A stretch of DNA of 64,000 nt from Sphingobacterium hungaricum (GTDB lineage Bacteria; Bacteroidota; Bacteroidia; Sphingobacteriales; Sphingobacteriaceae): assembly GCF_015210005.1 (NCBI RefSeq), contig NZ_MU158698.1:1971479-2035478 (forward strand). Reading direction: 5' to 3'. The stretch's first letter is position 1; each line of letters begins with the position of its first letter. Both the position numbers and the translations under genes were made by a program. This document shows, in pieces, positions 1-64,000 of this stretch. Below the pieces are notes generated by a model that worked only from the letters and a program-made list of their open reading frames with translations, searched no databases and was not told where the DNA came from.

Positions 1-605
1 CTCGGTGTCGAAGCCTGGAAACTTTCTTCCGACTTGTTCGCTAAGCGTTCGTTCAAAGTTTCTGGTCTTTTTGTTTCTTCATCAAAAAAACTAACACGCT
101 TGATTTGCTCAGGTTCAGTCGCTGGAACAACCGGAGTTGGGGTAGTAGGAGCAGGAGGAGTTGGAGTTGCCTGAAAAGCTGGCTTTTCGGGAGCTTTGAT
201 GCCTTCCTTCGCATTGGTTTCTTTTTTCTCCAATGACTCTTTAATCAATTGATATAATTTACGCGCCTGAACTTTAGGAATGTAGTCGATGGTCAAATTT
301 TCCCCCGTAAATGGAATGACCGTAACTTTCGACCCAAAGATTTCTTCTTTAAATGCAATGTCTTTAATATCCGTCCAAGAAAAAATCTCAAAGTTCGTGG
401 CTAAACCCAACTTGGTAAATTCGCACAAAAAGATGCGTTTATTGCTGACCGTGATGCTATCTGGAAGAATAGTCACAGCTGGTTTCTTTTGCAGAGCAAT
501 GTAATTGAGCGACTCGCCCGATGTTAGCATGTCAACAATCTTCGCGTAAATCTTTTCGACTACTTTGGAATCTTGTCCATCCTGAATAAATTTATCTATA
601 CTCAT
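1..605 (-). CDS. PH-like domain protein (3' end cut by window edge)
   Basis: The minus strand is open from ATG at 605 to the window edge, about 201 codons without a stop. It starts MSIDKFIQDGQ. The first 110 or so residues alternate hydrophobic strands (AVTILPDSITVSNKRIFLCEF, then EIFSWTDIKDIAFKE, then SKVTVIPFTGENLTIDYIP), which resembles bacterial PH-like domains that contain a promoter-like 'S..RI' strand and an aromatic WTDI segment. A lysine/glutamate helix follows, then a Pro/Thr-rich linker and a second charged segment (EQIKRVSFFDEETKRP). No signal peptide is seen, so it is probably cytoplasmic. PH-like assignment is by resemblance only; function is unknown and the C-terminus is outside the window. 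Confidence 0.7.
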   Translation of the reverse strand, partial: MSIDKFIQDGQDSKVVEKIYAKIVDMLTSGESLNYIALQKKPAVTILPDSITVSNKRIFLCEFTKLGLATNFEIFSWTDIKDIAFKEEIFGSKVTVIPFTGENLTIDYIPKVQARKLYQLIKESLEKKETNAKEGIKAPEKPAFQATPTPPAPTTPTPVVPATEPEQIKRVSFFDEETKRPETLNERLANKSEESFQASTP

Positions 606-679
606 TTTATGTGTCTTAAAAATGTGTTTCTATTTGTAAATATAGTAATAGTTAACGATGATGTGGAAAAGGATAAAGA

Positions 680-982
680 TTATCCGAATGATAGATTCAC
701 ACGTTTACCAAGTCCAAATTCGAATATTCTATATAAAGTGGAAAGTTGTATATCGCACTGACCATTTTCTATTCTTGAAATATAACTTTTTTTAGTTCCG
801 ATTTTTTCTGCTAATTCTTGTTGAGTCATGTTTGCTTCTTTACGCGCCTCTTTTAGTAGCTCACTTATTATAAAATATTGTGACTTTTCTTCAAACTCGT
901 CTCGTTTTGCTTCGCCAATTTTTCCGTATTTGATGTCTAATAGCTCGTCAAAGTTTCTCGCATCTTTAATCTTGTCTTTCAT
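680..982 (-). CDS. XRE-family antitoxin (HigA-like)
   Basis: A 100-residue protein with a C-terminal helix-turn-helix of the XRE/Cro type: residues about 43-95 read LLKEARKEANMTQQELAEKIG then KKSYISRIENGQ, the usual recognition-helix signature. The N-terminal 40 residues are charged and probably contact the toxin. It overlaps the upstream toxin gene by 17 bp (966-982), so the two are translated as a pair with the toxin first, the order typical of higBA loci. In that family the antitoxin binds and silences the toxin and represses its own promoter. The pairing is an inference from order, overlap and family. Confidence 0.85.
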   Translation of the reverse strand: MKDKIKDARNFDELLDIKYGKIGEAKRDEFEEKSQYFIISELLKEARKEANMTQQELAEKIGTKKSYISRIENGQCDIQLSTLYRIFEFGLGKRVNLSFG

Positions 983-1328
983 ATCCTGTATTTTTAGATT
1001 TGAAGTAGTCTTGTTTCAATTTTATGGCAATTTCAATTTCAGACTTAGGCGTTTTCTGGGTCTTTTTCTGAAATCCATTAAATAGAATAACTAAGTTTCC
1101 TTTATCAAAACAGCAAAATATTCTATAAATATTGCTCTCAAATTCAATTCTTATTTCATAAATTCCATCTGTGCCAGTTAAGTGCTTGAGGAATTTTTTT
1201 GGAACCACCTGAACCGTTCTGATTATTTTAAAAACATATTCTATTTTTTCCTGCACTTTACTAGACTGTTCTAGGTAAAAGTCTAGAAAAAAATGTTCAT
1301 AGAATATGATTTTTCTTTCAGGATTCAT
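966..1328 (-). CDS. RelE/HigB-like toxin (Gp49-like family)
   Basis: A 120-residue basic protein. The segment IYEIRIEFESNIYRIFCCFD followed by NLVILFNGFQKKTQKTP and a Lys-rich C-terminal helix is the typical layout of the phage-derived Gp49-like/HigB toxins, ribosome-dependent mRNA interferases of the RelE fold. ATG at 1328 is the first start; the gene precedes and overlaps its antitoxin partner. Upstream bases 1329-1383 separate it from rsmI, whose stop lies at 1384. Activity in this strain is not shown by sequence alone, but no frameshift or stop is present in either partner. Confidence 0.85.
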   Translation of the reverse strand: MNPERKIIFYEHFFLDFYLEQSSKVQEKIEYVFKIIRTVQVVPKKFLKHLTGTDGIYEIRIEFESNIYRIFCCFDKGNLVILFNGFQKKTQKTPKSEIEIAIKLKQDYFKSKNTGYERQD

Positions 1329-1383
1329 TGCATAAAGTTAACTTAAAAGTTATCAAATTGCAAAAAACATAATCACTTATTTA

Positions 1384-2049
1384 TCATTCCAAACCTGCTA
1401 CGCAAAATACAAATTCGCCTTTTAACGTGTTAGATTCAAAATGTTGCTTTAATTCGACCAATGTTCCCCGCACATTTTCTTCGAAGAGCTTACTTAATTC
1501 TCTGGAAATCGAAGCTTGGCGGTCTTCACCAAAGTAAGTGATAAATTCCTCCAACGTTTTAAGAACGCGATGCGGTGACTCGTAGAATATCATTGTCCGC
1601 TTTTCTTCAGCCAATAGTTTCATTCGCGTTTGTCTTCCTTTTTTAACAGGAAGAAATCCTTCGAAACAAAATCGGTCATTCGGCAAGCCGGAATTTACCA
1701 ATGCCGGAACAAATGCTGTAGCTCCGGGCAAACATTGCACTTCGTAACCCGCTTTTATTGCTTCGCGAACCAATAAAAAGCCAGGGTCAGAAATTGCAGG
1801 CGTGCCTGCATCTGAAATTAACGCAACTTGTTTTCCTTCGCCCAGAAATTTAATAATTTCTGTAACTGCTTTGTGTTCATTGTGCTGATGGTGAGCGAAA
1901 ACTTTTTTGTCAATGCCAAAATGTTTTAACAATGGCGCACTAGTGCGTGTGTCTTCAGCCAAGATGACATCCGACTCCTTCAACACTCTTATCGCGCGAA
2001 AAGTCATGTCTTCTAAATTACCGATTGGCGTAGGGACTAAATAAAGCAT
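1384..2049 (-). CDS. rsmI: 16S rRNA (cytidine1402-2'-O)-methyltransferase RsmI
   Basis: The protein opens MLYLVPTPIGNLEDMT, continues with AEDTRTS, and carries SDAGTPAISDPG and PGATAFVPAL, all signatures of the tetrapyrrole-methylase-fold RsmI family that 2'-O-methylates C1402 of 16S rRNA at the decoding centre using S-adenosylmethionine. I chose ATG at 2049; a TTG two codons earlier is less likely. The product is about 221 residues, the short form usual in Bacteroidota, which lacks the C-terminal extension found in E. coli RsmI. It lies 24 bp after the thioesterase gene on the same strand, so the two may be co-transcribed. Confidence 0.93.
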   Translation of the reverse strand: MLYLVPTPIGNLEDMTFRAIRVLKESDVILAEDTRTSAPLLKHFGIDKKVFAHHQHNEHKAVTEIIKFLGEGKQVALISDAGTPAISDPGFLLVREAIKAGYEVQCLPGATAFVPALVNSGLPNDRFCFEGFLPVKKGRQTRMKLLAEEKRTMIFYESPHRVLKTLEEFITYFGEDRQASISRELSKLFEENVRGTLVELKQHFESNTLKGEFVFCVAGLE

Positions 2050-2073
2050 GCACAAAGGTAGGAGAATTAACGA

Positions 2074-2514
2074 TTATTCTGAAACCTCCTCATAATCTTC
2101 TGCCTTTGGGATTGCCTCCACATAAGCATGCCAGTTTTCTGGGATTGTAACCAACTTTCGTTTTTCAATATCCAGCCAAGCGCCATCGACAGTGACCACA
2201 GCAGATTTTACGCCATCTTCCTTGTAAATGATGTGACGGAATGAAAACCGAGAATTTGTGCGATTATACTTTGTTATTTCTACTGTGACGGTAATGAATT
2301 CGTCAAGTTTTATTTCTCTAAAGTAAATCAGCTCTTCTCGGAAGAGGATTGGGCCAATGTTATTCAAAGCAAACTCTTCTAGGGATAAACCTGTTTTCTT
2401 TAACATATTGCTTCGCGCCTGCGCGCAAAAATCAGCGTAAGCCGAATGCCTTAAATGTCTATTCGCATCAATTTGAGCCCAAAGTACTTGGCCTTCATAA
2501 AAAACATTTTCCAT
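2074..2514 (-). CDS. acyl-CoA thioesterase, 4HBT hot-dog fold
   Basis: A 146-residue single hot-dog-fold protein: EGQVLWAQIDANRHLRHSAY contains the QIDANRHL segment equivalent to the D-x-NxHxN/Y catalytic motif of 4-hydroxybenzoyl-CoA thioesterase-like proteins, followed by the central helix (ADFCAQARSNML) and strands FFREIKLDEFITVTVEI and RFSFRHIIY. It should hydrolyse an acyl-CoA; substrate unknown. Its ATG at 2514 sits one base after the stop of the aldo/keto reductase, indicating one transcript. Cytoplasmic; no signal peptide. Confidence 0.85.
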   Translation of the reverse strand: MENVFYEGQVLWAQIDANRHLRHSAYADFCAQARSNMLKKTGLSLEEFALNNIGPILFREELIYFREIKLDEFITVTVEITKYNRTNSRFSFRHIIYKEDGVKSAVVTVDGAWLDIEKRKLVTIPENWHAYVEAIPKAEDYEEVSE

Positions 2515-2515
2515 A

Positions 2516-3502
2516 TTATAGTTCGGATTGTATCAATCTGTTAATCTGTTCGATTTGTTCTGTACTCAATTTTACATCAGATGCGTGTGCATTAGAAATC
2601 GCCTGTTCAGCATTTCTTGCGCCAGCCAATGCGATTGTAATTCCAGGATGGTCAATCGTCCATCGCAAAACCAATTGTGATAAGGTAATTCCATGCTCAT
2701 CCGCAATCGGTTTTATTTTTTTCAAAAATGCATTTGTTCTTTCAATGCTTTCAGGTTTAAAATATTTATACGTAGCGCGATGGTCGCCTTCAGCGAATTG
2801 CTGACCATTTTTAATTTTACCTGTTAGCAGTCCGCGTTCCATCGGACTATAAGCCAAGACGCCAATATTATTTGCTTGACAAAATGGAATGTTTTCCAAA
2901 TCATTATCTCGATTGACCATCGAAAAAGGAATTTGGTTCGAAATAATCGGACAAACTCTTTCTGCTTCAACCAACTGACCTGCGGTATAGTTACAAACGC
3001 CTGCGTATCGGATTTTACCGTCTTTAACTAATTGTGCAACAGCTTCAAAACTTTCCTCAATCGGCGTAGTCGTATCTGGCCAATGAATCTGATACAAATC
3101 GATGTAGTCTGTTTTCAATCGTTTCAATGATTGCTCGCATTCATAAATAATGGATTCTTTGGAAGCTAGACGATACAAAGTGATGTCTTTACCACTATTG
3201 TCTTTGCTTGGTCCCACCAATTCGCCTTGATTCACATCCCAGCGCATTCCAAATTTAGTTAAGATTTGTATTTTATCTCTCGAATGCCCTGCTATCGCTT
3301 CAGCAACAATTTCCTCACTAGTGCCTTGTCCATAAACTGGAGCAGTATCTATCGAACTTACTCCCAAATCCAAACTGGCTTGTATGGCTTGAATGGCCTC
3401 ATTCCGGTCTGTGCTTCCCCACATCCAGCCCCCAGCGGCCCATGCTCCAAATGTAATTGCAGAAACCTTAAGTTCTGAATTACCTAAATATCGATATTCC
3501 AT
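2516..3502 (-). CDS. aldo/keto reductase
   Basis: A 328-residue TIM-barrel oxidoreductase. Seen motifs: the N-terminal strand MEYRYLGNSELKVSAITFG, the DTAPVYGQGTSE segment with catalytic Asp and Tyr, ILTKFG with the catalytic Lys, YIDLYQIHWPD with the active-site His, and a C-terminal NADPH-binding segment ALAGARNAEQ. It fits the Tas/YdjG-like branch of the AKR superfamily that reduces carbonyls with NADPH. It is the first gene of a probable AKR-thioesterase-rsmI transcript. The substrate cannot be read from the sequence. Confidence 0.92.
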   Translation of the reverse strand: MEYRYLGNSELKVSAITFGAWAAGGWMWGSTDRNEAIQAIQASLDLGVSSIDTAPVYGQGTSEEIVAEAIAGHSRDKIQILTKFGMRWDVNQGELVGPSKDNSGKDITLYRLASKESIIYECEQSLKRLKTDYIDLYQIHWPDTTTPIEESFEAVAQLVKDGKIRYAGVCNYTAGQLVEAERVCPIISNQIPFSMVNRDNDLENIPFCQANNIGVLAYSPMERGLLTGKIKNGQQFAEGDHRATYKYFKPESIERTNAFLKKIKPIADEHGITLSQLVLRWTIDHPGITIALAGARNAEQAISNAHASDVKLSTEQIEQINRLIQSEL

Positions 3503-3621
3503 ACCTTCTTGTTTTTTTATATAAATGTATTAAAAGTTATTTTCGGATTGGTAATAATTAAATCAAAATGTAAAATGGATAAGATTTTAGCTAATCTTAT
3601 TATAGATGTATAATTTTTCAA
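3503..3621. other. AT-rich spacer before the repeat cluster
   Basis: No gene is seen. This AT-rich stretch contains the upstream region of the aldo/keto reductase and leads into the palindromic repeat cluster. Confidence 0.5.
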
Positions 3622-3876
3622 AGGGTCGTCCCGCTGGGACTTTAATGACTATATTTCTAGTTTTTACCAAAAGTAAGTCCCTCTGGGACTTATTGCTTAT
3701 AATTAATCTGTTGCGCTATTTTTGACATTTTTATCTAACAAATCATTAAGGAATTGCCTCTGATAGAAGTTCGTCTCGGACGTTTAGAGTTCGATTAACC
3801 TTCTGTTCTATTGTTGAAATTTTCCTCAACAAATCCCGTAGGGATTGCCTTTTGGTAAAAATTGGTAAAATCAACA

Positions 3877-4140
3877 GAAGTCCTGTAAGGACGACCCTAT
3901 TTAAAATCATAAAATTCAAAAAGATAATCAGAATTGCATTGAATTTAATAGATGAACAATAATTCAAAATATCCGCCAGAATGCAATTTCTCCGATTGCA
4001 TTATTATATGTATATCTTAATAATTTCTATTTGACAAAATTTTTAACAAAAGAACTTCTAAATTAAAATGGATAAAGGATACAAATTCTATAAAAATAAA
4101 TTTATGTATAATTTTTCAGAGGGTCGTCCCTCTGGGACTT
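3877..4140. mobile_element. gene-deleted RAYT derivative A
   Basis: From the right hairpin at 3877 to the left hairpin at 4122. It begins with the same bases as the end of the intact transposase gene (TTTAAAATCATAAAATTC and on), but after about 70 bp jumps straight to the sequence that lies upstream of the gene's start (GCAATTTCTCCGATTGCATT). About 400 bp of gene body are missing compared with the intact copy. Similar derivatives lie at 5476-5740 and 6059-6320. Confidence 0.75.
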
Positions 4141-4363
4141 CAATGCCAATATTTTCAATTTTTACCAAAAGTTAGTCCCGCTGGGACTTATTGCTTACAA
4201 TTAATCTGTTGTTCGGGATGCAGTTTGTTAGAATTTCGATGGGAACTTAATGCTTAAAACTAATCTTCCTATCTAATTTCGACATTTTTTCTAAAAAATC
4301 CCGTAGGGATTGCCTTTTGGTAGAAAATTGGTAAAATCAATAGAAGTCCAGTAGGGACGACCC

Positions 4364-4831
4364 TTATTTAAAATCATAAAATTCAAAAAGATAATCAGAA
4401 TTGTAATCTATTTTATAGTTGAGCATCAATTCAAAATATTCGTCTTTAAATGAACGCTTGCGATGATGAGTTTCCTGATTTAGAATGTATTTAATGACCC
4501 TATCCCGTTGAGAGCGCGAATTAGAAAATGCACCATATCCTTCTTGCCATCGAAATCTTCCTTTTATAAATCGATTATCATTTATCCATTTAGAGGATGT
4601 TGATTTTAGATCGCGTACAATATCTGATATCCTTTTGGAACGAGGAAGTTCAAAAAACACATGAACATGGTCAAGCCATCCCCCAATTGCCATCACATAG
4701 ATATCATCGTTCTTTAAAATCCCATACATATATTTAAATAATTGATCTCGGAAATGATCTAGAATAATATTCTCTCGACCCTTTACAGCAAAAACGCAGT
4801 GAATGTTTATTTGCGAATATGTGTTTGACAT
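4364..4831 (-). CDS. REP-associated tyrosine transposase (IS200/IS605 TnpA-like)
   Basis: A 155-residue Y1 HUH nuclease. His55-Val-His57 forms the metal-binding HUH motif within WLDHVHVFFELP, and Tyr115 with Gln119 in KYILNQ matches the nucleophile and partner residue of IS200/IS605 TnpA. GYGAFSNS and the HH after the tyrosine helix are typical of RAYT proteins. Such enzymes cut and join single-stranded DNA at hairpins. The stop codon touches the right hairpin ending at 4363, and the gene lies inside a cluster of matching palindromes, the expected setting for a RAYT and its REP sequences. No frameshift is seen, so it may still be active. The start is ATG at 4831. Confidence 0.92.
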   Translation of the reverse strand: MSNTYSQINIHCVFAVKGRENIILDHFRDQLFKYMYGILKNDDIYVMAIGGWLDHVHVFFELPRSKRISDIVRDLKSTSSKWINDNRFIKGRFRWQEGYGAFSNSRSQRDRVIKYILNQETHHRKRSFKDEYFELMLNYKIDYNSDYLFEFYDFK

Positions 4832-5475
4832 TGGTGTTATTTATCATTGAGATGCTTTCTTAAAATTAATAAAGATTTCATAAAATTGAAAGTTTATTCA
4901 AAATGCAATACCTCCGATTGCATTATTATATCATAAGTAGATTTTACTAATTTCTATTTGACAAAATTTTTAACAATTGTACTTTTAAATTAAAATGTAA
5001 AGGATACAAATTCTATAAAAATAAATTTATGTGTAATTTTTCAGAGGGTCGTCCCGCTGGGACTTTAATGCCTATATTTTTAGTTTTTACCAAAAGTTAG
5101 TCCCGCTGGGACTTATTGCCTACAATAAATCTGTTGTTCTATTTTTGACATTTTTTTCTAACAAATGATGTTCGGGATACCGTTTGTTAGAATTTCGATG
5201 GGAACATATTGTTTATAATTAATCTGTTGTTCTATTTTTGATATTTTTGTCTAACAAATCATGTTCGGGATGCCGTTTGTTAGAATTTTCGATGGGAACA
5301 TATTGCTTATAATTAATCTTCTGTTCTATTTTTGATATTTTGTTCAAGTAAATCCTTTTGAAATTGTTGTTTGGTATAAATTCCTCTCTGAAACTTTATT
5401 GCTTATCATTTTCCTAAATCTTGCTCAACAAATCCCGTAGGGATTGCCTTTTGGTAAAAATTGGTAAAATCAACA

Positions 5476-5740
5476 GAAGTCCTGTAAGGACGACCCTATT
5501 TAAAATCATAAAATTCAAAAAGATAATCAGAATTGCATTGAATTTAAAAGATGAACAATAATTCAAAATATCCGCCAGAATGCAATTTCTCCGATTGCAT
5601 TATTCTATCATAAGTAGATTTTACTAATTTCTATTTGACAAAATTTTTAACAATTGTACTTTTAAATTAAAATGTAAAGGATACAGATTCGATAATAATA
5701 AATTTATTTGTAATTTTTCAAAGGGTCGTCCCGCTGGGAC
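5476..5740. mobile_element. gene-deleted RAYT derivative C
   Basis: Right hairpin at 5476-5497, then the transposase 3' end remnant, the deletion junction near 5570-5580 (AATATCCGCCAGAATGCAAT), the conserved 5' flank and the next left hairpin at 5722. Almost the same as the derivative at 3877-4140, including the junction, which suggests that the deleted form itself was copied. Confidence 0.7.
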
Positions 5741-6058
5741 TTTAATGCCTATATTTTTAGTTTTTAACAAAAGTTAGTCCCGCTGGGACTTATTGCTTAC
5801 AATAAATCTGTTGCGCTATTTTTGACATTTTTATCTAACAAATCATGTTCGGGATACAGTTTGTTAGAATTTCGATTGGAACTTATTGCTTATAATTAAT
5901 CTTCTGTTCTATTTTTGATATTTTGTTCAATAAATCCTTTTGAAATTGTTGTTTGGTATAAATTCCTCTCTGAAACTTTATTGCTTATAATTTTCCTGCA
6001 TCTTGCTCAACAAATCCCGTAGGGATTGCCTTTTGGTAAAAATTGGTAAAATCGATAG

Positions 6059-6320
6059 AAGTCCCGTAGGGACGACCCTATTTAAAATCATAAAATTTAA
6101 AAAGATAATCAGAATTGCATTGAATTTGATAGATGAACAATAATTCAAAATATCCGCCAGAATGTAATTCTCCAACTGTATTATTATATCATATGTAGAT
6201 CTTTCTAATTTCTATTTGACAAAATTTTTAACAAAAGAACTTCTAAATTAAAATGGATAAAGGATACAAATTCTATAAAAATAAATTTATGTATAATTTT
6301 TCAGAGGGTCGTCCCTATGG
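6059..6320. mobile_element. gene-deleted RAYT derivative D
   Basis: Right hairpin at 6059-6078, transposase 3' remnant, the same deletion junction, 5' flank, and the left hairpin near 6303. It differs from its sisters by a few substitutions (for example GTAATTCTCCAACTG where the others read GCAATTTCTCCGATTG), so it is probably an older or drifting copy. Confidence 0.65.
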
Positions 6321-6626
6321 GACTTTAATGCCTATATTTTTAGTTTTTACCAAAAGTTCGTCCCGCTTGGACTAAATATGATATGGTGTTAATGTTTCTA
6401 ACATTATGTTGTAGCCTTACGAATTTCCCTTAATAATCACTTAATGATATCATAATCAGTTTATTATTTCCTGCATCAAAAATTTATTGCCAACTCAAAA
6501 AACGGGTCAAATTGGGTTTGACTTTTTAACTAGCCTATTCTATTCAAATAAAATTCTTCGAGTGAAATCCAGGCGCAATCTTTTTACGTATATCATTTGA
6601 AAAGACCGAAAAATTTAGTTCAAAGC

Positions 6627-6938
6627 ATGGCATTTTTTTACAGAAGGTTTTTACTCCTATTCGTTCTCCTCCTAGCGCTTGCAGGAAGGGTTTCAACCTA
6701 CGCTATGCCTTTTCAGAAAATATCCCAAGAATTTTTCCATGTTGATATAGAACAGAATTCAGAATCTTCAGAGAATCCAAATCCATCGGAGGAAAAAAGC
6801 AAGATGTCTGATTTTTTATTTGCGGACTTATACAACTTTGGTTTTGTCGATGACAATGGCAATAAGAGCCATTTTTTATCCCCAAATTTCAATTTAATGC
6901 ATTCCTATCTGCAAACTCCTGAACAGCCACCTAAATAA
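6627..6938 (+). CDS. small secreted protein of unknown function
   Basis: From ATG at 6627 (a TTG at 6597 would add ten residues) the product has about 103 residues. It opens with a short basic stretch and a strongly hydrophobic helix (FLLLFVLLLALAGRVSTYA), a plausible signal peptide, so it is likely exported. The mature part is acidic and rich in Ser, Asn and Pro, with a C-terminal aromatic stretch (FLFADLYNFGFVDD). I recognise no family. It ends 57 bp before the DUF4394 lipoprotein on the same strand, so the two may be co-transcribed. Confidence 0.55.
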   Translation: MAFFYRRFLLLFVLLLALAGRVSTYAMPFQKISQEFFHVDIEQNSESSENPNPSEEKSKMSDFLFADLYNFGFVDDNGNKSHFLSPNFNLMHSYLQTPEQPPK

Positions 6939-6995
6939 AAACGGCTTTCTATTCTTTAAAAAAACACCATTTCTTACATAATTAAAAATAAAACT

Positions 6996-8519
6996 ATGAT
7001 TAAATTTAAACACCTTATGATGGCGACGCTTTGCGCTATTGTAATCCCATTATTATTCTCGGCCTGCAAAAAAGACAAGGAAAATGACCTAGAAATGTTA
7101 ACTCCGGGTCCTGATTTAAACTTTTACGCGCTTACTGCCGATAACAAGCTTTTATTGATTAACGCGAAAAATCCTTCCTCCGCCATGGAAACTGCATCCA
7201 TTTTTGGCTTGCAAACTGGCGAGAATATCTTAGGAATTGATTTTCGCCCAGCGACAGGACAGCTCTACGGAGTCGGAAGCAGTAGCCGCATCTATGTGAT
7301 TGACCCTAAATCCGGAGCAGCAAGGTCCATTTCGGCAGCAGCATTCACGCCTGAATTAAGTGGAACGTCTGTAGGATTTGATTTTAACCCAACGGTCGAT
7401 CGGATCCGTTTGGTAAGCGATGCAGGTCAAAATTTGCGGTTAAACCCAGAAACCGGAACTGTTGCTGCTACAGACTTGAACATTAATGGCGTTACCAATG
7501 CCAAAGTAACTTCCGTTGCTTATACCCAAAATAAGGCTGGCGCTACAGCTACCGTTTTGTATGACATTGATGCAACGACTGACAAACTTTACAAACAAGA
7601 CCCACCGAATGATGGTAAACTGGTTGAAGTTGGAAGTTTGGGCCACGATGTCGAAGAAGCTGGTGGTTTTGATATCAATCCGGATGGAACTGCTGCGCTT
7701 GCAGCTTTAAGCGTTGCAGGTAAGCAAGCTTTGTACGCCATAGATATCAACTCAGGTAAAGCGGCAAAAATCGGAAATTTGCCGGCAAATGTAACTGGCT
7801 TGGCTATTCCAACGGAACCCGTTGCTTATGCTGTTTCGACTACGAATGAATTATTGATCTTTAACCCGATGGCTGCTACGCCGATGATTAGCGTTAAAGC
7901 CATTTCAGGAATTCAAACTGGCGAAAGTATTTTAGGAATAGATTTCCGTCCGCTAAATGGACAACTTTATGCTTTAGGCAGCACAAGTCGTATTTATACA
8001 ATTAATGCTTCTTCTGGTGTGGCTGCTGCTGTTGGAACTGCTCCGCTTGCGACATTGTTGAACGGTACACAATTTGGCTTCGATTTTAATCCAACGGTCG
8101 ATCGCATTCGAATTGTTAGCAATTTGGGTCAAAACCTTAGAGTAAATCCAGCTGATGGAACGTTAACCGTTGATGGCAATATAACACTGGCGACTGCAAA
8201 CGTAAGTGGCGCAGCTTACACCAATAATTTTGCTGGTGCAACCACTACAGTTTTATACGATATAGATTCAGCTGGCGATAGATTATATAAACAAGATCCA
8301 CCAAATAACGGAACCTTAGTTGATGTTGGCGCATTAGGCATCAATGTAGAATCAAACAACGGGTTTGATATCGGTGGTACAAGTGGCTTAGCTTATGGCT
8401 TATTTACTGTAGGCGGAGTACAAAAAATATATAGTGTAAACTTAACAACTGGCGCTGCTACTGCTGGTCCAACTGTTGCTAATCCAGCAAGAGGTTTTGC
8501 CTTGGGATTGGGCTTTTAA
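6996..8519 (+). CDS. lipoprotein with two DUF4394 repeats
   Basis: A 507-residue protein with a lipoprotein signal (LLFSACKKD). Two halves, about residues 40-265 and 270-507, repeat the same blocks: LNFYALTADNKLLLIN / YAVSTTNELLIFN, ILGIDFRPATGQLYG / ILGIDFRPLNGQLYA, SSRIY, VGFDFNPTVDRIRLVS / FGFDFNPTVDRIRIVS, and LYKQDPPNDG / LYKQDPPNNG. These are the hallmarks of DUF4394, a predicted beta-propeller-like domain of unknown role. It is probably anchored to a membrane on its outer face. The internal duplication is strong, and no enzyme motif is evident. Confidence 0.9.
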   Translation: MIKFKHLMMATLCAIVIPLLFSACKKDKENDLEMLTPGPDLNFYALTADNKLLLINAKNPSSAMETASIFGLQTGENILGIDFRPATGQLYGVGSSSRIYVIDPKSGAARSISAAAFTPELSGTSVGFDFNPTVDRIRLVSDAGQNLRLNPETGTVAATDLNINGVTNAKVTSVAYTQNKAGATATVLYDIDATTDKLYKQDPPNDGKLVEVGSLGHDVEEAGGFDINPDGTAALAALSVAGKQALYAIDINSGKAAKIGNLPANVTGLAIPTEPVAYAVSTTNELLIFNPMAATPMISVKAISGIQTGESILGIDFRPLNGQLYALGSTSRIYTINASSGVAAAVGTAPLATLLNGTQFGFDFNPTVDRIRIVSNLGQNLRVNPADGTLTVDGNITLATANVSGAAYTNNFAGATTTVLYDIDSAGDRLYKQDPPNNGTLVDVGALGINVESNNGFDIGGTSGLAYGLFTVGGVQKIYSVNLTTGAATAGPTVANPARGFALGLGF

Positions 8520-8567
8520 GAAACACGCAAAAAAAAATTGAGGCTGTTTATTGGTAGATTTTCCATT

Positions 8568-8640
8568 AAACTTGTCGAATCGAGCTTGTCGAAACGCAAT
8601 AGAATCAATTGATAAAAGCTTTCGACAGGCTTAGTATAAC
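8568..8640. repeat. degenerate REP-like palindrome
   Basis: GAGCTTGTCGAAAC (about 8582-8595) is matched 35 bp later by AGCTTTCGACAGGCTTAG. The two arms are imperfect inverted copies around TTTCGACA. They resemble the widespread bacterial intergenic CTTCGACAAGCTCAG-type palindromes. It lies between two forward genes and could affect mRNA 3' ends of the DUF4394 gene. Confidence 0.5.
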
Positions 8641-8711
8641 GATGATTTCTAGAGCTTTTCTTTCTATCGTAAAAGACCTCATAGCGTTTTTGTAGTCATC
8701 ACCCAATTCAA

Positions 8712-8901
8712 GAGGCTGTATCAAAAGTAAAATTGAAGTTGGCTTTACAAAATAAAATTTGGCCATCAGATTAAGGTGACTGTTTACAAAGAAAAAACGG
8801 GCAATTTTCACATCGAAAATTGCCCGTTTTACTAACTTTAATCATTTGCTCAAAACTTAATTTGGCAAAAGATGTTCAAAATTGATTTATGATACAGCCT
8901 C
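8712..8901. mobile_element. MITE-like element with 12-bp terminal inverted repeats
   Basis: GAGGCTGTATCA at 8712-8723 and its exact complement TGATACAGCCTC at 8890-8901 bound 190 bp without a credible gene. GAGGCTGT-type ends are familiar from insertion sequences of Bacteroidota. Inside lies a perfect hairpin, ACGGGCAATTTTC - ACATC - GAAAATTGCCCGT, about 8797-8827, with A-runs and T-runs outside it, able to act as a two-way terminator. No clear target-site duplication was found. A partial end-like sequence GAGGCTGTTT also occurs near 8541. Confidence 0.6.
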
Positions 8902-9017
8902 ATTGTTTATAAGCATTGGCTTTAGTCAATTCATCTGCTTTTATGCGCAAGGTGATAAATAAACCTTCCTTAACATTTAAATAACATTCCAGTAATCTTT
9001 AGCTAAAGTTCAGTTAA

Positions 9018-9025
9018 TAGGTTTG
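9018..9025 (+). promoter_or_regulatory. candidate -7 box for the receptor/phytase operon
   Basis: TAGGTTTG fits the Bacteroidota -7 consensus TAnnTTTG and lies 27 bp before the receptor's ATG. No convincing -33 TTTG is seen at the usual distance, so this is a candidate only. Confidence 0.45.
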
Positions 9026-9051
9026 CATAAATTATTAAGCAAATTCTAAAA

Positions 9052-11847
9052 ATGAAACATTACCTGTTGATTCTACTATTGCTTATAAGCAGCAGCTTAT
9101 TTGCACAGAACACCATTTTAAAAGGCAAAATTCTCGACGGTTCGGATAAATTTTCGCTTCCAGGGGCGACGTTGAAAATCGACGAAGGTAATCGCTATAC
9201 GATTTCAGACGCAACTGGTAATTTCGAATTCTTAAATATTCCAGAAGGAACATATACGTTGCATGTGGATTATTTAGGTTATTCACACTATACACAAAAA
9301 GTAACGGTAAGCAGAAGCAACAACAGACCTGTTGAAATTATCTTATCTCCAGCGAGCAATGACCTAGAAGAAGTTCAGGTTATTGGCGATATCGCTAAAG
9401 GTCAGGCTAAAGCGTTGAACCAACAACGCAATAACAGCAACATCAGCAACATTATTTCTTCAGACCAAGTAGGCCGTTTTCCGGACCAGAATATTGGCGA
9501 TGCATTAAAGCGCGTTCCCGGCATTACGATGCAGAATGACCAAGGTGAGGCGCGTAACATTATTATTCGAGGACTTTCTCCGGAATTGAATTCGGTTTCC
9601 CTAAACGGCGACCGCATTCCATCTGCCGAAGGCGACAACAGAAATGTACAGATGGATTTGATTCCTTCAGAAATGATTTCTTCTATCGAAGTCAATAAAA
9701 CATTAACTCCAGATATGGATGCGGATGCGATTGGTGGTTCGGTTAATTTAGTAACACGGGCAACTCCGAACCAACAACGTATCTCAGCTACTTTGAGCGG
9801 TGGCTATGCGCCGATTCGTGGCAAAGGGCTTTACAACGGCGCCTTTATTTATGGAAATCGCTTTGCTGAAAACAAAATCGGTTTGGTGTTGAGCGGTACA
9901 ATTCAATCACAAAACTTTGGTTCGGATAATATTGAAGCCGTTTGGAAACGAAATGATGATGGTTCAGCTTTTGTTGAAGAAATGGATATTCGCAAATACG
10001 ACGTGCAACGTATACGTCGCAGTTTTTCATTATCTACGGATTATGAAATCAATTTAAGAAACCGCTTAGAATTCAACGCTATCTACAACTGGCGCGATGA
10101 CCGCGAGAACAGATACCGTTTGCGCTACACGGATTTGGAATGGGATGATGCAGAAAACGGGTATGTTGGAAGTATCCGCAGACAAACGAAAGGCGGTATC
10201 GATAACAGCACAAATAACAATACGCGTCTGGAAAGACAAGAGGTCTACAATTTCTCACTAAAAGGGGAGCACCTATTGTCATCAAAATTTGATATGGATT
10301 GGGCAGCGAGCTATTCTAAAGCTTCCGAGAAACGTCCGAATGAGCGCTACATCGAGTATGAACAAGAAGATGTTGTTTTAGGCCAGAATTTGAGCAACAC
10401 CCACCTTCCGCTTATTTTGGATAACTATACAAATTATGCTGACTTCGAATTGAGAGAGATTTCTGAGAACAATGATTATACTTCGGAAGACGAATTTGGT
10501 TTCAAATTAAATTTCCGCTTTCCATTATCTGTTATTGATGGGCAGAAAGGACGCTTCCGTTTTGGTACTCGTTTCAGAGCGAAGCAAAAGGAGCGCAATA
10601 ACATGTGGTACGAATATTCTCCAGTAGGTGATTTTGGTAATTTGGCTTCAGTTCCTAACGTGACTTGGCCAAATAATTTCAGCCAAGGGTCGCAATACAA
10701 CCCAGGAGCTTTTGTCGATAAGGCATATTTGGGTGGATTGGATTTGACAAACACATCACAATTTGAAAGCGAAGCAATTCCTTCAGAATACTTGACGCTT
10801 AATTACAAAGCGAAAGAATACATTACAGCAGGATATGTTCGCTGGGACCAAAACTTTTCAGAGAAAACTTCCATGATTTTGGGTGCGCGTGTGGAACATA
10901 CTAAAATCGACTACACTGGAAATTACATCGAAGATGAAGATGATTTAGTTGGTGAGGTGAATAATAAAAATGATTACATCAATATCTTGCCTAGTATCAG
11001 TTTCAAACATGATGTAACTAAAAACTTTATCTTAAGAGCTGCGGTTACGACTTCATTAGCACGTCCAAATTATTATGCATTGGCTCCGTTTGTAAGCTCG
11101 ATGCCTAGTGACCAAGCTTTGTCGGCTGGTAATCCAAACTTAAAAGCAACGTATGCAACAAATGTTGATTTTATGCTGGAAAATTATTTCCAAAATGTTG
11201 GTTTATTCTCCGCAGGAGTGTTCTATAAAAACCTGCAGAATTTTATTTACAAATACAGTGACATCAATTACAATGCGGAGAAGTTTGCGAATGACTTTCC
11301 AGACATCAACAATCCTATTCCGACAGGAGACGTTTGGGAATTCGACCAGTTCCGTAATGGGGACAAAGTAGATGTGTACGGATTGGAAGTTGCTTTCCAA
11401 CGTCAGCTGGATTTCTTGCCAGGAAAATTCCTGAAAGGTTTTGGTATTTACACAAACTATACCTTCACTGCTTCTAAAGCGAAAGGAATTACGAATGATG
11501 ATGGTGAAGAACGCGATGGTTTAGGTTTGCCTCGTACGGCTCCACACATGTTCAACGGGTCTATTTCTTGGGAGAACAACAAATTTTCGGCACGTATCTC
11601 TGGTAACTTTACTTCTGCATACTTGGATGAAATCGGAGCGGATGATTTTACAGACAGCTACTACGACAAACAATTTTTCTTGGACGCAAATGCCTCTTAT
11701 AAAATCACGAAACAGTTGCGCATATTTGCTGAAGCAAATAATTTGACGAATCAACCGTTACGTTATTATCAAGGCGATGTGAATCGCATGATGCAACTGG
11801 AATATTACCAACCTCGTTATACATTAGGACTTAAATTTGATTTATAA
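9052..11847 (+). CDS. TonB-dependent outer-membrane receptor
   Basis: A 931-residue receptor. Residues 1-18 form a signal peptide ending SLFAQ. Residues about 20-100 form a carboxypeptidase-regulatory-like domain (GKILDGSDKFSLPGATLKI through YLGYSHY). The plug domain follows (IGDALKRVPGITMQND, IIIRGLSPELNSVSLNG, DADAIGGSVNLVTR), then a beta-barrel ending in an aromatic strand YTLGLKFDL. SusC-like extra features are absent, and the plug resembles the long-plug family seen also in Xanthomonas. It starts ten bases before a phytase gene, so the likely cargo is inositol phosphate or a product of its breakdown. That substrate is inferred from the neighbour only. Confidence 0.93.
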   Translation: MKHYLLILLLLISSSLFAQNTILKGKILDGSDKFSLPGATLKIDEGNRYTISDATGNFEFLNIPEGTYTLHVDYLGYSHYTQKVTVSRSNNRPVEIILSPASNDLEEVQVIGDIAKGQAKALNQQRNNSNISNIISSDQVGRFPDQNIGDALKRVPGITMQNDQGEARNIIIRGLSPELNSVSLNGDRIPSAEGDNRNVQMDLIPSEMISSIEVNKTLTPDMDADAIGGSVNLVTRATPNQQRISATLSGGYAPIRGKGLYNGAFIYGNRFAENKIGLVLSGTIQSQNFGSDNIEAVWKRNDDGSAFVEEMDIRKYDVQRIRRSFSLSTDYEINLRNRLEFNAIYNWRDDRENRYRLRYTDLEWDDAENGYVGSIRRQTKGGIDNSTNNNTRLERQEVYNFSLKGEHLLSSKFDMDWAASYSKASEKRPNERYIEYEQEDVVLGQNLSNTHLPLILDNYTNYADFELREISENNDYTSEDEFGFKLNFRFPLSVIDGQKGRFRFGTRFRAKQKERNNMWYEYSPVGDFGNLASVPNVTWPNNFSQGSQYNPGAFVDKAYLGGLDLTNTSQFESEAIPSEYLTLNYKAKEYITAGYVRWDQNFSEKTSMILGARVEHTKIDYTGNYIEDEDDLVGEVNNKNDYINILPSISFKHDVTKNFILRAAVTTSLARPNYYALAPFVSSMPSDQALSAGNPNLKATYATNVDFMLENYFQNVGLFSAGVFYKNLQNFIYKYSDINYNAEKFANDFPDINNPIPTGDVWEFDQFRNGDKVDVYGLEVAFQRQLDFLPGKFLKGFGIYTNYTFTASKAKGITNDDGEERDGLGLPRTAPHMFNGSISWENNKFSARISGNFTSAYLDEIGADDFTDSYYDKQFFLDANASYKITKQLRIFAEANNLTNQPLRYYQGDVNRMMQLEYYQPRYTLGLKFDL

Positions 11848-11856
11848 TACATAACC

Positions 11857-12930
11857 ATGAATTACTCACTCACTAAAAATTCAGCATCCGTACTTGTCGC
11901 AGGCTTAATTGTTGCGCTAGGTTTGCAAGGATGCGATAGCAAATTGGCTCCGGTAGCCAAAGATGCACTGCCTCCAACCATCGTGACGGAAGCTTTGCCC
12001 AATGATACCGATGACCCTGCGATTTGGATTAATCCAAATGATTCAACAGAAGTATTGATTGTCGGAACAGACAAGCATGAAAAAACTGGTGGATTGTATG
12101 TCTTTAATTTAGAAGGAAAGATTGTCAACAAGGTAACACCTTTGGACCGCCCCAACAATGTGGATATTGCTTATGGCTTACTGATTGACGGCGTTAAGAC
12201 GGATATTGCGGTAACGACCGAACGAGGAACCAATAAAATCAGGATTTACGCATTGCCATCCATGAAAGAAATTGATAATGGTGGCATTGAAGTATTTGTT
12301 GGCGAAACTGAACGTCAGCCAATGGGGATTTCCTTGTACACGCAAAAAGATAGTTTAGGAAATAAAATTTATGCAATCGTTGGCCGTAAGAATGGCCCGG
12401 TTGATGGCTATTTATTTCAATATGAATTGACAGGAAATCAAGGCGCTGTGGAAGCGAAATTGGTTCGTCAATTTGGAAAATACAGCCAAAAGAAAGAAAT
12501 CGAAGCCATCGCTGTTGATAATGAATTGGGCTTTGTGTATTACTCTGACGAGAATGTCGGCATGCGCAAATATTATGCTGACCCAGCCAAAGGCAATGAA
12601 GAATTGGCTTTCTTTGGACAGAAAGATTTTAAATCGGATAATGAAGGGATTGCTATTTATAAATCAACGGATTCTACAGGGTATATTTTTGTTTCCAACC
12701 AACAAGATAACTCGGTGAATGTGTATCCTCGCGAAGGCGATGCAGAAAACCCGAACTCGTACACGTTAATTAAACGCATCCCGATTTCAACGATTGAATG
12801 TGATGGAATGGATGCGACTTCCGCTAACCTTGGTCCTAAATTTCCGAAGGGAATGTTAGTTGCGATGAGCAACGGTATGGTTTTCCATTATTATGATTTT
12901 AGAGAGCTGGAAGAGCTGATTAAAAAGTAA
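11857..12930 (+). CDS. beta-propeller phytase lipoprotein
   Basis: A 357-residue protein with lipobox LGLQGC (Cys26). The mature part has the motifs of calcium-dependent beta-propeller phytases: DTDDPAIWINP, VGTDKHEKTGGLYVFNLEGK, RPNNVDIAYG, AVTTERGTNKIRIY, KEIEAIAVDNELGFVYYSDE, SDNEGIAIY and FVSNQQDNSVNVYPREG. The acidic clusters would bind calcium and phosphate. It should release phosphate from phytate at the cell surface. It is coupled to a TonB-dependent receptor gene (9-bp gap), suggesting cut-and-import of organic phosphate. I see no Pho-box-like site upstream of the pair. Confidence 0.93.
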   Translation: MNYSLTKNSASVLVAGLIVALGLQGCDSKLAPVAKDALPPTIVTEALPNDTDDPAIWINPNDSTEVLIVGTDKHEKTGGLYVFNLEGKIVNKVTPLDRPNNVDIAYGLLIDGVKTDIAVTTERGTNKIRIYALPSMKEIDNGGIEVFVGETERQPMGISLYTQKDSLGNKIYAIVGRKNGPVDGYLFQYELTGNQGAVEAKLVRQFGKYSQKKEIEAIAVDNELGFVYYSDENVGMRKYYADPAKGNEELAFFGQKDFKSDNEGIAIYKSTDSTGYIFVSNQQDNSVNVYPREGDAENPNSYTLIKRIPISTIECDGMDATSANLGPKFPKGMLVAMSNGMVFHYYDFRELEELIKK

Positions 12931-12970
12931 CAAGCGGTAGGCGGTAGGCTTTAAGCTTTAGGCTGATAGA

Positions 12971-13018
12971 AAAAAGTAAAATGCGTGATGCCGATAAGGC
13001 TCACGCATTTTACTTTTT
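12971..13018. terminator. bidirectional terminator
   Basis: A perfect 18-bp inverted repeat: arms 12971-12988 (AAAAAGTAAAATGCGTGA) and 13001-13018 around a 12-base loop. It has A and T runs on its outer ends, and it sits between the convergent phytase gene and the lipoprotein gene ending at 13041, so it can end both transcripts. Confidence 0.85.
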
Positions 13019-13040
13019 ATGTGTTTGCGTTTAACCTGAA

Positions 13041-13883
13041 TTAATTTGGAGCAGAATACCCGTAAGCTCTTTTAATCTCGTCAAACGTTCCGCCACTTTC
13101 ACGTAGAAAAGTCAGGTTATAGCCTTCAGCACCGAATTCGGAAATCACTAATTCTATCCGGTCTCCGTTTGCCAATATGCTTTCGATTTGGAAATAATCC
13201 ATGCCAAATTCTCCGCCATCATCTACGCTCCAGGTACTTATCTCATCGTATAATGCTGGGAATTCTTTAATCAATATTTTATCTGGAGAACTATAGACTA
13301 GAATCGCTAGGGCAGAATCTTGCTCCACTTCAAATTCAATTAGTTTAATCAAGGTATTATTTGGTAGAAAGGCAATGGTCTTTTGATTTTTAACTTTACG
13401 CTGATATTTTGCGGGCAAGTTCAATTCTTCTTTTTGAGTGTTTTTATTTTCTAAATCAAAAGGAATTATCGAGCGTTTTGATAAAAAGGATGGATTGACA
13501 AGCAAAGCAAAATCACTTTGGGAGCTATTTTTTTCCAATGAAAAATAATGTCCTGCGACATAATCAAAATTAGCTTCGGTTTGCCTTCCGTTATCGAGCA
13601 CTTCATTTTGCTTTTGAAAATGAGCGTACTTCGCTTTTACTAACTGATTGGCAATGATTGCTTCGGTTAAATATGCTGGATGTTGAATCGAATCATCCGT
13701 GTCCAAAAGAATCACAGCGTTTTTGGCTTCATTTAAGAATCCAAATTCTAGAAGTTCTTCTCTAGAATTTGCAAGCGTATCTGGCTTAGTCAGTTCATTC
13801 TCCACAGATTTGTTTTTAGTTTGTTGCTGACAAGAAATCAGCAAAACCATTAGTCCGCCAAACAGATAATTCAACTTATTCAT
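13041..13883 (-). CDS. lipoprotein of unknown function
   Basis: From ATG at 13883 (a TTG 15 bases earlier is less likely) the product has 280 residues. The N-terminus is a lipoprotein signal with lipobox LISC (Cys18), followed by a Gln/Lys/Asn-rich linker. The rest shows a mix of strands and charged turns (VDDGGEFGMDYFQIESI, ELVISEFGAEGYNLTFLRES) with no enzyme motif I can name. A TAnnTTTG match (TATTTTTG, minus strand, 13895-13888) lies five bases before the ATG, so a nearly leaderless mRNA is possible. It is transcribed away from tonB. Confidence 0.8.
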   Translation of the reverse strand: MNKLNYLFGGLMVLLISCQQQTKNKSVENELTKPDTLANSREELLEFGFLNEAKNAVILLDTDDSIQHPAYLTEAIIANQLVKAKYAHFQKQNEVLDNGRQTEANFDYVAGHYFSLEKNSSQSDFALLVNPSFLSKRSIIPFDLENKNTQKEELNLPAKYQRKVKNQKTIAFLPNNTLIKLIEFEVEQDSALAILVYSSPDKILIKEFPALYDEISTWSVDDGGEFGMDYFQIESILANGDRIELVISEFGAEGYNLTFLRESGGTFDEIKRAYGYSAPN

Positions 13884-13981
13884 AGACCAAAAATACAATT
13901 TTGAATTTCTTTTTATGGATTTTGAATAAATAGTTCATCATGATAGAAAGCGCTAGTTTATACACCTTAAATATCATTATC

Positions 13982-14851
13982 ATGAGTTCAAAATTGAATA
14001 TTTTCGAGAAAGAATGGCTGGATGTCGTTTTTGAATCTAGAAACAAAGAGTATGGCGCATACGAATTGCGCAAAATGAGTTCGACGGCCACAAACAAAGC
14101 TATGGTCACTGTTTTTTTTGTTGTTTTGCTGTCCGTAGTTGGAAAATTCGCTTATGACCAGCGACCGAAAGAGGCTTTTCAAAGCACCATAGTTGATTTG
14201 ACGCCCGTTACGCCTGAAAATTTGATTGAAAAAGAGGAGATAGAGGAAATCATTGAGCCTTTGCCTGTTGAGAAACAAGCACCACAGCAAATCGCTCAAG
14301 ACCCACCGGCGATGGAATTAGTCCGTTTTCCGGATGTGGATATCGTAGATAAGAATAAGGTGACTGAAGAACTTGTTACGCAAGATGACCTGAAAGGGGA
14401 TAAAACACCGGCTCGCATCACTTTAAAATCTGTAAAAGGCGGAGCGTACGTCGCTCAGGGAGAATTTGGTCCTACCAAAAAGCTGGGAGAAATTACCGGA
14501 ACAGCAAATGGTGATATTAACGGGACAAAAGGAGACGAAATTTTCTCTAGCGTCGAAATTATGCCACAACCAGTAGGAGGTATGCCGGCTTTTATTCAGT
14601 GGGTTTCTAGAAACTATCAGTATCCGCAATCAGCTATCGATAACGGTGTGAAAGGTGTTGTTCAGGTTAGTTTTGTTGTCGAGAAGGACGGCACGTTGAC
14701 AGATATCCAAGTGAAAAGTGATATCGGCTACGGAAGCGGAGAAGAGGCTGTCAAGTTGCTGAAAAAAGCCAAAAAGTGGAAGCATGGTATCCAAAACGGA
14801 GTTCCCGTTCGGGTTTCTTATACGATGCCGATTCGATTGAGTACGATATAA
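13982..14851 (+). CDS. energy transducer TonB
   Basis: Opens MSSKLNIFEKEWLDVVFESRNKEYGAYELRK, a start typical of Bacteroidota TonB proteins, so I prefer ATG 13982 to the earlier in-frame ATG 13940. One membrane helix (MVTVFFVVLLSVVGKFAY) is followed by a Glu/Pro-rich periplasmic spacer (EEIEEIIEPLPVEKQAPQQ). The C-terminal TonB domain reads MPAFIQWVSRNYQYPQSAIDNG, GVVQVSFVVEKDGTLTDIQV and VPVRVSYTMPIRL. It should transmit proton-motive force to outer-membrane receptors. No exbB or exbD is adjacent. Confidence 0.92.
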   Translation: MSSKLNIFEKEWLDVVFESRNKEYGAYELRKMSSTATNKAMVTVFFVVLLSVVGKFAYDQRPKEAFQSTIVDLTPVTPENLIEKEEIEEIIEPLPVEKQAPQQIAQDPPAMELVRFPDVDIVDKNKVTEELVTQDDLKGDKTPARITLKSVKGGAYVAQGEFGPTKKLGEITGTANGDINGTKGDEIFSSVEIMPQPVGGMPAFIQWVSRNYQYPQSAIDNGVKGVVQVSFVVEKDGTLTDIQVKSDIGYGSGEEAVKLLKKAKKWKHGIQNGVPVRVSYTMPIRLSTI

Positions 14852-14879
14852 GGCATCTTGCTAGATAAGAGAATTAAAT

Positions 14880-15405
14880 GCCTGCCGTAGCTACAAGCCA
14901 AATATTTTATATTGTTTTAAAATAAATTGTTGCGTACCTACGGCACGCTGATTTTACTGCACATTCTTCTCCTACAAACATTTTGGCTACAAATATTTTG
15001 GCTACCAATATTTTGCTCCTACGGAGCAATCTCATCTCTAATAGTTATTTCATGTGCCGTAGGCACAACCGCTTTATAGAGAAAATTCCAGCATAATTTG
15101 TTGTGCCGTAAGTACTACCCATTTCTGATAGGGTGCGTACCTACGGCACGCAATTATCAATGAAATTACAAGACTACAAAGCGGTAACTCCTACGGAGCA
15201 ATAGCTATTTCATTTAGCCAATATGAAAATCTCTCTATGCTAGAATGTTAAATTCTGCACCCAAAACTTTGGAAAGTCAGTGACAGCAAAGAGCTGATTG
15301 CTCCGTAGAAAAAAGAAGTAAAGCGAAGATTATAGCCTCGTTAGAGGCTAAATGTTTGTAGAAATAATTAAGGGAATTAGATGCGTGCCGTAGGTACGCA
15401 ACCAA
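14880..15405. repeat. array of CCGTAGG-type palindromes
   Basis: An intergenic stretch without a credible gene (14852-15468) holds many short palindromes built on one core: GCGTACCTACGGCACGC near 14932 and 15132, GCTCCTACGGAGCAA near 15013 and 15186, TGTGCCGTAGGCACAA near 15052, GTGCCGTAAG near 15104, GCTCCGTAG near 15299, and GCGTGCCGTAGGTACGCA near 15383. Another palindrome, TAGCCTCGTTAGAGGCTAA, lies near 15332. They look like a REP/BIME array; no partner transposase gene for this class lies in the window. Confidence 0.75.
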
Positions 15406-15468
15406 ATCATAAAGATTTTAAACGGTTTTAAAATAAATCTTTGCTTACTGCTTTTTGCTGAATTGAAC

Positions 15469-16074
15469 TTATTCCTGCTGTAACCAATTAAATTTTTCGT
15501 CTTTCCAAAAGATAAATCCACCGCCACAAGATTCCGGAGCATGTACGAAAATCGCATTGTAGGTCAGATATACTTTCTCTTCTTCGGGAACATCTTCAAG
15601 ACTTCGAAAATCATCTTCATAATTTGACCATAACACTTCGCCAGCTTTTACCTTCTCAAAGTCGCCAATCCAGCTATAATCGGATTCAAATTCACCATCT
15701 TCGCCAAGGATATGGACATTCTTTCCATTTTTAGAGAAGTCGATGAGACTTAATTTAACGGAATCTTGTCGCTGAATCAAAATCGCTACGTCTTGAATCC
15801 CATCTCCAAAAAAGTCTCCTTCCAAATAATAAGGCTTATGTTTGCTGTACACCTGGAAATCTCTTAATTCAGGAAACTCATGGACTAATGTTTTAAATTC
15901 ATCAAGTTTTTGAATCGCTAGTTGATTCGAATCGACATCAGCAAGAATGGGTTCTTCTTGCTTCGCAATGGAATCAGCAAGAACAACAGATTTATTCGCG
16001 TCTACTTCTTTAGAGCTGGTCGTACAGCTCATTATTCCCAAACTCGCAATTAGTAGTATACCTATTTTAATCAT
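15469..16074 (-). CDS. lipoprotein of unknown function
   Basis: A 201-residue protein with lipobox IMSC (Cys17) and an acidic, Ser/Ala-rich linker. The core YYLEGDFFGDGIQDVAILIQ resembles an FG-GAP/VCBS-like repeat with a calcium-binding D-x-x-x-D turn, and the C-terminus ends in CGGGFIFWKDEKFNWLQQE. Exported and membrane-anchored; no enzyme motif. It lies 62 bp downstream of the heavy-metal ATPase gene on the same strand, and co-transcription is possible but unproven. Confidence 0.8.
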   Translation of the reverse strand: MIKIGILLIASLGIMSCTTSSKEVDANKSVVLADSIAKQEEPILADVDSNQLAIQKLDEFKTLVHEFPELRDFQVYSKHKPYYLEGDFFGDGIQDVAILIQRQDSVKLSLIDFSKNGKNVHILGEDGEFESDYSWIGDFEKVKAGEVLWSNYEDDFRSLEDVPEEEKVYLTYNAIFVHAPESCGGGFIFWKDEKFNWLQQE

Positions 16075-16135
16075 TGATAAAGAATTTACAAAACCTAACC
16101 AACGTGGACAGATTTTTTAATTTATAATACAGACG

Positions 16136-18139
16136 CTAAAACTTCATGTTCTGAATTCGGATAGCGTTTAAGATGGCTAATAAAGCAACACCAACATCTG
16201 CAAAAACTGCTTCCCACATATTGGCAATTCCGCCAGCGCCCAAAATTAACACAATCACTTTAACTATAAAAGCCAAAGAAATATTTTGAATCACAATCTT
16301 TTTAGTCTCTTTTCCAATCCGAATCGCCATCGGTATTTTCAATGGATTGTCATCTTGAATCACCACATCCGCCACTTCAATCGTCGCATCCGAACCCAAA
16401 CCACCCATCGCAATGCCGACATCGCTCAGCGCAACAACCGGTGCATCATTGACACCGTCACCAACAAATGCGACAGAGCCATTCTGCAATTTGATTTCTT
16501 TGACTTTGCTGACTTTATCTTCTGGCAACAAATCGCCATAGGCATTATCCAAGCTTAATTGCCGAGCGACTTCATTGACCACCGTTGATTTATCACCGCT
16601 CAACATCGTACATTTCACGCCCAATTGATGCAATTCTTCAATCGCAGAATTAGAGCTTTCTTTGATGCGGTCGGCAATGCTCATGTAACCCGCAAATTTT
16701 CCGTCATAAGCAATCGCAATGACCGTATTGACCAGCTTATTGATGTCAACAGAATAGGAAATTGCAAAAGAGTCCATTAGTTTAAAATTCCCAACTAACA
16801 GTTCTTTTCCATTGATTTGCGCTTTTAATCCATTGCCTGGAATTTCTTCTACCTGTTCTAAATGAATAGCGGAGTCCACTTCACCGACATAGTGATGTAT
16901 AGCTGTCGCAATGGGATGCGTGCTTTTGCTTTCCAATGCATTGACATAGCTTAAGATTTCTTTCTGATTCACATCAGACTCAAATAGAACTTCTTGGACT
17001 TCAAAAACGCCTTCGGTCAACGTGCCGGTTTTGTCCATCACGACATTCTTAATCTTCGCCAAAATGTCTAGAAAATTACTTCCTTTGACTAGGATTCCAT
17101 GTTTACTGCCGGCTCCGATTCCGCCAAAATAACCTAAAGGAATGCTAATCACCAACGCACAAGGACATGAAATTACTAAAAATACCAAAGCACGATATAG
17201 CCATTCGCTAAACAGGTAATCAGAAACAAAAAAGTAGGGAAGGAGGCAGATTAAGATAGCCAGCAAAACGACTATCGGTGTATAGACTTTTGCAAATTTG
17301 CGGATAAATAATTCCGTAGGCGCTTTTTGAGCGGTCGCTTCTTGCACCAATTCCAATATGCGCGAGAGCTTGCTGTCTTTGTAGGCAGTTGTCACAATGA
17401 CGTCGGACACGGAATTCAGATTTATCATTCCCGCCAAAACTTTTTCGCCTTTGATTTTTGTGTCCGGCTTGCTTTCTCCCGTCAAAGCTGATGTATTAAA
17501 ACTGCCTTTATCGGAAACTAATTCTCCATCCAAAGCCAGCTTTTCTCCAGGTTTTAATTGGATAACCTCGCCGATACCCACTTGTTCGGCTTTGACCGTT
17601 TGAGTCGCATTGTTTTTCAGTATCGTCACTTGGTCTGGACGCTGGTCAAGCAATGACTTGATGTTGCTCTTTGCGCGTTTTACTGCTAGGGTTTGGAACA
17701 GTTCGCCAATTGAATAAAACAGCATGACGGCGACTGCTTCGGGATATTCGCCGATGGCGAATGCACCAATCGTGGCGATGCCCATCAAGAAAAATTCAGA
17801 AAAAACTTCGCCTTTTCGGATGCTATGCCAAGCTTCTTTTAAAACCGGAAATCCTACCGGAATGTAAGCGATAATATAAAATCCAATTCGTAACCAACCT
17901 GTAAACCAATTTTGAGGAACCCAATTGTCGAGACTGATGGCTATCATCAATAATACAAATGACAGAATAGAAGGAACAAATAATTGAAATGTGCTTTTGC
18001 CCGAGACGTCATGCGTATGCTCATCATTCGAATGCGAATGGTCTGAAGAACAGCAAGAATCCGAAGATGTGCTTAGCTGTTGGATAGGTTTATCTCTCGT
18101 GTAGGTTTGATTTACAATTTCATTAGGTTCCTCTGCCAT
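16136..18139 (-). CDS. heavy-metal P-type ATPase (Zn/Cd/Pb-type, P1B)
   Basis: A 667-residue P1B ATPase. The N-terminus has no GMxCxxC metal domain; it carries a Cys-Cys/His-rich stretch (CCSSDHSHSNDEHTHD, residues 29-44). Then come the actuator motif TGES (220-223), the membrane metal site SCPCALVISIP (CPC 325-327), the phosphorylation site DKTGT (369-373), the HP motif STHPIATAI, and the hinge GDGVNDAP. The flank SIPLGYFGGIG after CPC matches ZntA-type exporters of Zn2+, Cd2+ and Pb2+. It should pump these ions out of the cytoplasm. The gene follows the AraC-type regulator by 25 bp on the same strand. Confidence 0.95.
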   Translation of the reverse strand: MAEEPNEIVNQTYTRDKPIQQLSTSSDSCCSSDHSHSNDEHTHDVSGKSTFQLFVPSILSFVLLMIAISLDNWVPQNWFTGWLRIGFYIIAYIPVGFPVLKEAWHSIRKGEVFSEFFLMGIATIGAFAIGEYPEAVAVMLFYSIGELFQTLAVKRAKSNIKSLLDQRPDQVTILKNNATQTVKAEQVGIGEVIQLKPGEKLALDGELVSDKGSFNTSALTGESKPDTKIKGEKVLAGMINLNSVSDVIVTTAYKDSKLSRILELVQEATAQKAPTELFIRKFAKVYTPIVVLLAILICLLPYFFVSDYLFSEWLYRALVFLVISCPCALVISIPLGYFGGIGAGSKHGILVKGSNFLDILAKIKNVVMDKTGTLTEGVFEVQEVLFESDVNQKEILSYVNALESKSTHPIATAIHHYVGEVDSAIHLEQVEEIPGNGLKAQINGKELLVGNFKLMDSFAISYSVDINKLVNTVIAIAYDGKFAGYMSIADRIKESSNSAIEELHQLGVKCTMLSGDKSTVVNEVARQLSLDNAYGDLLPEDKVSKVKEIKLQNGSVAFVGDGVNDAPVVALSDVGIAMGGLGSDATIEVADVVIQDDNPLKIPMAIRIGKETKKIVIQNISLAFIVKVIVLILGAGGIANMWEAVFADVGVALLAILNAIRIQNMKF

Positions 18140-18164
18140 AATGCGCGATGATGTGAAAATCCAG

Positions 18165-18728
18165 CTAAATTTGGTCGATGGGTTTTCTTTTGTCTGATTT
18201 TATCTGTTTGAAATAACTTGGTGTCAGTCCGGTCACTTTTTTAAATTGATTGCTCAAATGCGCCACGCTCGAATAGCGCAACAAATTAGCAATTTCGCTT
18301 AACGTCAATTCATTATACACAATCAATTCTTTCACCCGTTCAATCTTCTGAGCAATAAAGAATTTCTCGATTGATTTGCCTTCAACTTCTGAAAATAAAT
18401 TGGATAAATAGGAATAATCATGCTGTAGCTTGTCGCTCAGGTAATCCGAAATATTGATGTTTAAATCCAATTTATCTTCATAAATCAACGCAATCAACAG
18501 GGATTTTATCTGTTCGATGGTCACGCTTCGCTTATCATCCATCAACTCAAAACCAACGGCAGATAAACTTTCTCTCAAGCTTTCGCGCTGTGGCAAGGTG
18601 AGTTCATTGTCCATCTCAACTTCTCCCAAACGGATTGTTGTATAGGCAATTTTTTCCTTTTTTAGGATTTCTTCAACCACCAAAATACAGCGGTTGCATA
18701 CCATGTTTTTAATATACACATTGGACAT
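18165..18728 (-). CDS. AraC-family regulator with an N-terminal metal-binding CxxC motif
   Basis: A 187-residue protein. Residues 1-75 look like a ferredoxin-fold heavy-metal-associated domain: YIKNMVCNRCILVVEEILKK carries Cys11 and Cys14 in the position of the GMxCxxC loop, and a conserved-looking beta-alpha-beta pattern follows. The C-terminal 100 residues are an AraC/XylS double helix-turn-helix (KIERVKELIVYNELTLSEIA, YSSVAHLSNQFKKVTGLTPSYFK). It precedes a P1B ATPase that lacks an HMA domain. A metal-sensing activator of that ATPase is a reasonable inference; the metal is unknown. Confidence 0.85.
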   Translation of the reverse strand: MSNVYIKNMVCNRCILVVEEILKKEKIAYTTIRLGEVEMDNELTLPQRESLRESLSAVGFELMDDKRSVTIEQIKSLLIALIYEDKLDLNINISDYLSDKLQHDYSYLSNLFSEVEGKSIEKFFIAQKIERVKELIVYNELTLSEIANLLRYSSVAHLSNQFKKVTGLTPSYFKQIKSDKRKPIDQI

Positions 18729-18782
18729 ACATAAAGGTAGCTAAAATTCAGATAGCATGTGGATGCCTTATATCATCCGATT

Positions 18783-19460
18783 TTAATAATTCAAAAAGTC
18801 GAAATTATGAGAAAGAATATCTTCTTTTAGTTTGATTTCCAATCGGTCGAAGTCTTCTTTTCGAACAACTTCCAAGAAATTTCCTTTGCTTAACAGAATG
18901 ATTTCGTCGCAGGTGTCTTTCAGCGTGGAAAAAATATGCGAAGCAATCAAAATGGTTTTTGATTTCGCTTTCAACTGCAAAATAAGGTCTGTTAGCACAA
19001 TGTTGCTCTGCAAATCCAATCCATTAAAAGGTTCGTCCAAAATAAACCAATCGTTATTTTGCGCAAGCACAGCAGTCAAAGCCAATTTCTTTTTCATTCC
19101 GGTAGAATATTGGCTGGCAAATTCTTTTAACGGGAGCTGAAACAGATTGAATTTTTCGGCAGAATCGATTTTCCATTTTCGGGCTTCCGCAAGTAACAAA
19201 ACGTATTCTTCTCCTGTGACTTTTGGCAAGAAAAAAGGTTCGGAAGCTAAATATCCTAAATAGTTTTTCAGCGGAGCTGGATGTTCTTCTATCGCGCCCG
19301 AATAATTCTCCAAACCCGCAATGCATCGGAACAAACTCGTTTTGCCAGCGCCATTTTCCCCAACAATTCCATACACTTTACCGTCTTCAAACTGAAAGTT
19401 TAAGCTATGCAAGACTTGCTTCGCACCAAATGAAAGAGAAAGGTTTTTTAATTCAATCAT
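18783..19460 (-). CDS. ABC transporter ATP-binding protein
   Basis: A 225-residue ATPase: Walker A GENGAGKT (34-41), Q-loop region ASEPFFL, signature YSTGMKKKLAL (in place of LSGGQ, common in ABC-2 type exporters), Walker B WFILDEPFNGLD and switch His in IASHI. It overlaps the next gene by 4 bp (19457-19460) and pairs with it as an ABC-2-like system. Probable export or membrane-integrity role; substrate not predictable. Confidence 0.93.
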   Translation of the reverse strand: MIELKNLSLSFGAKQVLHSLNFQFEDGKVYGIVGENGAGKTSLFRCIAGLENYSGAIEEHPAPLKNYLGYLASEPFFLPKVTGEEYVLLLAEARKWKIDSAEKFNLFQLPLKEFASQYSTGMKKKLALTAVLAQNNDWFILDEPFNGLDLQSNIVLTDLILQLKAKSKTILIASHIFSTLKDTCDEIILLSKGNFLEVVRKEDFDRLEIKLKEDILSHNFDFLNY

Positions 19461-20371
19461 AGTATTGATTTCAGATTTTGACTTGCTTTATTGAAATAAT
19501 AAGGAAATAAGAAAAAGGCCAACGGCAACAACACAATTCCGATACAGAATAAGAGGTATTCAGGAATTTGAATCGCTCGTGGAAAAACGGCGTATTTAAC
19601 CGTGATAAAAAACGAGATGGCGATACAGCAAATCAGCAAAACGCATAGGCTGAAAATACCATAGCTCGGATAACGGATAATCAGCGCCAATAACATCGGA
19701 AAAACAATAGCGGATAATTGAATGCAGGCTCTTTTTAATTTAAACAATAAAAAGTCTTTTGGTTTCATGCTGTAATTCCAGACATAAAATTCCGATTCTG
19801 TCAAATCGTAATTTCGAATCTGAGAAAGGCCCGCTAAGGCCATGCACACTAAGCCAAGGTTAAAATTATCAAAAGACAAACCGATGCTGAAGAGGATATA
19901 CAAAATAAGTAAGGTCGCCCAGTTATTCCTAAATCCGATAATAAATTCAAAAGGTTTCTTCTTAAAAGGAGTGGGAATGGCCTTTTGATTAAATGCCTTT
20001 ATCTTCAGAAACAGCATCAAAACCGACAAGATTAGAAAACCCGTAGCAACCAAAAACTCAGCATGAATCACTAATAAAATCAGAAACGGACTAGCAAAAA
20101 GCAGGTTTTCAATCGCTCGGATTTTATAGTATTCCTTAGTGGGGAATGCGGTTTTTAAAAATTCATTTCGATTATGATTGCTTAAGAAACCCATTATCTG
20201 CAAACCAATCAGCGCAACAGCGTAAGGTGCATAAATTGGATAAACAGTAAACAAATAATTCAAGAGAATCAACAACCCAAGTAGGATTAGTCCTGCAAAA
20301 AACACAGGAACTCCAGTCTCCTGAATCTGTCGCGACCATAATTGAAATTGTAAGTTTAAATAATATTTCAT
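19457..20371 (-). CDS. ABC transporter membrane subunit
   Basis: About 304 residues from ATG 20371 (the TTG at 20389 would lie within the terminator hairpin). Eight or so hydrophobic segments, such as FFAGLILLGLLILLNYLFTVY, ATLLILYILFSIGLSF and LLFCIGIVLLPLAFFLFPYYF, separated by short basic loops. Its stop overlaps the start of the ATP-binding subunit gene, so the two are one transporter. No recognisable permease family motif beyond hydrophobicity. Confidence 0.8.
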   Translation of the reverse strand: MKYYLNLQFQLWSRQIQETGVPVFFAGLILLGLLILLNYLFTVYPIYAPYAVALIGLQIMGFLSNHNRNEFLKTAFPTKEYYKIRAIENLLFASPFLILLVIHAEFLVATGFLILSVLMLFLKIKAFNQKAIPTPFKKKPFEFIIGFRNNWATLLILYILFSIGLSFDNFNLGLVCMALAGLSQIRNYDLTESEFYVWNYSMKPKDFLLFKLKRACIQLSAIVFPMLLALIIRYPSYGIFSLCVLLICCIAISFFITVKYAVFPRAIQIPEYLLFCIGIVLLPLAFFLFPYYFNKASQNLKSIL

Positions 20372-20384
20372 CGGGTATGAAAGT

Positions 20385-20420
20385 AACAAATAAGGCGCAA
20401 AAAAATTGCGCCTTATTGTT
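20385..20420 (-). terminator. terminator after the AI-2E-family gene
   Basis: AATAAGGCGCAA (20389-20400), a 5-A loop and TTGCGCCTTATT (20406-20417) form a perfect 12-bp stem between the AI-2E-family gene and the ABC permease gene. It overlaps the stop codon region of the former and separates the two minus-strand transcripts. Confidence 0.7.
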
Positions 20421-21678
20421 ATTTATTTTCTGAAGAATCATCTTGTTTTGGAGGTTGTTCTTGTTCCAAATCTTTGTGCGGATTTGCTTCTTCCACAATG
20501 ATGACGACCTCTTTTTCCTTTTCTTCTTCTGTATCTTCTTTCTTCTTTGGTTTAGGTTTTGGAGGCCTAACAATTCCCCATTTCATCAACAATTCCTGCG
20601 TTGCGTTGCGTTTCAAGTGCTGTTTTTCAGGTTCTCCAATCAAGAATCCAAAAGCTTCCATGCTTGGAATAGAATCAAAAATTACTTTTATTGTCGCTGT
20701 TAATGGCAATGCCAAAATCAAACCGGACAAGCCGAATAGCATACCACCCAACAAAATGGAAATAATAGCCATCAATGGATTGATGCTCACTTTGCTTCCG
20801 ACAATGTTTGGCGTAATAATATTTCCTTCCAAAAATTGAACCACTTGAAACCAGGCGACAACACCCAAAGCATACCATGCGCTATCTTTAACAGCGAGTG
20901 CAAATAAGGCCGGCAATATTGAACCAATGGCAATTCCTATATAAGGCAGAAGCATCAGCAACGAAGCTAATGTTCCAAAAAACCAAGCATAATCGATTCC
21001 CAAAGCCATTAAACCAGCAGTGTTTAAAACGGCAACGATACCCATTACGGTTACGAGTCCCAATAAATAACTTTGAACGACTTCGTAAATGCGATTTAAT
21101 GTGCTATCAACTTTGGATTGTGGAGAGGATTTAAATGCCTTAAAGAAAAATTCTCTGAAGAAATCTCGGTAATACAATAGAAAGAAAGCAAATAAGGGAA
21201 CTAATACAACTCCAGCTAATGTACTTCCGATCGAACCAAATGTGGTCGATACAACCGAACCTGCATTTTCCAAAGCCTTATTGCTCTGCTCGCGCATTTT
21301 GTCCATCATCTCCGTCCGCTCAATACCAAACTGCGTTTGCAGCCAAGTTTGTAGTCCTTCAAAAACAGAAAGTACTTTCTCCTTGATCGAAACCGCATCT
21401 TTGCCGATAATTATACTCTGATGAACGATAAACCACATAATTGCAGAAATAATTGCAATGGCAATCAACACACAAAGGATAGCAGAAAAAGCGCGTCCAA
21501 ACCGTAACCTCTCAAAAAAACGAGCTAAAGGGTACAACATTATCGAAATTAAAATTGCGAATAATAATGGAACAAGTACGCTTTGTGTAGCATACATGAG
21601 CAACAGAATCAAGACTAAAGCTAACAGGCTAGAAGCTAGGTCGATAGCGTAAGGTTTTTTAATAGGTTTTATTTCCAT
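20419..21678 (-). CDS. AI-2E family transporter
   Basis: A 419-residue polytopic protein with the AI-2E/UPF0118 pattern: an N-terminal pair of helices (SSLLALVLILLLMYATQSVLVPLLFAIL), a large amphipathic middle part, VLVPLFAFFLLYYRDFFREFFFK, PYIGIAIGSILPALFALAV, and GSKVSINPLMAIISILLGGMLFGLSGLILALPL near the end. Members have been linked to autoinducer-2 export or to ion/proton antiport; which applies here is open. It has an unusual cytoplasmic tail of about 70 residues rich in Glu, Lys and Pro. Confidence 0.9.
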   Translation of the reverse strand: MEIKPIKKPYAIDLASSLLALVLILLLMYATQSVLVPLLFAILISIMLYPLARFFERLRFGRAFSAILCVLIAIAIISAIMWFIVHQSIIIGKDAVSIKEKVLSVFEGLQTWLQTQFGIERTEMMDKMREQSNKALENAGSVVSTTFGSIGSTLAGVVLVPLFAFFLLYYRDFFREFFFKAFKSSPQSKVDSTLNRIYEVVQSYLLGLVTVMGIVAVLNTAGLMALGIDYAWFFGTLASLLMLLPYIGIAIGSILPALFALAVKDSAWYALGVVAWFQVVQFLEGNIITPNIVGSKVSINPLMAIISILLGGMLFGLSGLILALPLTATIKVIFDSIPSMEAFGFLIGEPEKQHLKRNATQELLMKWGIVRPPKPKPKKKEDTEEEKEKEVVIIVEEANPHKDLEQEQPPKQDDSSENK

Positions 21679-21705
21679 CTATTGATTAAATTTAATGCTT
21701 AACAG

Positions 21706-22881
21706 TTATTTTGCTGTTTTGTTTTTGGCTTGCCAATAAAACATATATAGTAATGCCATGGCAATGATTATAGAACTTCCATACATAATCATTGGAATCC
21801 GAGTGATAACATCATGATAAATATAGCCAGAAAAAAGCGCTCCTAAACCAATTCCTGCTTCCAATGCAATATAAACGGTCGCAACAGCCTTGCCCCTGAA
21901 TTGTGGCAAGCTCAAATCGATTGTCCAAGCGTTTAGCGCCGGCGATAAAATACCTGTCCCGATTCCATAAACCGATGCGCCAATCAACAATCCATTGACG
22001 CTCTCCTGATACCCGACAATAAAAATAGCAAATGCGGTAATCACGATGCCGACGGCAATGACTTTGATGCGCCCATATTTGTCGGATACTTTTCCAGAGA
22101 AAAATCGAATCGCGATGGATGAAATGGTGTACGCTGTAAAAAACAATCCTTTGTTTTGAATGCCTAAATGTTCGCTCCAATCGGGAATCAACGTTAGGAT
22201 AACCCCATAACCCACATAGGTCAAAAAGGTCACAATGGCTGAAGGAATCGCTCGGAAATCAATAATGTCGTAACGCGATATTTTCAGCATGCGTTTGTTG
22301 AATTTCTGTTTGGTCGGCAAGGTTTCTTTCATGTTGAGCACAATCACTATCGACAACAAAGCCAGAAACGATGAACTGTAAAACATAGTATTGATGTCCG
22401 CGAGTTGCACAATGGTACTTCCTAATGCTGGGCCTAAAGCTCCGCCAATGCTAAAACACAAACCATGCATGCCCAGGGCTTCTCCCCAACGCTCTCTCGG
22501 TATGATATCTGCGACATAGGCTGATGTTGCCGTTGGTTTAAATCCAGTTGAAAATCCATGAATCAATCGCAATAGAAAAAATCCGGATACGCTGGTTAGA
22601 ATCGGATATAGCAAGCCACAGATGACACAGACCAGCGACCCGACCGCCATGACTGGCACGCGTCCCCAATTGTCTGTCAGTTTTCCGCTGAATGGCCTTG
22701 AAATTCCTGCCGTAAGCGTGAATAAGGCAATGATTAATCCTTTGTGTTCGGCTCCGCCTAATGAAGTTAAGTAGTTCGGGAGCTCGGGAATCATCATATT
22801 AAAACTCGACGAGAATAATAGTGAACTTAAGCAGAGCAATGCGAATTGCAATGTATATATGGAGGGTTTTTTCTCTGACAT
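21706..22881 (-). CDS. MFS transporter
   Basis: About 391 residues from ATG 22881 (a TTG 15 bases earlier is less likely). It has around twelve hydrophobic helices and major-facilitator motifs: GKLTDNWGRVPVM after helix 2 and the matching GKVSDKYGRIKVI between helices 8 and 9, plus a proline-glycine-rich helix 5 (FSIGGALGPALGSTI). It looks like a drug-efflux-type (DHA1) carrier; substrate unknown. It lies 28 bp upstream of the AI-2E-family gene on the same strand. Confidence 0.9.
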   Translation of the reverse strand: MSEKKPSIYTLQFALLCLSSLLFSSSFNMMIPELPNYLTSLGGAEHKGLIIALFTLTAGISRPFSGKLTDNWGRVPVMAVGSLVCVICGLLYPILTSVSGFFLLRLIHGFSTGFKPTATSAYVADIIPRERWGEALGMHGLCFSIGGALGPALGSTIVQLADINTMFYSSSFLALLSIVIVLNMKETLPTKQKFNKRMLKISRYDIIDFRAIPSAIVTFLTYVGYGVILTLIPDWSEHLGIQNKGLFFTAYTISSIAIRFFSGKVSDKYGRIKVIAVGIVITAFAIFIVGYQESVNGLLIGASVYGIGTGILSPALNAWTIDLSLPQFRGKAVATVYIALEAGIGLGALFSGYIYHDVITRIPMIMYGSSIIIAMALLYMFYWQAKNKTAK

Positions 22882-22948
22882 GATTATACCGGCCAAAGGT
22901 AAACTAATTTAAAGACTATTTAAATTTTGCGTTGATAAAGCCGTTTTA

Positions 22949-23704
22949 CTATTTTTTACTGAGCTGTTGTCTAGCGATTTCCGAACAAAAAACGGTCGTG
23001 GCGACTGCAACATTTAGCGATTCTGCATTTCCCATTCGGGGAATGGTCACTGCCTCGTCGAGCAAAGCCTGAATCGACTCGCTGATTCCGTTTCCTTCGT
23101 TTCCTAGGATAATCAATCCTGAATTGCCGAAATCTGTTTCGTAAATATTTTTGCCATTCAACAAAGCGCCAAACTTTTTGCCTTGATACTGTTGAAGAAA
23201 GATATCGATTTCGGTATACTGAATCTGAACGCGAGCCAGACTGCCCATCGTCGCCTGAACGACTTTTGGGTTATAGGCATCTACCGTGTCGGATGAGCAA
23301 ATGATTGTATGGATGCCAAACCATTCGGCCGTGCGGATTATCGTTCCCAAGTTTCCCGGGTCTTGAATGTTGTCTAAGACAATAACATGTTCATGGGTGC
23401 TTTCATTTAGAACTTGCAGGTTTTCTTCTGGAATTTTGACCAGCGCAAGCACGCCTTGAGGATTGGTCAATTGGGTGATTTTTGCAAATTCTGCCGAACT
23501 GATTTGTTCGGATTTTATATTTTGGGGTATTTTACCCAATTTTGCCGAAGCGTCTTCGGTCATGTAAAGTTGCTGGATGAGATAGGTAGAATCTAAAAAT
23601 TCCTGAACCGACTTAATGCCTTCGACAATGAACAAATTATGTTCTTTACGAAATTTTTTGTTTTTTAATGAATTTATAAGACTAATTTGTGCTTTTGACA
23701 ACAT
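22949..23704 (-). CDS. TrmH/SpoU-family RNA 2'-O-methyltransferase
   Basis: A 251-residue SPOUT methyltransferase: an N-terminal substrate-binding domain (FRKEHNLFIVEGIKSVQEFL), then motif 1 LDNIQDPGNLGTIIRTAEWFG, motif 2 LILGNEGNGIS and motif 3 IPRMGNAESLNVAVA, which makes the trefoil-knot S-adenosylmethionine site. It methylates a ribose in tRNA or 23S rRNA; the target cannot be told from sequence. Its start codon is only six bases from that of tamL, transcribed in the other direction, so their promoters must overlap coding sequence. Confidence 0.92.
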   Translation of the reverse strand: MLSKAQISLINSLKNKKFRKEHNLFIVEGIKSVQEFLDSTYLIQQLYMTEDASAKLGKIPQNIKSEQISSAEFAKITQLTNPQGVLALVKIPEENLQVLNESTHEHVIVLDNIQDPGNLGTIIRTAEWFGIHTIICSSDTVDAYNPKVVQATMGSLARVQIQYTEIDIFLQQYQGKKFGALLNGKNIYETDFGNSGLIILGNEGNGISESIQALLDEAVTIPRMGNAESLNVAVATTVFCSEIARQQLSKK

Positions 23705-23710
23705 TTTTGA

Positions 23711-26059
23711 ATGATTAATCGCCGTTTACTATTTTCTTTTGCCAAGATAACGCTTTTGTGTTTATTTTTCATTTCCTGCCGTTCGGCAAAATATGTAGAC
23801 GACCAACAAGCTTTGGTTACCAAAATTGAACTCGACGGCATTTCTCCTGAATTGAAAGAAAGTGCTTCGGCTTATATTTCGAACGAAATTCGTCCGAATT
23901 CTCCCTTGAACTTAACGATTTACAACCTATTTAATACAAAAGACGGGGCTTACAAAACAACGAATCTACGAAGCGTGGGCGAAGCGCCAAGGTTACTTGA
24001 TTCGGCTCTTGTGGATTTATCTGCGACGCAAATTCAAGCGTATTTAAAAACTAAAGGTTATTTTGAAGCTGAAGTCACTCCTCAAATTCAGGTTAGGCGC
24101 AAAAAGGCGCGCATTAATTTTGTCACGGATTTAAAAACACCTTATATCTTGAGGAATGTGTCGTACGACATTGAAGACCCTGCCGTTCGAAATATTTATG
24201 AGCAACAGGTTTTGCCTACGACGCAAGTTAAATCTTCTCAGAAATACGATGCTACGAATCTATACTTAGAGCGTGAAAATGTATACAATGCGTTGCGAAA
24301 TAGAGGGTATTATCAGTATGTGCGTCAATTTATGACTGTCGCGGTCGATACAAATCAATTAGACCATCAAGCAGATTTAGCTTTGCAGATTCAAAATCGC
24401 GAAGATTCTTCTGCACATCGAGTGTACACAATCGATAGTGTGTACGTTAAAATTGTAAGTCCAAATGAAGAGCTAAAGAAACCATCGTCGGCGCAATTGG
24501 ATAGTGCGAGGTCGATTGTTTATGAGGATGAAACACAGAAATTTCGTCTGCGCTCCATTTCAAGGTACATGTTTGTGCGTTCGGACGACTTATACAATCA
24601 GCGGGATGAAAATCTTTCGTATGACCGCTTGTATGAAATGAATACCTTTCGTTCAATTAAAATCTCCTACACGCCAGTCGACAGCAACAAATTAAATGTG
24701 CAGTATGAATTGACACCGAGGTCGGTCATGAGCAATCAGATTGAAGGAGAGTTTACCTTTTCGTCAGGCATGAGCGGTTTTAATATCGGCGATACCTATT
24801 CGCACCGCAATATTTTTGGCGGAGCCGAATTATTGGAAGTCAAGATGCGCTATGGGGTATTGTTCGACCCTCGTTTGCCGGGCAATCTTTCTCAAAAAAT
24901 ATTTAACAATGATTTTCAAGTTGGTGTGAATTTGGTCGTTCCTCGGTTGATGGTTCCTTTTGGAGTTCGGAGCGTAGGCCGATATGGTCTTCCACGGACG
25001 ACGTTTTCGTCCAGCTTGCAGATTTTTGACCAAGATAATACCTATTCCAACCGCTACTTAATCAATTCCTTAAATTATTTCTGGTATCAATCCGAAAATA
25101 TCACCCATAGTTATACACCCATTTTATTGGAGTATCGATTGGGAAGGCTGAATCCAACTTTTGCTCAGAATCTAATTGATGAGGGTTATTTGTTGTATGT
25201 GGAAAGCAACAATCGGGAATATTTCGGTTTGGGTTCACAATACGCTTATACCTTAAATGCGCCTAAATTATTAAAGAAGGAAGATTTTAATTATTTGCGC
25301 TTGGGGGTTGATGTGAGCGGGAATATTTTGGGCTTATTGAGCTCAACTTTTGATTTCAAAAAAAATGAAGCCGGCGAACGCTTGCTATTTAATGTACCTT
25401 ATTTGCAATACATCAAAGGGGAAGTCGATTATCGTTGGTACAAACACTTCGGTGGCAACAAGCAATTGGTTTTGCGATTTAATACCGGTGTTGCGGTTCC
25501 TTATGGCAATAATTCGAGCCTCTTGATTTTTGAGAAAAGTTTTTTCGCTGGAGGGATGAATGGAATCCGTGCTTGGCAAGCCAGAACGTTGGGACCAGGT
25601 GGCTACAATAGGGAAGGCTTGTCCGAAAGCTTGCGCTTAAATTTGCGTAACCTCGACCAGTTGGGCGAAGTGAAGATTGAGGGAAATGCAGAATATCGTT
25701 TCCGTTTGTTAAATAACTTTCTGGGAGCAAAGCTGAATGGAGCAACTTTCGTGGACATGGGGAATATTTGGCGTTTGCGCCCGAATGAACTTAACCCTGA
25801 TGGAGAATTTAAAGCTGACCGATTCTTGTCGCAAATTGCGATAGGTACGGGTTTTGGTTTGCGGATTGATATGGATTATTTTGTTATTCGCTTGGATGCG
25901 GGATTGAAAGTCAAAGACCCACAATTTACAGGTTCTGACCAATGGGTAATCCGTCATCTATTTAATTCGAAATCGTTTAGAGACGATTATTACCTGACGC
26001 ACAAACCTGACCGTTACAATTTCTTTCAATATAATTTTGGAGTCGGCTTGCCTTTCTAA
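23711..26059 (+). CDS. tamL: TamL-type BamA/Omp85-family lipoprotein
   Basis: A 782-residue outer-membrane protein with lipobox FFISC (Cys23). Several POTRA-like repeats occupy about residues 40-350 (LVTKIELDGISPELK, SATQIQAYLKTKGYFEAEVTPQI, and YNALRNRGYYQYV). The C-terminal Omp85 barrel includes FFAGGMNGIRAWQARTLGPGGY, matching the lid-lock VRGY/F-type motif region, and closes in an aromatic strand (FFQYNFGVGLPF). In Bacteroidota such lipid-anchored TamA relatives (TamL) assist outer-membrane protein or lipid insertion. It overlaps the convergent downstream gene by 4 bp. Confidence 0.88.
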   Translation: MINRRLLFSFAKITLLCLFFISCRSAKYVDDQQALVTKIELDGISPELKESASAYISNEIRPNSPLNLTIYNLFNTKDGAYKTTNLRSVGEAPRLLDSALVDLSATQIQAYLKTKGYFEAEVTPQIQVRRKKARINFVTDLKTPYILRNVSYDIEDPAVRNIYEQQVLPTTQVKSSQKYDATNLYLERENVYNALRNRGYYQYVRQFMTVAVDTNQLDHQADLALQIQNREDSSAHRVYTIDSVYVKIVSPNEELKKPSSAQLDSARSIVYEDETQKFRLRSISRYMFVRSDDLYNQRDENLSYDRLYEMNTFRSIKISYTPVDSNKLNVQYELTPRSVMSNQIEGEFTFSSGMSGFNIGDTYSHRNIFGGAELLEVKMRYGVLFDPRLPGNLSQKIFNNDFQVGVNLVVPRLMVPFGVRSVGRYGLPRTTFSSSLQIFDQDNTYSNRYLINSLNYFWYQSENITHSYTPILLEYRLGRLNPTFAQNLIDEGYLLYVESNNREYFGLGSQYAYTLNAPKLLKKEDFNYLRLGVDVSGNILGLLSSTFDFKKNEAGERLLFNVPYLQYIKGEVDYRWYKHFGGNKQLVLRFNTGVAVPYGNNSSLLIFEKSFFAGGMNGIRAWQARTLGPGGYNREGLSESLRLNLRNLDQLGEVKIEGNAEYRFRLLNNFLGAKLNGATFVDMGNIWRLRPNELNPDGEFKADRFLSQIAIGTGFGLRIDMDYFVIRLDAGLKVKDPQFTGSDQWVIRHLFNSKSFRDDYYLTHKPDRYNFFQYNFGVGLPF

Positions 26060-26583
26060 AAGAAATTCTTGAACCCGATAAACAAGCTTTCCAGCAATTG
26101 GGAAATATTCAATCCTTTTGAATAATGAAAGTATCCATACACAATCACTAAGACAACGATGGTGGTCAAGAAACGCTTGAACATATAAGCAATCAATAAA
26201 ATAACTGCGGGAATCAGAATTAAAGCCAATGCCGAAATCTTGTAAGGGGTCAAACCTTTGTCGGTTTTTCGAACAAAATAGTAGCGCGCGATTTCCTTAT
26301 CTTGATTTTTGTGTTTAAGCAAAACAAATGTCGACGACTCGACCGAATGGTTGTATACCGAAACCCCATCTTCAAACTGCAAATCTTGCTGGAATCCATT
26401 GATTATAAACCTGAAATTTCCATGGATGACGTTGTCAACTTTTTCGGTTGAATCAACTGCAATAATGGCGAGTTTTCCATTCTGCGACAGATTCTCTTTT
26501 ACCAAAAAATCCTTAATCTGCTGATGCTGTGCACTAGTAAATAAAGGAATCATAAACAAGCAGAAGAAAATCAGTTTTTGCAT
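26056..26583 (-). CDS. membrane protein of unknown function
   Basis: A 175-residue protein with an N-terminal signal peptide (FFCLFMIPLFTSAQ), about 90 residues of exported, strand-rich sequence, then two close hydrophobic helices (ALALILIPAVILLIAYMF and FLTTIVVLVIVYGYFHY). It is probably anchored in the inner membrane by the C-terminal helices. I recognise no family. It converges with tamL, overlapping its stop by 4 bp. Confidence 0.75.
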   Translation of the reverse strand: MQKLIFFCLFMIPLFTSAQHQQIKDFLVKENLSQNGKLAIIAVDSTEKVDNVIHGNFRFIINGFQQDLQFEDGVSVYNHSVESSTFVLLKHKNQDKEIARYYFVRKTDKGLTPYKISALALILIPAVILLIAYMFKRFLTTIVVLVIVYGYFHYSKGLNISQLLESLFIGFKNFF

Positions 26584-26662
26584 CGTAATCTCAATAGTTA
26601 ATGCAATGTTACTAAAATTTGAAGATTTCAGTAGCGATTCTTAATTATTTAGGATACTTAAT

Positions 26663-26670
26663 TATCTTTG
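26663..26670 (+). promoter_or_regulatory. candidate -7 box for serS
   Basis: TATCTTTG matches TAnnTTTG and lies 20 bases before the serS ATG. It is the same sequence as the candidate boxes before rluA-like (34438) and the HIT gene (41444) and, on the minus strand, purH (61042-61035). Confidence 0.6.
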
Positions 26671-26690
26671 TCTTCTAAAAAAATACAAAT

Positions 26691-27962
26691 ATGTTGCAAG
26701 TTAGTTATATCCGAGAGCACAAGGATTATGTTTTGGAGCGTTTAGCGGTCAAGAATTTTACTGATGTTGCGTTAATTGATTCGATTATTGAGTTGGACGA
26801 TGAGCGCAAAAGAATTCAGAATGAATCTGATGCTATTGCTTCTGAAGCAAATGCTTCGGCAAAAATGATTGGAGATTTGATGCGCCAAGGAAAGAAGGAA
26901 GAAGCAGAAGAAATCAAATCCAAATCATCGGTATATAAAGAGCAAGTGCGCGAATTGACCGATAGATTGAGCGAAGTAGAAAAAGAACTGCTTTCCAAAA
27001 TCGTATTGGTTCCGAACCTACCGCATGTTTCAGTTCCTTTAGGAAAAACGCCAGATGACAATGAAGTGGTGTTGACACACGGTGAAATTCCGGTTTTCGA
27101 TACGCAAGCGATTCCGCATTGGGAATTGCTGACCAAATACGATATTGTTGATTTGGAATTGGGGGTTAAAGTAACAGGAGCTGGTTTTCCGGTGTATAAA
27201 GGAAAAGGTGCACGTTTGCAAAGGGCATTAATCAATTTCTTTTTGGACCAAGCTGGAGAGCAGGGTTACCAAGAATTGGAAGTGCCGATTATGGTGAATG
27301 AGGATTCTGCGTTCGCTACTGGCCAGTTGCCTGACAAAGAAGGACAGATGTACTATGTGACGAATGATGATTTATATTTGATTCCAACGGCAGAAGTTCC
27401 GGTAACAAATCTATATCGCGATGTCATTGTGAAACAAGAGCAATTTCCGATTCAGCATTGTGCCTATACACCTTGTTTCCGTCGTGAAGCAGGTTCTTAT
27501 GGAGCGCATGTCCGTGGATTAAATCGTCTTCACCAATTTGACAAAGTCGAATTGGTTCAGCTTGTACAGCCTGAAAAATCGTATGAAGTGATTGAAGAGA
27601 TGAGTAGCTATATCCAAGGTCTGTTGCAAAAGCTAGAATTGCCATACCGTGTATTGCGTTTGTGCGGTGGCGATATGAGTTTTACTTCTGCGCTGACTTA
27701 CGATATGGAAGTCTATAGCGCCGCGCAAGAGCGCTGGTTAGAGGTTTCTTCGGTTTCAAATTTTGAAACGTATCAATCCAATCGCTTGAAAGTCCGCTAT
27801 AAAAACGACGAAGGCAAAATGACTTTGGCGCATACCTTAAATGGTTCTGCATTGGCATTGCCAAGAATCGTCGCTTCTATTTTGGAAAATAACCAAACAG
27901 CAAACGGAATTCGCATTCCAAAAGTTTTGGTTCCTTATACTGGATTTGAGGTAATAAATTAA
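26691..27962 (+). CDS. serS: seryl-tRNA synthetase
   Basis: A 423-residue class II aminoacyl-tRNA synthetase. The first 100 or so residues are the long antiparallel coiled coil (ELDDERKRIQNESDAIASEAN, KEQVRELTDRLSEVEKELL) that grips the long arm of tRNA-Ser. The catalytic part has motif 1 (FFLDQAGEQGYQELEVPIMV), motif 2 (TPCFRREAGSYGAHVRGLNRLHQFDKVE) and motif 3 (HTLNGSALALPRIVASILEN). Length is normal. A strong terminator follows at 28010. Confidence 0.97.
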   Translation: MLQVSYIREHKDYVLERLAVKNFTDVALIDSIIELDDERKRIQNESDAIASEANASAKMIGDLMRQGKKEEAEEIKSKSSVYKEQVRELTDRLSEVEKELLSKIVLVPNLPHVSVPLGKTPDDNEVVLTHGEIPVFDTQAIPHWELLTKYDIVDLELGVKVTGAGFPVYKGKGARLQRALINFFLDQAGEQGYQELEVPIMVNEDSAFATGQLPDKEGQMYYVTNDDLYLIPTAEVPVTNLYRDVIVKQEQFPIQHCAYTPCFRREAGSYGAHVRGLNRLHQFDKVELVQLVQPEKSYEVIEEMSSYIQGLLQKLELPYRVLRLCGGDMSFTSALTYDMEVYSAAQERWLEVSSVSNFETYQSNRLKVRYKNDEGKMTLAHTLNGSALALPRIVASILENNQTANGIRIPKVLVPYTGFEVIN

Positions 27963-28009
27963 AAATTAAAAAGTAAAAATTTAAAAGCCTGCTAACGTCT
28001 TAATGGACT

Positions 28010-28047
28010 GCCCCCAAAAAGTTATACACTTTCTGGGGGCTTTTTTT
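28010..28047 (+). terminator. rho-independent terminator after serS
   Basis: GCCCCCAAAAAGT (28010-28022), loop TATAC, ACTTTCTGGGGGC (28028-28040), one mismatch in 13 pairs, followed by seven T. A classic intrinsic terminator. Confidence 0.85.
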
Positions 28048-28120
28048 GTCAAATATCTCATATCTCATATCTCATATCTCAAATCTCATATCTAATGTCT
28101 GAAATCTCATATCTCACATC
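28048..28120. repeat. short tandem CATATCT repeats
   Basis: Between the serS terminator and the methyltransferase stop the sequence is built of variants of TCATATCTCATATCT, about nine partial copies of a 10-base unit. No gene or clear structure; probably a slippage-prone spacer. Confidence 0.65.
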
Positions 28121-28123
28121 TAA

Positions 28124-28828
28124 TCACCCCTTCCTCGGTTCCATTCTGACAAGATATTGATCATTATCATCATCGAACAAAATCTGAACGACCCAATTTT
28201 CTTCTTTTGCGATCTTGATCAATTCATTCTGATCAATATAAAGCCAATTGAAGGGTTTGCCCAGTGTGCCTTTGTATTCATATTGGAAATGTATTTCGCC
28301 AAAATAATGATGGGGGTAGGGGATGCGGTACTCTTCGTATAAATAGGAAATATTCGACGAGTCGAATATCAATTGCCCTTTATCGGACAGTAAAGTTTTA
28401 GAATGGTTAAGCAGTTTTCTGAATCCATCTAAGTTTTCAGCGATACCAATCCCATTCATTAAAAACAGCAAGGTATCGTATTGTTTGTTTTCCAGTTGAT
28501 AAAAATCTTCTTCAATGACCTGTTTTACGCCTCTTTTCTTCATCACCTCACAGCTTGTCGCAGATATTTCTAAGGCATCCACATCAAAATTTTTGCTTTG
28601 CAAATACAGCGCATGGCTACCTACGCCCGCTCCCACATCCAGCACTTTGCCATCACAAAGGCTTAAAGCAATAAATTCCAGTTCTGGAAAATCCTCTTCA
28701 TCCCGAAAGAAAACCTCCACAGGCATTTCTTCAATATCTCCGTAACTGCTATGCAACAACAAAGGTTCCTTCAACTCACCTAATTGATGGAAATCATACA
28801 ATGCTTCTCCGTAAACGTCTCTTTCCAT
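28124..28828 (-). CDS. class I SAM-dependent methyltransferase
   Basis: A 234-residue Rossmann-fold methyltransferase: motif I KVLDVGAGVGSHALYLQ, motif II DVDALEISATSCEVMKKRG, and motif IV TLLFLMNGIGIAENLDGFRKLL. Substrate unknown. Its ATG (28828) directly abuts the stop codon of pncB (28829), so it is translated from the same mRNA, and a role in NAD or nicotinate metabolism is possible but not shown. Confidence 0.88.
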   Translation of the reverse strand: MERDVYGEALYDFHQLGELKEPLLLHSSYGDIEEMPVEVFFRDEEDFPELEFIALSLCDGKVLDVGAGVGSHALYLQSKNFDVDALEISATSCEVMKKRGVKQVIEEDFYQLENKQYDTLLFLMNGIGIAENLDGFRKLLNHSKTLLSDKGQLIFDSSNISYLYEEYRIPYPHHYFGEIHFQYEYKGTLGKPFNWLYIDQNELIKIAKEENWVVQILFDDDNDQYLVRMEPRKG

Positions 28829-29998
28829 TTAATCAATCATTAAAAATCGCTTCGCCATTCGTATTTCTTCTTCTTCACCAGTGTGCTTATTCGGCTCGTC
28901 TGACAACTTGATTACTGGCGTCCATTGCCCTTCATCTGGAAATGCTTCCGTCATTTTCAATACAATATTCATTCGGCTCAAGCCGACATCATTGGTGAAA
29001 TCTGTTCCTATACCGAATGAAAAACCAATTTTACCTCGGCAGAAATTCACAATCTTTTCCACTTTCTCATAATCCAATCCATCCGAAAAAATAATGGTTT
29101 TTGTCAATGGATTTATGCCTTTGCTTTCGTAATGAGCAATCGTCTTTTGCGCAAATTCGATAGCATCACCACTATCATGGCGTACGCCATCAAATAGCTT
29201 TGATAATTTTTTATCAAACTGCTGGAAGAAAACTTCTGTCGTATACGTGTCTGATAAAGCAATTCCTAAATCACCACGATACACATCAGACCAATGTTCG
29301 AGGCCCAAGAGGTTAGCCATCTTGTATCCATATTTTGCCGCATGGAACATAAACCACTCGTGGGCATGCGTTCCAATGGGTTTTGTTTCATATTTCATTG
29401 CAAAATGCACATTACTCGTTCCGATAAACGTATTAGATGGATGGTTTTTCAATGCCTGAATAACTAAATCATGCACTTTGTAGGAATGCCTTCTTCTGGT
29501 TCCGAAATCAGCAATCGTAATGGCTAGTTTATCATACTTATCCATTTTTTGATCGACGATATTCTTTACTTCACTGTCATCAACCCGTTTTTCTTCTAGC
29601 AATTCATAATGCAGTTCGCATATCAACGCCATAATCGGAACTTCCCACAAGATGGTTCTATACCAAAACCCTTCGATTTTGACCGAAAGTTCATCCCCAT
29701 GCTGTTCGATAGAAACTTCTTTTGGATTATAGCGATAGCCTTGCAGAAAGTCAAAATAGGCGGGGTCTATGTATGGACAGGTCTCTTGGAAATAGGATTT
29801 TTCTTCGTCAGATAATTTCAATGTCGCCATTTCATTGACCGCAGTTCTTAATCTATCGGCAAAACCTTCTGGAAATTTATGTTTTCCGCGATTGATAAAC
29901 TGATATCTCGCTTTAGCTTTTGGAAATAACTTAACCACGGCAAATTGCATCGTGAATTTGTAAAAGTCATTGTCTAGTATCGATACTAATTTTGCCAT
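28829..29998 (-). CDS. pncB: nicotinate phosphoribosyltransferase
   Basis: A 389-residue PncB. Seen motifs: YKFTMQFAV at the start, DFGTRRRHSYKVHDLV, TSNVHFAMKYETKPIGTHAHEWFMFHAA (with the His that is phosphorylated), VRHDSGDAIEFA and IIFSDGLDYEKV. It makes nicotinate mononucleotide from nicotinate and PRPP in NAD salvage. The long 5' leader (29999-30050) holds a perfect 7-bp inverted repeat described separately. First gene of a two-gene unit with the methyltransferase. Confidence 0.95.
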   Translation of the reverse strand: MAKLVSILDNDFYKFTMQFAVVKLFPKAKARYQFINRGKHKFPEGFADRLRTAVNEMATLKLSDEEKSYFQETCPYIDPAYFDFLQGYRYNPKEVSIEQHGDELSVKIEGFWYRTILWEVPIMALICELHYELLEEKRVDDSEVKNIVDQKMDKYDKLAITIADFGTRRRHSYKVHDLVIQALKNHPSNTFIGTSNVHFAMKYETKPIGTHAHEWFMFHAAKYGYKMANLLGLEHWSDVYRGDLGIALSDTYTTEVFFQQFDKKLSKLFDGVRHDSGDAIEFAQKTIAHYESKGINPLTKTIIFSDGLDYEKVEKIVNFCRGKIGFSFGIGTDFTNDVGLSRMNIVLKMTEAFPDEGQWTPVIKLSDEPNKHTGEEEEIRMAKRFLMID

Positions 29999-30025
29999 AG
30001 ATTTATCTTATTAGCTACAATAGAG

Positions 30026-30058
30026 TGGCGAACTTGCATTTATTCGCCAGCAAAAATA
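30026..30058 (-). promoter_or_regulatory. pncB leader: candidate -7 box and adjacent palindrome
   Basis: On the minus strand TATTTTTG (30058-30051) fits TAnnTTTG and lies 52 bases before the pncB ATG. Just downstream is a perfect inverted repeat, TGGCGAA at 30026-30032 and TTCGCCA at 30043-30049, which would lie at the very start of the mRNA. It could be an operator or a 5' hairpin. It does not match a riboswitch I know. Confidence 0.45.
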
Positions 30059-30062
30059 ACAA

Positions 30063-30094
30063 ATAAAAAAAAGCGGGCTAAAAAATCAGCCCGC
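30063..30094 (-). terminator. terminator of the DUF6600 gene
   Basis: On the minus strand GCGGGCT (30094-30088) pairs with AGCCCGC (30079-30073) around an eight-base loop, followed by a run of T (the A-run 30072-30063 on the plus strand). It sits 28 bp after the stop codon at 30122. Confidence 0.85.
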
Positions 30095-30121
30095 CAATTT
30101 GTTACAATTATAAGAAAAATT

Positions 30122-31624
30122 TTATCTGCTTCCTCTACCAGAACTTCTTTCAGAAGAACCGCTGCGCTGTGAAGAACCTTCACTTCCTCTAGCAGAACTA
30201 GAACCTCCAGAAGATCTGCTGCTCACGGATGAACCAGAGCTGCTGCGTTCTGTTGCTGGTGCACTTTGTCTTGCTGTACTAGAGCTTGACGAAGTACTGC
30301 GTTGCGCTGCAGGAGCACTTTGTCTAGTGTTTACTGTTCCAGAACCAGAGGATGCACTTCTGCTTGTCGGCTGTGTTGCTCGCGTATTACTCGATTGCGA
30401 TGCAGCATTTGTCGAACGATTCTGTGCTCCGGATTGAACTTGAGAACTTCCTTGTCTCTCTGCGCTACGTGTAGCAGCAGGAGTTTGTCTAGTTCCAGTT
30501 GTTGTTCCTGTCGAACGATTCACTCTCGACGATTGTCCAGCTCTGTTGTTCGTAGACGAATTTGACTGACCAGATCCTGTCGAGCGAGTCGAACGAGATG
30601 AGTTGACAGCTTCATTGTTGCGAGTCGACGTTGAACCTTGAGATCTGCCTTCAGCTTGACTATTCGAACGTGTAGTTACACGTGAAGAGTTTGAACTGTT
30701 AGTTCCGCTTCTATCTGTGGTCGAGCGATTTGTACCTGTCGATACATTTCCACGACCTGTAGTTCCTGTCGAACGAGTTGTTGTTCCGCTGTTCGCTCTT
30801 GTATTGTCTCTGCCAACTGTTGCATTCGAACGGTTGCTCGTGTTTCTTGAACTAGTTGTGCTCGTATTTGAGCGCACGCTTCTGTTCGCGTTGTTGTTGT
30901 CTTCAGGACGGTAAATGGATACACTGCGGTTACTTACACGAGTTGCACCAGGGCGACCTGAATTTTCAATATTTCTTACTGATACCGAACGGCCAATTGA
31001 ACGTTCAACATCGCGGCGGCTAGGGCCACCATAATATTTGTTGTTATTAACAATATACGTGTTGTTAATGATCGTCGTGCGGTTGTACACGTTGCGGCTA
31101 CCGTATGACCAATGGTTATAGATATTGCGGTCATAAATCCTACGATTAGGTAAAAATAACCACATATTCATTGGAAGTGCTACAGAAATCGATACGCCCA
31201 TTCTGTTGCGAGGTGCCATTGGAGCCCATCCATAATATCCGTTTCCAGAACGCCAATCTACCCAAGCTGGTCCCCATTCGTATCCCGGAATCCATCCCCA
31301 ACCGTTTCTGTTGGAGTAAACCCAGTTTCCATAATGGAAGGGAGCCCATCCCCAGTTGTAATTCGATACCCAAGTATTGCCGTATTGGGTCATTGCCCAA
31401 TAGCCATTGGTTCCGTAAGGACGGAAGTTGCGGTCTACATCCGGATACCAGATGTCACCGTAGTTCGGGTCAATGTCCCAATATCCATATGGAGATAACT
31501 CATCATAGAATAGATCTAATGAAACCTGGCCGTATCCCTGTGCAGAAGCTTTGTTCGCACTGAATAAATTCATCGTTCCGAAAAGGACGAAGAATAGAAT
31601 GAGTGATTTGTAGACTTTTTTCAT
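30122..31624 (-). CDS. DUF6600-like secreted protein with long Ser/Thr/Arg tail
   Basis: A 500-residue protein. Residues 1-28 form a signal peptide (FFVLFGTMNLFSANKASAQ). About residues 30-170 form a Trp/Tyr/Gly-rich domain (LFYDELSPYGYWDIDPNYGDIWYP, WGWAPFHYGNWVY, WGWIPGYEWGPAWVDWR), typical of DUF6600. The last 270 or so residues are almost only Ser, Thr, Arg, Asn, Gln and Gly, with repeats such as RSTGT, SSSS and QSAPA. The tail is strongly basic and probably disordered; a surface or matrix-binding role is a guess. A terminator follows. Length and tail composition should differ even between close relatives. Confidence 0.85.
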   Translation of the reverse strand: MKKVYKSLILFFVLFGTMNLFSANKASAQGYGQVSLDLFYDELSPYGYWDIDPNYGDIWYPDVDRNFRPYGTNGYWAMTQYGNTWVSNYNWGWAPFHYGNWVYSNRNGWGWIPGYEWGPAWVDWRSGNGYYGWAPMAPRNRMGVSISVALPMNMWLFLPNRRIYDRNIYNHWSYGSRNVYNRTTIINNTYIVNNNKYYGGPSRRDVERSIGRSVSVRNIENSGRPGATRVSNRSVSIYRPEDNNNANRSVRSNTSTTSSRNTSNRSNATVGRDNTRANSGTTTRSTGTTGRGNVSTGTNRSTTDRSGTNSSNSSRVTTRSNSQAEGRSQGSTSTRNNEAVNSSRSTRSTGSGQSNSSTNNRAGQSSRVNRSTGTTTGTRQTPAATRSAERQGSSQVQSGAQNRSTNAASQSSNTRATQPTSRSASSGSGTVNTRQSAPAAQRSTSSSSSTARQSAPATERSSSGSSVSSRSSGGSSSARGSEGSSQRSGSSERSSGRGSR

Positions 31625-31800
31625 GACCGTATATTTTAAATTATTACTAAATTCTTTTCCTGTTTTTATTCTATGACTTTAAAATATGTACCATGGTTTA
31701 ATTAATTATTTTTTCAATTTCTAAATCTTTATTGAAAATCATTTGTTAGTTAAAAAAATGCGAGTGCAATAAATTAAAGAATTGTGGAAACAAAAAGTTG

Positions 31801-31808
31801 TACATTTG
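31801..31808 (+). promoter_or_regulatory. candidate -7 box for the mlaEFD operon
   Basis: TACATTTG fits TAnnTTTG and lies 50 bases before the permease ATG. A TTG at 31782-31784 is 16 bases upstream, somewhat close for a -33 element. Confidence 0.5.
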
Positions 31809-31858
31809 TGCATTATTTTTTTTAATAAGGATTTAAAGTCCATAACTTCAACTTTTTG

Positions 31859-32617
31859 ATGAGAAATAAGTTTGAAAATCTCTTAATAGAATTTGCTCGA
31901 ATACATCGATTTAATGTTCGTTTTTTCAAGGAATTATTTACGCCGCCGTATGAAGTAAAAGAAATTATCAGACAATGTTATGAGATTGGATGGAAATCTT
32001 TTCCATTGATCAGCTTAACAGGTTTTATTGTCGGATTCGTTTTTACAAAACAGTCGAGACCTTCATTGGAAGAGTTTGGAGCGGCATCGATGCTTCCTGC
32101 ATTAATTTCAATTGCGATTGTACGTGCGTTGGCGCCTTTGGTGACAGCATTGATTGCCTCAGGAAAAGTCGGCTCGCAAATCGGTGCGGAATTAAGTTCG
32201 ATGAACGTAACGGAGCAGATTGATGCGATGGAAGTTTCCGGAACCAACCCTTACAAGTATCTTATTGTCAGTCGAGTAATTGCAACCACGTTTATGATTC
32301 CGGTTTTAACATTTTATGTGGCGGGAATCGGATTATTTGGTGGATATTTAAGTATTATTTCAAAAGATCAGCTAAGCATGCTTAGCTTTTTTACACAGGT
32401 ATTCGAATCGATTAAATTTATTGATCTCTTTGCGATGGTCTTTCGATCCATAGTATTTGGATTTACGATTGGAATGGTCAGCTGCTATGTGGGTTATTTT
32501 TCGAGTAAAGGAACTGAAGGTGTTGGTAAAGCAGCCAATTCTGCGGTAGTTGCTTCGATGTTTATCGTGTTTATTGAGGAGTTATTAATTGTACAGATCA
32601 TGGCTTTATTAAGTTAA
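31859..32617 (+). CDS. mlaE: MlaE-family lipid ABC transporter permease
   Basis: About 252 residues from ATG 31859. The family marks are visible: a cytoplasmic N-terminal amphipathic stretch, FPLISLTGFIVGFVFTKQSRP, GAASMLPALISIAIVRALAPLVTALIASGKVGSQIGAELSSM, and NVTEQIDAMEVSGTNPYKYLIVSRVIAT. Together with the next two genes it makes an Mla/Mce-type complex in the inner membrane that moves phospholipids between the membranes. No MlaB, MlaC or MlaA gene is adjacent. Confidence 0.93.
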   Translation: MRNKFENLLIEFARIHRFNVRFFKELFTPPYEVKEIIRQCYEIGWKSFPLISLTGFIVGFVFTKQSRPSLEEFGAASMLPALISIAIVRALAPLVTALIASGKVGSQIGAELSSMNVTEQIDAMEVSGTNPYKYLIVSRVIATTFMIPVLTFYVAGIGLFGGYLSIISKDQLSMLSFFTQVFESIKFIDLFAMVFRSIVFGFTIGMVSCYVGYFSSKGTEGVGKAANSAVVASMFIVFIEELLIVQIMALLS

Positions 32618-32618
32618 T

Positions 32619-33392
32619 ATGAAAAAGCAAGTTTTTGATATCAATTATGATGATTGTGTTGTCGATGTCCAAAATGTCTATAAATCATTTGGAGAGCGCG
32701 ATATTTTAAAAGGAGTTGATCTAAAATTATACAACGGGGAAAACCTAGTTGTACTTGGACGTTCGGGTACAGGTAAATCCGTGTTGATTAAACTGATTTC
32801 GGGTTTATTAAAACCAGATTCGGGCGAAATCGATGTGTTGGGCGAGCGCGTGAATGATTTAGATGACCGCGAATTGCAAAAGTTGCGTTTGCGCATTGGA
32901 TTTTCATTTCAGAACAGTGCTTTGTACGATAGTATGACCGTTCGCGAAAATCTTGAATTTCCATTGGTGCGCAATAAGCGAAATCTATCCCGTGCGGAGA
33001 TTGATAAAGCTGTGGAAAGCGTGCTTGAAGGGGTGGGATTGTCTTACGCCATCAATCAAATGCCTTCGGAATTATCTGGAGGACAAAGAAAGCGTATCGG
33101 TATTGCAAGAACATTGATTTTGCAACCAGACATCATGATGTATGATGAGCCGACTGCAGGTTTGGATCCCTTGACTTGTTTGGAAATCAATGAATTGATT
33201 AATCAGGTTCAGGAACAATATAAAACGTCATCGATTGTGATTACACACGATTTGGCTTGTGCTAAAATGGTAGGTGATCGAATTGTGATGTTATTGGATG
33301 GCAAGTTTGAAAGAGAAGGAAGTTTTGATAAAATATTTGATACAGAAGATGAGCGTGTCAGACCATTTTATGATTATAATTTTATTGTTTAA
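32619..33392 (+). CDS. mlaF: MlaF-type ABC transporter ATPase
   Basis: A 257-residue ATPase: Walker A GRSGTGKS, signature LSGGQRKRIGIART, Walker B IMMYDEPTAGLDP, switch His ITHD. The N-terminal stretch YDDCVVDVQNVYKSFGERDILKGVDL is typical of the MlaF/Ttg2A branch. It begins one base after the permease stop. It powers the lipid transporter from the cytoplasmic side. Confidence 0.94.
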   Translation: MKKQVFDINYDDCVVDVQNVYKSFGERDILKGVDLKLYNGENLVVLGRSGTGKSVLIKLISGLLKPDSGEIDVLGERVNDLDDRELQKLRLRIGFSFQNSALYDSMTVRENLEFPLVRNKRNLSRAEIDKAVESVLEGVGLSYAINQMPSELSGGQRKRIGIARTLILQPDIMMYDEPTAGLDPLTCLEINELINQVQEQYKTSSIVITHDLACAKMVGDRIVMLLDGKFEREGSFDKIFDTEDERVRPFYDYNFIV

Positions 33393-33400
33393 TTAAGTTT

Positions 33401-34402
33401 ATGAGTACACAAGATAATAAAAGATCGATTACAGTCGGGTTATTTGTTTTAATTGGATTGGTGATTTTAGTTGCCGGAATCTTAGTATTGGGCGGACAAC
33501 AGGGGAAGTTTAGAAAGAATTTGGTCGTGACCACCTATTTTGAAGATGTCAAAGGATTAAAAGTTGGAAACAACGTTTGGTTCTCTGGTGTGAAAGTGGG
33601 AACAATTAAAGAAATTACATTTCAAAGTATTGAAAATGTGAAAGTTATTATGCATATCGATGAGCGTTCAAGCGAATATATCCGTAAAGATGTAATCGCG
33701 AAATTGGGAACGGACGGTTTAATCGGTAACGCCATCATTAGTTTAGTTGGCGGAACGCATGATGCACCTCCGATTATGGATGGAGATATTGTTGTTTCCG
33801 AAAAAGGAACAGATACCGAAGCATTAATGGCTACGTTGCAGAAGAACAACGAAAACTTAGTGGATATCACGAAGAACTTTGCGATTCTATCAAAAGATTT
33901 AGTTGACGGAAAAGGACTTGTGGGCGCTTTGTTGTCGGATTCTTCAATGACCATGTCAATCAAACAATCTTTAATCACCTTAAATACGGTAATGTCAGAT
34001 GCGAACAAAGCTTCAGCTAATTTAGCTTTGTTGTCGAGCAAATTGAATAGCAATCAAGGATTAATCCATGATTTAACAACCGATACCGAAGTGTTCAATA
34101 GCTTGCGTAGCAGTGCTGCACAATTGCAAGGCGTTACACAAAGCGCATCGGCATTGATGGAAAATTTAAATGAAACGACTGCACGCTTGAACGATAAGAA
34201 CAATGCCGTTGGTGCATTGACCAATGACCCAGAAGTAGCGGATGATATTCGCCAAGTCATTAACAACTTAAATTCAAGTACCCAAAAATTAGATCAAAAC
34301 ATGGAAGCTTTGAAACATAATTTCTTATTTAGAGGTTATTTCAAAAAGCAGGAAAAAAACGCCGCGAAAAACAACACGGTTGTTACTGATACCGCTCGTT
34401 AA
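33401..34402 (+). CDS. mlaD: MlaD/MCE-domain protein
   Basis: A 333-residue protein with one N-terminal membrane helix ([23 protein letters not shown]) and a single MCE domain right after it ([43 protein letters not shown]). The C-terminal half is a long helical stretch (about residues 140-310) rich in Asn, Leu and Ser, as in the longer MCE proteins of Bacteroidota that may span the periplasm. Nine bases after the ATPase gene. Confidence 0.92.
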
Positions 34403-34437
34403 TTTCCTAAATCCTGTAAATTCTAATTCGGATAGGC

Positions 34438-34445
34438 TATCTTTG
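34438..34445 (+). promoter_or_regulatory. candidate -7 box for the pseudouridine synthase gene
   Basis: TATCTTTG, 9 bases before the chosen ATG at 34455. It supports that start over the TTG at 34380 that would overlap mlaD, and implies a very short leader. Confidence 0.55.
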
Positions 34446-34454
34446 CCGCAAAGC

Positions 34455-35150
34455 ATGGAGTTGATAACAGAGAAAGATATTATTTTTGAAGACAATCATT
34501 TAATCGCCGTCAATAAGCGAGGTGGTGATATTGTTCAGGTCGATACAACAGGTGATACCTCGCTAGAAGAAATGACGAAGGCGTTTTTGGTGACCAAATA
34601 CCAAAAACCGAATGATGCATTTATCGGAGTTATCCATCGCCTTGACCGGCCAGTGAGCGGTCTGATTTTATTCGCTAAAACCAGCAAAGGGCTGGATCGG
34701 ATGAATCGCCTTTTTCATGATCGAAAGATAGAGAAAACCTACTTAGCTTTAGTAAAAAACAAACCAAATCAGGCTCAGGGAAAATTATCAAACTGGCTTT
34801 TGAGAGATCGAAAGAAGATGATTACTAAAGCTTACGACCGCGAGGTCAAGGGCGGAAGTTATGCTGAGCTGGATTACAAATTGATCGGATCGCTCGATGG
34901 TTTTTATTTGCTTGAGGTAAAGCCTTTAACCGGTCGTACGCATCAAATCCGTGCGCAACTTTCCTATATGGGCTGTCCAATCGTCGGAGACAATAAGTAT
35001 GGTTATCCGCGCGGAAGTTTAAGACGGACAATCTGTCTGCATTCTCGTTCTTTGGAGTTTGAACACCCGATTAAGAATGAAAATGTAATTATCAAAGCAG
35101 GTCTTCCGGATGATGGATTCTGGAACAAATTCAATGTTCTTCTGAAATAG
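34455..35150 (+). CDS. RluA-family pseudouridine synthase
   Basis: About 231 residues from ATG 34455. It has the catalytic-loop motif [22 protein letters not shown] with the essential Asp, the N-terminal strand [20 protein letters not shown], and the late motif [24 protein letters not shown]. It converts uridine to pseudouridine in rRNA or tRNA; the short form without an S4 domain gives no hint of the exact site. The gene is set apart from mlaD by a promoter-like box. Confidence 0.93.
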
Positions 35151-35185
35151 GGCAGAATAGATTTTTTCGATGCTTTTATTATTCG

Positions 35186-35193
35186 TATTTTTG
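35186..35193 (+). promoter_or_regulatory. candidate -7 box
   Basis: TATTTTTG, matching TAnnTTTG, 48 bases before the ATG at 35242. It could drive the small membrane protein and DUF983 genes. Confidence 0.45.
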
Positions 35194-35241
35194 TAACACA
35201 CTAAATAGCATGTCTTTTGCTATTTGAAAAATGGGTTAACT

Positions 35242-35505
35242 ATGCATTCAGTTTTTAAGAAGTTTTTTCTTTTTATTGTTCTTTTTTCTTCGTTGTCTAT
35301 GCTTTCCATTGAGAGCCAAGCGCAATGTGCAATGTGTTCGTTAAATGCCGAAAACAGTACGATTGAAGGCAATACACAAGGAAAAGGATTAAATGATGGC
35401 ATTTTATTTTTGCTAGCAATGCCTTTTATTATTGGAGCAGGTGTGGGTCTTGTTTGGTATAAATATTATCGCAAACCATCTAAGCCAACTAATCCGCTGC
35501 TGTAA
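35242..35505 (+). CDS. small membrane protein with CAMC motif
   Basis: About 87 residues from ATG 35242 (a TTG at 35224 is also in frame). A signal-like helix (FFLFIVLFSSLSMLSIESQA) is followed by QCAMCSLNAENSTIEGN, with a CxxC pair, and a second membrane helix (GILFLLAMPFIIGAGVGLVWY) with a basic cytoplasmic end. I recall similar short proteins in Bacteroidota but know of no function. It lies 23 bp before a DUF983 gene. Confidence 0.7.
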   Translation: MHSVFKKFFLFIVLFSSLSMLSIESQAQCAMCSLNAENSTIEGNTQGKGLNDGILFLLAMPFIIGAGVGLVWYKYYRKPSKPTNPLL

Positions 35506-35528
35506 TTATCTGAACTGAACAATTACTT

Positions 35529-35942
35529 ATGGCTACTTCAAAATTTTACGCATTAACCCATTCTAAATGCCCGCGCTGTCACGTTGGCAAAATGTTTGAA
35601 GGTCCTGTTTATGGATTGAAAAAACAAAAAATGAATGAAACCTGCCCGCATTGCGGATTTAAATTCGAAATCGAGCCAGGATACTTTTATGCAGCGATGT
35701 ACGTTAGTTACGTTTTTTCGGTAGCTCAAATTGTTACCTTAGGATTGGCAACAGCTTATTTTACCCAAAGCGAATCGCCTTTTCTCTACTTAGGCGTTTT
35801 ATTTTTTACGATACTGGTATTCGCCCCCTTCAATTATCGGTTTGGACGATTGATTCTTTTGCATTACTTATCTCCGAAAGTAAAATATTCTCCCAAATAT
35901 GAGGAGCAAATCAAAGAATCCGAAGATCAACCTACTTCTTAG
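35529..35942 (+). CDS. DUF983 membrane protein
   Basis: A 137-residue protein with two zinc-ribbon-like pairs (KCPRCHVGKMFEG and CPHCGFKFEIEPG) and two or so membrane helices (YVSYVFSVAQIVTLGLATAYF and YLGVLFFTILVFAPF). This is the DUF983 layout. In many bacteria DUF983 genes sit beside cytochrome oxidase genes; here none is near. Function unknown. It overlaps the convergent DUF4286 gene by 11 bp. Confidence 0.85.
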   Translation: MATSKFYALTHSKCPRCHVGKMFEGPVYGLKKQKMNETCPHCGFKFEIEPGYFYAAMYVSYVFSVAQIVTLGLATAYFTQSESPFLYLGVLFFTILVFAPFNYRFGRLILLHYLSPKVKYSPKYEEQIKESEDQPTS

Positions 35943-36225
35943 GAAGGTATTTCATCACACTGTCGAATAAAAAAATCTTTTCTGCGAAATGTTGCTGAAT
36001 GTAGGCCTGAAGCTCTGCTACATGATTGGCTTTGATGTCATCAATAGATTCTTCTGTTGGAACTTGGAATTGAATGCAGAATGTATTTCCTGGGTGTGGA
36101 GAATCGAGCATTTCTAATACATGATAAGGATAATTGCTCGCCGACAAAAGCTCATTTTCAATATAGGAAACGATTGAATTGTCTAGATTCTCTTCAAGAA
36201 TAACAGAAATATTGTATAAAAACAT
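35932..36225 (-). CDS. DUF4286 family protein
   Basis: A 97-residue ferredoxin-like protein: MFLYNISVILEENLDNSIVSY at the start, FCIQFQVPT in the middle and LQAYIQQHFAEKIFLFDSVMKYL at the end. This fits DUF4286, small soluble proteins of unknown role. It converges on the DUF983 gene, and their last 11 bp overlap. Confidence 0.8.
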   Translation of the reverse strand: MFLYNISVILEENLDNSIVSYIENELLSASNYPYHVLEMLDSPHPGNTFCIQFQVPTEESIDDIKANHVAELQAYIQQHFAEKIFLFDSVMKYLPKK

Positions 36226-36367
36226 GCCTCAAAATTACTTCTTTTATCCCTATTTTTCGGTTGTGATTTTGTAATTTTAATCTTCTGCCCCTGTAAAAAT
36301 AAAGTTGCAGTGCTAATTTTATGTTAAATATTTTGAATATTTGAAATTGTATAAATATAATCTATCG

Positions 36368-38257
36368 ATGTTGAGGGATTTCGGGTTTTTGTTGGTTGTC
36401 GCTTTTGTTTTTCTTATGGTTTCCTGTGATTCGGTTTCCAAGAAAAATGAAGTAATTCCTATTGAAGATTTTTTTGCAAAGTCGGATAAATCAAATTTTA
36501 AGATTTCTCCAAACGGGGATAAAATTGCTTATTTAGGCCTTCACGACCATTGTAAAAACATTTTTATATTAGATTTAATCAATAAAGACTCATCGAAACA
36601 ACTGACTTACCAGTCGGATATGAACGTTCAGTATTATTTCTGGGCGGATGATCAGACGATTGTTTTCTCCAATACCCAAAATCAAGATGATAGCCTTAGG
36701 CTATACACGATTGATGTTGAAACCGAAAGAAGGCAAGCCCTTTTAAAAACTGCAAACTATAAATTACGCTGGTTATATCCGAATAAATCATTTAATGGAG
36801 GATTGTTAGCGACAACAAATGAACGCGATTCTTCGGTATTTGATCTTTATCGCGTGTATCTGGATGGACGACCAAAGGAAATGGTTGACAAAAACCCAGG
36901 AAATATCATCAATTGGTTTGCATCAGCAGATGGGCAAGTTCGATTGGCCTTGACCAGTGATAGTGTGCAAGAAACCCTTTTGTACAGGCCTTCTGAGGAC
37001 CAAGTATTCAAGCAAGTGTATAAAAGCGGTTTTGAAACGTCCGTTATTCCGCTAGGATATTATAAAAATTCTACGACGCACATCTATGCATTATCGAACA
37101 TTGGCCGCGATAAATTGTCGTTGGTTGAATTTAACACAAGCACAGGAGAAGAGATCAAAGAGATTTTCAAATCTCCGAATGTGGATGTGAATAAAGAAGG
37201 ATATTCAGCGCTGCTGAATGAAATGATGTACGCTTCGAGTACGGTTGACCGTAAAAAGCTGCATTTTTTCAATGATTCTTATAAAAAAGCATACGATCAG
37301 ATTAAGATAAAATTCCCAAATACAAGTATTGACTTTTTGGATGTGGATTCTTCGCTGAGTCATTTCGTGTTTAAGAATACGATTGATGTCCAGCCGAATG
37401 ATGTATACTATTACAATTCCAAAACCAACGATATTCAGCTGTTAGCCGAATCGAATCAAAAATTCGAAGAAAATCAGTTGCAACCGATGGAATCCATCGT
37501 GTTCAACGCTAGGGATAATAAGGAAATCCATGGATACATCACCTATCCGCCAAATAAACGGAAGAATTGTCCAGTTGTGGTATTGGTTCATGACGGGCCT
37601 TCGAAGCGCGATTTTTGGGAATACAATACGGAAGTTCAATTTTTGGCAAATCGGGGATATGCTGTTTTTCAGGTGAATTACAGAGGCTCTACTGGATATG
37701 GAAAGGAATTTTGGTCAAGCGGATTTAAGCAATGGGGTGGCAAGATTCAGGAAGATATAACTGATGGAGTAACTTGGTTGATCCATGAAGGTATTGCAGA
37801 CAAAGAACGCATTGCCATCATGGGAAGCGGTTTTGGCGGTTATTCGGCCTTGCATGCAGCCTGTTTTAATTCAACGCTGTATTCCTGCGCGATTTCTTCT
37901 TCGGGATTCACGAATCTATTTACCTATTTCAAAGAAATTCCTCCGTACTTAAAACCCTATGTGCAGATGTATTATCAGATTATAGGGAACCCAGAAACGG
38001 AATCTGAGCTTTTTAAATCCATTTCTCCACTATTCCATGCCGATCAGGTCACTATGCCTTTGTTGATTTTTCAAGGAGGACGGGACAAATACAGCTCCGC
38101 AACGGATGTCGACCAGTTTGTTCAGAAACTAAAGCAGAGTAAAGTAAATGTTCAATATATTTACAATGAAGAGGAAGGACGGCGATTTAAAAACGAAGAA
38201 AATTTAATAGCCTATTATCAAGAAATCGAACAGTTTCTTTCTGAAAACTTAAAATAG
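36368..38257 (+). CDS. S9 prolyl-oligopeptidase-like lipoprotein lacking catalytic Ser and His
   Basis: About 629 residues from ATG 36368, with lipobox MVSC (Cys20). Residues about 30-380 form a seven- or eight-bladed propeller-like part; the last 250 are an alpha/beta-hydrolase domain (VVVLVHDGPSKRDFWEY, VNYRGSTGYGKEFWSSG, LLIFQGGRDKYSS). The nucleophile motif reads GSGFGGY, so the Ser of GxSxGGY is Gly488. The His of the EGHGF-type motif is Arg605 (EGRRF). The Asp is kept (Asp573). The HGGP motif reads HDGP. It is therefore probably a catalytically dead S9 peptidase on the outer side of a membrane. Seven bases separate it from a histidine kinase gene. A TTG at 36341 is an alternative start. 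Confidence 0.88.
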   Translation: MLRDFGFLLVVAFVFLMVSCDSVSKKNEVIPIEDFFAKSDKSNFKISPNGDKIAYLGLHDHCKNIFILDLINKDSSKQLTYQSDMNVQYYFWADDQTIVFSNTQNQDDSLRLYTIDVETERRQALLKTANYKLRWLYPNKSFNGGLLATTNERDSSVFDLYRVYLDGRPKEMVDKNPGNIINWFASADGQVRLALTSDSVQETLLYRPSEDQVFKQVYKSGFETSVIPLGYYKNSTTHIYALSNIGRDKLSLVEFNTSTGEEIKEIFKSPNVDVNKEGYSALLNEMMYASSTVDRKKLHFFNDSYKKAYDQIKIKFPNTSIDFLDVDSSLSHFVFKNTIDVQPNDVYYYNSKTNDIQLLAESNQKFEENQLQPMESIVFNARDNKEIHGYITYPPNKRKNCPVVVLVHDGPSKRDFWEYNTEVQFLANRGYAVFQVNYRGSTGYGKEFWSSGFKQWGGKIQEDITDGVTWLIHEGIADKERIAIMGSGFGGYSALHAACFNSTLYSCAISSSGFTNLFTYFKEIPPYLKPYVQMYYQIIGNPETESELFKSISPLFHADQVTMPLLIFQGGRDKYSSATDVDQFVQKLKQSKVNVQYIYNEEEGRRFKNEENLIAYYQEIEQFLSENLK

Positions 38258-38264
38258 CTTCACT

Positions 38265-39923
38265 GTGGCAAAAGTAGATGTTAGATACAGAAAGAATTTC
38301 GGGCTTCTGATTGCTTTCTTAATTGTGGTCACTTTGCTTTACGTGGTCACTGTTTTGCTTGGCAGAAATTTGATGACCAATTTCGTTGAAGCTGAATTTA
38401 ACAACCGAAAAGCCGAAGTCTTTGACGAAACCATTAAGCCCTTTAATGATTTCTTCTACTCAAAAATTCCTGAAGTTTCTTATTATCAAGGTTTTTTGGA
38501 TGTAAACCAAGCTTCAGGCATCTCCAACACCATTCTGCGAAAGAACCCATTCATCGAGAAAATAGTTTTCTACGATATTCTATTTACCAATAATCGATTG
38601 CTGAGTCCAGGAATTAGTTTTAATAATCTTTTATTCCACCCCAAATCAACCTACACATTTAATCTGGATCCAGAGAATAAGCTAGTTAAAACCAAATTGA
38701 ATGCAGAATTGACGAAACAATATGCCGATGACTTCAATAACATGGCGATTAAGGTCGTTAGTTTTTTAGACCGAGTGAATTACAGCAGTAGAATCAGCGA
38801 TGCGGATTTGTATAAGGTTTATTATTCGGTCAATCCGGGCAAGATTACCTATTTGAATATTCCAAGAAAATCCGATTTGCTTTCTTATAAGAATTTAATG
38901 GAAGACCCGCATGCGCCGTTAGTCGAATACGAGCAAGATTGGTTTATTTTTCTTGTCGACCCTCAAAAACTGGCGGTGGTCAATCGCTTTACGAATCTTT
39001 ATGAATCCATAGAAATTATACCAGTAGTCAATTCGAGTTTGAATGATGATGCGAATAGTATCATAACCGAATTTCCACTTCCGGGTGCACTATCTGACTA
39101 CAAACTGTCCTTTAAAACTACAGTTTCACATTTGACCAAAGAAATTAACCGACGATTTATTCCTGTTGTATTTGGTGTGTCAGTTTTGTATATTGTATTG
39201 TTGATGATTGCCTATTTGATTAACAGAAATATATTGATAAACAGCAAGTTGTATAGGTTGCAGTATGATTTTATCAATAACCTGACGCATGAATTTAAGA
39301 CTCCCGTGAGCGTAATTAAGATCGCAGGAAATAATATTCAGAGTGCCGACAGGTTGTCTGATGAGGAGCGTCAAATGTATGGCAGGATTTTAGACCAGGA
39401 AGCAGATAAGTTAAATAATTTGATGAACAAATTGTTGTCATTTTCACAGATTGAAAACAAGTCCATCAAATTTAAAGCGGAACGAATTGATCTAAACGAT
39501 TTCTTTGATTCAATATTTAGCGCGATAAAACTTAAGTATCCTGACTTGCAATTGGATTACTCGGTGAATGTCGAAAAAGATTTGTACGCGGATCCTGTAT
39601 TGTTGTCTTCTGTTTTTCAGAATTTAATCGACAATGCATACAAGTATTCGGAGCCTGACAAGAAATTTCTTAGTGTCAAGGCACAACAAAACAAAAAAAA
39701 TATTGTTATTACTTTTGAAGATAAAGGAATTGGAATAAATAAGGTTGAATTTAACAAAATATTTAAGAAATTCTATAGAGTGAAAAACCAGTTTAATCAG
39801 CAGGGAAGTATAGGTCTAGGATTAGCTTTCTGTAAAGAGGTAACTGAATTTATGGGAGGAGAGATTAAAGTGGTCAGTAAACAACACGAAGGAACAACCT
39901 TTACTTTGATTTTCCCAGTGTAA
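38265..39923 (+). CDS. membrane histidine kinase
   Basis: A 552-residue sensor kinase starting at GTG 38265. Helix 1 (LLIAFLIVVTLLYVVTVLLG) and helix 2 (FIPVVFGVSVLYIVLLMIAYLI, near residue 300) frame a large periplasmic domain of about 260 residues with no family I recognise. Then come the HisKA helix with His342 (NLTHEFKTPVSVIK), the N box QNLIDNAYKYS, and the G boxes FEDKGIGI and GLGLAFCKEV. The gene follows the dead peptidase and precedes the regulator by 13 bases. One operon is very likely. Confidence 0.94.
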   Translation: MAKVDVRYRKNFGLLIAFLIVVTLLYVVTVLLGRNLMTNFVEAEFNNRKAEVFDETIKPFNDFFYSKIPEVSYYQGFLDVNQASGISNTILRKNPFIEKIVFYDILFTNNRLLSPGISFNNLLFHPKSTYTFNLDPENKLVKTKLNAELTKQYADDFNNMAIKVVSFLDRVNYSSRISDADLYKVYYSVNPGKITYLNIPRKSDLLSYKNLMEDPHAPLVEYEQDWFIFLVDPQKLAVVNRFTNLYESIEIIPVVNSSLNDDANSIITEFPLPGALSDYKLSFKTTVSHLTKEINRRFIPVVFGVSVLYIVLLMIAYLINRNILINSKLYRLQYDFINNLTHEFKTPVSVIKIAGNNIQSADRLSDEERQMYGRILDQEADKLNNLMNKLLSFSQIENKSIKFKAERIDLNDFFDSIFSAIKLKYPDLQLDYSVNVEKDLYADPVLLSSVFQNLIDNAYKYSEPDKKFLSVKAQQNKKNIVITFEDKGIGINKVEFNKIFKKFYRVKNQFNQQGSIGLGLAFCKEVTEFMGGEIKVVSKQHEGTTFTLIFPV

Positions 39924-39936
39924 CTAAACATGCATT

Positions 39937-40650
39937 ATGAATAAAAAAGATATAACTATAGCTGTTATTGAGGATGATGAAAATTTAAGATTTTTAATCA
40001 GTCACCGTTTGAAAACTGAAGAATATGAAGTCATTCAATCGGGCAACGGCTTAGAGGGCGAAAAATTAATATTAAAGAGAAAACCAGATATCGTTCTTTT
40101 AGACTGGATGTTGCCAGGAAAAGAAGGGATTGAGGTCTGTCAGTCTTTGCGCGACGCAGAGTTTGAGAATGTCATTATTATGATTACGGCTAAATCTCAG
40201 GACGTGGACAAAATCGACGCTTACAGTTTAGGCGTAACCGATTACATCACAAAACCGTTCAATATGGACGTGTTGGTGGCTATGATTGAAAATAAAGTAC
40301 GCTATTTCATTCCGAAAGGAAATACCGATGTTTATAATTTTGGAGATACAGAACATCATCCATACATTCATTCGCTCGTCAGAGCAGGAAAGAAAATTGA
40401 GCTTACCATTTTGGAAAACCGGATTCTCTTGCATTTCTTGCAAAATAAAGGCAGAGATGTCACTCGGGAAGAGCTAATGGAAGTGGTTTGGGGATACAGT
40501 TCCAACGTCAATACGCGCACCTTGGATATGCATGTGGTCCGTTTGCGGAAGAAAATTGAGACCAATCCGGACAAGCCACATTTCTTGCAAACCGTTAGAG
40601 GTTTGGGCTACAAATTTATAGAAGACGAAGTAGTAAAAGAGAACGATTAA
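39937..40650 (+). CDS. OmpR-family response regulator
   Basis: A 237-residue regulator: receiver domain with acidic pair EDD (12-14), phospho-acceptor Asp56 (IVLLDWMLPG), Thr in MITAKS and Lys in ITKPF; then a winged-helix DNA-binding domain (LTILENRILLHFLQNKGRDVTREELMEVVWGY, RTLDMHVVRLRKKIE, FLQTVRGLGYKF). It is the partner of the kinase 5' of it. A strong terminator follows at 40695. Confidence 0.96.
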   Translation: MNKKDITIAVIEDDENLRFLISHRLKTEEYEVIQSGNGLEGEKLILKRKPDIVLLDWMLPGKEGIEVCQSLRDAEFENVIIMITAKSQDVDKIDAYSLGVTDYITKPFNMDVLVAMIENKVRYFIPKGNTDVYNFGDTEHHPYIHSLVRAGKKIELTILENRILLHFLQNKGRDVTREELMEVVWGYSSNVNTRTLDMHVVRLRKKIETNPDKPHFLQTVRGLGYKFIEDEVVKEND

Positions 40651-40694
40651 TATTTGGAAATCTGATTGTTCTTAATTATCTTCGTGATAATCAG

Positions 40695-40740
40695 CAAGAC
40701 CATATTGTCCTAATGGATAATGTGGTCTTGTCTTTTTTTT
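40695..40740 (+). terminator. strong terminator of the kinase/regulator operon
   Basis: A 16-bp stem (40695-40710 with 40715-40730, two G-U wobbles), a TAAT tetraloop, and a run of eight T after TC. It closes the peptidase-kinase-regulator transcript before greA. Confidence 0.9.
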
Positions 40741-40772
40741 TATTTATAAACTAATAATGAGATTAAATTAAT

Positions 40773-41246
40773 ATGGCTAAAGTAACTTATTACACAGAGG
40801 AAGGCTTAGCGAAGCTAAAGGAGGAACTTCACCATCTGAAAACTGAGGGAAGAACTAACATTTCAAACGCTATTGCGGAAGCGAGAGACAAAGGAGATTT
40901 GTCGGAGAACGCAGAATATGATGCGGCCAAAGATGCTCAGGGACATCATGAAGCTAAGATTGCTAAACTTGAAGAAGTTTTGGCGACTGCTCGTTTGATT
41001 GACGAATCTAAGCTAGATACGTCCAAGGTTTTGGCTTTATCTATCGTAAAAATTAAAAATTTAAAAACGGGCGCAGCGATGACGTATCAATTGGTTTCAG
41101 AAACGGAAGCGGACCTTAAAGCAGGGAAGATTTCTGTTAACTCGCCGATTGCCCAGGGTTTGTTAGGCAAATCTGTAGGCGACGTTGCCGAGGTTGAAGT
41201 TCCGGCTGGAGTTATCCAATTAGAAATTTTAGATATCTCCCGCTAA
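40773..41246 (+). CDS. greA: transcription elongation factor GreA
   Basis: A 157-residue protein. The N-terminal coiled coil (YTEEGLAKLKEELHHLKTEGRTNISNAIAEARDKGDLSENAEYDAAKDAQ) carries the acidic tip DLSENAEYD that acts in RNA cleavage by stalled RNA polymerase. The C-terminal globular domain (NSPIAQGLLGKSVGDVAEVEVP) contacts the polymerase. Normal length. Confidence 0.97.
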   Translation: MAKVTYYTEEGLAKLKEELHHLKTEGRTNISNAIAEARDKGDLSENAEYDAAKDAQGHHEAKIAKLEEVLATARLIDESKLDTSKVLALSIVKIKNLKTGAAMTYQLVSETEADLKAGKISVNSPIAQGLLGKSVGDVAEVEVPAGVIQLEILDISR

Positions 41247-41261
41247 AAAAATATAGGTTAT

Positions 41262-41333
41262 GTGCGGGTTCAGCCATAACCGCACAATATACTTTTAGAC
41301 ACCCAATTCGTAAAGCGGATTGGGTGTTTTTTT
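41262..41333 (+). terminator. hairpins and terminator after greA
   Basis: A first hairpin with arms GTGCGGGTT/AACCGCAC spans 41262-41285. A second, ACACCCAAT (41299-41307) with ATTGGGTGT (41319-41327) and a T-run after it, is a good intrinsic terminator. The rest up to 41443 shows no gene. Confidence 0.75.
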
Positions 41334-41443
41334 ACACGGCTTTTGTTCATTTCAAAAACTATTCTGTAGGTTCATTTGTAGTATGCTTATCAGAATAATA
41401 AATGCTGTCACTCAGATGACCGTCTAGTATAGCTGATTTTTTA

Positions 41444-41451
41444 TATCTTTG
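41444..41451 (+). promoter_or_regulatory. candidate -7 box for the HIT gene
   Basis: TATCTTTG, matching TAnnTTTG, 26 bases before the ATG at 41478. Confidence 0.55.
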
Positions 41452-41477
41452 TTTTTATACATAATTGAAAGTAGAAT

Positions 41478-41888
41478 ATGTCTACCATTTTTTCGAAAAT
41501 TGTAGCTGGTGAAATTCCAGCTTATAAAGTAGCCGAAAGTATCGATTTTTTAGCTTTTTTGGATGTCAATCCGCTGGCTTTCGGTCATGTCTTAGTCATT
41601 CCAAAAAAAGAAACTGATTATATTTTTGATATTGCCGACGATGAATACATGGGACTATGGGTTTTTGCCAAAATAGTTGCCCAAGGAATCAAACAAGTAG
41701 TGCCCTGTAAAAAAATAGGAGTTGCTGTAGTAGGTTTAGAAGTCAATCACGCACATATTCATTTAATTCCAATCAACAATGTGAGCGACATGAGCTTTGA
41801 GCGGGCTAAACTCAAATTTTCTGATGAAGAAATGTCTAAAATAGCCGAAGAAATCAGAGAAGCTATAGCAAATGTTACCAACGCATAG
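41478..41888 (+). CDS. HIT-family nucleotide hydrolase
   Basis: A 136-residue HINT-like protein. It opens STIFSKIVAGEIPAYKVAES and ends its core with VNHAHIHLIPI, the HxHxHxx histidine triad that hydrolyses nucleoside phosphoramidates and adenylates. FLDVNPLAFGHVLVIPKKE is the usual middle strand. Cytoplasmic. Follows greA but has its own promoter-like box. Confidence 0.93.
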   Translation: MSTIFSKIVAGEIPAYKVAESIDFLAFLDVNPLAFGHVLVIPKKETDYIFDIADDEYMGLWVFAKIVAQGIKQVVPCKKIGVAVVGLEVNHAHIHLIPINNVSDMSFERAKLKFSDEEMSKIAEEIREAIANVTNA

Positions 41889-42017
41889 TGACATTTATTT
41901 TTTAGTTAAATCTATGCACATCTCATTATAAAATTATTTAAATTAGCTATCATCAAAAAATGATATTAGCTGGTCTGAATGTTGGCGTTTCAATATTTAG
42001 GCGTAAAGAAACTATAT

Positions 42018-42674
42018 ATGCAAGACTTTTTGTTGTCCTTTCAACAATTACTAGACCCAGAATACCTTCTTAGCCATGGCGGATTCTATATCGTATGCTT
42101 GATTGTATTTGCCGAAACCGGCTTGTTTTTCGGATTTTTTCTTCCTGGTGATTATTTATTGTTTTTAGCCGGATTGTTCTGTGCTTTAGATAAAATCGAT
42201 GTGGATATCGTCACTTTATTTTTTGGAATATTAATATCAGGGATTCTCGGCAACTTTGCCGGATATTGGTTTGGATATCGAGCCGGGCCCATGCTCTTCA
42301 AACGAAAGGATTCTGTTTTATTCAAACGGAAATACGTCGTTATGGCTGAAGAGTTTTATCAAAAATATGGAGGCACAGCATTAATAATTGGACGCTTTGT
42401 TCCAATAATTCGTACATTTGCGCCGATATTTGCAGGAGTTGTGCAACTTAACTTTAGAAAGTTTGTCATCTTCAATGTTGCCGGAGCCCTATTATGGGTT
42501 GGCTTGTTGGTCTTGACTGGCTACTATTTAGGCATTAAATTCCCTGCAATTATTAATTACGTAGAATATATCATTATCGGCTTGATCGTCATCGCGTTCT
42601 TACCTATAGTAATTGCGCTGCTGAAAAGATGGCTAAAAGATAAAAAAGCAAAAAAACAAACAAACGAACAGTAA
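42018..42674 (+). CDS. DedA-family membrane protein
   Basis: I prefer ATG 42018 (MQDFLLSFQQLL); ATG 41979 would add 13 residues. The product has DedA/SNARE-associated marks: FAETGLFFGFFLPGDYLLFLAGLF with the re-entrant E-x-G-x-FLPGD motif, GYWFGYRAG, YQKYGGTALIIGRFVPIIRTFAPIFAGV with the basic FxPxxR motif, and about five helices. DedA proteins act as lipid scramblases/flippases. The C-terminus is Lys-rich. It lies directly before ppa (6-bp gap). Confidence 0.9.
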   Translation: MQDFLLSFQQLLDPEYLLSHGGFYIVCLIVFAETGLFFGFFLPGDYLLFLAGLFCALDKIDVDIVTLFFGILISGILGNFAGYWFGYRAGPMLFKRKDSVLFKRKYVVMAEEFYQKYGGTALIIGRFVPIIRTFAPIFAGVVQLNFRKFVIFNVAGALLWVGLLVLTGYYLGIKFPAIINYVEYIIIGLIVIAFLPIVIALLKRWLKDKKAKKQTNEQ

Positions 42675-42680
42675 CATATA

Positions 42681-43229
42681 ATGAGTACACAACACCCTTG
42701 GCATCAAGTTTCACCTGGAGAGGATTTGCCTAATTCTGTCAATGCAATTATTGAAATCCCTAAAGGATCAAAAGCAAAATATGAAATTGACAAAGACAGC
42801 GGATTAATCAAATTAGATCGCGTTTTATTTTCTTCAGTGATGTATCCTGCGAATTATGGATTTATTCCTCAAACGTATTGCGATGACAAAGATCCTTTGG
42901 ATATCTTGGTTATCTGTTCGGTCGACGTGTATCCAATGAGCTTGATTGAAGCCAAAGTAATCGGTGTTATGCACATGATTGACAATGGCGAGCAAGATGA
43001 TAAAATCATTGCGGTAGCAAAAAATGATATGTCTGTCAACTACATCAACGATCTTTCGGAATTGCCTCCGCATACTATGAAAGAGATTGTACGTTTTTTC
43101 AAAGATTACAAAGCTTTGGAAGAAAAAAATGTAACAATTGAAAATTTATATGGTAGATCTTACGCACAAAAGATTATCTTAGAGAGTGTAGAATTATACA
43201 ACAAAGAAATTCGATCATCACATGCCTAA
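42681..43229 (+). CDS. ppa: inorganic pyrophosphatase (family I)
   Basis: A 182-residue soluble pyrophosphatase: [49 protein letters not shown] with the D-x-DPLD metal-binding motif, and [17 protein letters not shown]. It hydrolyses pyrophosphate and pulls biosynthetic reactions forward. It sits between DedA and the CBS-domain gene, with only three bases before the next start. Confidence 0.97.
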
Positions 43230-43232
43230 TTA

Positions 43233-44549
43233 ATGGGAACTGATATTTTTTGGACGGTTTTTTTAGTGCTAGCGAATGGCTTTTTCGTTTCGGCAGAGTA
43301 TGCTATTGCGAAAATCCGTGCTTCTCAAATTGAATTGCATGCCAAGTCAGGAAGCAAAGCCGCTAAAATCGCCAAAAACATCACCGAAAATCTGGATGGA
43401 TACCTAGCTGCAAGCCAGCTAGGTATTACGATTGCTTCTTTGGCACTCGGCTGGATTGGAGGTCCTATGATGGTGAATGGTGTGAAAGAATTATTCGAGT
43501 TGTTGAGTCTAGACGTTTCCATCTCATTTACGCATTATTTCGGAATTTTCTTAGCATTCACATTTATTGCGGTATTGCATATCGTTTTAGGCGAGTTAGT
43601 GCCCAAAGCTGTGGCGATTCAAAAGCCTGTTTCCACAACCATGCGAGTGGCTGTGCCTCTACAGTTTTTTTATTACCTGACCCGTCCGATTATTTGGATT
43701 TTAAATGGCTTAGCTAATTTTTTCCTTCGTTTGATGGGATTCAAAGCCGCTGGCATTGAAGCTGACCATTCTTCCGAAGAATTGCAGTATTTATTGGAAC
43801 GAGGAAAGGAAAGCGGTGCATTGAACAATTCAGAACATGAATTGATCAAGAACGTCTTCGATTTTAATGAACGCATCGTGAAAAACATCATGGTGCCGAG
43901 AACAAAGATTGTAGCTGTAGAATTGGATGATTCGCCTGAGGAATTTATCAACATGGTCATGGAAGAAGGCTATTCCCGAATTCCGATTTATGATGATAAC
44001 ATTGACCAGATTGTAGGTGTTGTTCATACAAAAGATATTTTGCCTATTGTTGCCAAAGGCAATGAAGTTGTGCTTAAGAATATCATGCGTAAGCCATACT
44101 TCATTCCTGAAACAAAAAAAATCAATGATTTGATGGCTGAATTTCAGCAAAAGCGCATTCAAATTGCATTTGTGCTAGATGAATTTGGTGGAACGGCTGG
44201 TATGGTTACGCTAGAGGATATTGTCGAAGAATTGGTTGGAGAAATCCAAGATGAATACGATGAAGAAACACCTTTGGTAGAACGCATCTCGGAGACAGAA
44301 TATTTAGTTGATGCTGGCGCAAGTGTGCATGATGTCAACGAATTTCTTCCTTTGGAACTTCCTGAAAGCTCAGATTACGATACCATTGCAGGCTTAGTCA
44401 GTCATGTATTTGATAAGATACCTGATGTTGGGGAACAGAAAATCGAATTGGGTTACAATTTTATTATTCTGAAGAAAACCCAGCAGAACATCGAATTTGT
44501 CAAATTGGAGTTGGTCGAAACGGCTGATGACGAAGAAGACGATGATTAA
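43233..44549 (+). CDS. CNNM/CorC-type hemolysin-family transporter
   Basis: A 438-residue protein: an N-terminal DUF21 membrane domain (about residues 1-180; FWTVFLVLANGFFVSAEYAIAKIRASQIE, GITIASLALGWIGGP), a CBS pair (IMVPRTKIVAVELDDSPEEF through IQIAFVLDEFGGTAGMVTLEDIVEELVGEI, about 205-340), and a CorC/HlyC C-terminal domain (about 355-430). Such proteins are linked to magnesium or cobalt efflux. The last residues are a run of acidic amino acids. Confidence 0.92.
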   Translation: MGTDIFWTVFLVLANGFFVSAEYAIAKIRASQIELHAKSGSKAAKIAKNITENLDGYLAASQLGITIASLALGWIGGPMMVNGVKELFELLSLDVSISFTHYFGIFLAFTFIAVLHIVLGELVPKAVAIQKPVSTTMRVAVPLQFFYYLTRPIIWILNGLANFFLRLMGFKAAGIEADHSSEELQYLLERGKESGALNNSEHELIKNVFDFNERIVKNIMVPRTKIVAVELDDSPEEFINMVMEEGYSRIPIYDDNIDQIVGVVHTKDILPIVAKGNEVVLKNIMRKPYFIPETKKINDLMAEFQQKRIQIAFVLDEFGGTAGMVTLEDIVEELVGEIQDEYDEETPLVERISETEYLVDAGASVHDVNEFLPLELPESSDYDTIAGLVSHVFDKIPDVGEQKIELGYNFIILKKTQQNIEFVKLELVETADDEEDDD

Positions 44550-44565
44550 TCTTTAATTCCATTTC

Positions 44566-45279
44566 GTGCATTTATTTTACACGCCCCTTTTAAAACCTGA
44601 AAATAAAGAATTCTTTCTCGACGAAAATGAAAGCAAACATGCTATCCGTGTGTTGCGTCTATCGAAAGGAAGTGCGGTTGTTTTAATAGATGGAGTAGGA
44701 GGTTTGTACCAAGCTGAAATATTGGATGCAAATCCAAAACGCACTATTTTAACGATTACCCAAGTACAGAGCGAATACCAAAAGAGTTCATACGCGCTGC
44801 ATATCGCCATGGCGCCTACCAAAAATATGGATCGCGTCGAGTGGTTTTTGGAAAAGGCGACAGAAATAGGTCTTCAGGAATTCACGCCGATTATTTCTTC
44901 TCGTTCAGAACGCAAAGATGTGAAGATTGAACGTCTCGAAAAAGTTGCGGTCTCCGCGATGAAGCAATCGTTGAAAGCCTATTTGCCTAAAATAAATCCT
45001 GCAGTAACGTTCAAGCAATTTTTTCAGCAAGATTTGTCAACCTATCAGACTAAAGCAATTGCGCACTGCGAAGATGGCGAGAAAGTCTATTTAGCGGAAG
45101 CCAGCCAACCGAAACAACAGTGTCTTATTCTGATTGGTCCAGAAGGTGATTTTTCGTCAGAAGAAATCGATTTGGCTTTACAAAATGGCTTTACCGCATT
45201 AAGCTTAGGCAACTCGCGCTTAAGAACTGAAACTGCGGCTCTAATGGCCTGCGCAGAAGTATCTTTGCTAAATAGATAA
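44566..45279 (+). CDS. rsmE: 16S rRNA (uracil1498-N3)-methyltransferase RsmE
   Basis: A 237-residue SPOUT methyltransferase starting at GTG 44566 (HLFYTPLLKPENKEFFLDENESKHAIRVLR). It has the N-terminal PUA-like domain with HAIRVLRLSKG, WFLEKATEIGLQEFTPIISSRSERK, and the knot motifs LILIGPEGDFSSEEI and LSLGNSRLRTETAALMA. Normal length. A hairpin follows at 45279. Confidence 0.93.
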   Translation: MHLFYTPLLKPENKEFFLDENESKHAIRVLRLSKGSAVVLIDGVGGLYQAEILDANPKRTILTITQVQSEYQKSSYALHIAMAPTKNMDRVEWFLEKATEIGLQEFTPIISSRSERKDVKIERLEKVAVSAMKQSLKAYLPKINPAVTFKQFFQQDLSTYQTKAIAHCEDGEKVYLAEASQPKQQCLILIGPEGDFSSEEIDLALQNGFTALSLGNSRLRTETAALMACAEVSLLNR

Positions 45280-45305
45280 TTCCCCCTAACCCCCGAAGGG
45301 GGAAT
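45279..45305. terminator. hairpin after rsmE
   Basis: ATTCCCCC (45279-45286) pairs with GGGGGAAT (45298-45305). There is no T-run after it, so it may be either a weak terminator or one more intergenic palindrome; the CCCCCTAACCCCCGAAGGGGG form is common between genes of Bacteroidota. Confidence 0.5.
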
Positions 45306-45317
45306 AATAGCACCGCC

Positions 45318-46017
45318 GTTCGATATCTTCCGCAGCGCGATGTCGAACTTAGAATAAATCGGGATTTGTAATCCCGAACAAATTGAGCGGATTACAAATC
45401 CGCTTTTATCAGAGATTCAGGATGCCCCTTTGGAACATCCTGAATAGCACAAACAAAAATGGCCAGTCTGCATTTACGCCTACCAGCCACTTTATAAGAC
45501 CCAGAAAGGTTTTTTACTTTTTACTTTGAAAACCTCTGTTCGATATCTTCCGCAGGGCGATGTCGAACTCATAAATAAACTGGGATTTGCAATCCCGAAC
45601 CCAGCACAAAGATTTTAAGAGTAGAACGGATTGCAAATCCGCTTTTATCAGAGATTCAGGATGCTCCTTCGGAACATCCTGAATAGCGCAAACAAAAATG
45701 GCCAGTCTGCATTTAAGCATACCAGCCACTTTATAAGACCCAGAACGGTTTTTTACTTTTGAATTTTTACTTTTTACTTTGAAAACCGCTGTTCGATATC
45801 TTCCGCAGGGCGATGTCGAACTCGTAAATAAATCGGGATTTGTAATCCCGAACACTTGAGCGGATTGCAAATCCGCTTTTATCAGAGATTCAGGATGCTC
45901 CTTCGGAACATCCTGAATAGCGCAAACAAAAATGGCCAGTTTGCATTTACGCCAACCAGCCACTTTATAAAACCCAGAAAGGTTTTTTTACTTTTTACTT
46001 TTTACTTTTTACTTTGA
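45318..46017. repeat. three tandem copies of a 220-253 bp, four-hairpin unit
   Basis: Copies start at 45318, 45538 and 45791, each with GTTCGATATCTTCCGCAG. Each holds four inverted repeats in order: GTTCGATATC...GATGTCGAAC; CGGGATTTGTAATCCCG; GCGGATTGCAAATCCGC; and TTCAGGATG...CATCCTGAA. Then follow a conserved tail (GCCAGTCTGCATTTACG, CCACTTTATAAGACCCAG) and T/A-rich TTTACTTTT runs. The copies differ by point changes and by small gains, for example about 20 extra bases in the second copy. The third copy runs into the 3' end of prpD. The open frames on the minus strand are repeat artefacts. Confidence 0.85.
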
Positions 46018-47466
46018 AACCTCCATCAAATCCACTACCTCATTAACATTCAAATCAATTAAAGCATCATAATCCAAAGTATTTTCTAGGATTTCTTTTT
46101 GCTGTTCTTCCGAAAAGATACGCGCAAGATTTGTTTTATATTTTGCGATTAATTTTGGAATACCCTCATCACGGCGGCGGCGATGGCCAATTGGATATTC
46201 TACAACAACTTCTTGCAATACCGTTCCGTCCGTTAACTCAACAGTCAATGCATTGGCAATCGAGCGCTTTTCTGGATCATGGTAATCTACCGTAAATTGT
46301 GGGTCTTCCACGCAGACAATCTTATCGCGCAACGCATCGATGCGCGGGTCTTGAGCGATGGAGTCTTCGTAATCTAAGGCAGTCAATCGACCGAAAATCA
46401 ACGGAACCGCTACCATGTATTGAATACAATGATCGCGATCGGCAGGATTATGCAGGGGGCCTTTTTTGTCGATGATGCGGATCGCCGCTTCATGCGTGCG
46501 AATGGTAATTTTGGCAATATCGTCAGAAGATTTTCCTACTTGCTGTAGCAATTCGTGCAAAGTCATTGCGGCTTCTACCGCAGTTTGCGAATGGAATTCA
46601 GCGGGGAATGATATTTTAAACAATACATTTTCCATCACATACGAACCATACGCTCGTTGGAATTCAAATTTCTTGCCTTTAAACGACACGTCGTAGAATC
46701 CCCAAACCGGTGCAGTTAAGACGGATGGATAACCCATTTCACCTTTTTGAGCGATTAGCGCAAGACGCACTGCTCTAGAAGTCGCATCACCCGCTGCCCA
46801 AGATTTGCGGCTGCCTGTATTTGGTGAATGGCGATAGGTTCGCAACGCTTGTCCGTCGACAAAAGCCAGCGAAACCGCATTGATCAATTCATCTCGGGTA
46901 AGTCCCAATAATTTCCCAACTACGGCTGTAGAAGCAACTTTTACAAGGATAACATGGTCGAGCCCAACTTTGTTAAAGGAATTCTCCAATGCTAAGACAC
47001 CTTGGATTTCATGTGCCAAAACCATTGCTTCCAGAACAGTTCTCATTTTTAAAGGCTGTTTGCCTTCGGCAATAAAGGTTCGGCTTAACCAATCTGCTGT
47101 GGCTAAGATGCCACCGAGATTATCTGAAGGATGTCCCCATTCTGCAGCCAACCAAGTGTCGTTAAAATCCAGCCAGCGAATCATTGCGCCAATGTTAAAC
47201 GCACCTTGAACCGGATCCAACTGGTAATTAGTTCCCGGAACTTTTGTTCCATTTGGAACAGTCGTTCCCGGCACGATCGGTCCCAGCAATTTAGTGCATG
47301 CAGGATAAGTTAAAGCCTCAAAACCACAACCTAGCGTGTCTAGGAAACAGTAGTGAGCAGTTTTCCATGCCAAGTCATTTTCAATTTTATAATTTAATGC
47401 ATAATCCACGATATCAGTCAATACCTGATCGGGCTGTGTTCTTTCGTTTGAAATTGTTGTACTCAT
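46009..47466 (-). CDS. prpD: 2-methylcitrate dehydratase (MmgE/PrpD family)
   Basis: A 485-residue MmgE/PrpD protein: [101 protein letters not shown] and [13 protein letters not shown]. It should dehydrate 2-methylcitrate in the propionate-degrading cycle. The last codons (EVSK and stop) lie in a TTTACTTTGAAA stretch like the tails of the neighbouring repeat copies, so the end of the gene may have been supplied by the repeat. It follows prpC after 162 bp of AT-rich repeats. Confidence 0.93.
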
Positions 47467-47628
47467 TTAGTAAGTATATAGATATTAGTATATAGTATTT
47501 AGATGTTAGTATATAGATATTAGTATATAGTAGTTAGATAGTAGCAGTGTGAAGATTCCGTCATTTGATACAATTATTAGTCAATTGATAGGTCTATATA
47601 CTAAATACTATCTACTAAATACTACAAA
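47467..47628. repeat. AT-rich direct and inverted repeats between prpC and prpD
   Basis: Near 47473-47542 a unit of about 35 bases (AGTATATAGATATT plus AGTATATAGTATTTAGATG) is present twice. Near 47590-47625 the inverse (CTATATACTAAATACTATC, ACTAAATACTAC) occurs. An RNA of the prpBCD transcript could fold these into a long AU-rich stem between prpC and prpD. Confidence 0.6.
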
Positions 47629-48780
47629 CTACCTCATATCTACTTCAACAAAAGCCCTATTTTCTGGGCCGGTATAATTTGCGCTTGGGCGGATGATTTT
47701 GCCGTCTTGTCGTTGTTCGATAACGTGTGCACCCCAGCCTGTAACTCTGGATAGGACAAACAGCGGTGTGAACATGGATGTCGGAATGCCCATTAAATGG
47801 TAGGAGACTGCCGAAAACCAATCCAGATTTGGGAACATTTTCTTTTCTTCCCACATAATGGTTTCGATGCGTTCCGCAATGGAGAAGAGCGTCATATCAC
47901 CGGCTTCTTCGGAAAGATCTTTGGCAATTTGCTTGATTACCTGATTCCGAGGATCGGAAATGGTATACACGGGATGGCCAAAACCAATAATTACTTCTTT
48001 ATTCGCCAAACGTTTGCGGATATCGGCCTCCGCCTCATCAGCATTCGCGTAGCGGCTCTGAATTTCGAAAGCTACTTCATTCGCTCCGCCATGTTTCGGT
48101 CCGCGTAAGGCTCCGATTGCGCCTGTAATGCTCGAATAAATATCCGAACCTGTACCAGCAATCACGCGCGCAGTGAAGGTGGAAGCGTTAAATTCATGCT
48201 CTGCGTACAAGTTAAGGGAAATTTGCATCGCTCTAACCCAAGATGCAGCAGGTGCTTTGCCATGCAATAGATGCAGAAAATGCCCACCTAGGGTTTCTTC
48301 GTCAGTTTCCACAGCAATTACTTGTCCGTTGTTGCTGAAATGATGCCAGAACAACAATCCAGAGGTCATGCTGCTCATCAAGCGATCGATGATGTTACGT
48401 GCTTCAGCGACGGGATGGCTTTCCTTCTCAGGAAAAATTGTTCCGAAAACAGAAACATAGGTACGTAATACGTCCATTGGATGCGAAGCAATCGGCAACA
48501 ACGATAAGGTGTCCTGAAGAATATTAGGCAATCCCCGTTGGGCTTTTAGCTTTTCGACATAAGCCGTTAACTGCGCCTGCTTAGGAAGGCTGCCATAAAT
48601 TAATAGATAAGCCACTTCTTCGAAAGAAGCTTGATTGGCCAATTCTAAAATGTCGTATCCTCTATAATGAAGATCATTTCCGCTTTTTCCAACACTGCAT
48701 AATGCGGTATTTCCGGCAGGAACGCCCGACAGCGCGACACTTTTCTTGGGTTTGAACCCATTTTCTTGCTGTTCTGTCAT
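47629..48780 (-). CDS. prpC: 2-methylcitrate synthase
   Basis: A 383-residue citrate-synthase-fold enzyme. Seen: [30 protein letters not shown]-like start, [17 protein letters not shown] with the catalytic His, and [13 protein letters not shown] with the second active-site His; the late [28 protein letters not shown] and [18 protein letters not shown] complete the active site. Its place between prpB and prpD marks it as the 2-methylcitrate (propionyl-CoA) form rather than the TCA enzyme. It starts one base after the prpB stop. Confidence 0.93.
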
Positions 48781-48781
48781 C

Positions 48782-49660
48782 TTATTTTTTATTAAATAAT
48801 TGATCTAATTTATTTTCATACGCATAGTAATCGATGCTTTTGTATAACTCTTCGCGCGTCTGCATGCTCTGGATAACCTCGGATTGGGATCCGTCCATGC
48901 GGATATGCTGGTAGACATTCAATGCGGCTTTGTTCGCTGCGCGGAATGCCGACAGGGGATACAAGACCATGGAAACATCGACGCTTCTTAATTCTTCCGT
49001 TGTATACAATGGCGTCTGTCCGAATTCAGTGATGTTCGCCAGGATAGGCAATTGCGTAGCATCCGAAAATTTTTGATAATCTTCCAAGTTCCTGACCGCT
49101 TCGGCAAATATAAAATCCGCTCCAGCATCGCGGTAAGCTGTGGCTCTTTCCAAGGCTTTGTCCAAACCCTCGGAAGCCAAGGCATCCGTGCGAGCACCGA
49201 TTACAAACTGTTCGTCTGTACGCGCATCGACAGCTGCCTTAATGCGGTCGACCATTTCTTCCGTGGATACCAATTCTTTTCCCGGACGATGTCCACAGCG
49301 CTTGGCACCGACCTGATCTTCGATATGTATGGCGCCAGCTCCCGCTTTAATCACGGAACGGATCGTGCGCGCGACATTGAAGGCTGATGGGCCAAAACCG
49401 GTATCGATATCGACAAGAAGTGGAAGGGAACACACATTTGTGATGCGTTCGATGTCTATCAAAACATCTTCTAAGGTCGTAATTCCGAGATCTGGAATTC
49501 CTAATGATCCGGCAGCAACGCCGCCTCCAGAGAGATAAATGGCTTTGAATCCCGATTGTTCGGCCAACAGCGCATGGTTCGCATTGATGGTGCCAACGAT
49601 TTGTAATGGTTTTTCGGATTGAATAGCTTCTCGAAACCGAAGACCTGCAGATGATGTCAT
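48782..49660 (-). CDS. prpB: methylisocitrate lyase
   Basis: A 292-residue isocitrate-lyase/PEP-mutase-family enzyme. Seen: [30 protein letters not shown] with the Mg-binding Asp, [21 protein letters not shown] with the catalytic Cys of KRCGH (residues 120-124), and FVIGARTDA. It splits methylisocitrate into pyruvate and succinate. First gene of the prpBCD operon, with a palindrome upstream at 49682. Confidence 0.95.
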
Positions 49661-49681
49661 ACTTAATTTTTTAGCTCTGTT

Positions 49682-49699
49682 TGGAAATTATTTTCCAAT
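49682..49699. promoter_or_regulatory. candidate operator upstream of prpB
   Basis: TTGGAAA-TTAT-TTTCCAA is a perfect 7-bp inverted repeat with a 4-base spacer, 21 bases before the prpB start. Its place and symmetry fit a dimeric regulator site. No regulator gene is adjacent, and I know of no matching consensus. Confidence 0.5.
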
Positions 49700-49855
49700 G
49701 TTTATAATCCTATCAGTGGATATGGCTTGGAAGTGTGTTGCCGATATCCAGTTTTCTAAATTAGTAAAAAATATTATGTCAGCATAAAAAACGATCTACA
49801 TTTTTTATGAATGTCAATGAATCCTGTACAGAAAGATTTTGGAAGTTCTTCTCAG

Positions 49856-50674
49856 CTATTTCTTTGGAAGATAGGGATAGTAGCGGATGTAATCGACTAG
49901 CAATTCCGCTGGCAGGCTACCTTCATCGATGCCTTTGGACCCGCCCCAATTGCCACCGATGGCGAGGTTAATGATAAAATAAAATTCTTGATCAAATGGC
50001 CATTCTTCTGAGCCTGTATGTGGATTTTGATAGGTGAAGAATAATTCATCATCGATGTAACCATTGATGTATTCAGGCGTCCAATCCACGCGATAGGTAT
50101 GGAAAGCGCTTGTTGCGGTAGGGATTAATTTGCTTGCTGTTTTATGATTTCCTTTCATGCCATTAAATGCTTGCATATGCATGGTCGTATGCATGACATT
50201 TGGGTCAAATCCGACATGTTCCATGATGTCGATTTCGCCAGATTTTGGCCAGCCACCATACACGGATTTGCTGGGCATCATCCAGACTGCAGGCCAAGTG
50301 CCGCGCTGCGTAGGAACTTTCGCACGTACTTCCATACGTCCATACAGAAAATCACCTTTGCCTTTTGAATGGATTTTGGTAGAATGAAAGGCCGCTTTGC
50401 CTTGCTGTTCTTTTGTTGCGGTTATTTTTAGGAAGCCATTCTCGATCGAAACGTTCTTTTGATCCTGCACATAATATTGCTTTTCGTTGTTTCCCCAGCC
50501 ATTTTCACCCATGCCGATATCAAATTGCCATTTGCTGCTATCTGGCATGCCGTCAGAATTAAATTCATCTGACCAAGCTGGCTTGTTGGAAAAGGGTTCT
50601 CCAGAAAGCTGCTTCGCGGAGCGACAGCTCAATAAAAACAAAACGCTTAGTAATAAGTAGGCAGTAGATTTCAT
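49856..50674 (-). CDS. glycoside hydrolase family 16 (beta-glucanase-like) lipoprotein
   Basis: A 272-residue protein with lipobox LLSC (Cys17). The catalytic signature is GEIDIMEHV with Glu147, Asp149 and Glu152 in the ExDxxE motif of GH16. NGWGNNEKQYY, YGRMEVRAKVPTQRGTWPAVWMMP and FHTYRVDWTPEYINGYIDDELFFTY are further GH16 blocks. It should cleave a beta-1,3 or mixed-linked glucan outside the cytoplasm. It is a single gene, with no susCD-like pair nearby. Confidence 0.94.
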   Translation of the reverse strand: MKSTAYLLLSVLFLLSCRSAKQLSGEPFSNKPAWSDEFNSDGMPDSSKWQFDIGMGENGWGNNEKQYYVQDQKNVSIENGFLKITATKEQQGKAAFHSTKIHSKGKGDFLYGRMEVRAKVPTQRGTWPAVWMMPSKSVYGGWPKSGEIDIMEHVGFDPNVMHTTMHMQAFNGMKGNHKTASKLIPTATSAFHTYRVDWTPEYINGYIDDELFFTYQNPHTGSEEWPFDQEFYFIINLAIGGNWGGSKGIDEGSLPAELLVDYIRYYPYLPKK

Positions 50675-50948
50675 AACGAAAAGTTTTAGTGCTGTATCGG
50701 CTTATTGTTAAGCTAGTAAGTTACAAAAAAAAATGGGGAAGGAAGCAAACTCCAACTTCATCTATAATTGCTGTGCTGATGAAGGAAACAGACTAAGCGA
50801 AATGGGGAAATTAGTTAGCCGTTGTCATAGTTAGGCTTAGGCCGAAGTCAATCGTAGTATTCATTAACAAAAGCTTAATTCGGATTTCCCGTTGGATTCA
50901 TTTATTTTTGGTTGTCGGGACATTTAACATACATCACCTAAACAGCGC
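50675..50948. other. intergenic region between divergent hydrolases
   Basis: No gene is seen. TATTTTTG at 50903-50910 fits TAnnTTTG and lies 38 bases before the phosphodiesterase ATG, making it a candidate promoter element. Confidence 0.4.
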
Positions 50949-51830
50949 ATGAAAAAGCAATTTTCTCTAATCGGTCTATTTTATTTCTTCTTCCAACTCG
51001 CTTGTTTTGGACAGCATCAATCCTTGCCAACTTATCTGAATTTTCAAACGGTAGAAGAGATGTATGCCTATTTTACATTCGCCCCTGGCAAAAAAATAGT
51101 ATCTGGGCATCGGGGAACAACAGAAAATGGTTTGCCGGAAAATTCAATCCCAGGTTTTGAAGCTGTCTTAGCGGAAACGCCAGCGATATTCGAAATTGAC
51201 CCACGGCTCACCAAAGACGGCGTGGCTGTGCTCATACATGATGCGACATTGGATCGCACCACTACGGGAACCGGGAAAGTGGCCGATTATACATGGGAAG
51301 AATTAAAGAAACTTTATTTGAAAGATGCGCAAGGAAATGTGACTAGTTATCGCATCAATACGCTGGACGAAGTGATTGCATGGGCAAAAGGCAAAACCAT
51401 TCTAAACTTGGATAAGAAAGATTTGCCGATGGAGATGACGGCCGAAATTATTCGAAAGCACAATGCCTATACTTGGGTTTGGGCGACGGTGCATACGACA
51501 GAGCAAGCTAAATTTTATCTGTCTAAAAATCCAAAGCACTATTTATCGATACATATCAAAGATCAAGTAGCTTTAGAAAAGTTTAAGGAGGCTGGATTGC
51601 CTTATGACCGAATGATAGCATACATAGGTCCCGAAATCAAAGCAGCGAACAAAGAAATGTATGCCTTTTTAAACGAAAAAGGAGTGATGTGCATGATCTC
51701 ATCTGCGCCAACTTATGATAAGCTGTCGACGAAGGAAGAGCGCGCTGAAAAGTACCGGGCTGTATTTTCGGATGGCGCATCCATCTTGGAATCTGATTTT
51801 CCGATTGAAGTCGCGAAATCCATTCGCTAG
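50949..51830 (+). CDS. glycerophosphodiester phosphodiesterase
   Basis: A 293-residue GDPD-family enzyme with a signal peptide (LIGLFYFFFQLACFGQ; the Cys could also be a lipobox). Catalytic features: SGHRGTTENGLPENS with His54 and Arg55, FEIDPRLTKDG with Glu82 and Asp84, and IHDATLDRTTTGTG with His97. It hydrolyses glycerophosphodiesters to glycerol-3-phosphate and alcohol in the periplasm. Confidence 0.93.
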   Translation: MKKQFSLIGLFYFFFQLACFGQHQSLPTYLNFQTVEEMYAYFTFAPGKKIVSGHRGTTENGLPENSIPGFEAVLAETPAIFEIDPRLTKDGVAVLIHDATLDRTTTGTGKVADYTWEELKKLYLKDAQGNVTSYRINTLDEVIAWAKGKTILNLDKKDLPMEMTAEIIRKHNAYTWVWATVHTTEQAKFYLSKNPKHYLSIHIKDQVALEKFKEAGLPYDRMIAYIGPEIKAANKEMYAFLNEKGVMCMISSAPTYDKLSTKEERAEKYRAVFSDGASILESDFPIEVAKSIR

Positions 51831-51964
51831 GCGAATAGAAATTAGCGTTCGTGAACTCATCGATTAGATATTTTAATAATAAGTTAAATAAATCATAGTT
51901 TTCTCTTATCGGTATTCTTTTAATCAGTTTATATAATTATTTTTGATTGATTATTATTAACCAA

Positions 51965-54601
51965 ATGAAGAGTAAACATTCTGTTGCCCTAATTTTTTTC
52001 TTTGTCTACCTGCTTATTGCGCCAATATGCATTGCGCAACCTAAGATCTATACATCCGCGAAACCTGATTGGTTAAGGGAAATCACCAAAAGCCCTGTCG
52101 TACCTGATTTTGATGAAATCAGTCTGGGTTATTATTTCGAAAAATTTGATTATCAGATCAATCTGAAAGAACAAACTCGTTATGTTCAGAATATCAAAGT
52201 CCTGATTGACAACAGCGGCGCTGAAAATGCCGGGCAGATCAACATTGATTTTGATCCACAATACCAAAAGCTCTATATCCACGAAGTCAAGATTATTCGG
52301 GGCAATGAGACCATCGACCAATTGAATTTGGCAAACTTCAAAGTCATTGCTTCAGAAACAGAACGATCGCGCTTTCTCTACAATGGAACCTATTCGGCCT
52401 ATCTTATTCTGGATGATTTGCGAAAAGATGATAAAATAATCTTGTCCTATTCGTTGAAAGGCTTTAATCCTGTTTTTGCGGGCAAATTTTTTGATTCGTT
52501 TTATTTGCAATACTACGAGCCAGTCGGGCTGATGCATGTGAGCTATGTCGTTCCTCAATCGCAGACCCTTAATATCCGCTCGCATGCTGGCGCTGCAGAT
52601 CCAATAAAACAAGTGAAAAATGGCTATTCCTACTACTCTTGGGAAGAAACGAACCTGCCGGGATATGATTACGAAGAATATGAGCCTGCTTGGTACGAGA
52701 CGCATCAATGGATCGAATGTTCGGAATACAAGGATTGGAAAGAAGTTGGCCTGTGGGCCAAATCGGTGAATGAAATTCCTTCGATCGAAGCAAATTCGCC
52801 CCTGCGGAAATATGCTGACGAGATCTGGAGCGAATCCAATAAAAACGTAACGCGCTATGCTAAGTTAGCAACGGATTTTGTGCAGAATGATATTCGATAC
52901 ATGGGCGTGGAGCTGGGAGAATATTCCCATCGGGCGAATAATCCAAATAAAGTGTTTAATCAGCGTTATGGCGACTGCAAGGATAAATCGGTATTGCTCG
53001 TTACCTTATTAAGAGATAAAGACATCGACGCTTCCTTAGTCTTAGCGCACACTACAAAAGGCCACGATCTCGACAATCGATTGCCATCGGCAGGTGCATT
53101 CAATCACATGGTCGTACAGCTTACGATCAATGGGCACAGACAATTCATCGATCCGACCATTAGCAATCAATCCGGAGAGTTTAAATCGCGCTTTTTCCCT
53201 TACTATGAAAAAATGCTGGTGCTGAACAGTCCAGATGTTTTGGTCGATGCACCGCTAAATTCGGATGGGTTTGCGAACATTGTGGAAACATTTGCTTTGC
53301 AAAAAGACGGTTCGGCAACCTTGGAAGTCTACACGCTTTATACTGGTTTTAGGGCGGATAATCTGCGTTCTTACTTCGCGAGCAATGCCAAAAAGCAGAT
53401 TCAAAAAGATTACTTAGACTATTATAGCGAAAGCTATAAATCCATTGTCGAGGAAAAACCTTTGCGATTTGTCGACAATCGAGGAGACAATAGCATCGAA
53501 GTCTATGAATACTATACCATTGAGGATTTTGTCAACGTCGAAGATGGTACGAATAAAAAATACCTTGCTTTTTACGCGAGTTCGATTTCAGAAAAGTTTC
53601 CCGAAATAAAACCCGATCGGAAAGCGCCTATTGCCATGGGATATCCAAGCAAGATGAGCTATTCGGTTATTCTGGCAAATCCTGATCGAATATCCATCGA
53701 CCTGGATCCTGAGTTTCATAATTTCCATAGCGATGCCTATTCTTTCGTCAAGAATATTAATTTCGATTTAGATACCATGCGTATTCATTACGATATTGAA
53801 ATTCGAGAGCCTTTTGTCAAGCAAGACGATTTGAAAGAATATTATTCGAACTTTAAAGACCGAGATAAATTCTTGTACACGTCCTTTTACCTGAATGAAA
53901 ATGGTTCGATTGGAGGCAATCAATTTGCTACTGGATCTGCAAATGCTTGGGCTGTTTTGTATGCTATTGCAGTAGTCATCGGAATGGTCTTTTTCTATAT
54001 CCGCTACAACAAAACAAAGCCTTCATCCATTATCCCCTTGACAGATGGACCTGCTTACGCAAGTTTAAGGGGATGGTTGATTGTTTTGGCAATTGCTATC
54101 GCTATTTCTATTATTCGGTTAGTCGTTGAGCTATTTACGACAGGTTTCTTTTCAAATAGCTTATGGGATGCTTATCTGTATCTGGAGAATGTTTCAAAAG
54201 CTTCGTATTGGGCGGTGTTAATCTTTGAACTTACAGGCAATGTCATCCTTATCGCGAGCTTTGTCTATTGCATGTACTTGCTATTGAACAGAAGAGATCT
54301 GTTTCCAGCGACTTTTCTTTATCTAACGATTCTTCTTTTTCTATTTCTTGTGCTAGATATTGCTTTCGTGAGGATATTTTTGCCGATTTTACCTTTCGAC
54401 CCCACTGCCATTGGCGGATTCGCCTTTCCAATCATCTGGGGGTTATATGTTTATAACTCGGAAAGAGTAAAAGATACTTTTGTCGTACCGTATTATCCTG
54501 TGGAAGAAAATAAGGGACTTGAAGCGAATGCGGCTGAAGAATCTCCTAACTATTCCGATAGCGACCAAGCGGGCGAATCTAGTGGAATAGAAAAGGAGTA
54601 G
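51965..54601 (+). CDS. DUF3857/transglutaminase-like membrane protein with DUF2569-like end
   Basis: About 878 residues from ATG 51965 (a TTG 18 bases earlier is also in frame). Signal peptide (IFFFVYLLIAPICIAQP), then a DUF3857 domain (about 50-250; ENAGQINIDFDPQYQKLYIHEVKIIRGN), then a transglutaminase-like core (about 290-370; ATDFVQNDIRYMGVELGEYSHRANNPNKVFNQRYGDCKDKSVLL, with the Cys of GDCKDKS, and GAFNHMVV and FIDPT). The last 220 residues carry membrane helices that resemble DUF2569 (ASLRGWLIVLAIAIAISIIRLV). Exported and inner-membrane anchored. Role unknown. Confidence 0.88.
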   Translation: MKSKHSVALIFFFVYLLIAPICIAQPKIYTSAKPDWLREITKSPVVPDFDEISLGYYFEKFDYQINLKEQTRYVQNIKVLIDNSGAENAGQINIDFDPQYQKLYIHEVKIIRGNETIDQLNLANFKVIASETERSRFLYNGTYSAYLILDDLRKDDKIILSYSLKGFNPVFAGKFFDSFYLQYYEPVGLMHVSYVVPQSQTLNIRSHAGAADPIKQVKNGYSYYSWEETNLPGYDYEEYEPAWYETHQWIECSEYKDWKEVGLWAKSVNEIPSIEANSPLRKYADEIWSESNKNVTRYAKLATDFVQNDIRYMGVELGEYSHRANNPNKVFNQRYGDCKDKSVLLVTLLRDKDIDASLVLAHTTKGHDLDNRLPSAGAFNHMVVQLTINGHRQFIDPTISNQSGEFKSRFFPYYEKMLVLNSPDVLVDAPLNSDGFANIVETFALQKDGSATLEVYTLYTGFRADNLRSYFASNAKKQIQKDYLDYYSESYKSIVEEKPLRFVDNRGDNSIEVYEYYTIEDFVNVEDGTNKKYLAFYASSISEKFPEIKPDRKAPIAMGYPSKMSYSVILANPDRISIDLDPEFHNFHSDAYSFVKNINFDLDTMRIHYDIEIREPFVKQDDLKEYYSNFKDRDKFLYTSFYLNENGSIGGNQFATGSANAWAVLYAIAVVIGMVFFYIRYNKTKPSSIIPLTDGPAYASLRGWLIVLAIAIAISIIRLVVELFTTGFFSNSLWDAYLYLENVSKASYWAVLIFELTGNVILIASFVYCMYLLLNRRDLFPATFLYLTILLFLFLVLDIAFVRIFLPILPFDPTAIGGFAFPIIWGLYVYNSERVKDTFVVPYYPVEENKGLEANAAEESPNYSDSDQAGESSGIEKE

Positions 54602-54664
54602 CTGTATGTGGAACTAAGAAAACTAAAGGATAATTTTTAAGGGAACGTCGATGAATTCCTTTAA

Positions 54665-55600
54665 TTACAATTTGCTTTCTTTTTTTACTTTGCGTTTGAC
54701 AGTAGTTGGTTTAAGCAATTGTTTCGCTTCGTATTGACGTTCTAGGTACATGATGATTTCGCTGGCGATATCCTTTCCTGTAGCGACTTCAATGCCTGCT
54801 AAACCCGGAGATGAGTTCACTTCCAAAATCAATGGTCCGCGTGCCGATGGCAATAAATCTACACCCGCTACCGTTAATCCCATTGCTTTCGCGGCAGAGA
54901 TAGCGGTCTCACGTTGCTGACGTGTTAATCGGACAATTTCAGCTGTTCCTCCGCGATGTAAGTTCGAACGGAATTCGCCTTCTTTCGCTGTACGTTTCAT
55001 TGCACCAACGACTTTACCATCCACAACAAATGCACGGATATCTGTTCCTTTGGCTTCCTTGATGTATTCTTGAATTAGGATATTATTTCCTAAACCATAA
55101 AAAGCTTCGATTACGGATGATGCGGCTTTTTTTGTCTCCGCCAACACGACACCTATACCTTGCGTGCCTTCTAGTAATTTAATAACTAGGGGAGCGCCGC
55201 CAACCATGCGGATCAAATCATCCACATCCGATGCAGAACGTGCGAAACCAGTAATCGGCAAGCCTAAGCCCGCTCCAGAAAGAATTTGCATGCAGCGCAG
55301 TTTGTCGCGCGAGCGTGTGATGGCCGGACTTGGATTTGCTGAAATCACATCCATTACTTCGAACTGGCGAACGATTGCCGATCCATAAAACGTCACCGAA
55401 GAACCGATACGAGGAATGATGGCATCAATGTCTGCAATATCTTGCCCTTTGTAATGAATGCTGGGTTTGCCTTGCTGGATACCCACATAGCATTTCCCAT
55501 GATCGATAACTACACATTCATGACCACGCTTTATTGCTGATTCGACCAATCTTTTGGTCGAATAAAGATTTTTATTTGTTGAAAGTACTGCGATTTTCAA
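54665..55600 (-). CDS. rimK: ribosomal protein S6 glutamate ligase RimK
   Basis: A 311-residue ATP-grasp ligase. Seen: [59 protein letters not shown] with the ATP-binding loop, [19 protein letters not shown]-like region, and [17 protein letters not shown] with the metal-binding ENS. RimK adds glutamates to the end of ribosomal protein S6. It lies 45 bp after a RimB-like gene on the same strand. Confidence 0.93.
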
Positions 55601-55645
55601 AACGAAACTTTTTTAATGTGTAAACAATGGGAATACAGAATAGTT

Positions 55646-56077
55646 TTAGATGCTGTTCTTTGCTAAAGACTTTTTGGAGACATCCACCAAAAATTTTCCC
55701 GTAATAAAATTCCTGCCCAATAACATGGGGTAGGACATGGAAGAACGGTCGCGAAACGAGAGCTTGATGTCGTATAAGCAATCGAATAATCGAATTTTTG
55801 TTAAAAATATATAGCGGGTTTCGGCATGTCCGAACGAACTTTTAACGATGCGCTCGCGATGAACCGGAAACGTTACTTTAATGGTTTCCTCAGCTTCAGG
55901 ATCAGGGCGGATATGGCTACTGATGTGCAAGTGTCCGTCTTGATTAAAAATCTCGTAATCCTCACAATGCAATACGGAAGTTTCGGCACCTGTATCGGTT
56001 TTTGCTTCGATATTGTACAATCCCAACTCAGGCAAGTCGACAATTTCTGTTCTTCCGATAATGCGCTTGTCTTTCAT
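55646..56077 (-). CDS. RimB-like retropepsin-fold protease (PF05618 family)
   Basis: A 143-residue protein with IEAKTDTGAETSVLH, where Asp28 in DTGA is the active residue of a retroviral-type aspartyl protease fold, and PMLLGRNFITGKFLVDVSKKS near the end. The family was long called 'ATP-dependent zinc protease'. In Pseudomonas the related RimB trims glutamates that RimK adds. Here the gene sits just upstream of rimK on the same strand. Confidence 0.9.
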   Translation of the reverse strand: MKDKRIIGRTEIVDLPELGLYNIEAKTDTGAETSVLHCEDYEIFNQDGHLHISSHIRPDPEAEETIKVTFPVHRERIVKSSFGHAETRYIFLTKIRLFDCLYDIKLSFRDRSSMSYPMLLGRNFITGKFLVDVSKKSLAKNSI

Positions 56078-56086
56078 TATGCGATT

Positions 56087-57265
56087 TTAGTTGTAGGTAT
56101 ATTCTCCGTAAGCTGATTGAATAGTGACTTGTTTTGTTTCGCTGGCTTCCACTCGGCCAACGATTTGTGCCGGAACTCCAAAAGATTCAGAAATTGCAAT
56201 AATAGCTGGCGCAATGCTTTCGTCTACATACAGTTCCATGCGATGTCCCATGTTGAACACTTTATACATTTCTTCCCAAGGTGTTTGGGATTCTTGCTGA
56301 ATCAGTTCAAATAGGGGAGGAATAGGAAAAAGATTGTCTTTAATCACATGCACTTTATCTACAAAATGCAAAACTTTCGTTTGTGCACCACCTGAACAGT
56401 GAACCATCCCATCAATTTGCGAACGGTATTTGTCCAAAATGGTTTTGATAATAGGCGCATAGGTGCGAGTTGGCGATAGAACCAACTTTCCGGCCGTCAA
56501 TTCACCATGTCCTTCAATGGAAATTTTATCATCCAGTTTTTTCGTTCCCGAAAAAACAAGGTCATAAGGAACAGCAGGATCATAACTCTCTGGGAATTTT
56601 TCAGCAACAGTTTTTGAAAAAACATCATGGCGAGCCGAAGTCAATCCATTCGAACCCATACCGCCATTGTATTCTTTCTCATACGTAGCTTGCCCATAAG
56701 AAGCCAAACCAACGACTACATTGCCTGCTTTGATGCGGTGATTTGAAATCACATCTTCGCGCTTCATGCGGCAAGTCACCGTGCTATCGACAATAATCGT
56801 GCGCACAAGATCGCCCACATCAGCCGTTTCACCTCCGGTGGAATAAATACCAATGCCCAGATCGCGCAATTCTTTTAGAATATCTTCGGTACCGTTAATG
56901 ATTTCAGCCAAAACTTCGCCCGGAATCAAGTTTTTATTGCGCCCAATTGTTGACGACAATAAGATTTGGTCAATCGCGCCAACGCACAGTAAATCATCCA
57001 GGTTCATAATAATCGCATCTTGCGCAATGCCACGCCAAACGGATAAATCACCTGTTTCTTTCCAGTACGAATAGGCCAAAGACGATTTTGTCCCTGCTCC
57101 ATCTGCATGCATAATGTTGCAATAACTTTCGTCTCCTCCTAAGATATCGGGAATGATTTTGCAGAATGCTTGTGGAAATATCCCTTTGTCGATATTCTTA
57201 ATGGCATTATGCACATCTTCTTTCCCAGCCGATACGCCTCGTTGATTGTATTTTAAATCTGACAT
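56087..57265 (-). CDS. purM: phosphoribosylformylglycinamidine cyclo-ligase
   Basis: A 392-residue PurM: AGVGTKSSLAY-like start (ADGAGTKSSLAYSYWKETGDLSVWRGIAQDAIIMNLDDLLCVGA), IYSTGGETADVGDLV, VVGLASYG, and GMVHCSGGAQTKVLHFV. It makes aminoimidazole ribonucleotide from FGAM with ATP. It is longer than E. coli PurM (345 residues), as I recall for Bacteroidota. The minus-strand box TATTTTTG (57280-57273) lies seven bases before the ATG. Confidence 0.93.
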   Translation of the reverse strand: MSDLKYNQRGVSAGKEDVHNAIKNIDKGIFPQAFCKIIPDILGGDESYCNIMHADGAGTKSSLAYSYWKETGDLSVWRGIAQDAIIMNLDDLLCVGAIDQILLSSTIGRNKNLIPGEVLAEIINGTEDILKELRDLGIGIYSTGGETADVGDLVRTIIVDSTVTCRMKREDVISNHRIKAGNVVVGLASYGQATYEKEYNGGMGSNGLTSARHDVFSKTVAEKFPESYDPAVPYDLVFSGTKKLDDKISIEGHGELTAGKLVLSPTRTYAPIIKTILDKYRSQIDGMVHCSGGAQTKVLHFVDKVHVIKDNLFPIPPLFELIQQESQTPWEEMYKVFNMGHRMELYVDESIAPAIIAISESFGVPAQIVGRVEASETKQVTIQSAYGEYTYN

Positions 57266-57272
57266 TGTGATG

Positions 57273-57280
57273 CAAAAATA
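57273..57280 (-). promoter_or_regulatory. candidate -7 box for purM
   Basis: TATTTTTG on the minus strand fits TAnnTTTG, seven bases from the purM ATG at 57265, which would give an almost leaderless mRNA. Confidence 0.5.
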
Positions 57281-57544
57281 GGGTTATTAAAGGTAAAATA
57301 AAAAGTTAAAATCAAAAAGAGGATAATGGCTAGGGTTTTGATAAAGAAAGGAGCTTTAGGGCTATTGATTAACCATTCTGGCGTTTTTACATTAGCTGAG
57401 CTTGAACGTTAGCTTTTGAATTTAAGATGTAAAAATGAGGGTTAGTTAGACAGGTTTAATTTTTAAATTTGAATTCAGGATATAGGTAAGCCGATTAATT
57501 ATCTTTCCTTCTTTAAAAAAGCCATCGACAAATTATAAATTCCC
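57281..57544. other. purM upstream spacer
   Basis: No gene, promoter or repeat beyond the purM box stands out in this AT-rich stretch, which leads into the 21-bp tandem repeat. Confidence 0.5.
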
Positions 57545-57814
57545 GTCGACGACTGATCAATCGTCGCCAACAAATCATAAAAAGTCGTCAACGAATGAAC
57601 AATCGTCGTCAACAAATCATAAAAAGTCGTCAACAAATCATAAGAAGTCGTCAACAAATCATAAGAAGTCGTCAACAAATCATAAAAAGTCGACGACAAA
57701 TCATAAAAAGTCGACGACAAATCATAAAAAGTCGTCAACAAATCATGAAAAGTCGACGACGAATGATAAAAAGTCGGCAAAGAATCATGAAAAGTCGACG
57801 ACGAATTATAAAAA
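57545..57814. repeat. 21-bp minisatellite, 12 full copies and one short
   Basis: Units start at 57545 (18 bp), 57563, 57584, 57605, and then every 21 bases to 57794. The common form is GTCGTCAAC followed by AAATCATAAAAA; variants read GTCGACGAC in the first part or AAGAA/TGAAAA in the second. The period is a multiple of three and both strands stay open: the minus strand would read (L/S)(L/S)T(T)FYD heptads, the plus strand R(Q)QII(K/R)S heptads. No start codon, promoter or family supports either, so I treat it as a non-coding repeat. Confidence 0.85.
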
Positions 57815-58088
57815 GTTTTTGCCTTTAAATCCCTCTTTTTCTGACAATTTATCTGCTTTAATATCTGTTAATATATTAATTTTCAGTTATTTACGACTTT
57901 GGTTAAAGTTTTAGCTATCTGAATAGACTTCCAATGATAAAACTTTAATTGTCATTGATTTGTCATAAGTTATTTTTTATTTTTTTAATTAAATAATTTC
58001 TTTTTTAAATTTGATATAACAAAATCCACACACCCCTATGGATTTGTTGTCTACAGTTTGAATATGAAAAATTTTAAATAATTAAATT
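57815..58088. other. AT-rich leader of the split gene
   Basis: No gene is seen. A small inverted repeat AAATCCA / TGGATTT lies at about 58023-58046, about 40 bases before the ATG at 58089. Confidence 0.45.
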
Positions 58089-58727
58089 ATGAACAAATGC
58101 AAACCTCTTCAAGATTACAAAGAATTATCCTTTGTAAAATTTGGTGCTTTCGCTACGCGAATTGCTACCAATATGCGTAAGCATGATATCTTTAAGGATG
58201 GACTGCCTACGATTGATTTGTTGGATGAGCAATTATTGGTCTTTATGCCCATGTCAGATGTGCAGCGATTGGATAGCTTGCAATCTACCTAGCGCGATAA
58301 TTTAAAAACGGAAATGGTAGTTAATTTGGATGATCTTAATAGCCTAACTGACTATGTAGCCAAAGGACGCAAAGAAATTATTCTTTTGGCAGGCTTTAAT
58401 CCGTCCAAAGAAGAAAATTCATCATTGCCTCCTGTCCAAGAAATTACCGGCCTTACCGTCAATTATACCACAGCGTTAGGTATATTTAAAATTGGCGTGA
58501 AGAGGCAGGAACAAGCTTATGAATATATTTTTAAATGGGTATTCGAAAACCCTGTTGATTTAGTAGAAGTAGTTTGGAATGAATACACTTCTCATAAAGC
58601 AAATTTCGAAGTGAATGTCGGGCGTACTTCGGGTACGATATGGTTTATGGTAGAACTTAGAGATAAAGAAGGTGATGTAGCTCAGACGCCTATTTACTCT
58701 AAAGTGATTGCAAAATTAGGATTGTAG
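58089..58727 (+). pseudogene. unknown protein interrupted by an in-frame amber codon
   Basis: ATG at 58089 opens 67 codons ending in TAG at 58290-58292. The same frame then runs on without a break, through RDNLKTEMVVNLDDL, to a stop at 58727. Joined, it would encode 212 residues plus the amber position. The N-terminal part is helical and charged; the C-terminal part (VQEITGLTVNYTTALGIFKIG through FEVNVGRTSGTIWFMVEL) looks like a fibronectin-III-like strand sandwich. A single C-to-T change in CAG would explain the stop. It could be a recent pseudogene, two separate small proteins (an ATG lies at 58314), or a readthrough site. A terminator follows. Confidence 0.7.
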
Positions 58728-58752
58728 ACAGCTTTCATAAGTAACAAAGTGA

Positions 58753-58798
58753 ACCAAGGTAATCGCCGAAAGGCAAAGATTGCCTTGGTATTTTTTTT
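58753..58798 (+). terminator. terminator after the split gene
   Basis: ACCAAGGTAATC (58753-58764) pairs with GATTGCCTTGGT (58778-58789), one G-U wobble, followed by A and eight T. Inside the loop GCC-GAAA-GGC can form a smaller hairpin. Confidence 0.85.
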
Positions 58799-58919
58799 AG
58801 TTTCATTTTGTAATCCGTATTCTCTCGCCAATTTTAAGCAACCATTATTGCAACTTGATTGTTAAGTATACGTACTAGTGAGTATCAGGTTGTTTTTAGT
58901 TAATTTTCTAAAAGCTTTT

Positions 58920-59393
58920 CTATTTAATCACCTTCCAGCTTTCGCATAGTTTGCTAAAGGAGTAGGTTGCATTAGCGGGGCTTGTGCTTGGGAGCGATTG
59001 ATAGTTCACATGAGGTAGGCGAGTGAAATATTTGTCGTGTAGCTTTTCTGCTTTTTGGCCATTAAAGAATACCTGTTTAATATCTTTGTCGACAATCAAT
59101 TTTTCGAGCTCATTCGGAACTTCTTGCAAGATAGCATGGTCCATACTTCCTTTTCGCGTAGCGGAAGCACAGACATCCCAAACGGCAAGCTGATGGTCAA
59201 GGATCAATTTCTTCCGAACCAAATAATTGTTGGATAGCGGTTCTTCGAAAATTGTGAATAGCACTTTCCAAAATCGATTTTGAGGGTGCGCGTAATATTG
59301 ATTCAATAGTATCGATTGATCTCCAGGCAGGCTGCCTAAGATTAATGTATGCGCATTTTCGGATACGATAGGGTCAAATGACTTTTTTAGCAT
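58920..59393 (-). CDS. DNA-deoxyinosine/uracil glycosylase (UDG superfamily)
   Basis: A 157-residue protein of the family-6-like UDG group: motif 1 LILGSLPGDQSILLNQYYAHPQNRFW and motif 2 LPSTSPANATYSF. LAVWDVCASATRKGSMDHAI and VFFNGQKAEKLHDKYF are typical of the deoxyinosine glycosylase branch. It removes hypoxanthine (or uracil) from DNA in base-excision repair. Confidence 0.9.
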   Translation of the reverse strand: MLKKSFDPIVSENAHTLILGSLPGDQSILLNQYYAHPQNRFWKVLFTIFEEPLSNNYLVRKKLILDHQLAVWDVCASATRKGSMDHAILQEVPNELEKLIVDKDIKQVFFNGQKAEKLHDKYFTRLPHVNYQSLPSTSPANATYSFSKLCESWKVIK

Positions 59394-59445
59394 GGTTTAC
59401 TGTAAGAGATTTTAAGCTGTATTTCCCTAACAGATAGCAAAAGAA

Positions 59446-59467
59446 AAGCCAAGATTTCTCTTGGCTT
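59446..59467 (-). terminator. terminator of purH
   Basis: AAGCCAAGA (59446-59454) and TCTTGGCTT (59459-59467) form a perfect 9-bp stem with a 4-base loop. On the minus strand it is followed by T-rich sequence and lies 22 bp after the purH stop. Confidence 0.75.
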
Positions 59468-59488
59468 CCACTCTATATTGCTATTTTC

Positions 59489-61015
59489 TTAATGTTTGAA
59501 ATGGCGCACACCAGTCGTTACCATCGCAATGCCTTTTTCGTTAGCCATATCGATAGACAATTGATCTTTGATCGATCCGCCTGGTTGCAACACAGCAACG
59601 ATACCTGCTTCAGATGCAATTTCAACGCAATCTGGAAAAGGGAAAAATGCGTCGGACGCCATGGAACTGCCTTTTAAGTCAAATCCAAATTCATTTGCTT
59701 TTTGGATCGCTTGTTTCAATGCATCCACGCGGGAAGTTTGACCCACACCCGAAGTGATCAAGGTGCCATTCTTAGCAAAAACGATTGTGTTTGATTTTGT
59801 GTGTTTCACAATTTTATTCGCAAAGTACAAGTCTTCTAGTTGTTCTGCCGTAGGAGCTACTGTGGTTACAGCAGTCATTTCTGCAGGGCCTTCGACTGTG
59901 CTGTCCTTATCTTGTAGGATGACCCCATTCAATAAAGTCTTGAAATGTTCGGTAGGCAAGCTTACTTCTTTGCGCACTAAAATAATGCGATTTTTCTTAG
60001 CCGTTAACACCGCAATTGCTTCCTCAGAATACGAAGGAGCGATCAAGACTTCGAAAAATAAGTTGTTGATTTCGGTAGCTGTCGCAGCATCTACTTCTCT
60101 GTTGGTGATTAAAACACCGCCAAAAGCCGAAACAGGATCACATGCTAAAGCCGCTTCCCAAGCTTCTTTGACTGTAGCTCTCGACGCTACGCCGCAAGCA
60201 TTGGTATGTTTTAAGATCGCAAATGTTGGCTCTTCGAATTCATCAATGATCGCAACCGCTGCATCCACATCTACTAAATTATTATACGATAATTCTTTAC
60301 CATTTAACTTCGTGAACATCGCTTCTAAGTCGCCAAAGAAGACTCCTTTTTGATGCGGGTTTTCTCCGTAACGCAAAGTTTGCGCTTGCTGAACTGACTG
60401 CTTAAATACCGGCAAGCTTTGGTCTTGGTTAAAGTAATTAAAGATCGCTGTATCGTAATGTGAAGAGGTATTGAATGCTTTCTTCGCAAATTCCTTACGT
60501 TGCTCCAAAGAAGTTGTTCCTTCTTGATTCGCTAACATTTCTTCCAAGACAGCGTAATCATTTTTCGAAGAAAGAATAACGACGTCATTGAAGTTTTTGG
60601 CCGCTGCGCGAATTAAAGAAATACCACCGATATCAATTTTCTCGATAATATCTTCTTCAGATGCGCCAGAAGCAACAGTTTCTTCAAAAGGATATAAATC
60701 CACAATCACTAAATCAATTTCTGGGATTTCATATTGCGCTAATTGTTGTTGATCGCTTTCCAAAGGTCTGCGCGCTAATATTCCGCCAAAAACTTTCGGG
60801 TGCAAGGTTTTCACGCGTCCACCTAAGATAGAAGGGTAGCTGGTTAAATCTTCGACTGGAACGACATCGATGTTCAGGTCACGGATAAAAGCTTCTGTAC
60901 CTCCGGTAGAATAGAAAGTAACACCATACTTGTTGAGTAATTGAATGAGAGGCGCTAAGTTATCTTTGTAATAAACAGAAACTAGAGCATTTTTAATCTT
61001 AACAGGGTGATTCAT
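59489..61015 (-). CDS. purH: bifunctional AICAR transformylase/IMP cyclohydrolase
   Basis: 508 residues from ATG 61015. The N-terminal IMP cyclohydrolase part begins KIKNALVSVYYKDNLAPLIQLLNKYGVTFYSTGGTEAFI and includes KTLHPKVFGGILARR and IDIGGISLIRAAAKNF. The transformylase part has LRYGENPHQKGVFF, LKHTNACGVA, PVSAFGGVL, TSGVGQTSRVDA, and SDAFFPFPD. It performs the last two steps of IMP synthesis. The ORF is open 38 codons further up, but a TATCTTTG box at 61042-61035 (minus) sits between the two starts and supports 61015. Confidence 0.96.
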   Translation of the reverse strand: MNHPVKIKNALVSVYYKDNLAPLIQLLNKYGVTFYSTGGTEAFIRDLNIDVVPVEDLTSYPSILGGRVKTLHPKVFGGILARRPLESDQQQLAQYEIPEIDLVIVDLYPFEETVASGASEEDIIEKIDIGGISLIRAAAKNFNDVVILSSKNDYAVLEEMLANQEGTTSLEQRKEFAKKAFNTSSHYDTAIFNYFNQDQSLPVFKQSVQQAQTLRYGENPHQKGVFFGDLEAMFTKLNGKELSYNNLVDVDAAVAIIDEFEEPTFAILKHTNACGVASRATVKEAWEAALACDPVSAFGGVLITNREVDAATATEINNLFFEVLIAPSYSEEAIAVLTAKKNRIILVRKEVSLPTEHFKTLLNGVILQDKDSTVEGPAEMTAVTTVAPTAEQLEDLYFANKIVKHTKSNTIVFAKNGTLITSGVGQTSRVDALKQAIQKANEFGFDLKGSSMASDAFFPFPDCVEIASEAGIVAVLQPGGSIKDQLSIDMANEKGIAMVTTGVRHFKH

Positions 61016-61034
61016 TGTGTGTTTTTTGGAATGG

Positions 61035-61042
61035 CAAAGATA
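61035..61042 (-). promoter_or_regulatory. candidate -7 box for purH
   Basis: TATCTTTG on the minus strand, 19 bases before the purH ATG at 61015. Confidence 0.6.
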
Positions 61043-61190
61043 GCCAATATAAGGGGTTTTGAAAATTTTTTTATGAGTAAATAATTGCGCAGCAAGCTTA
61101 AACGAAACACTGCAAAAATTTATTCGCACAAAGACGGGTCAATCTTTTTGTCAATAATTTTGGCTTAGCCAAAATATATCCCTAAATTGA

Positions 61191-62351
<1,161 letters not shown>

Positions 62352-62357
62352 AACAAA

Positions 62358-62386
62358 AAGAAGTACAATGTTTAGTTGTACTTCTT
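62358..62386. terminator. bidirectional terminator
   Basis: AAGAAGTACAA (62358-62368), loop TGTTTAG, TTGTACTTCTT (62376-62386), a perfect 11-bp stem between the convergent esterase gene and purN. The stop codon of purN lies inside it. Confidence 0.75.
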
Positions 62387-62947
62387 CAATAAGTTTTCGA
62401 TTACTTTAGGGAAATGCAAATGTTCAAGTTGCTGTCCTTTGAACTTAATGATTTCCAGCGTATCGCCTTTTTCTATCCTAAAACGTGATTGATGGATCAC
62501 TTCGCCTTCGTCGAATTTTTCATTGACGAAATGGATGGTGATTCCATGTTCTTCCTCATTCGCGGCAATAACAGCTTGATGAACACGGTCGCCGTACATG
62601 CCTTTGCCACCATATTTTGGCAATAAAGAAGGATGGATATTGATTATTTTATTAGGGAATGCCTGTAAAAGATTTTCCGGAACGAGCAGTAAAAATCCCG
62701 CCAAAACGACTAGGTCGATCTCCGATCTTTTTAAGAGCTGGACGATTTCATCGGTTTGATAAAATTCGTGGCGGTCAAATACATGAGTAGGAATTTCGAA
62801 ATTGTCTGCACGCTGTAAGACGTACGACTCTGGATTGTTACTTAAAACTAAGCTAACTTCGGAGTCGTCAGAATATTTAAAATGCTCCATTATTTTTTGT
62901 GCATTTGAACCTGAACCCGAAGCAAAAATAGCGATGCGTTTCTTCAC
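62372..62947 (-). CDS. purN: phosphoribosylglycinamide formyltransferase
   Basis: A 191-residue PurN: IAIFASGSGSNAQKIMEHF at the phosphate-binding start, LVVLAGFLLLVPENLLQAFPNKIINIHPSLLPKYGGKGMYGDRVHQAVI with the N-x-HPSLLP catalytic motif, GITIHFVNEKFDEGEVI with the active Asp. It transfers formyl from 10-formyl-THF to GAR. purM, purH and purN all lie within 7 kb on the same strand but with other genes between them. Confidence 0.95.
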   Translation of the reverse strand: MKKRIAIFASGSGSNAQKIMEHFKYSDDSEVSLVLSNNPESYVLQRADNFEIPTHVFDRHEFYQTDEIVQLLKRSEIDLVVLAGFLLLVPENLLQAFPNKIINIHPSLLPKYGGKGMYGDRVHQAVIAANEEEHGITIHFVNEKFDEGEVIHQSRFRIEKGDTLEIIKFKGQQLEHLHFPKVIENLLKKYN

Positions 62948-63087
62948 TAGATTTTTAATTTATTGATTTGATGCTGCTGAATAGACCAAATATAGATTAT
63001 TTTTTTGTAAAAATAGAGTGATATTAACCAACAATTAATAGCTTCGGCCAAATTGTTCGTAATTTGTTGATTCTAAAATATTCTTCT

Positions 63088-63588
63088 ATGCTAAAAATCA
63101 TGCAGTTTGCTTTTGTTCTCATGTTTCCATTCCTCAGCCTGTCCGTCCATGCTCAACAAGCTCCGGATACGATTCCTTCTTTTCAAAGGTTTGTCAGCTA
63201 TGAGACAGATTCCATCGTTGTCAATTCGGATAACCTTCCAGATTCGGGCTATATAGTCTTCAATTTTTATGATGCGGGTTGTGGGCATTGTCAGGAACTT
63301 GGAGAAAGCATTGCAAAAAACTTTTCGTCCTATGCCGAAAACAGCACGTTTTACTTTATTTCGATGAATGCCAAAGAGTATGTTGATGGATTTATCAATA
63401 CGTATACGCCCTCGTTGAAAAACCAGAAAAATGTGATTTTCTTGCATGATCGAGGCACGGAATTTTTTGAACGATTTGATCCATCGCATTATCCGTCAAC
63501 CTATATTTACGACGCCAAAACAAGGAAATTAATCCATTATTTCGCTGGAGAGACAAATGCGAAGAAGTTTATTCCGTATCTGAAATAA
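63088..63588 (+). CDS. thioredoxin-like exported protein
   Basis: About 166 residues from ATG 63088 (a TTG at 63064 is also in frame). Signal peptide (FAFVLMFPFLSLSVHAQQ), then a thioredoxin-like fold with FNFYDAGCGHCQELGESIAKNF. Cys65 and Cys68 form a CGHC pair, like that of protein disulfide isomerase, and HYPSTYIYDAKTRKLIHYFAGE contains the cis-Pro. It may reduce or shuffle disulfides in the periplasm. It converges with the truncated hydrolase gene one base after. Confidence 0.88.
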   Translation: MLKIMQFAFVLMFPFLSLSVHAQQAPDTIPSFQRFVSYETDSIVVNSDNLPDSGYIVFNFYDAGCGHCQELGESIAKNFSSYAENSTFYFISMNAKEYVDGFINTYTPSLKNQKNVIFLHDRGTEFFERFDPSHYPSTYIYDAKTRKLIHYFAGETNAKKFIPYLK

Positions 63589-63589
63589 G

Positions 63590-64000
63590 TTATTTTGTAG
63601 TCAATGCTTTATGTAGGATTTCTGTCCCTATTTTGCTGACATTGATTGCAGAATTCGATAAAATAACAACTGCAGTTTTGCTGTCAGGTGCTAAAGCGAT
63701 AAATGAAGAACTGCCAGCAGTCCCACCCGTATGCTGAAAAGACAAAATCCCGTCCAGCAAGCTCATGTGCCAAGCTAAACCAATATCCGTGTTCGGAGGA
63801 ATGAAAAAAGTAAATTGCCTAGTCAAGGCCATTGCTTTTTCAAGATCCGTTTCTGGCATCACAAACTGAGCTTGTGCATAAATCAATAAATCCGCCAACG
63901 TAGATTTTAATGCGCCGGCAGCAGCCATAGAGGTGAACGACCATTGTGGAACTTCTTGTCCATCTGCTGCATATACTTTAATCAGCGTCTGCGTTTTAGG
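63590..64000 (-). CDS. serine hydrolase, class-C beta-lactamase family (5' end cut by window edge)
   Basis: The minus-strand frame is open from the window end to the stop at 63590, at least 136 codons. It includes PQWSFTSMAAAGALKSTLADLLIYAQAQ (like the SAGGLxSTAxDLxxW segment), IGLAWHMSLLDG, and FQHTGGTAGSSSFIALAPDSKTAVVILSNS, where HTGG takes the place of the KTG motif. The Ser-x-x-Lys and Tyr-x-Asn motifs lie beyond the edge. A beta-lactamase-like or D-Ala-D-Ala-peptidase-like hydrolase; the substrate is unknown. Confidence 0.85.
   Translation of the reverse strand, partial: PKTQTLIKVYAADGQEVPQWSFTSMAAAGALKSTLADLLIYAQAQFVMPETDLEKAMALTRQFTFFIPPNTDIGLAWHMSLLDGILSFQHTGGTAGSSSFIALAPDSKTAVVILSNSAINVSKIGTEILHKALTTK

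Follow-up and report, generated by a model that had tools for sequence, protein, structure and literature searches.

Organisation of the operon

The window analysed here, a 64-kb stretch of Sphingobacterium hungaricum DNA, carries an operon of three genes encoding an S9-fold lipoprotein, a histidine kinase (HK) and a response regulator (RR). The features of the locus are the following:

36292..36309, + strand: promoter-region element TGTAAAAATAAAGTTGCA, 76 bp before the S9 start, an imperfect dyad TGTAA-N8-TTRCA
36368-38257, + strand: S9-fold lipoprotein gene, 629 aa, ORF intact, first gene of the operon
37829..37831, + strand: codon GGT for Gly488, which replaces the nucleophile Ser
38084..38086, + strand: codon GAC for Asp573, the retained triad acid
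38180..38182, + strand: codon CGG for Arg605, which replaces the catalytic His
38265-39923, + strand: HK gene, GTG start, 552 aa, intact
39937-40650, + strand: RR gene, OmpR/PhoB-type, 237 aa
40694-40731, + strand: intrinsic terminator hairpin, 17 pairs, T9 tail, -26.8 kcal/mol, z -9.2

Re-reading the open reading frames reproduced the coordinates, the intact 629-aa frame and the seven-base gap between the S9 stop codon and the HK GTG start (both on the + strand) that a first-pass annotation of this DNA had reported, and the strong terminator that it had placed after the OmpR-type regulator is borne out by the hairpin listed above. An Rfam scan of the operon region gave no match. Divergent from the operon lies a 97-aa ORF (35932-36225, - strand), absent from the first-pass annotation, which presumably resembles DUF4286; many Sphingobacterium loci have coding-like sequence upstream of the operon in the same frame as this ORF (M-Y/F-L-Y-N-I-S).

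The lipoprotein has a predicted S9 fold without nucleophile and base

The first gene encodes a protein whose signal peptide ends in VSC, with the lipobox Cys20 invariant in an alignment of 51 relatives. A beta-propeller (approximately residues 31-372) is followed by an alpha/beta-hydrolase domain (approximately 376-629), and both are present in the AlphaFold2 model (pLDDT 89.5). The Pfam match to PF00326 is strong (4.8e-40, 137.8 bits versus a cut-off of 22.6), and the top Foldseek match is the S9C acylaminoacyl peptidase 5l8s (E 9e-38, TM 0.73/0.76), which is the nearest solved structure in sequence and fold over both domains. Profile, architecture and Foldseek thus place the protein in Peptidase S9 (PF00326) as a fold and sequence family. 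The scores shown for the NCBIfam equivalogs Dpp5, lasso isopeptidase, RprY, PnpS, PhoR and PorY were all far under the curated cut-offs.

While 5l8s has the catalytic Ser and His, the window protein lacks both. In the pairwise alignment Gly488 falls on the nucleophile Ser of 5l8s (GSGFGGY versus GGSYGGY), Arg605 on the catalytic His (EGRRF versus EGHGF) and Asp573 on the triad Asp, so that the two substitutions and the retained acid described in the first-pass annotation are confirmed against a solved enzyme. These substitutions return in dozens of species and are therefore not a matter of chance. The annotation had also named a better-fitting Ser and His elsewhere in the protein as the finding that would speak against it; none aligns, which rules out an alternative triad, and the alignment of the dead Sphingobacterium clade contains no newly conserved nucleophile or His near the site. 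The residue preceding the nucleophile position varies freely (T/S/K/A/N/Y/E/R). Judged on both the 5l8s and the family alignments, the window protein does not carry the Ser-Asp-His set of an active S9 serine peptidase and is, at the level of its sequence, an S9C-like fold without nucleophile and base. With these residues lost, the gene kept by selection and triad-bearing relatives in existence (see below), it classes by sequence as a pseudoenzyme.

The kinase carries a dCACHE-like sensor

The HK consists of a first transmembrane helix (residues 14-32), a periplasmic sensor (approximately 36-300), a second transmembrane helix (301-319), a HisKA domain with His342 and a HATPase_c domain (Pfam matches 4e-10 and 1e-23, respectively). 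Hydropathy and motif checks agree on two transmembrane helices and on a complete set of catalytic boxes (His342, N, G1, F and G2). Pfam searches assign the sensor to no family, in keeping with its earlier description as an unrecognised periplasmic domain; none of the 32 Cache/dCache members scanned matched it, and a sequence profile search of the PDB with the sensor gave no match. In its predicted model (pLDDT 86.8) the stretch between the membrane helices forms a long helix and two alpha/beta modules. Foldseek ranks double-CACHE domains from chemoreceptors and histidine kinases first, with weak scores (best E 2.2e-3, TM 0.33-0.39). The topology, a long helix with two PAS-like modules, fits dCACHE; because the Pfam test failed, we call the sensor dCACHE-like rather than a member of that family. 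dCACHE domains usually bind ligands themselves.

The RR is an OmpR/PhoB response regulator, with a receiver (Response_reg, 2.4e-24) that contains the phospho-acceptor Asp56 and the Lys of TKPF, and with a winged-helix Trans_reg_C domain (1.8e-24). Among the trio loci of Sphingobacteriaceae its identity is 59-83%.

The trio is a core feature of Sphingobacteriaceae

Of 401 Sphingobacteriaceae genomes, 388 encode an S9 relative (E < 1e-80), and the order S9-HK-RR is kept nearly without exception in loci from more than 20 genera, among them Sphingobacterium, Parapedobacter, Daejeonella, Hufsiella, Pedobacter and Rhinopithecimicrobium. All examined S9 copies of the kinase-linked clade lie directly upstream of this HK and RR, and wherever the contig permitted the check no copy of this clade lacking a kinase neighbour was seen. 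The downstream genes greA-HIT-DedA-ppa are common only to Sphingobacterium, Parapedobacter and close relatives, and the trio is intact in genera where none of the four adjoins it; the linkage is therefore more than slow drift of gene order. The HK sensor was found in 10 of 295 genomes of the class by single-sequence search and in 11 of 396 genomes of the phylum by profile search, all of them Sphingobacteriaceae, and among 149 genomes of the class no RR match at 1e-55 lay outside the family. The S9-HK-RR trio is a core feature of Sphingobacteriaceae, and the tie of the S9 gene to kinase and regulator, first proposed from the window, holds throughout the family. In the open-access papers searched we found none on this system.

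The catalytic triad was lost repeatedly

The set of linked S9 proteins comprised 162 sequences, including that of the window. The full Ser-Asp-His triad is kept in 24 of them. In the others the nucleophile position holds Gly, or rarely Arg or Asn, and the His position of the triad-less copies is occupied by K/R/F/T/A/Y/N/S and others, while only three linked copies have lost the Asp. The Ser codons at the nucleophile site in relatives are all AGY, one step from Gly (GGY), Arg and Asn codons. Six linked copies read Gly-Asp-His and only one has Ser without His (Ser-Asp-Ala), and therefore Ser was usually lost first. The Ser-Asp-Ala copy, from a Pedobacter-like genus, is nested among Gly-Asp-Ala relatives; its Ser is probably a back-mutation (GGC to AGC) with which activity was not regained.

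On a tree of 88 rows, built after the catalytic columns had been removed, the triad state changes at least 9-10 times, with nine changes forced by well supported branches; counting losses only gives 13 events. A single origin of triad loss is rejected (AU test p 1.4e-47), since grouping all dead copies costs 629 log-likelihood units. The unlinked S9 relatives that branch off basally have intact triads, which makes loss the direction of change. As a control we used 40 unlinked S9 domains from the same genomes (four trio genomes and part of a fifth set). The nucleophile Ser is present in every one of the 40, including one with GGSYAG in place of GxSxG; the loss thus goes with the kinase-linked gene rather than being general to S9 proteins in these bacteria. 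The nearest S9 relative unlinked to the kinase (L067, G004:C1:16875-18686) has 36% identity and an intact triad, and is probably the nearest ordinary enzyme for comparison.

These counts bear on a check proposed in the first-pass annotation, whether Gly and Arg are constant wherever the gene sits beside the kinase. They are not: with 24 linked copies bearing the full triad and varied replacements elsewhere, Gly/Arg is ruled out as a fixed signature of kinase linkage. Kinase-adjacent relatives with a full triad had themselves been named as evidence against the proposal, and their presence alters the account of the S9 gene but does not end it. The better reading of these alignments would be an ancestor with two functions that was followed by repeated loss of catalysis.

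The S9 gene is under strong purifying selection

We estimated dN/dS from 19 close pairs, 18 within Sphingobacterium and one from an intact-triad lineage. Values for the S9 gene were 0.016-0.098 with a median of 0.039, compared to medians of 0.018 for HK and 0.006 for RR, making S9 the fastest of the three. This amounts to strong purifying selection, as expected from the idea that selection keeps the gene though the residues of activity are lost, and the relaxed selection that would have argued against that idea was looked for by dN/dS and not seen. Dead Sphingobacterium and Parapedobacter copies conserve the hydrolase domain to the degree seen in intact ones (3.29 versus 3.18 bits per column), with a near-invariant pocket frame (NYRGSTGYGK, FGG and HxGP). 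The His loop is eroded in the other dead clades (1.78 versus 2.80 bits).

Two Sphingobacterium genomes have a frameshift in the S9 gene (1449-3436 of L073, genome G137, and 3503-5400 of L075, genome G184), while their HK and RR genes are intact. Either these frameshifts reflect sequencing error or slippage, or they are a real loss, in which case S9 would be dispensable there. The L073 frameshift sits within seven consecutive G, where a sequencing error is a possible cause.

A conserved dyad precedes the operon

The dyad GTAA-N8-T[T/G]RCA occurs within 150 bp upstream of S9 in 81 of 81 loci of the Sphingobacterium/Parapedobacter type, compared to an expectation of 0.01 per locus. It is also found upstream of S9 in 26 of 64 other loci, and 15 of these 64 have a second upstream form, GTATTYTAAATGTTAC or close to it. 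When each genome was scanned, the near-exact element was found essentially once, at the trio operon, and it has one match in the 64-kb window. Copies elsewhere in the scanned genomes occur only at the level of the reversed-pattern control, which rules out a wider regulon read from the near-exact element; such a regulon would need more degenerate sites. The dyad is a candidate binding site for the regulator, and its position and conservation fit autoregulation of the trio operon.

A model for the trio and its alternatives

From the anatomy of the operon, its linkage, the selection on S9, the multiple losses and the conserved upstream element, all of them direct observations, we propose a three-component envelope system in which the S9 lipoprotein is a non-enzymatic accessory receptor acting on the dCACHE-like kinase sensor, a reading to which we assign a probability of about 0.6. 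The S9-fold lipoprotein would be anchored in a membrane and face the periplasm, where it would dock on the dCACHE-like periplasmic domain of the neighbouring HK. There it may set HK activity according to its own presence or to a ligand in the old active-site cleft, of which a peptide or acyl-amino compound is the probable kind. The HK would then phosphorylate the OmpR-type RR, which probably acts on the upstream dyad to autoregulate the operon and may control further genes. Since the gene is strongly selected, kinase-linked and repeatedly able to dispense with its enzymatic activity, a second role in the kinase pathway is the simplest reading, and so a shared non-catalytic role would have preceded the repeated catalytic losses. 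The ancestor would have been an active peptidase in which the non-catalytic role was already established; from then on catalysis would have been dispensable, and about ten losses would have followed, in most of which Ser gave way to Gly before the His went. The more specific history, in which a system particular to this family arose as the peptidase became a co-receptor of the kinase before its chemistry was lost, and some ten independent losses followed, we hold tentatively and at slightly less than even odds. Against the accessory-receptor reading count the weak Foldseek scores behind the dCACHE assignment, the frameshifted S9 in two genomes and the lack of further near-exact dyad copies from which a regulon could be read.

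The main rival to the accessory-receptor reading is that the genes are only co-regulated: the lipoprotein would be an envelope scaffold or binding protein and a target of the two-component system, and the kinase would sense its ligand directly through the dCACHE-like domain. That the Foldseek matches of the sensor are mostly ligand-binding chemoreceptors speaks for this possibility, as do the conserved dyad near the promoter, which fits autoregulation, and the two genomes in which S9 is frameshifted beside an intact HK and RR. It also gains from a mirror-tree comparison that gave no signal specific to S9 and sensor, the partial r between S9 propeller and HK sensor (0.30) not exceeding that between the propeller and the unrelated neighbour DedA (0.34); an initial positive result, obtained by matching regions of like evolutionary rate, fast or slow, proved unspecific with neighbour-gene controls and was rejected as support for contact. 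Yet a mere target should part from the kinase somewhere among hundreds of species, and no such case was seen where the contig could be checked, so that we regard co-regulation alone as unlikely, though the most serious of the alternatives.

Far less probable is that the term 'dead' is wrong and the protein still hydrolyses a substrate through other residues or a water-based mechanism. The fold, the oxyanion-region motif, the HxGP loop and the Asp are all retained, and esterase action is possible for other S9 proteins and alpha/beta hydrolases. Against this, nucleophile and base are both gone, the residue before the nucleophile is free to vary, no new conserved Ser, Cys, Thr or His has appeared near the site in the dead clade, and the replacements of His are diverse in other dead clades. 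Moreover, putting Ser back into DPP10, an inactive animal relative discussed below, did not bring activity back (PMC4350108), and therefore such sites tend to be dead in several ways. We give least credence of all to relaxed selection, that is, to activity having drifted away in an outgoing gene whose peptidase was no longer needed. S9 does evolve faster than HK and RR, His replacements are diverse and the His loop has collapsed in the dead clades outside Sphingobacterium, and the frameshifts in the L073 and L075 genomes point the same way; but dN/dS is 0.016-0.098 in dead copies, a full-length relative persists in 388 of the 401 genomes, and dead Sphingobacterium and Parapedobacter copies match intact ones in hydrolase-domain conservation. 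For the Sphingobacterium clade, with dN/dS far below 1, relaxed selection is refuted.

Comparison with known systems

Here a lipoprotein is co-encoded with an HK and an RR and the linkage is conserved, as in accessory-lipoprotein two-component systems, and by analogy we file the trio with QseEGF and MtrAB-LpqB. LpqB, the lipoprotein of the latter, also has a beta-propeller; it is not known to be an S9 protein or to carry a hydrolase domain. The actinobacterial mtrAB-lpqB operon likewise encodes an RR, an HK and a lipoprotein, and LpqB modulates MtrB (PMC5487470); unlike in the trio, the sensor is of an unrelated kind and the phylum is different. In the QseEGF system (GlrK-QseG-GlrR) of Enterobacteriaceae and Pseudomonadota, lipoprotein, HK and RR also share one operon, in which the lipoprotein QseG activates the kinase QseE by binding to its periplasmic domain (PMC12691602, PMC6075780). 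This is an analogy of working: the families of lipoprotein and sensor are unrelated to those of the trio, the gene order is different, QseF drives sigma-54 promoters whereas the trio RR is OmpR-type, and the contact between QseG and QseE is known whereas that between S9 protein and kinase is suggested by analogy. Because the QseG-QseE and LpqB-MtrB analogues are known, a periplasmic accessory role of the S9 lipoprotein is plausible.

The closest structural analogue of the S9 protein of the trio is DPP10. Like it, the S9B proteins DPP6 and DPP10 combine a propeller with a hydrolase fold and have lost the Ser (to Gly in DPP10), and they are accessory subunits of a membrane partner, the Kv4 channels, which is the role we propose for the trio protein. 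DPP10 is inactive by the Ser to Gly change, and a fly ortholog that binds the same channel is still a peptidase (PMC4350108, PMC4873792). DPP6 and DPP10 differ from the trio protein in being animal S9B proteins bound to an ion channel rather than an S9C-like bacterial lipoprotein beside a kinase, and DPP10 keeps the His that most trio copies do not. The evolutionary pattern is that of the fungal pseudonucleases Dis3L2/Ssd1, in which a second function came first and the nuclease was then lost at least four times independently (PMC8097288). These are unrelated RNA-binding proteins of fungi, and independent losses are more numerous in the trio S9 protein.

Significance

The trio S9 proteins should not be labelled S9 peptidases in annotation without caution. 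To our knowledge, pseudoenzymes are mostly single historical events in which tolerated loss of activity is hard to tell from selected loss, and so many independent inactivations within one fixed operon are unusual. The trio operon combines about ten independent losses with several closely related intact copies and an unchanging partner kinase, which opens the question to part swaps between culturable, mostly harmless soil bacteria. If our reading is true, the operon would be a natural replicate series of the conversion of an enzyme into a receptor, in which active and dead versions serve the same kinase signalling, and a kinase sensor family that has no Pfam name and is nearly universal in Sphingobacteriaceae would gain its first function.
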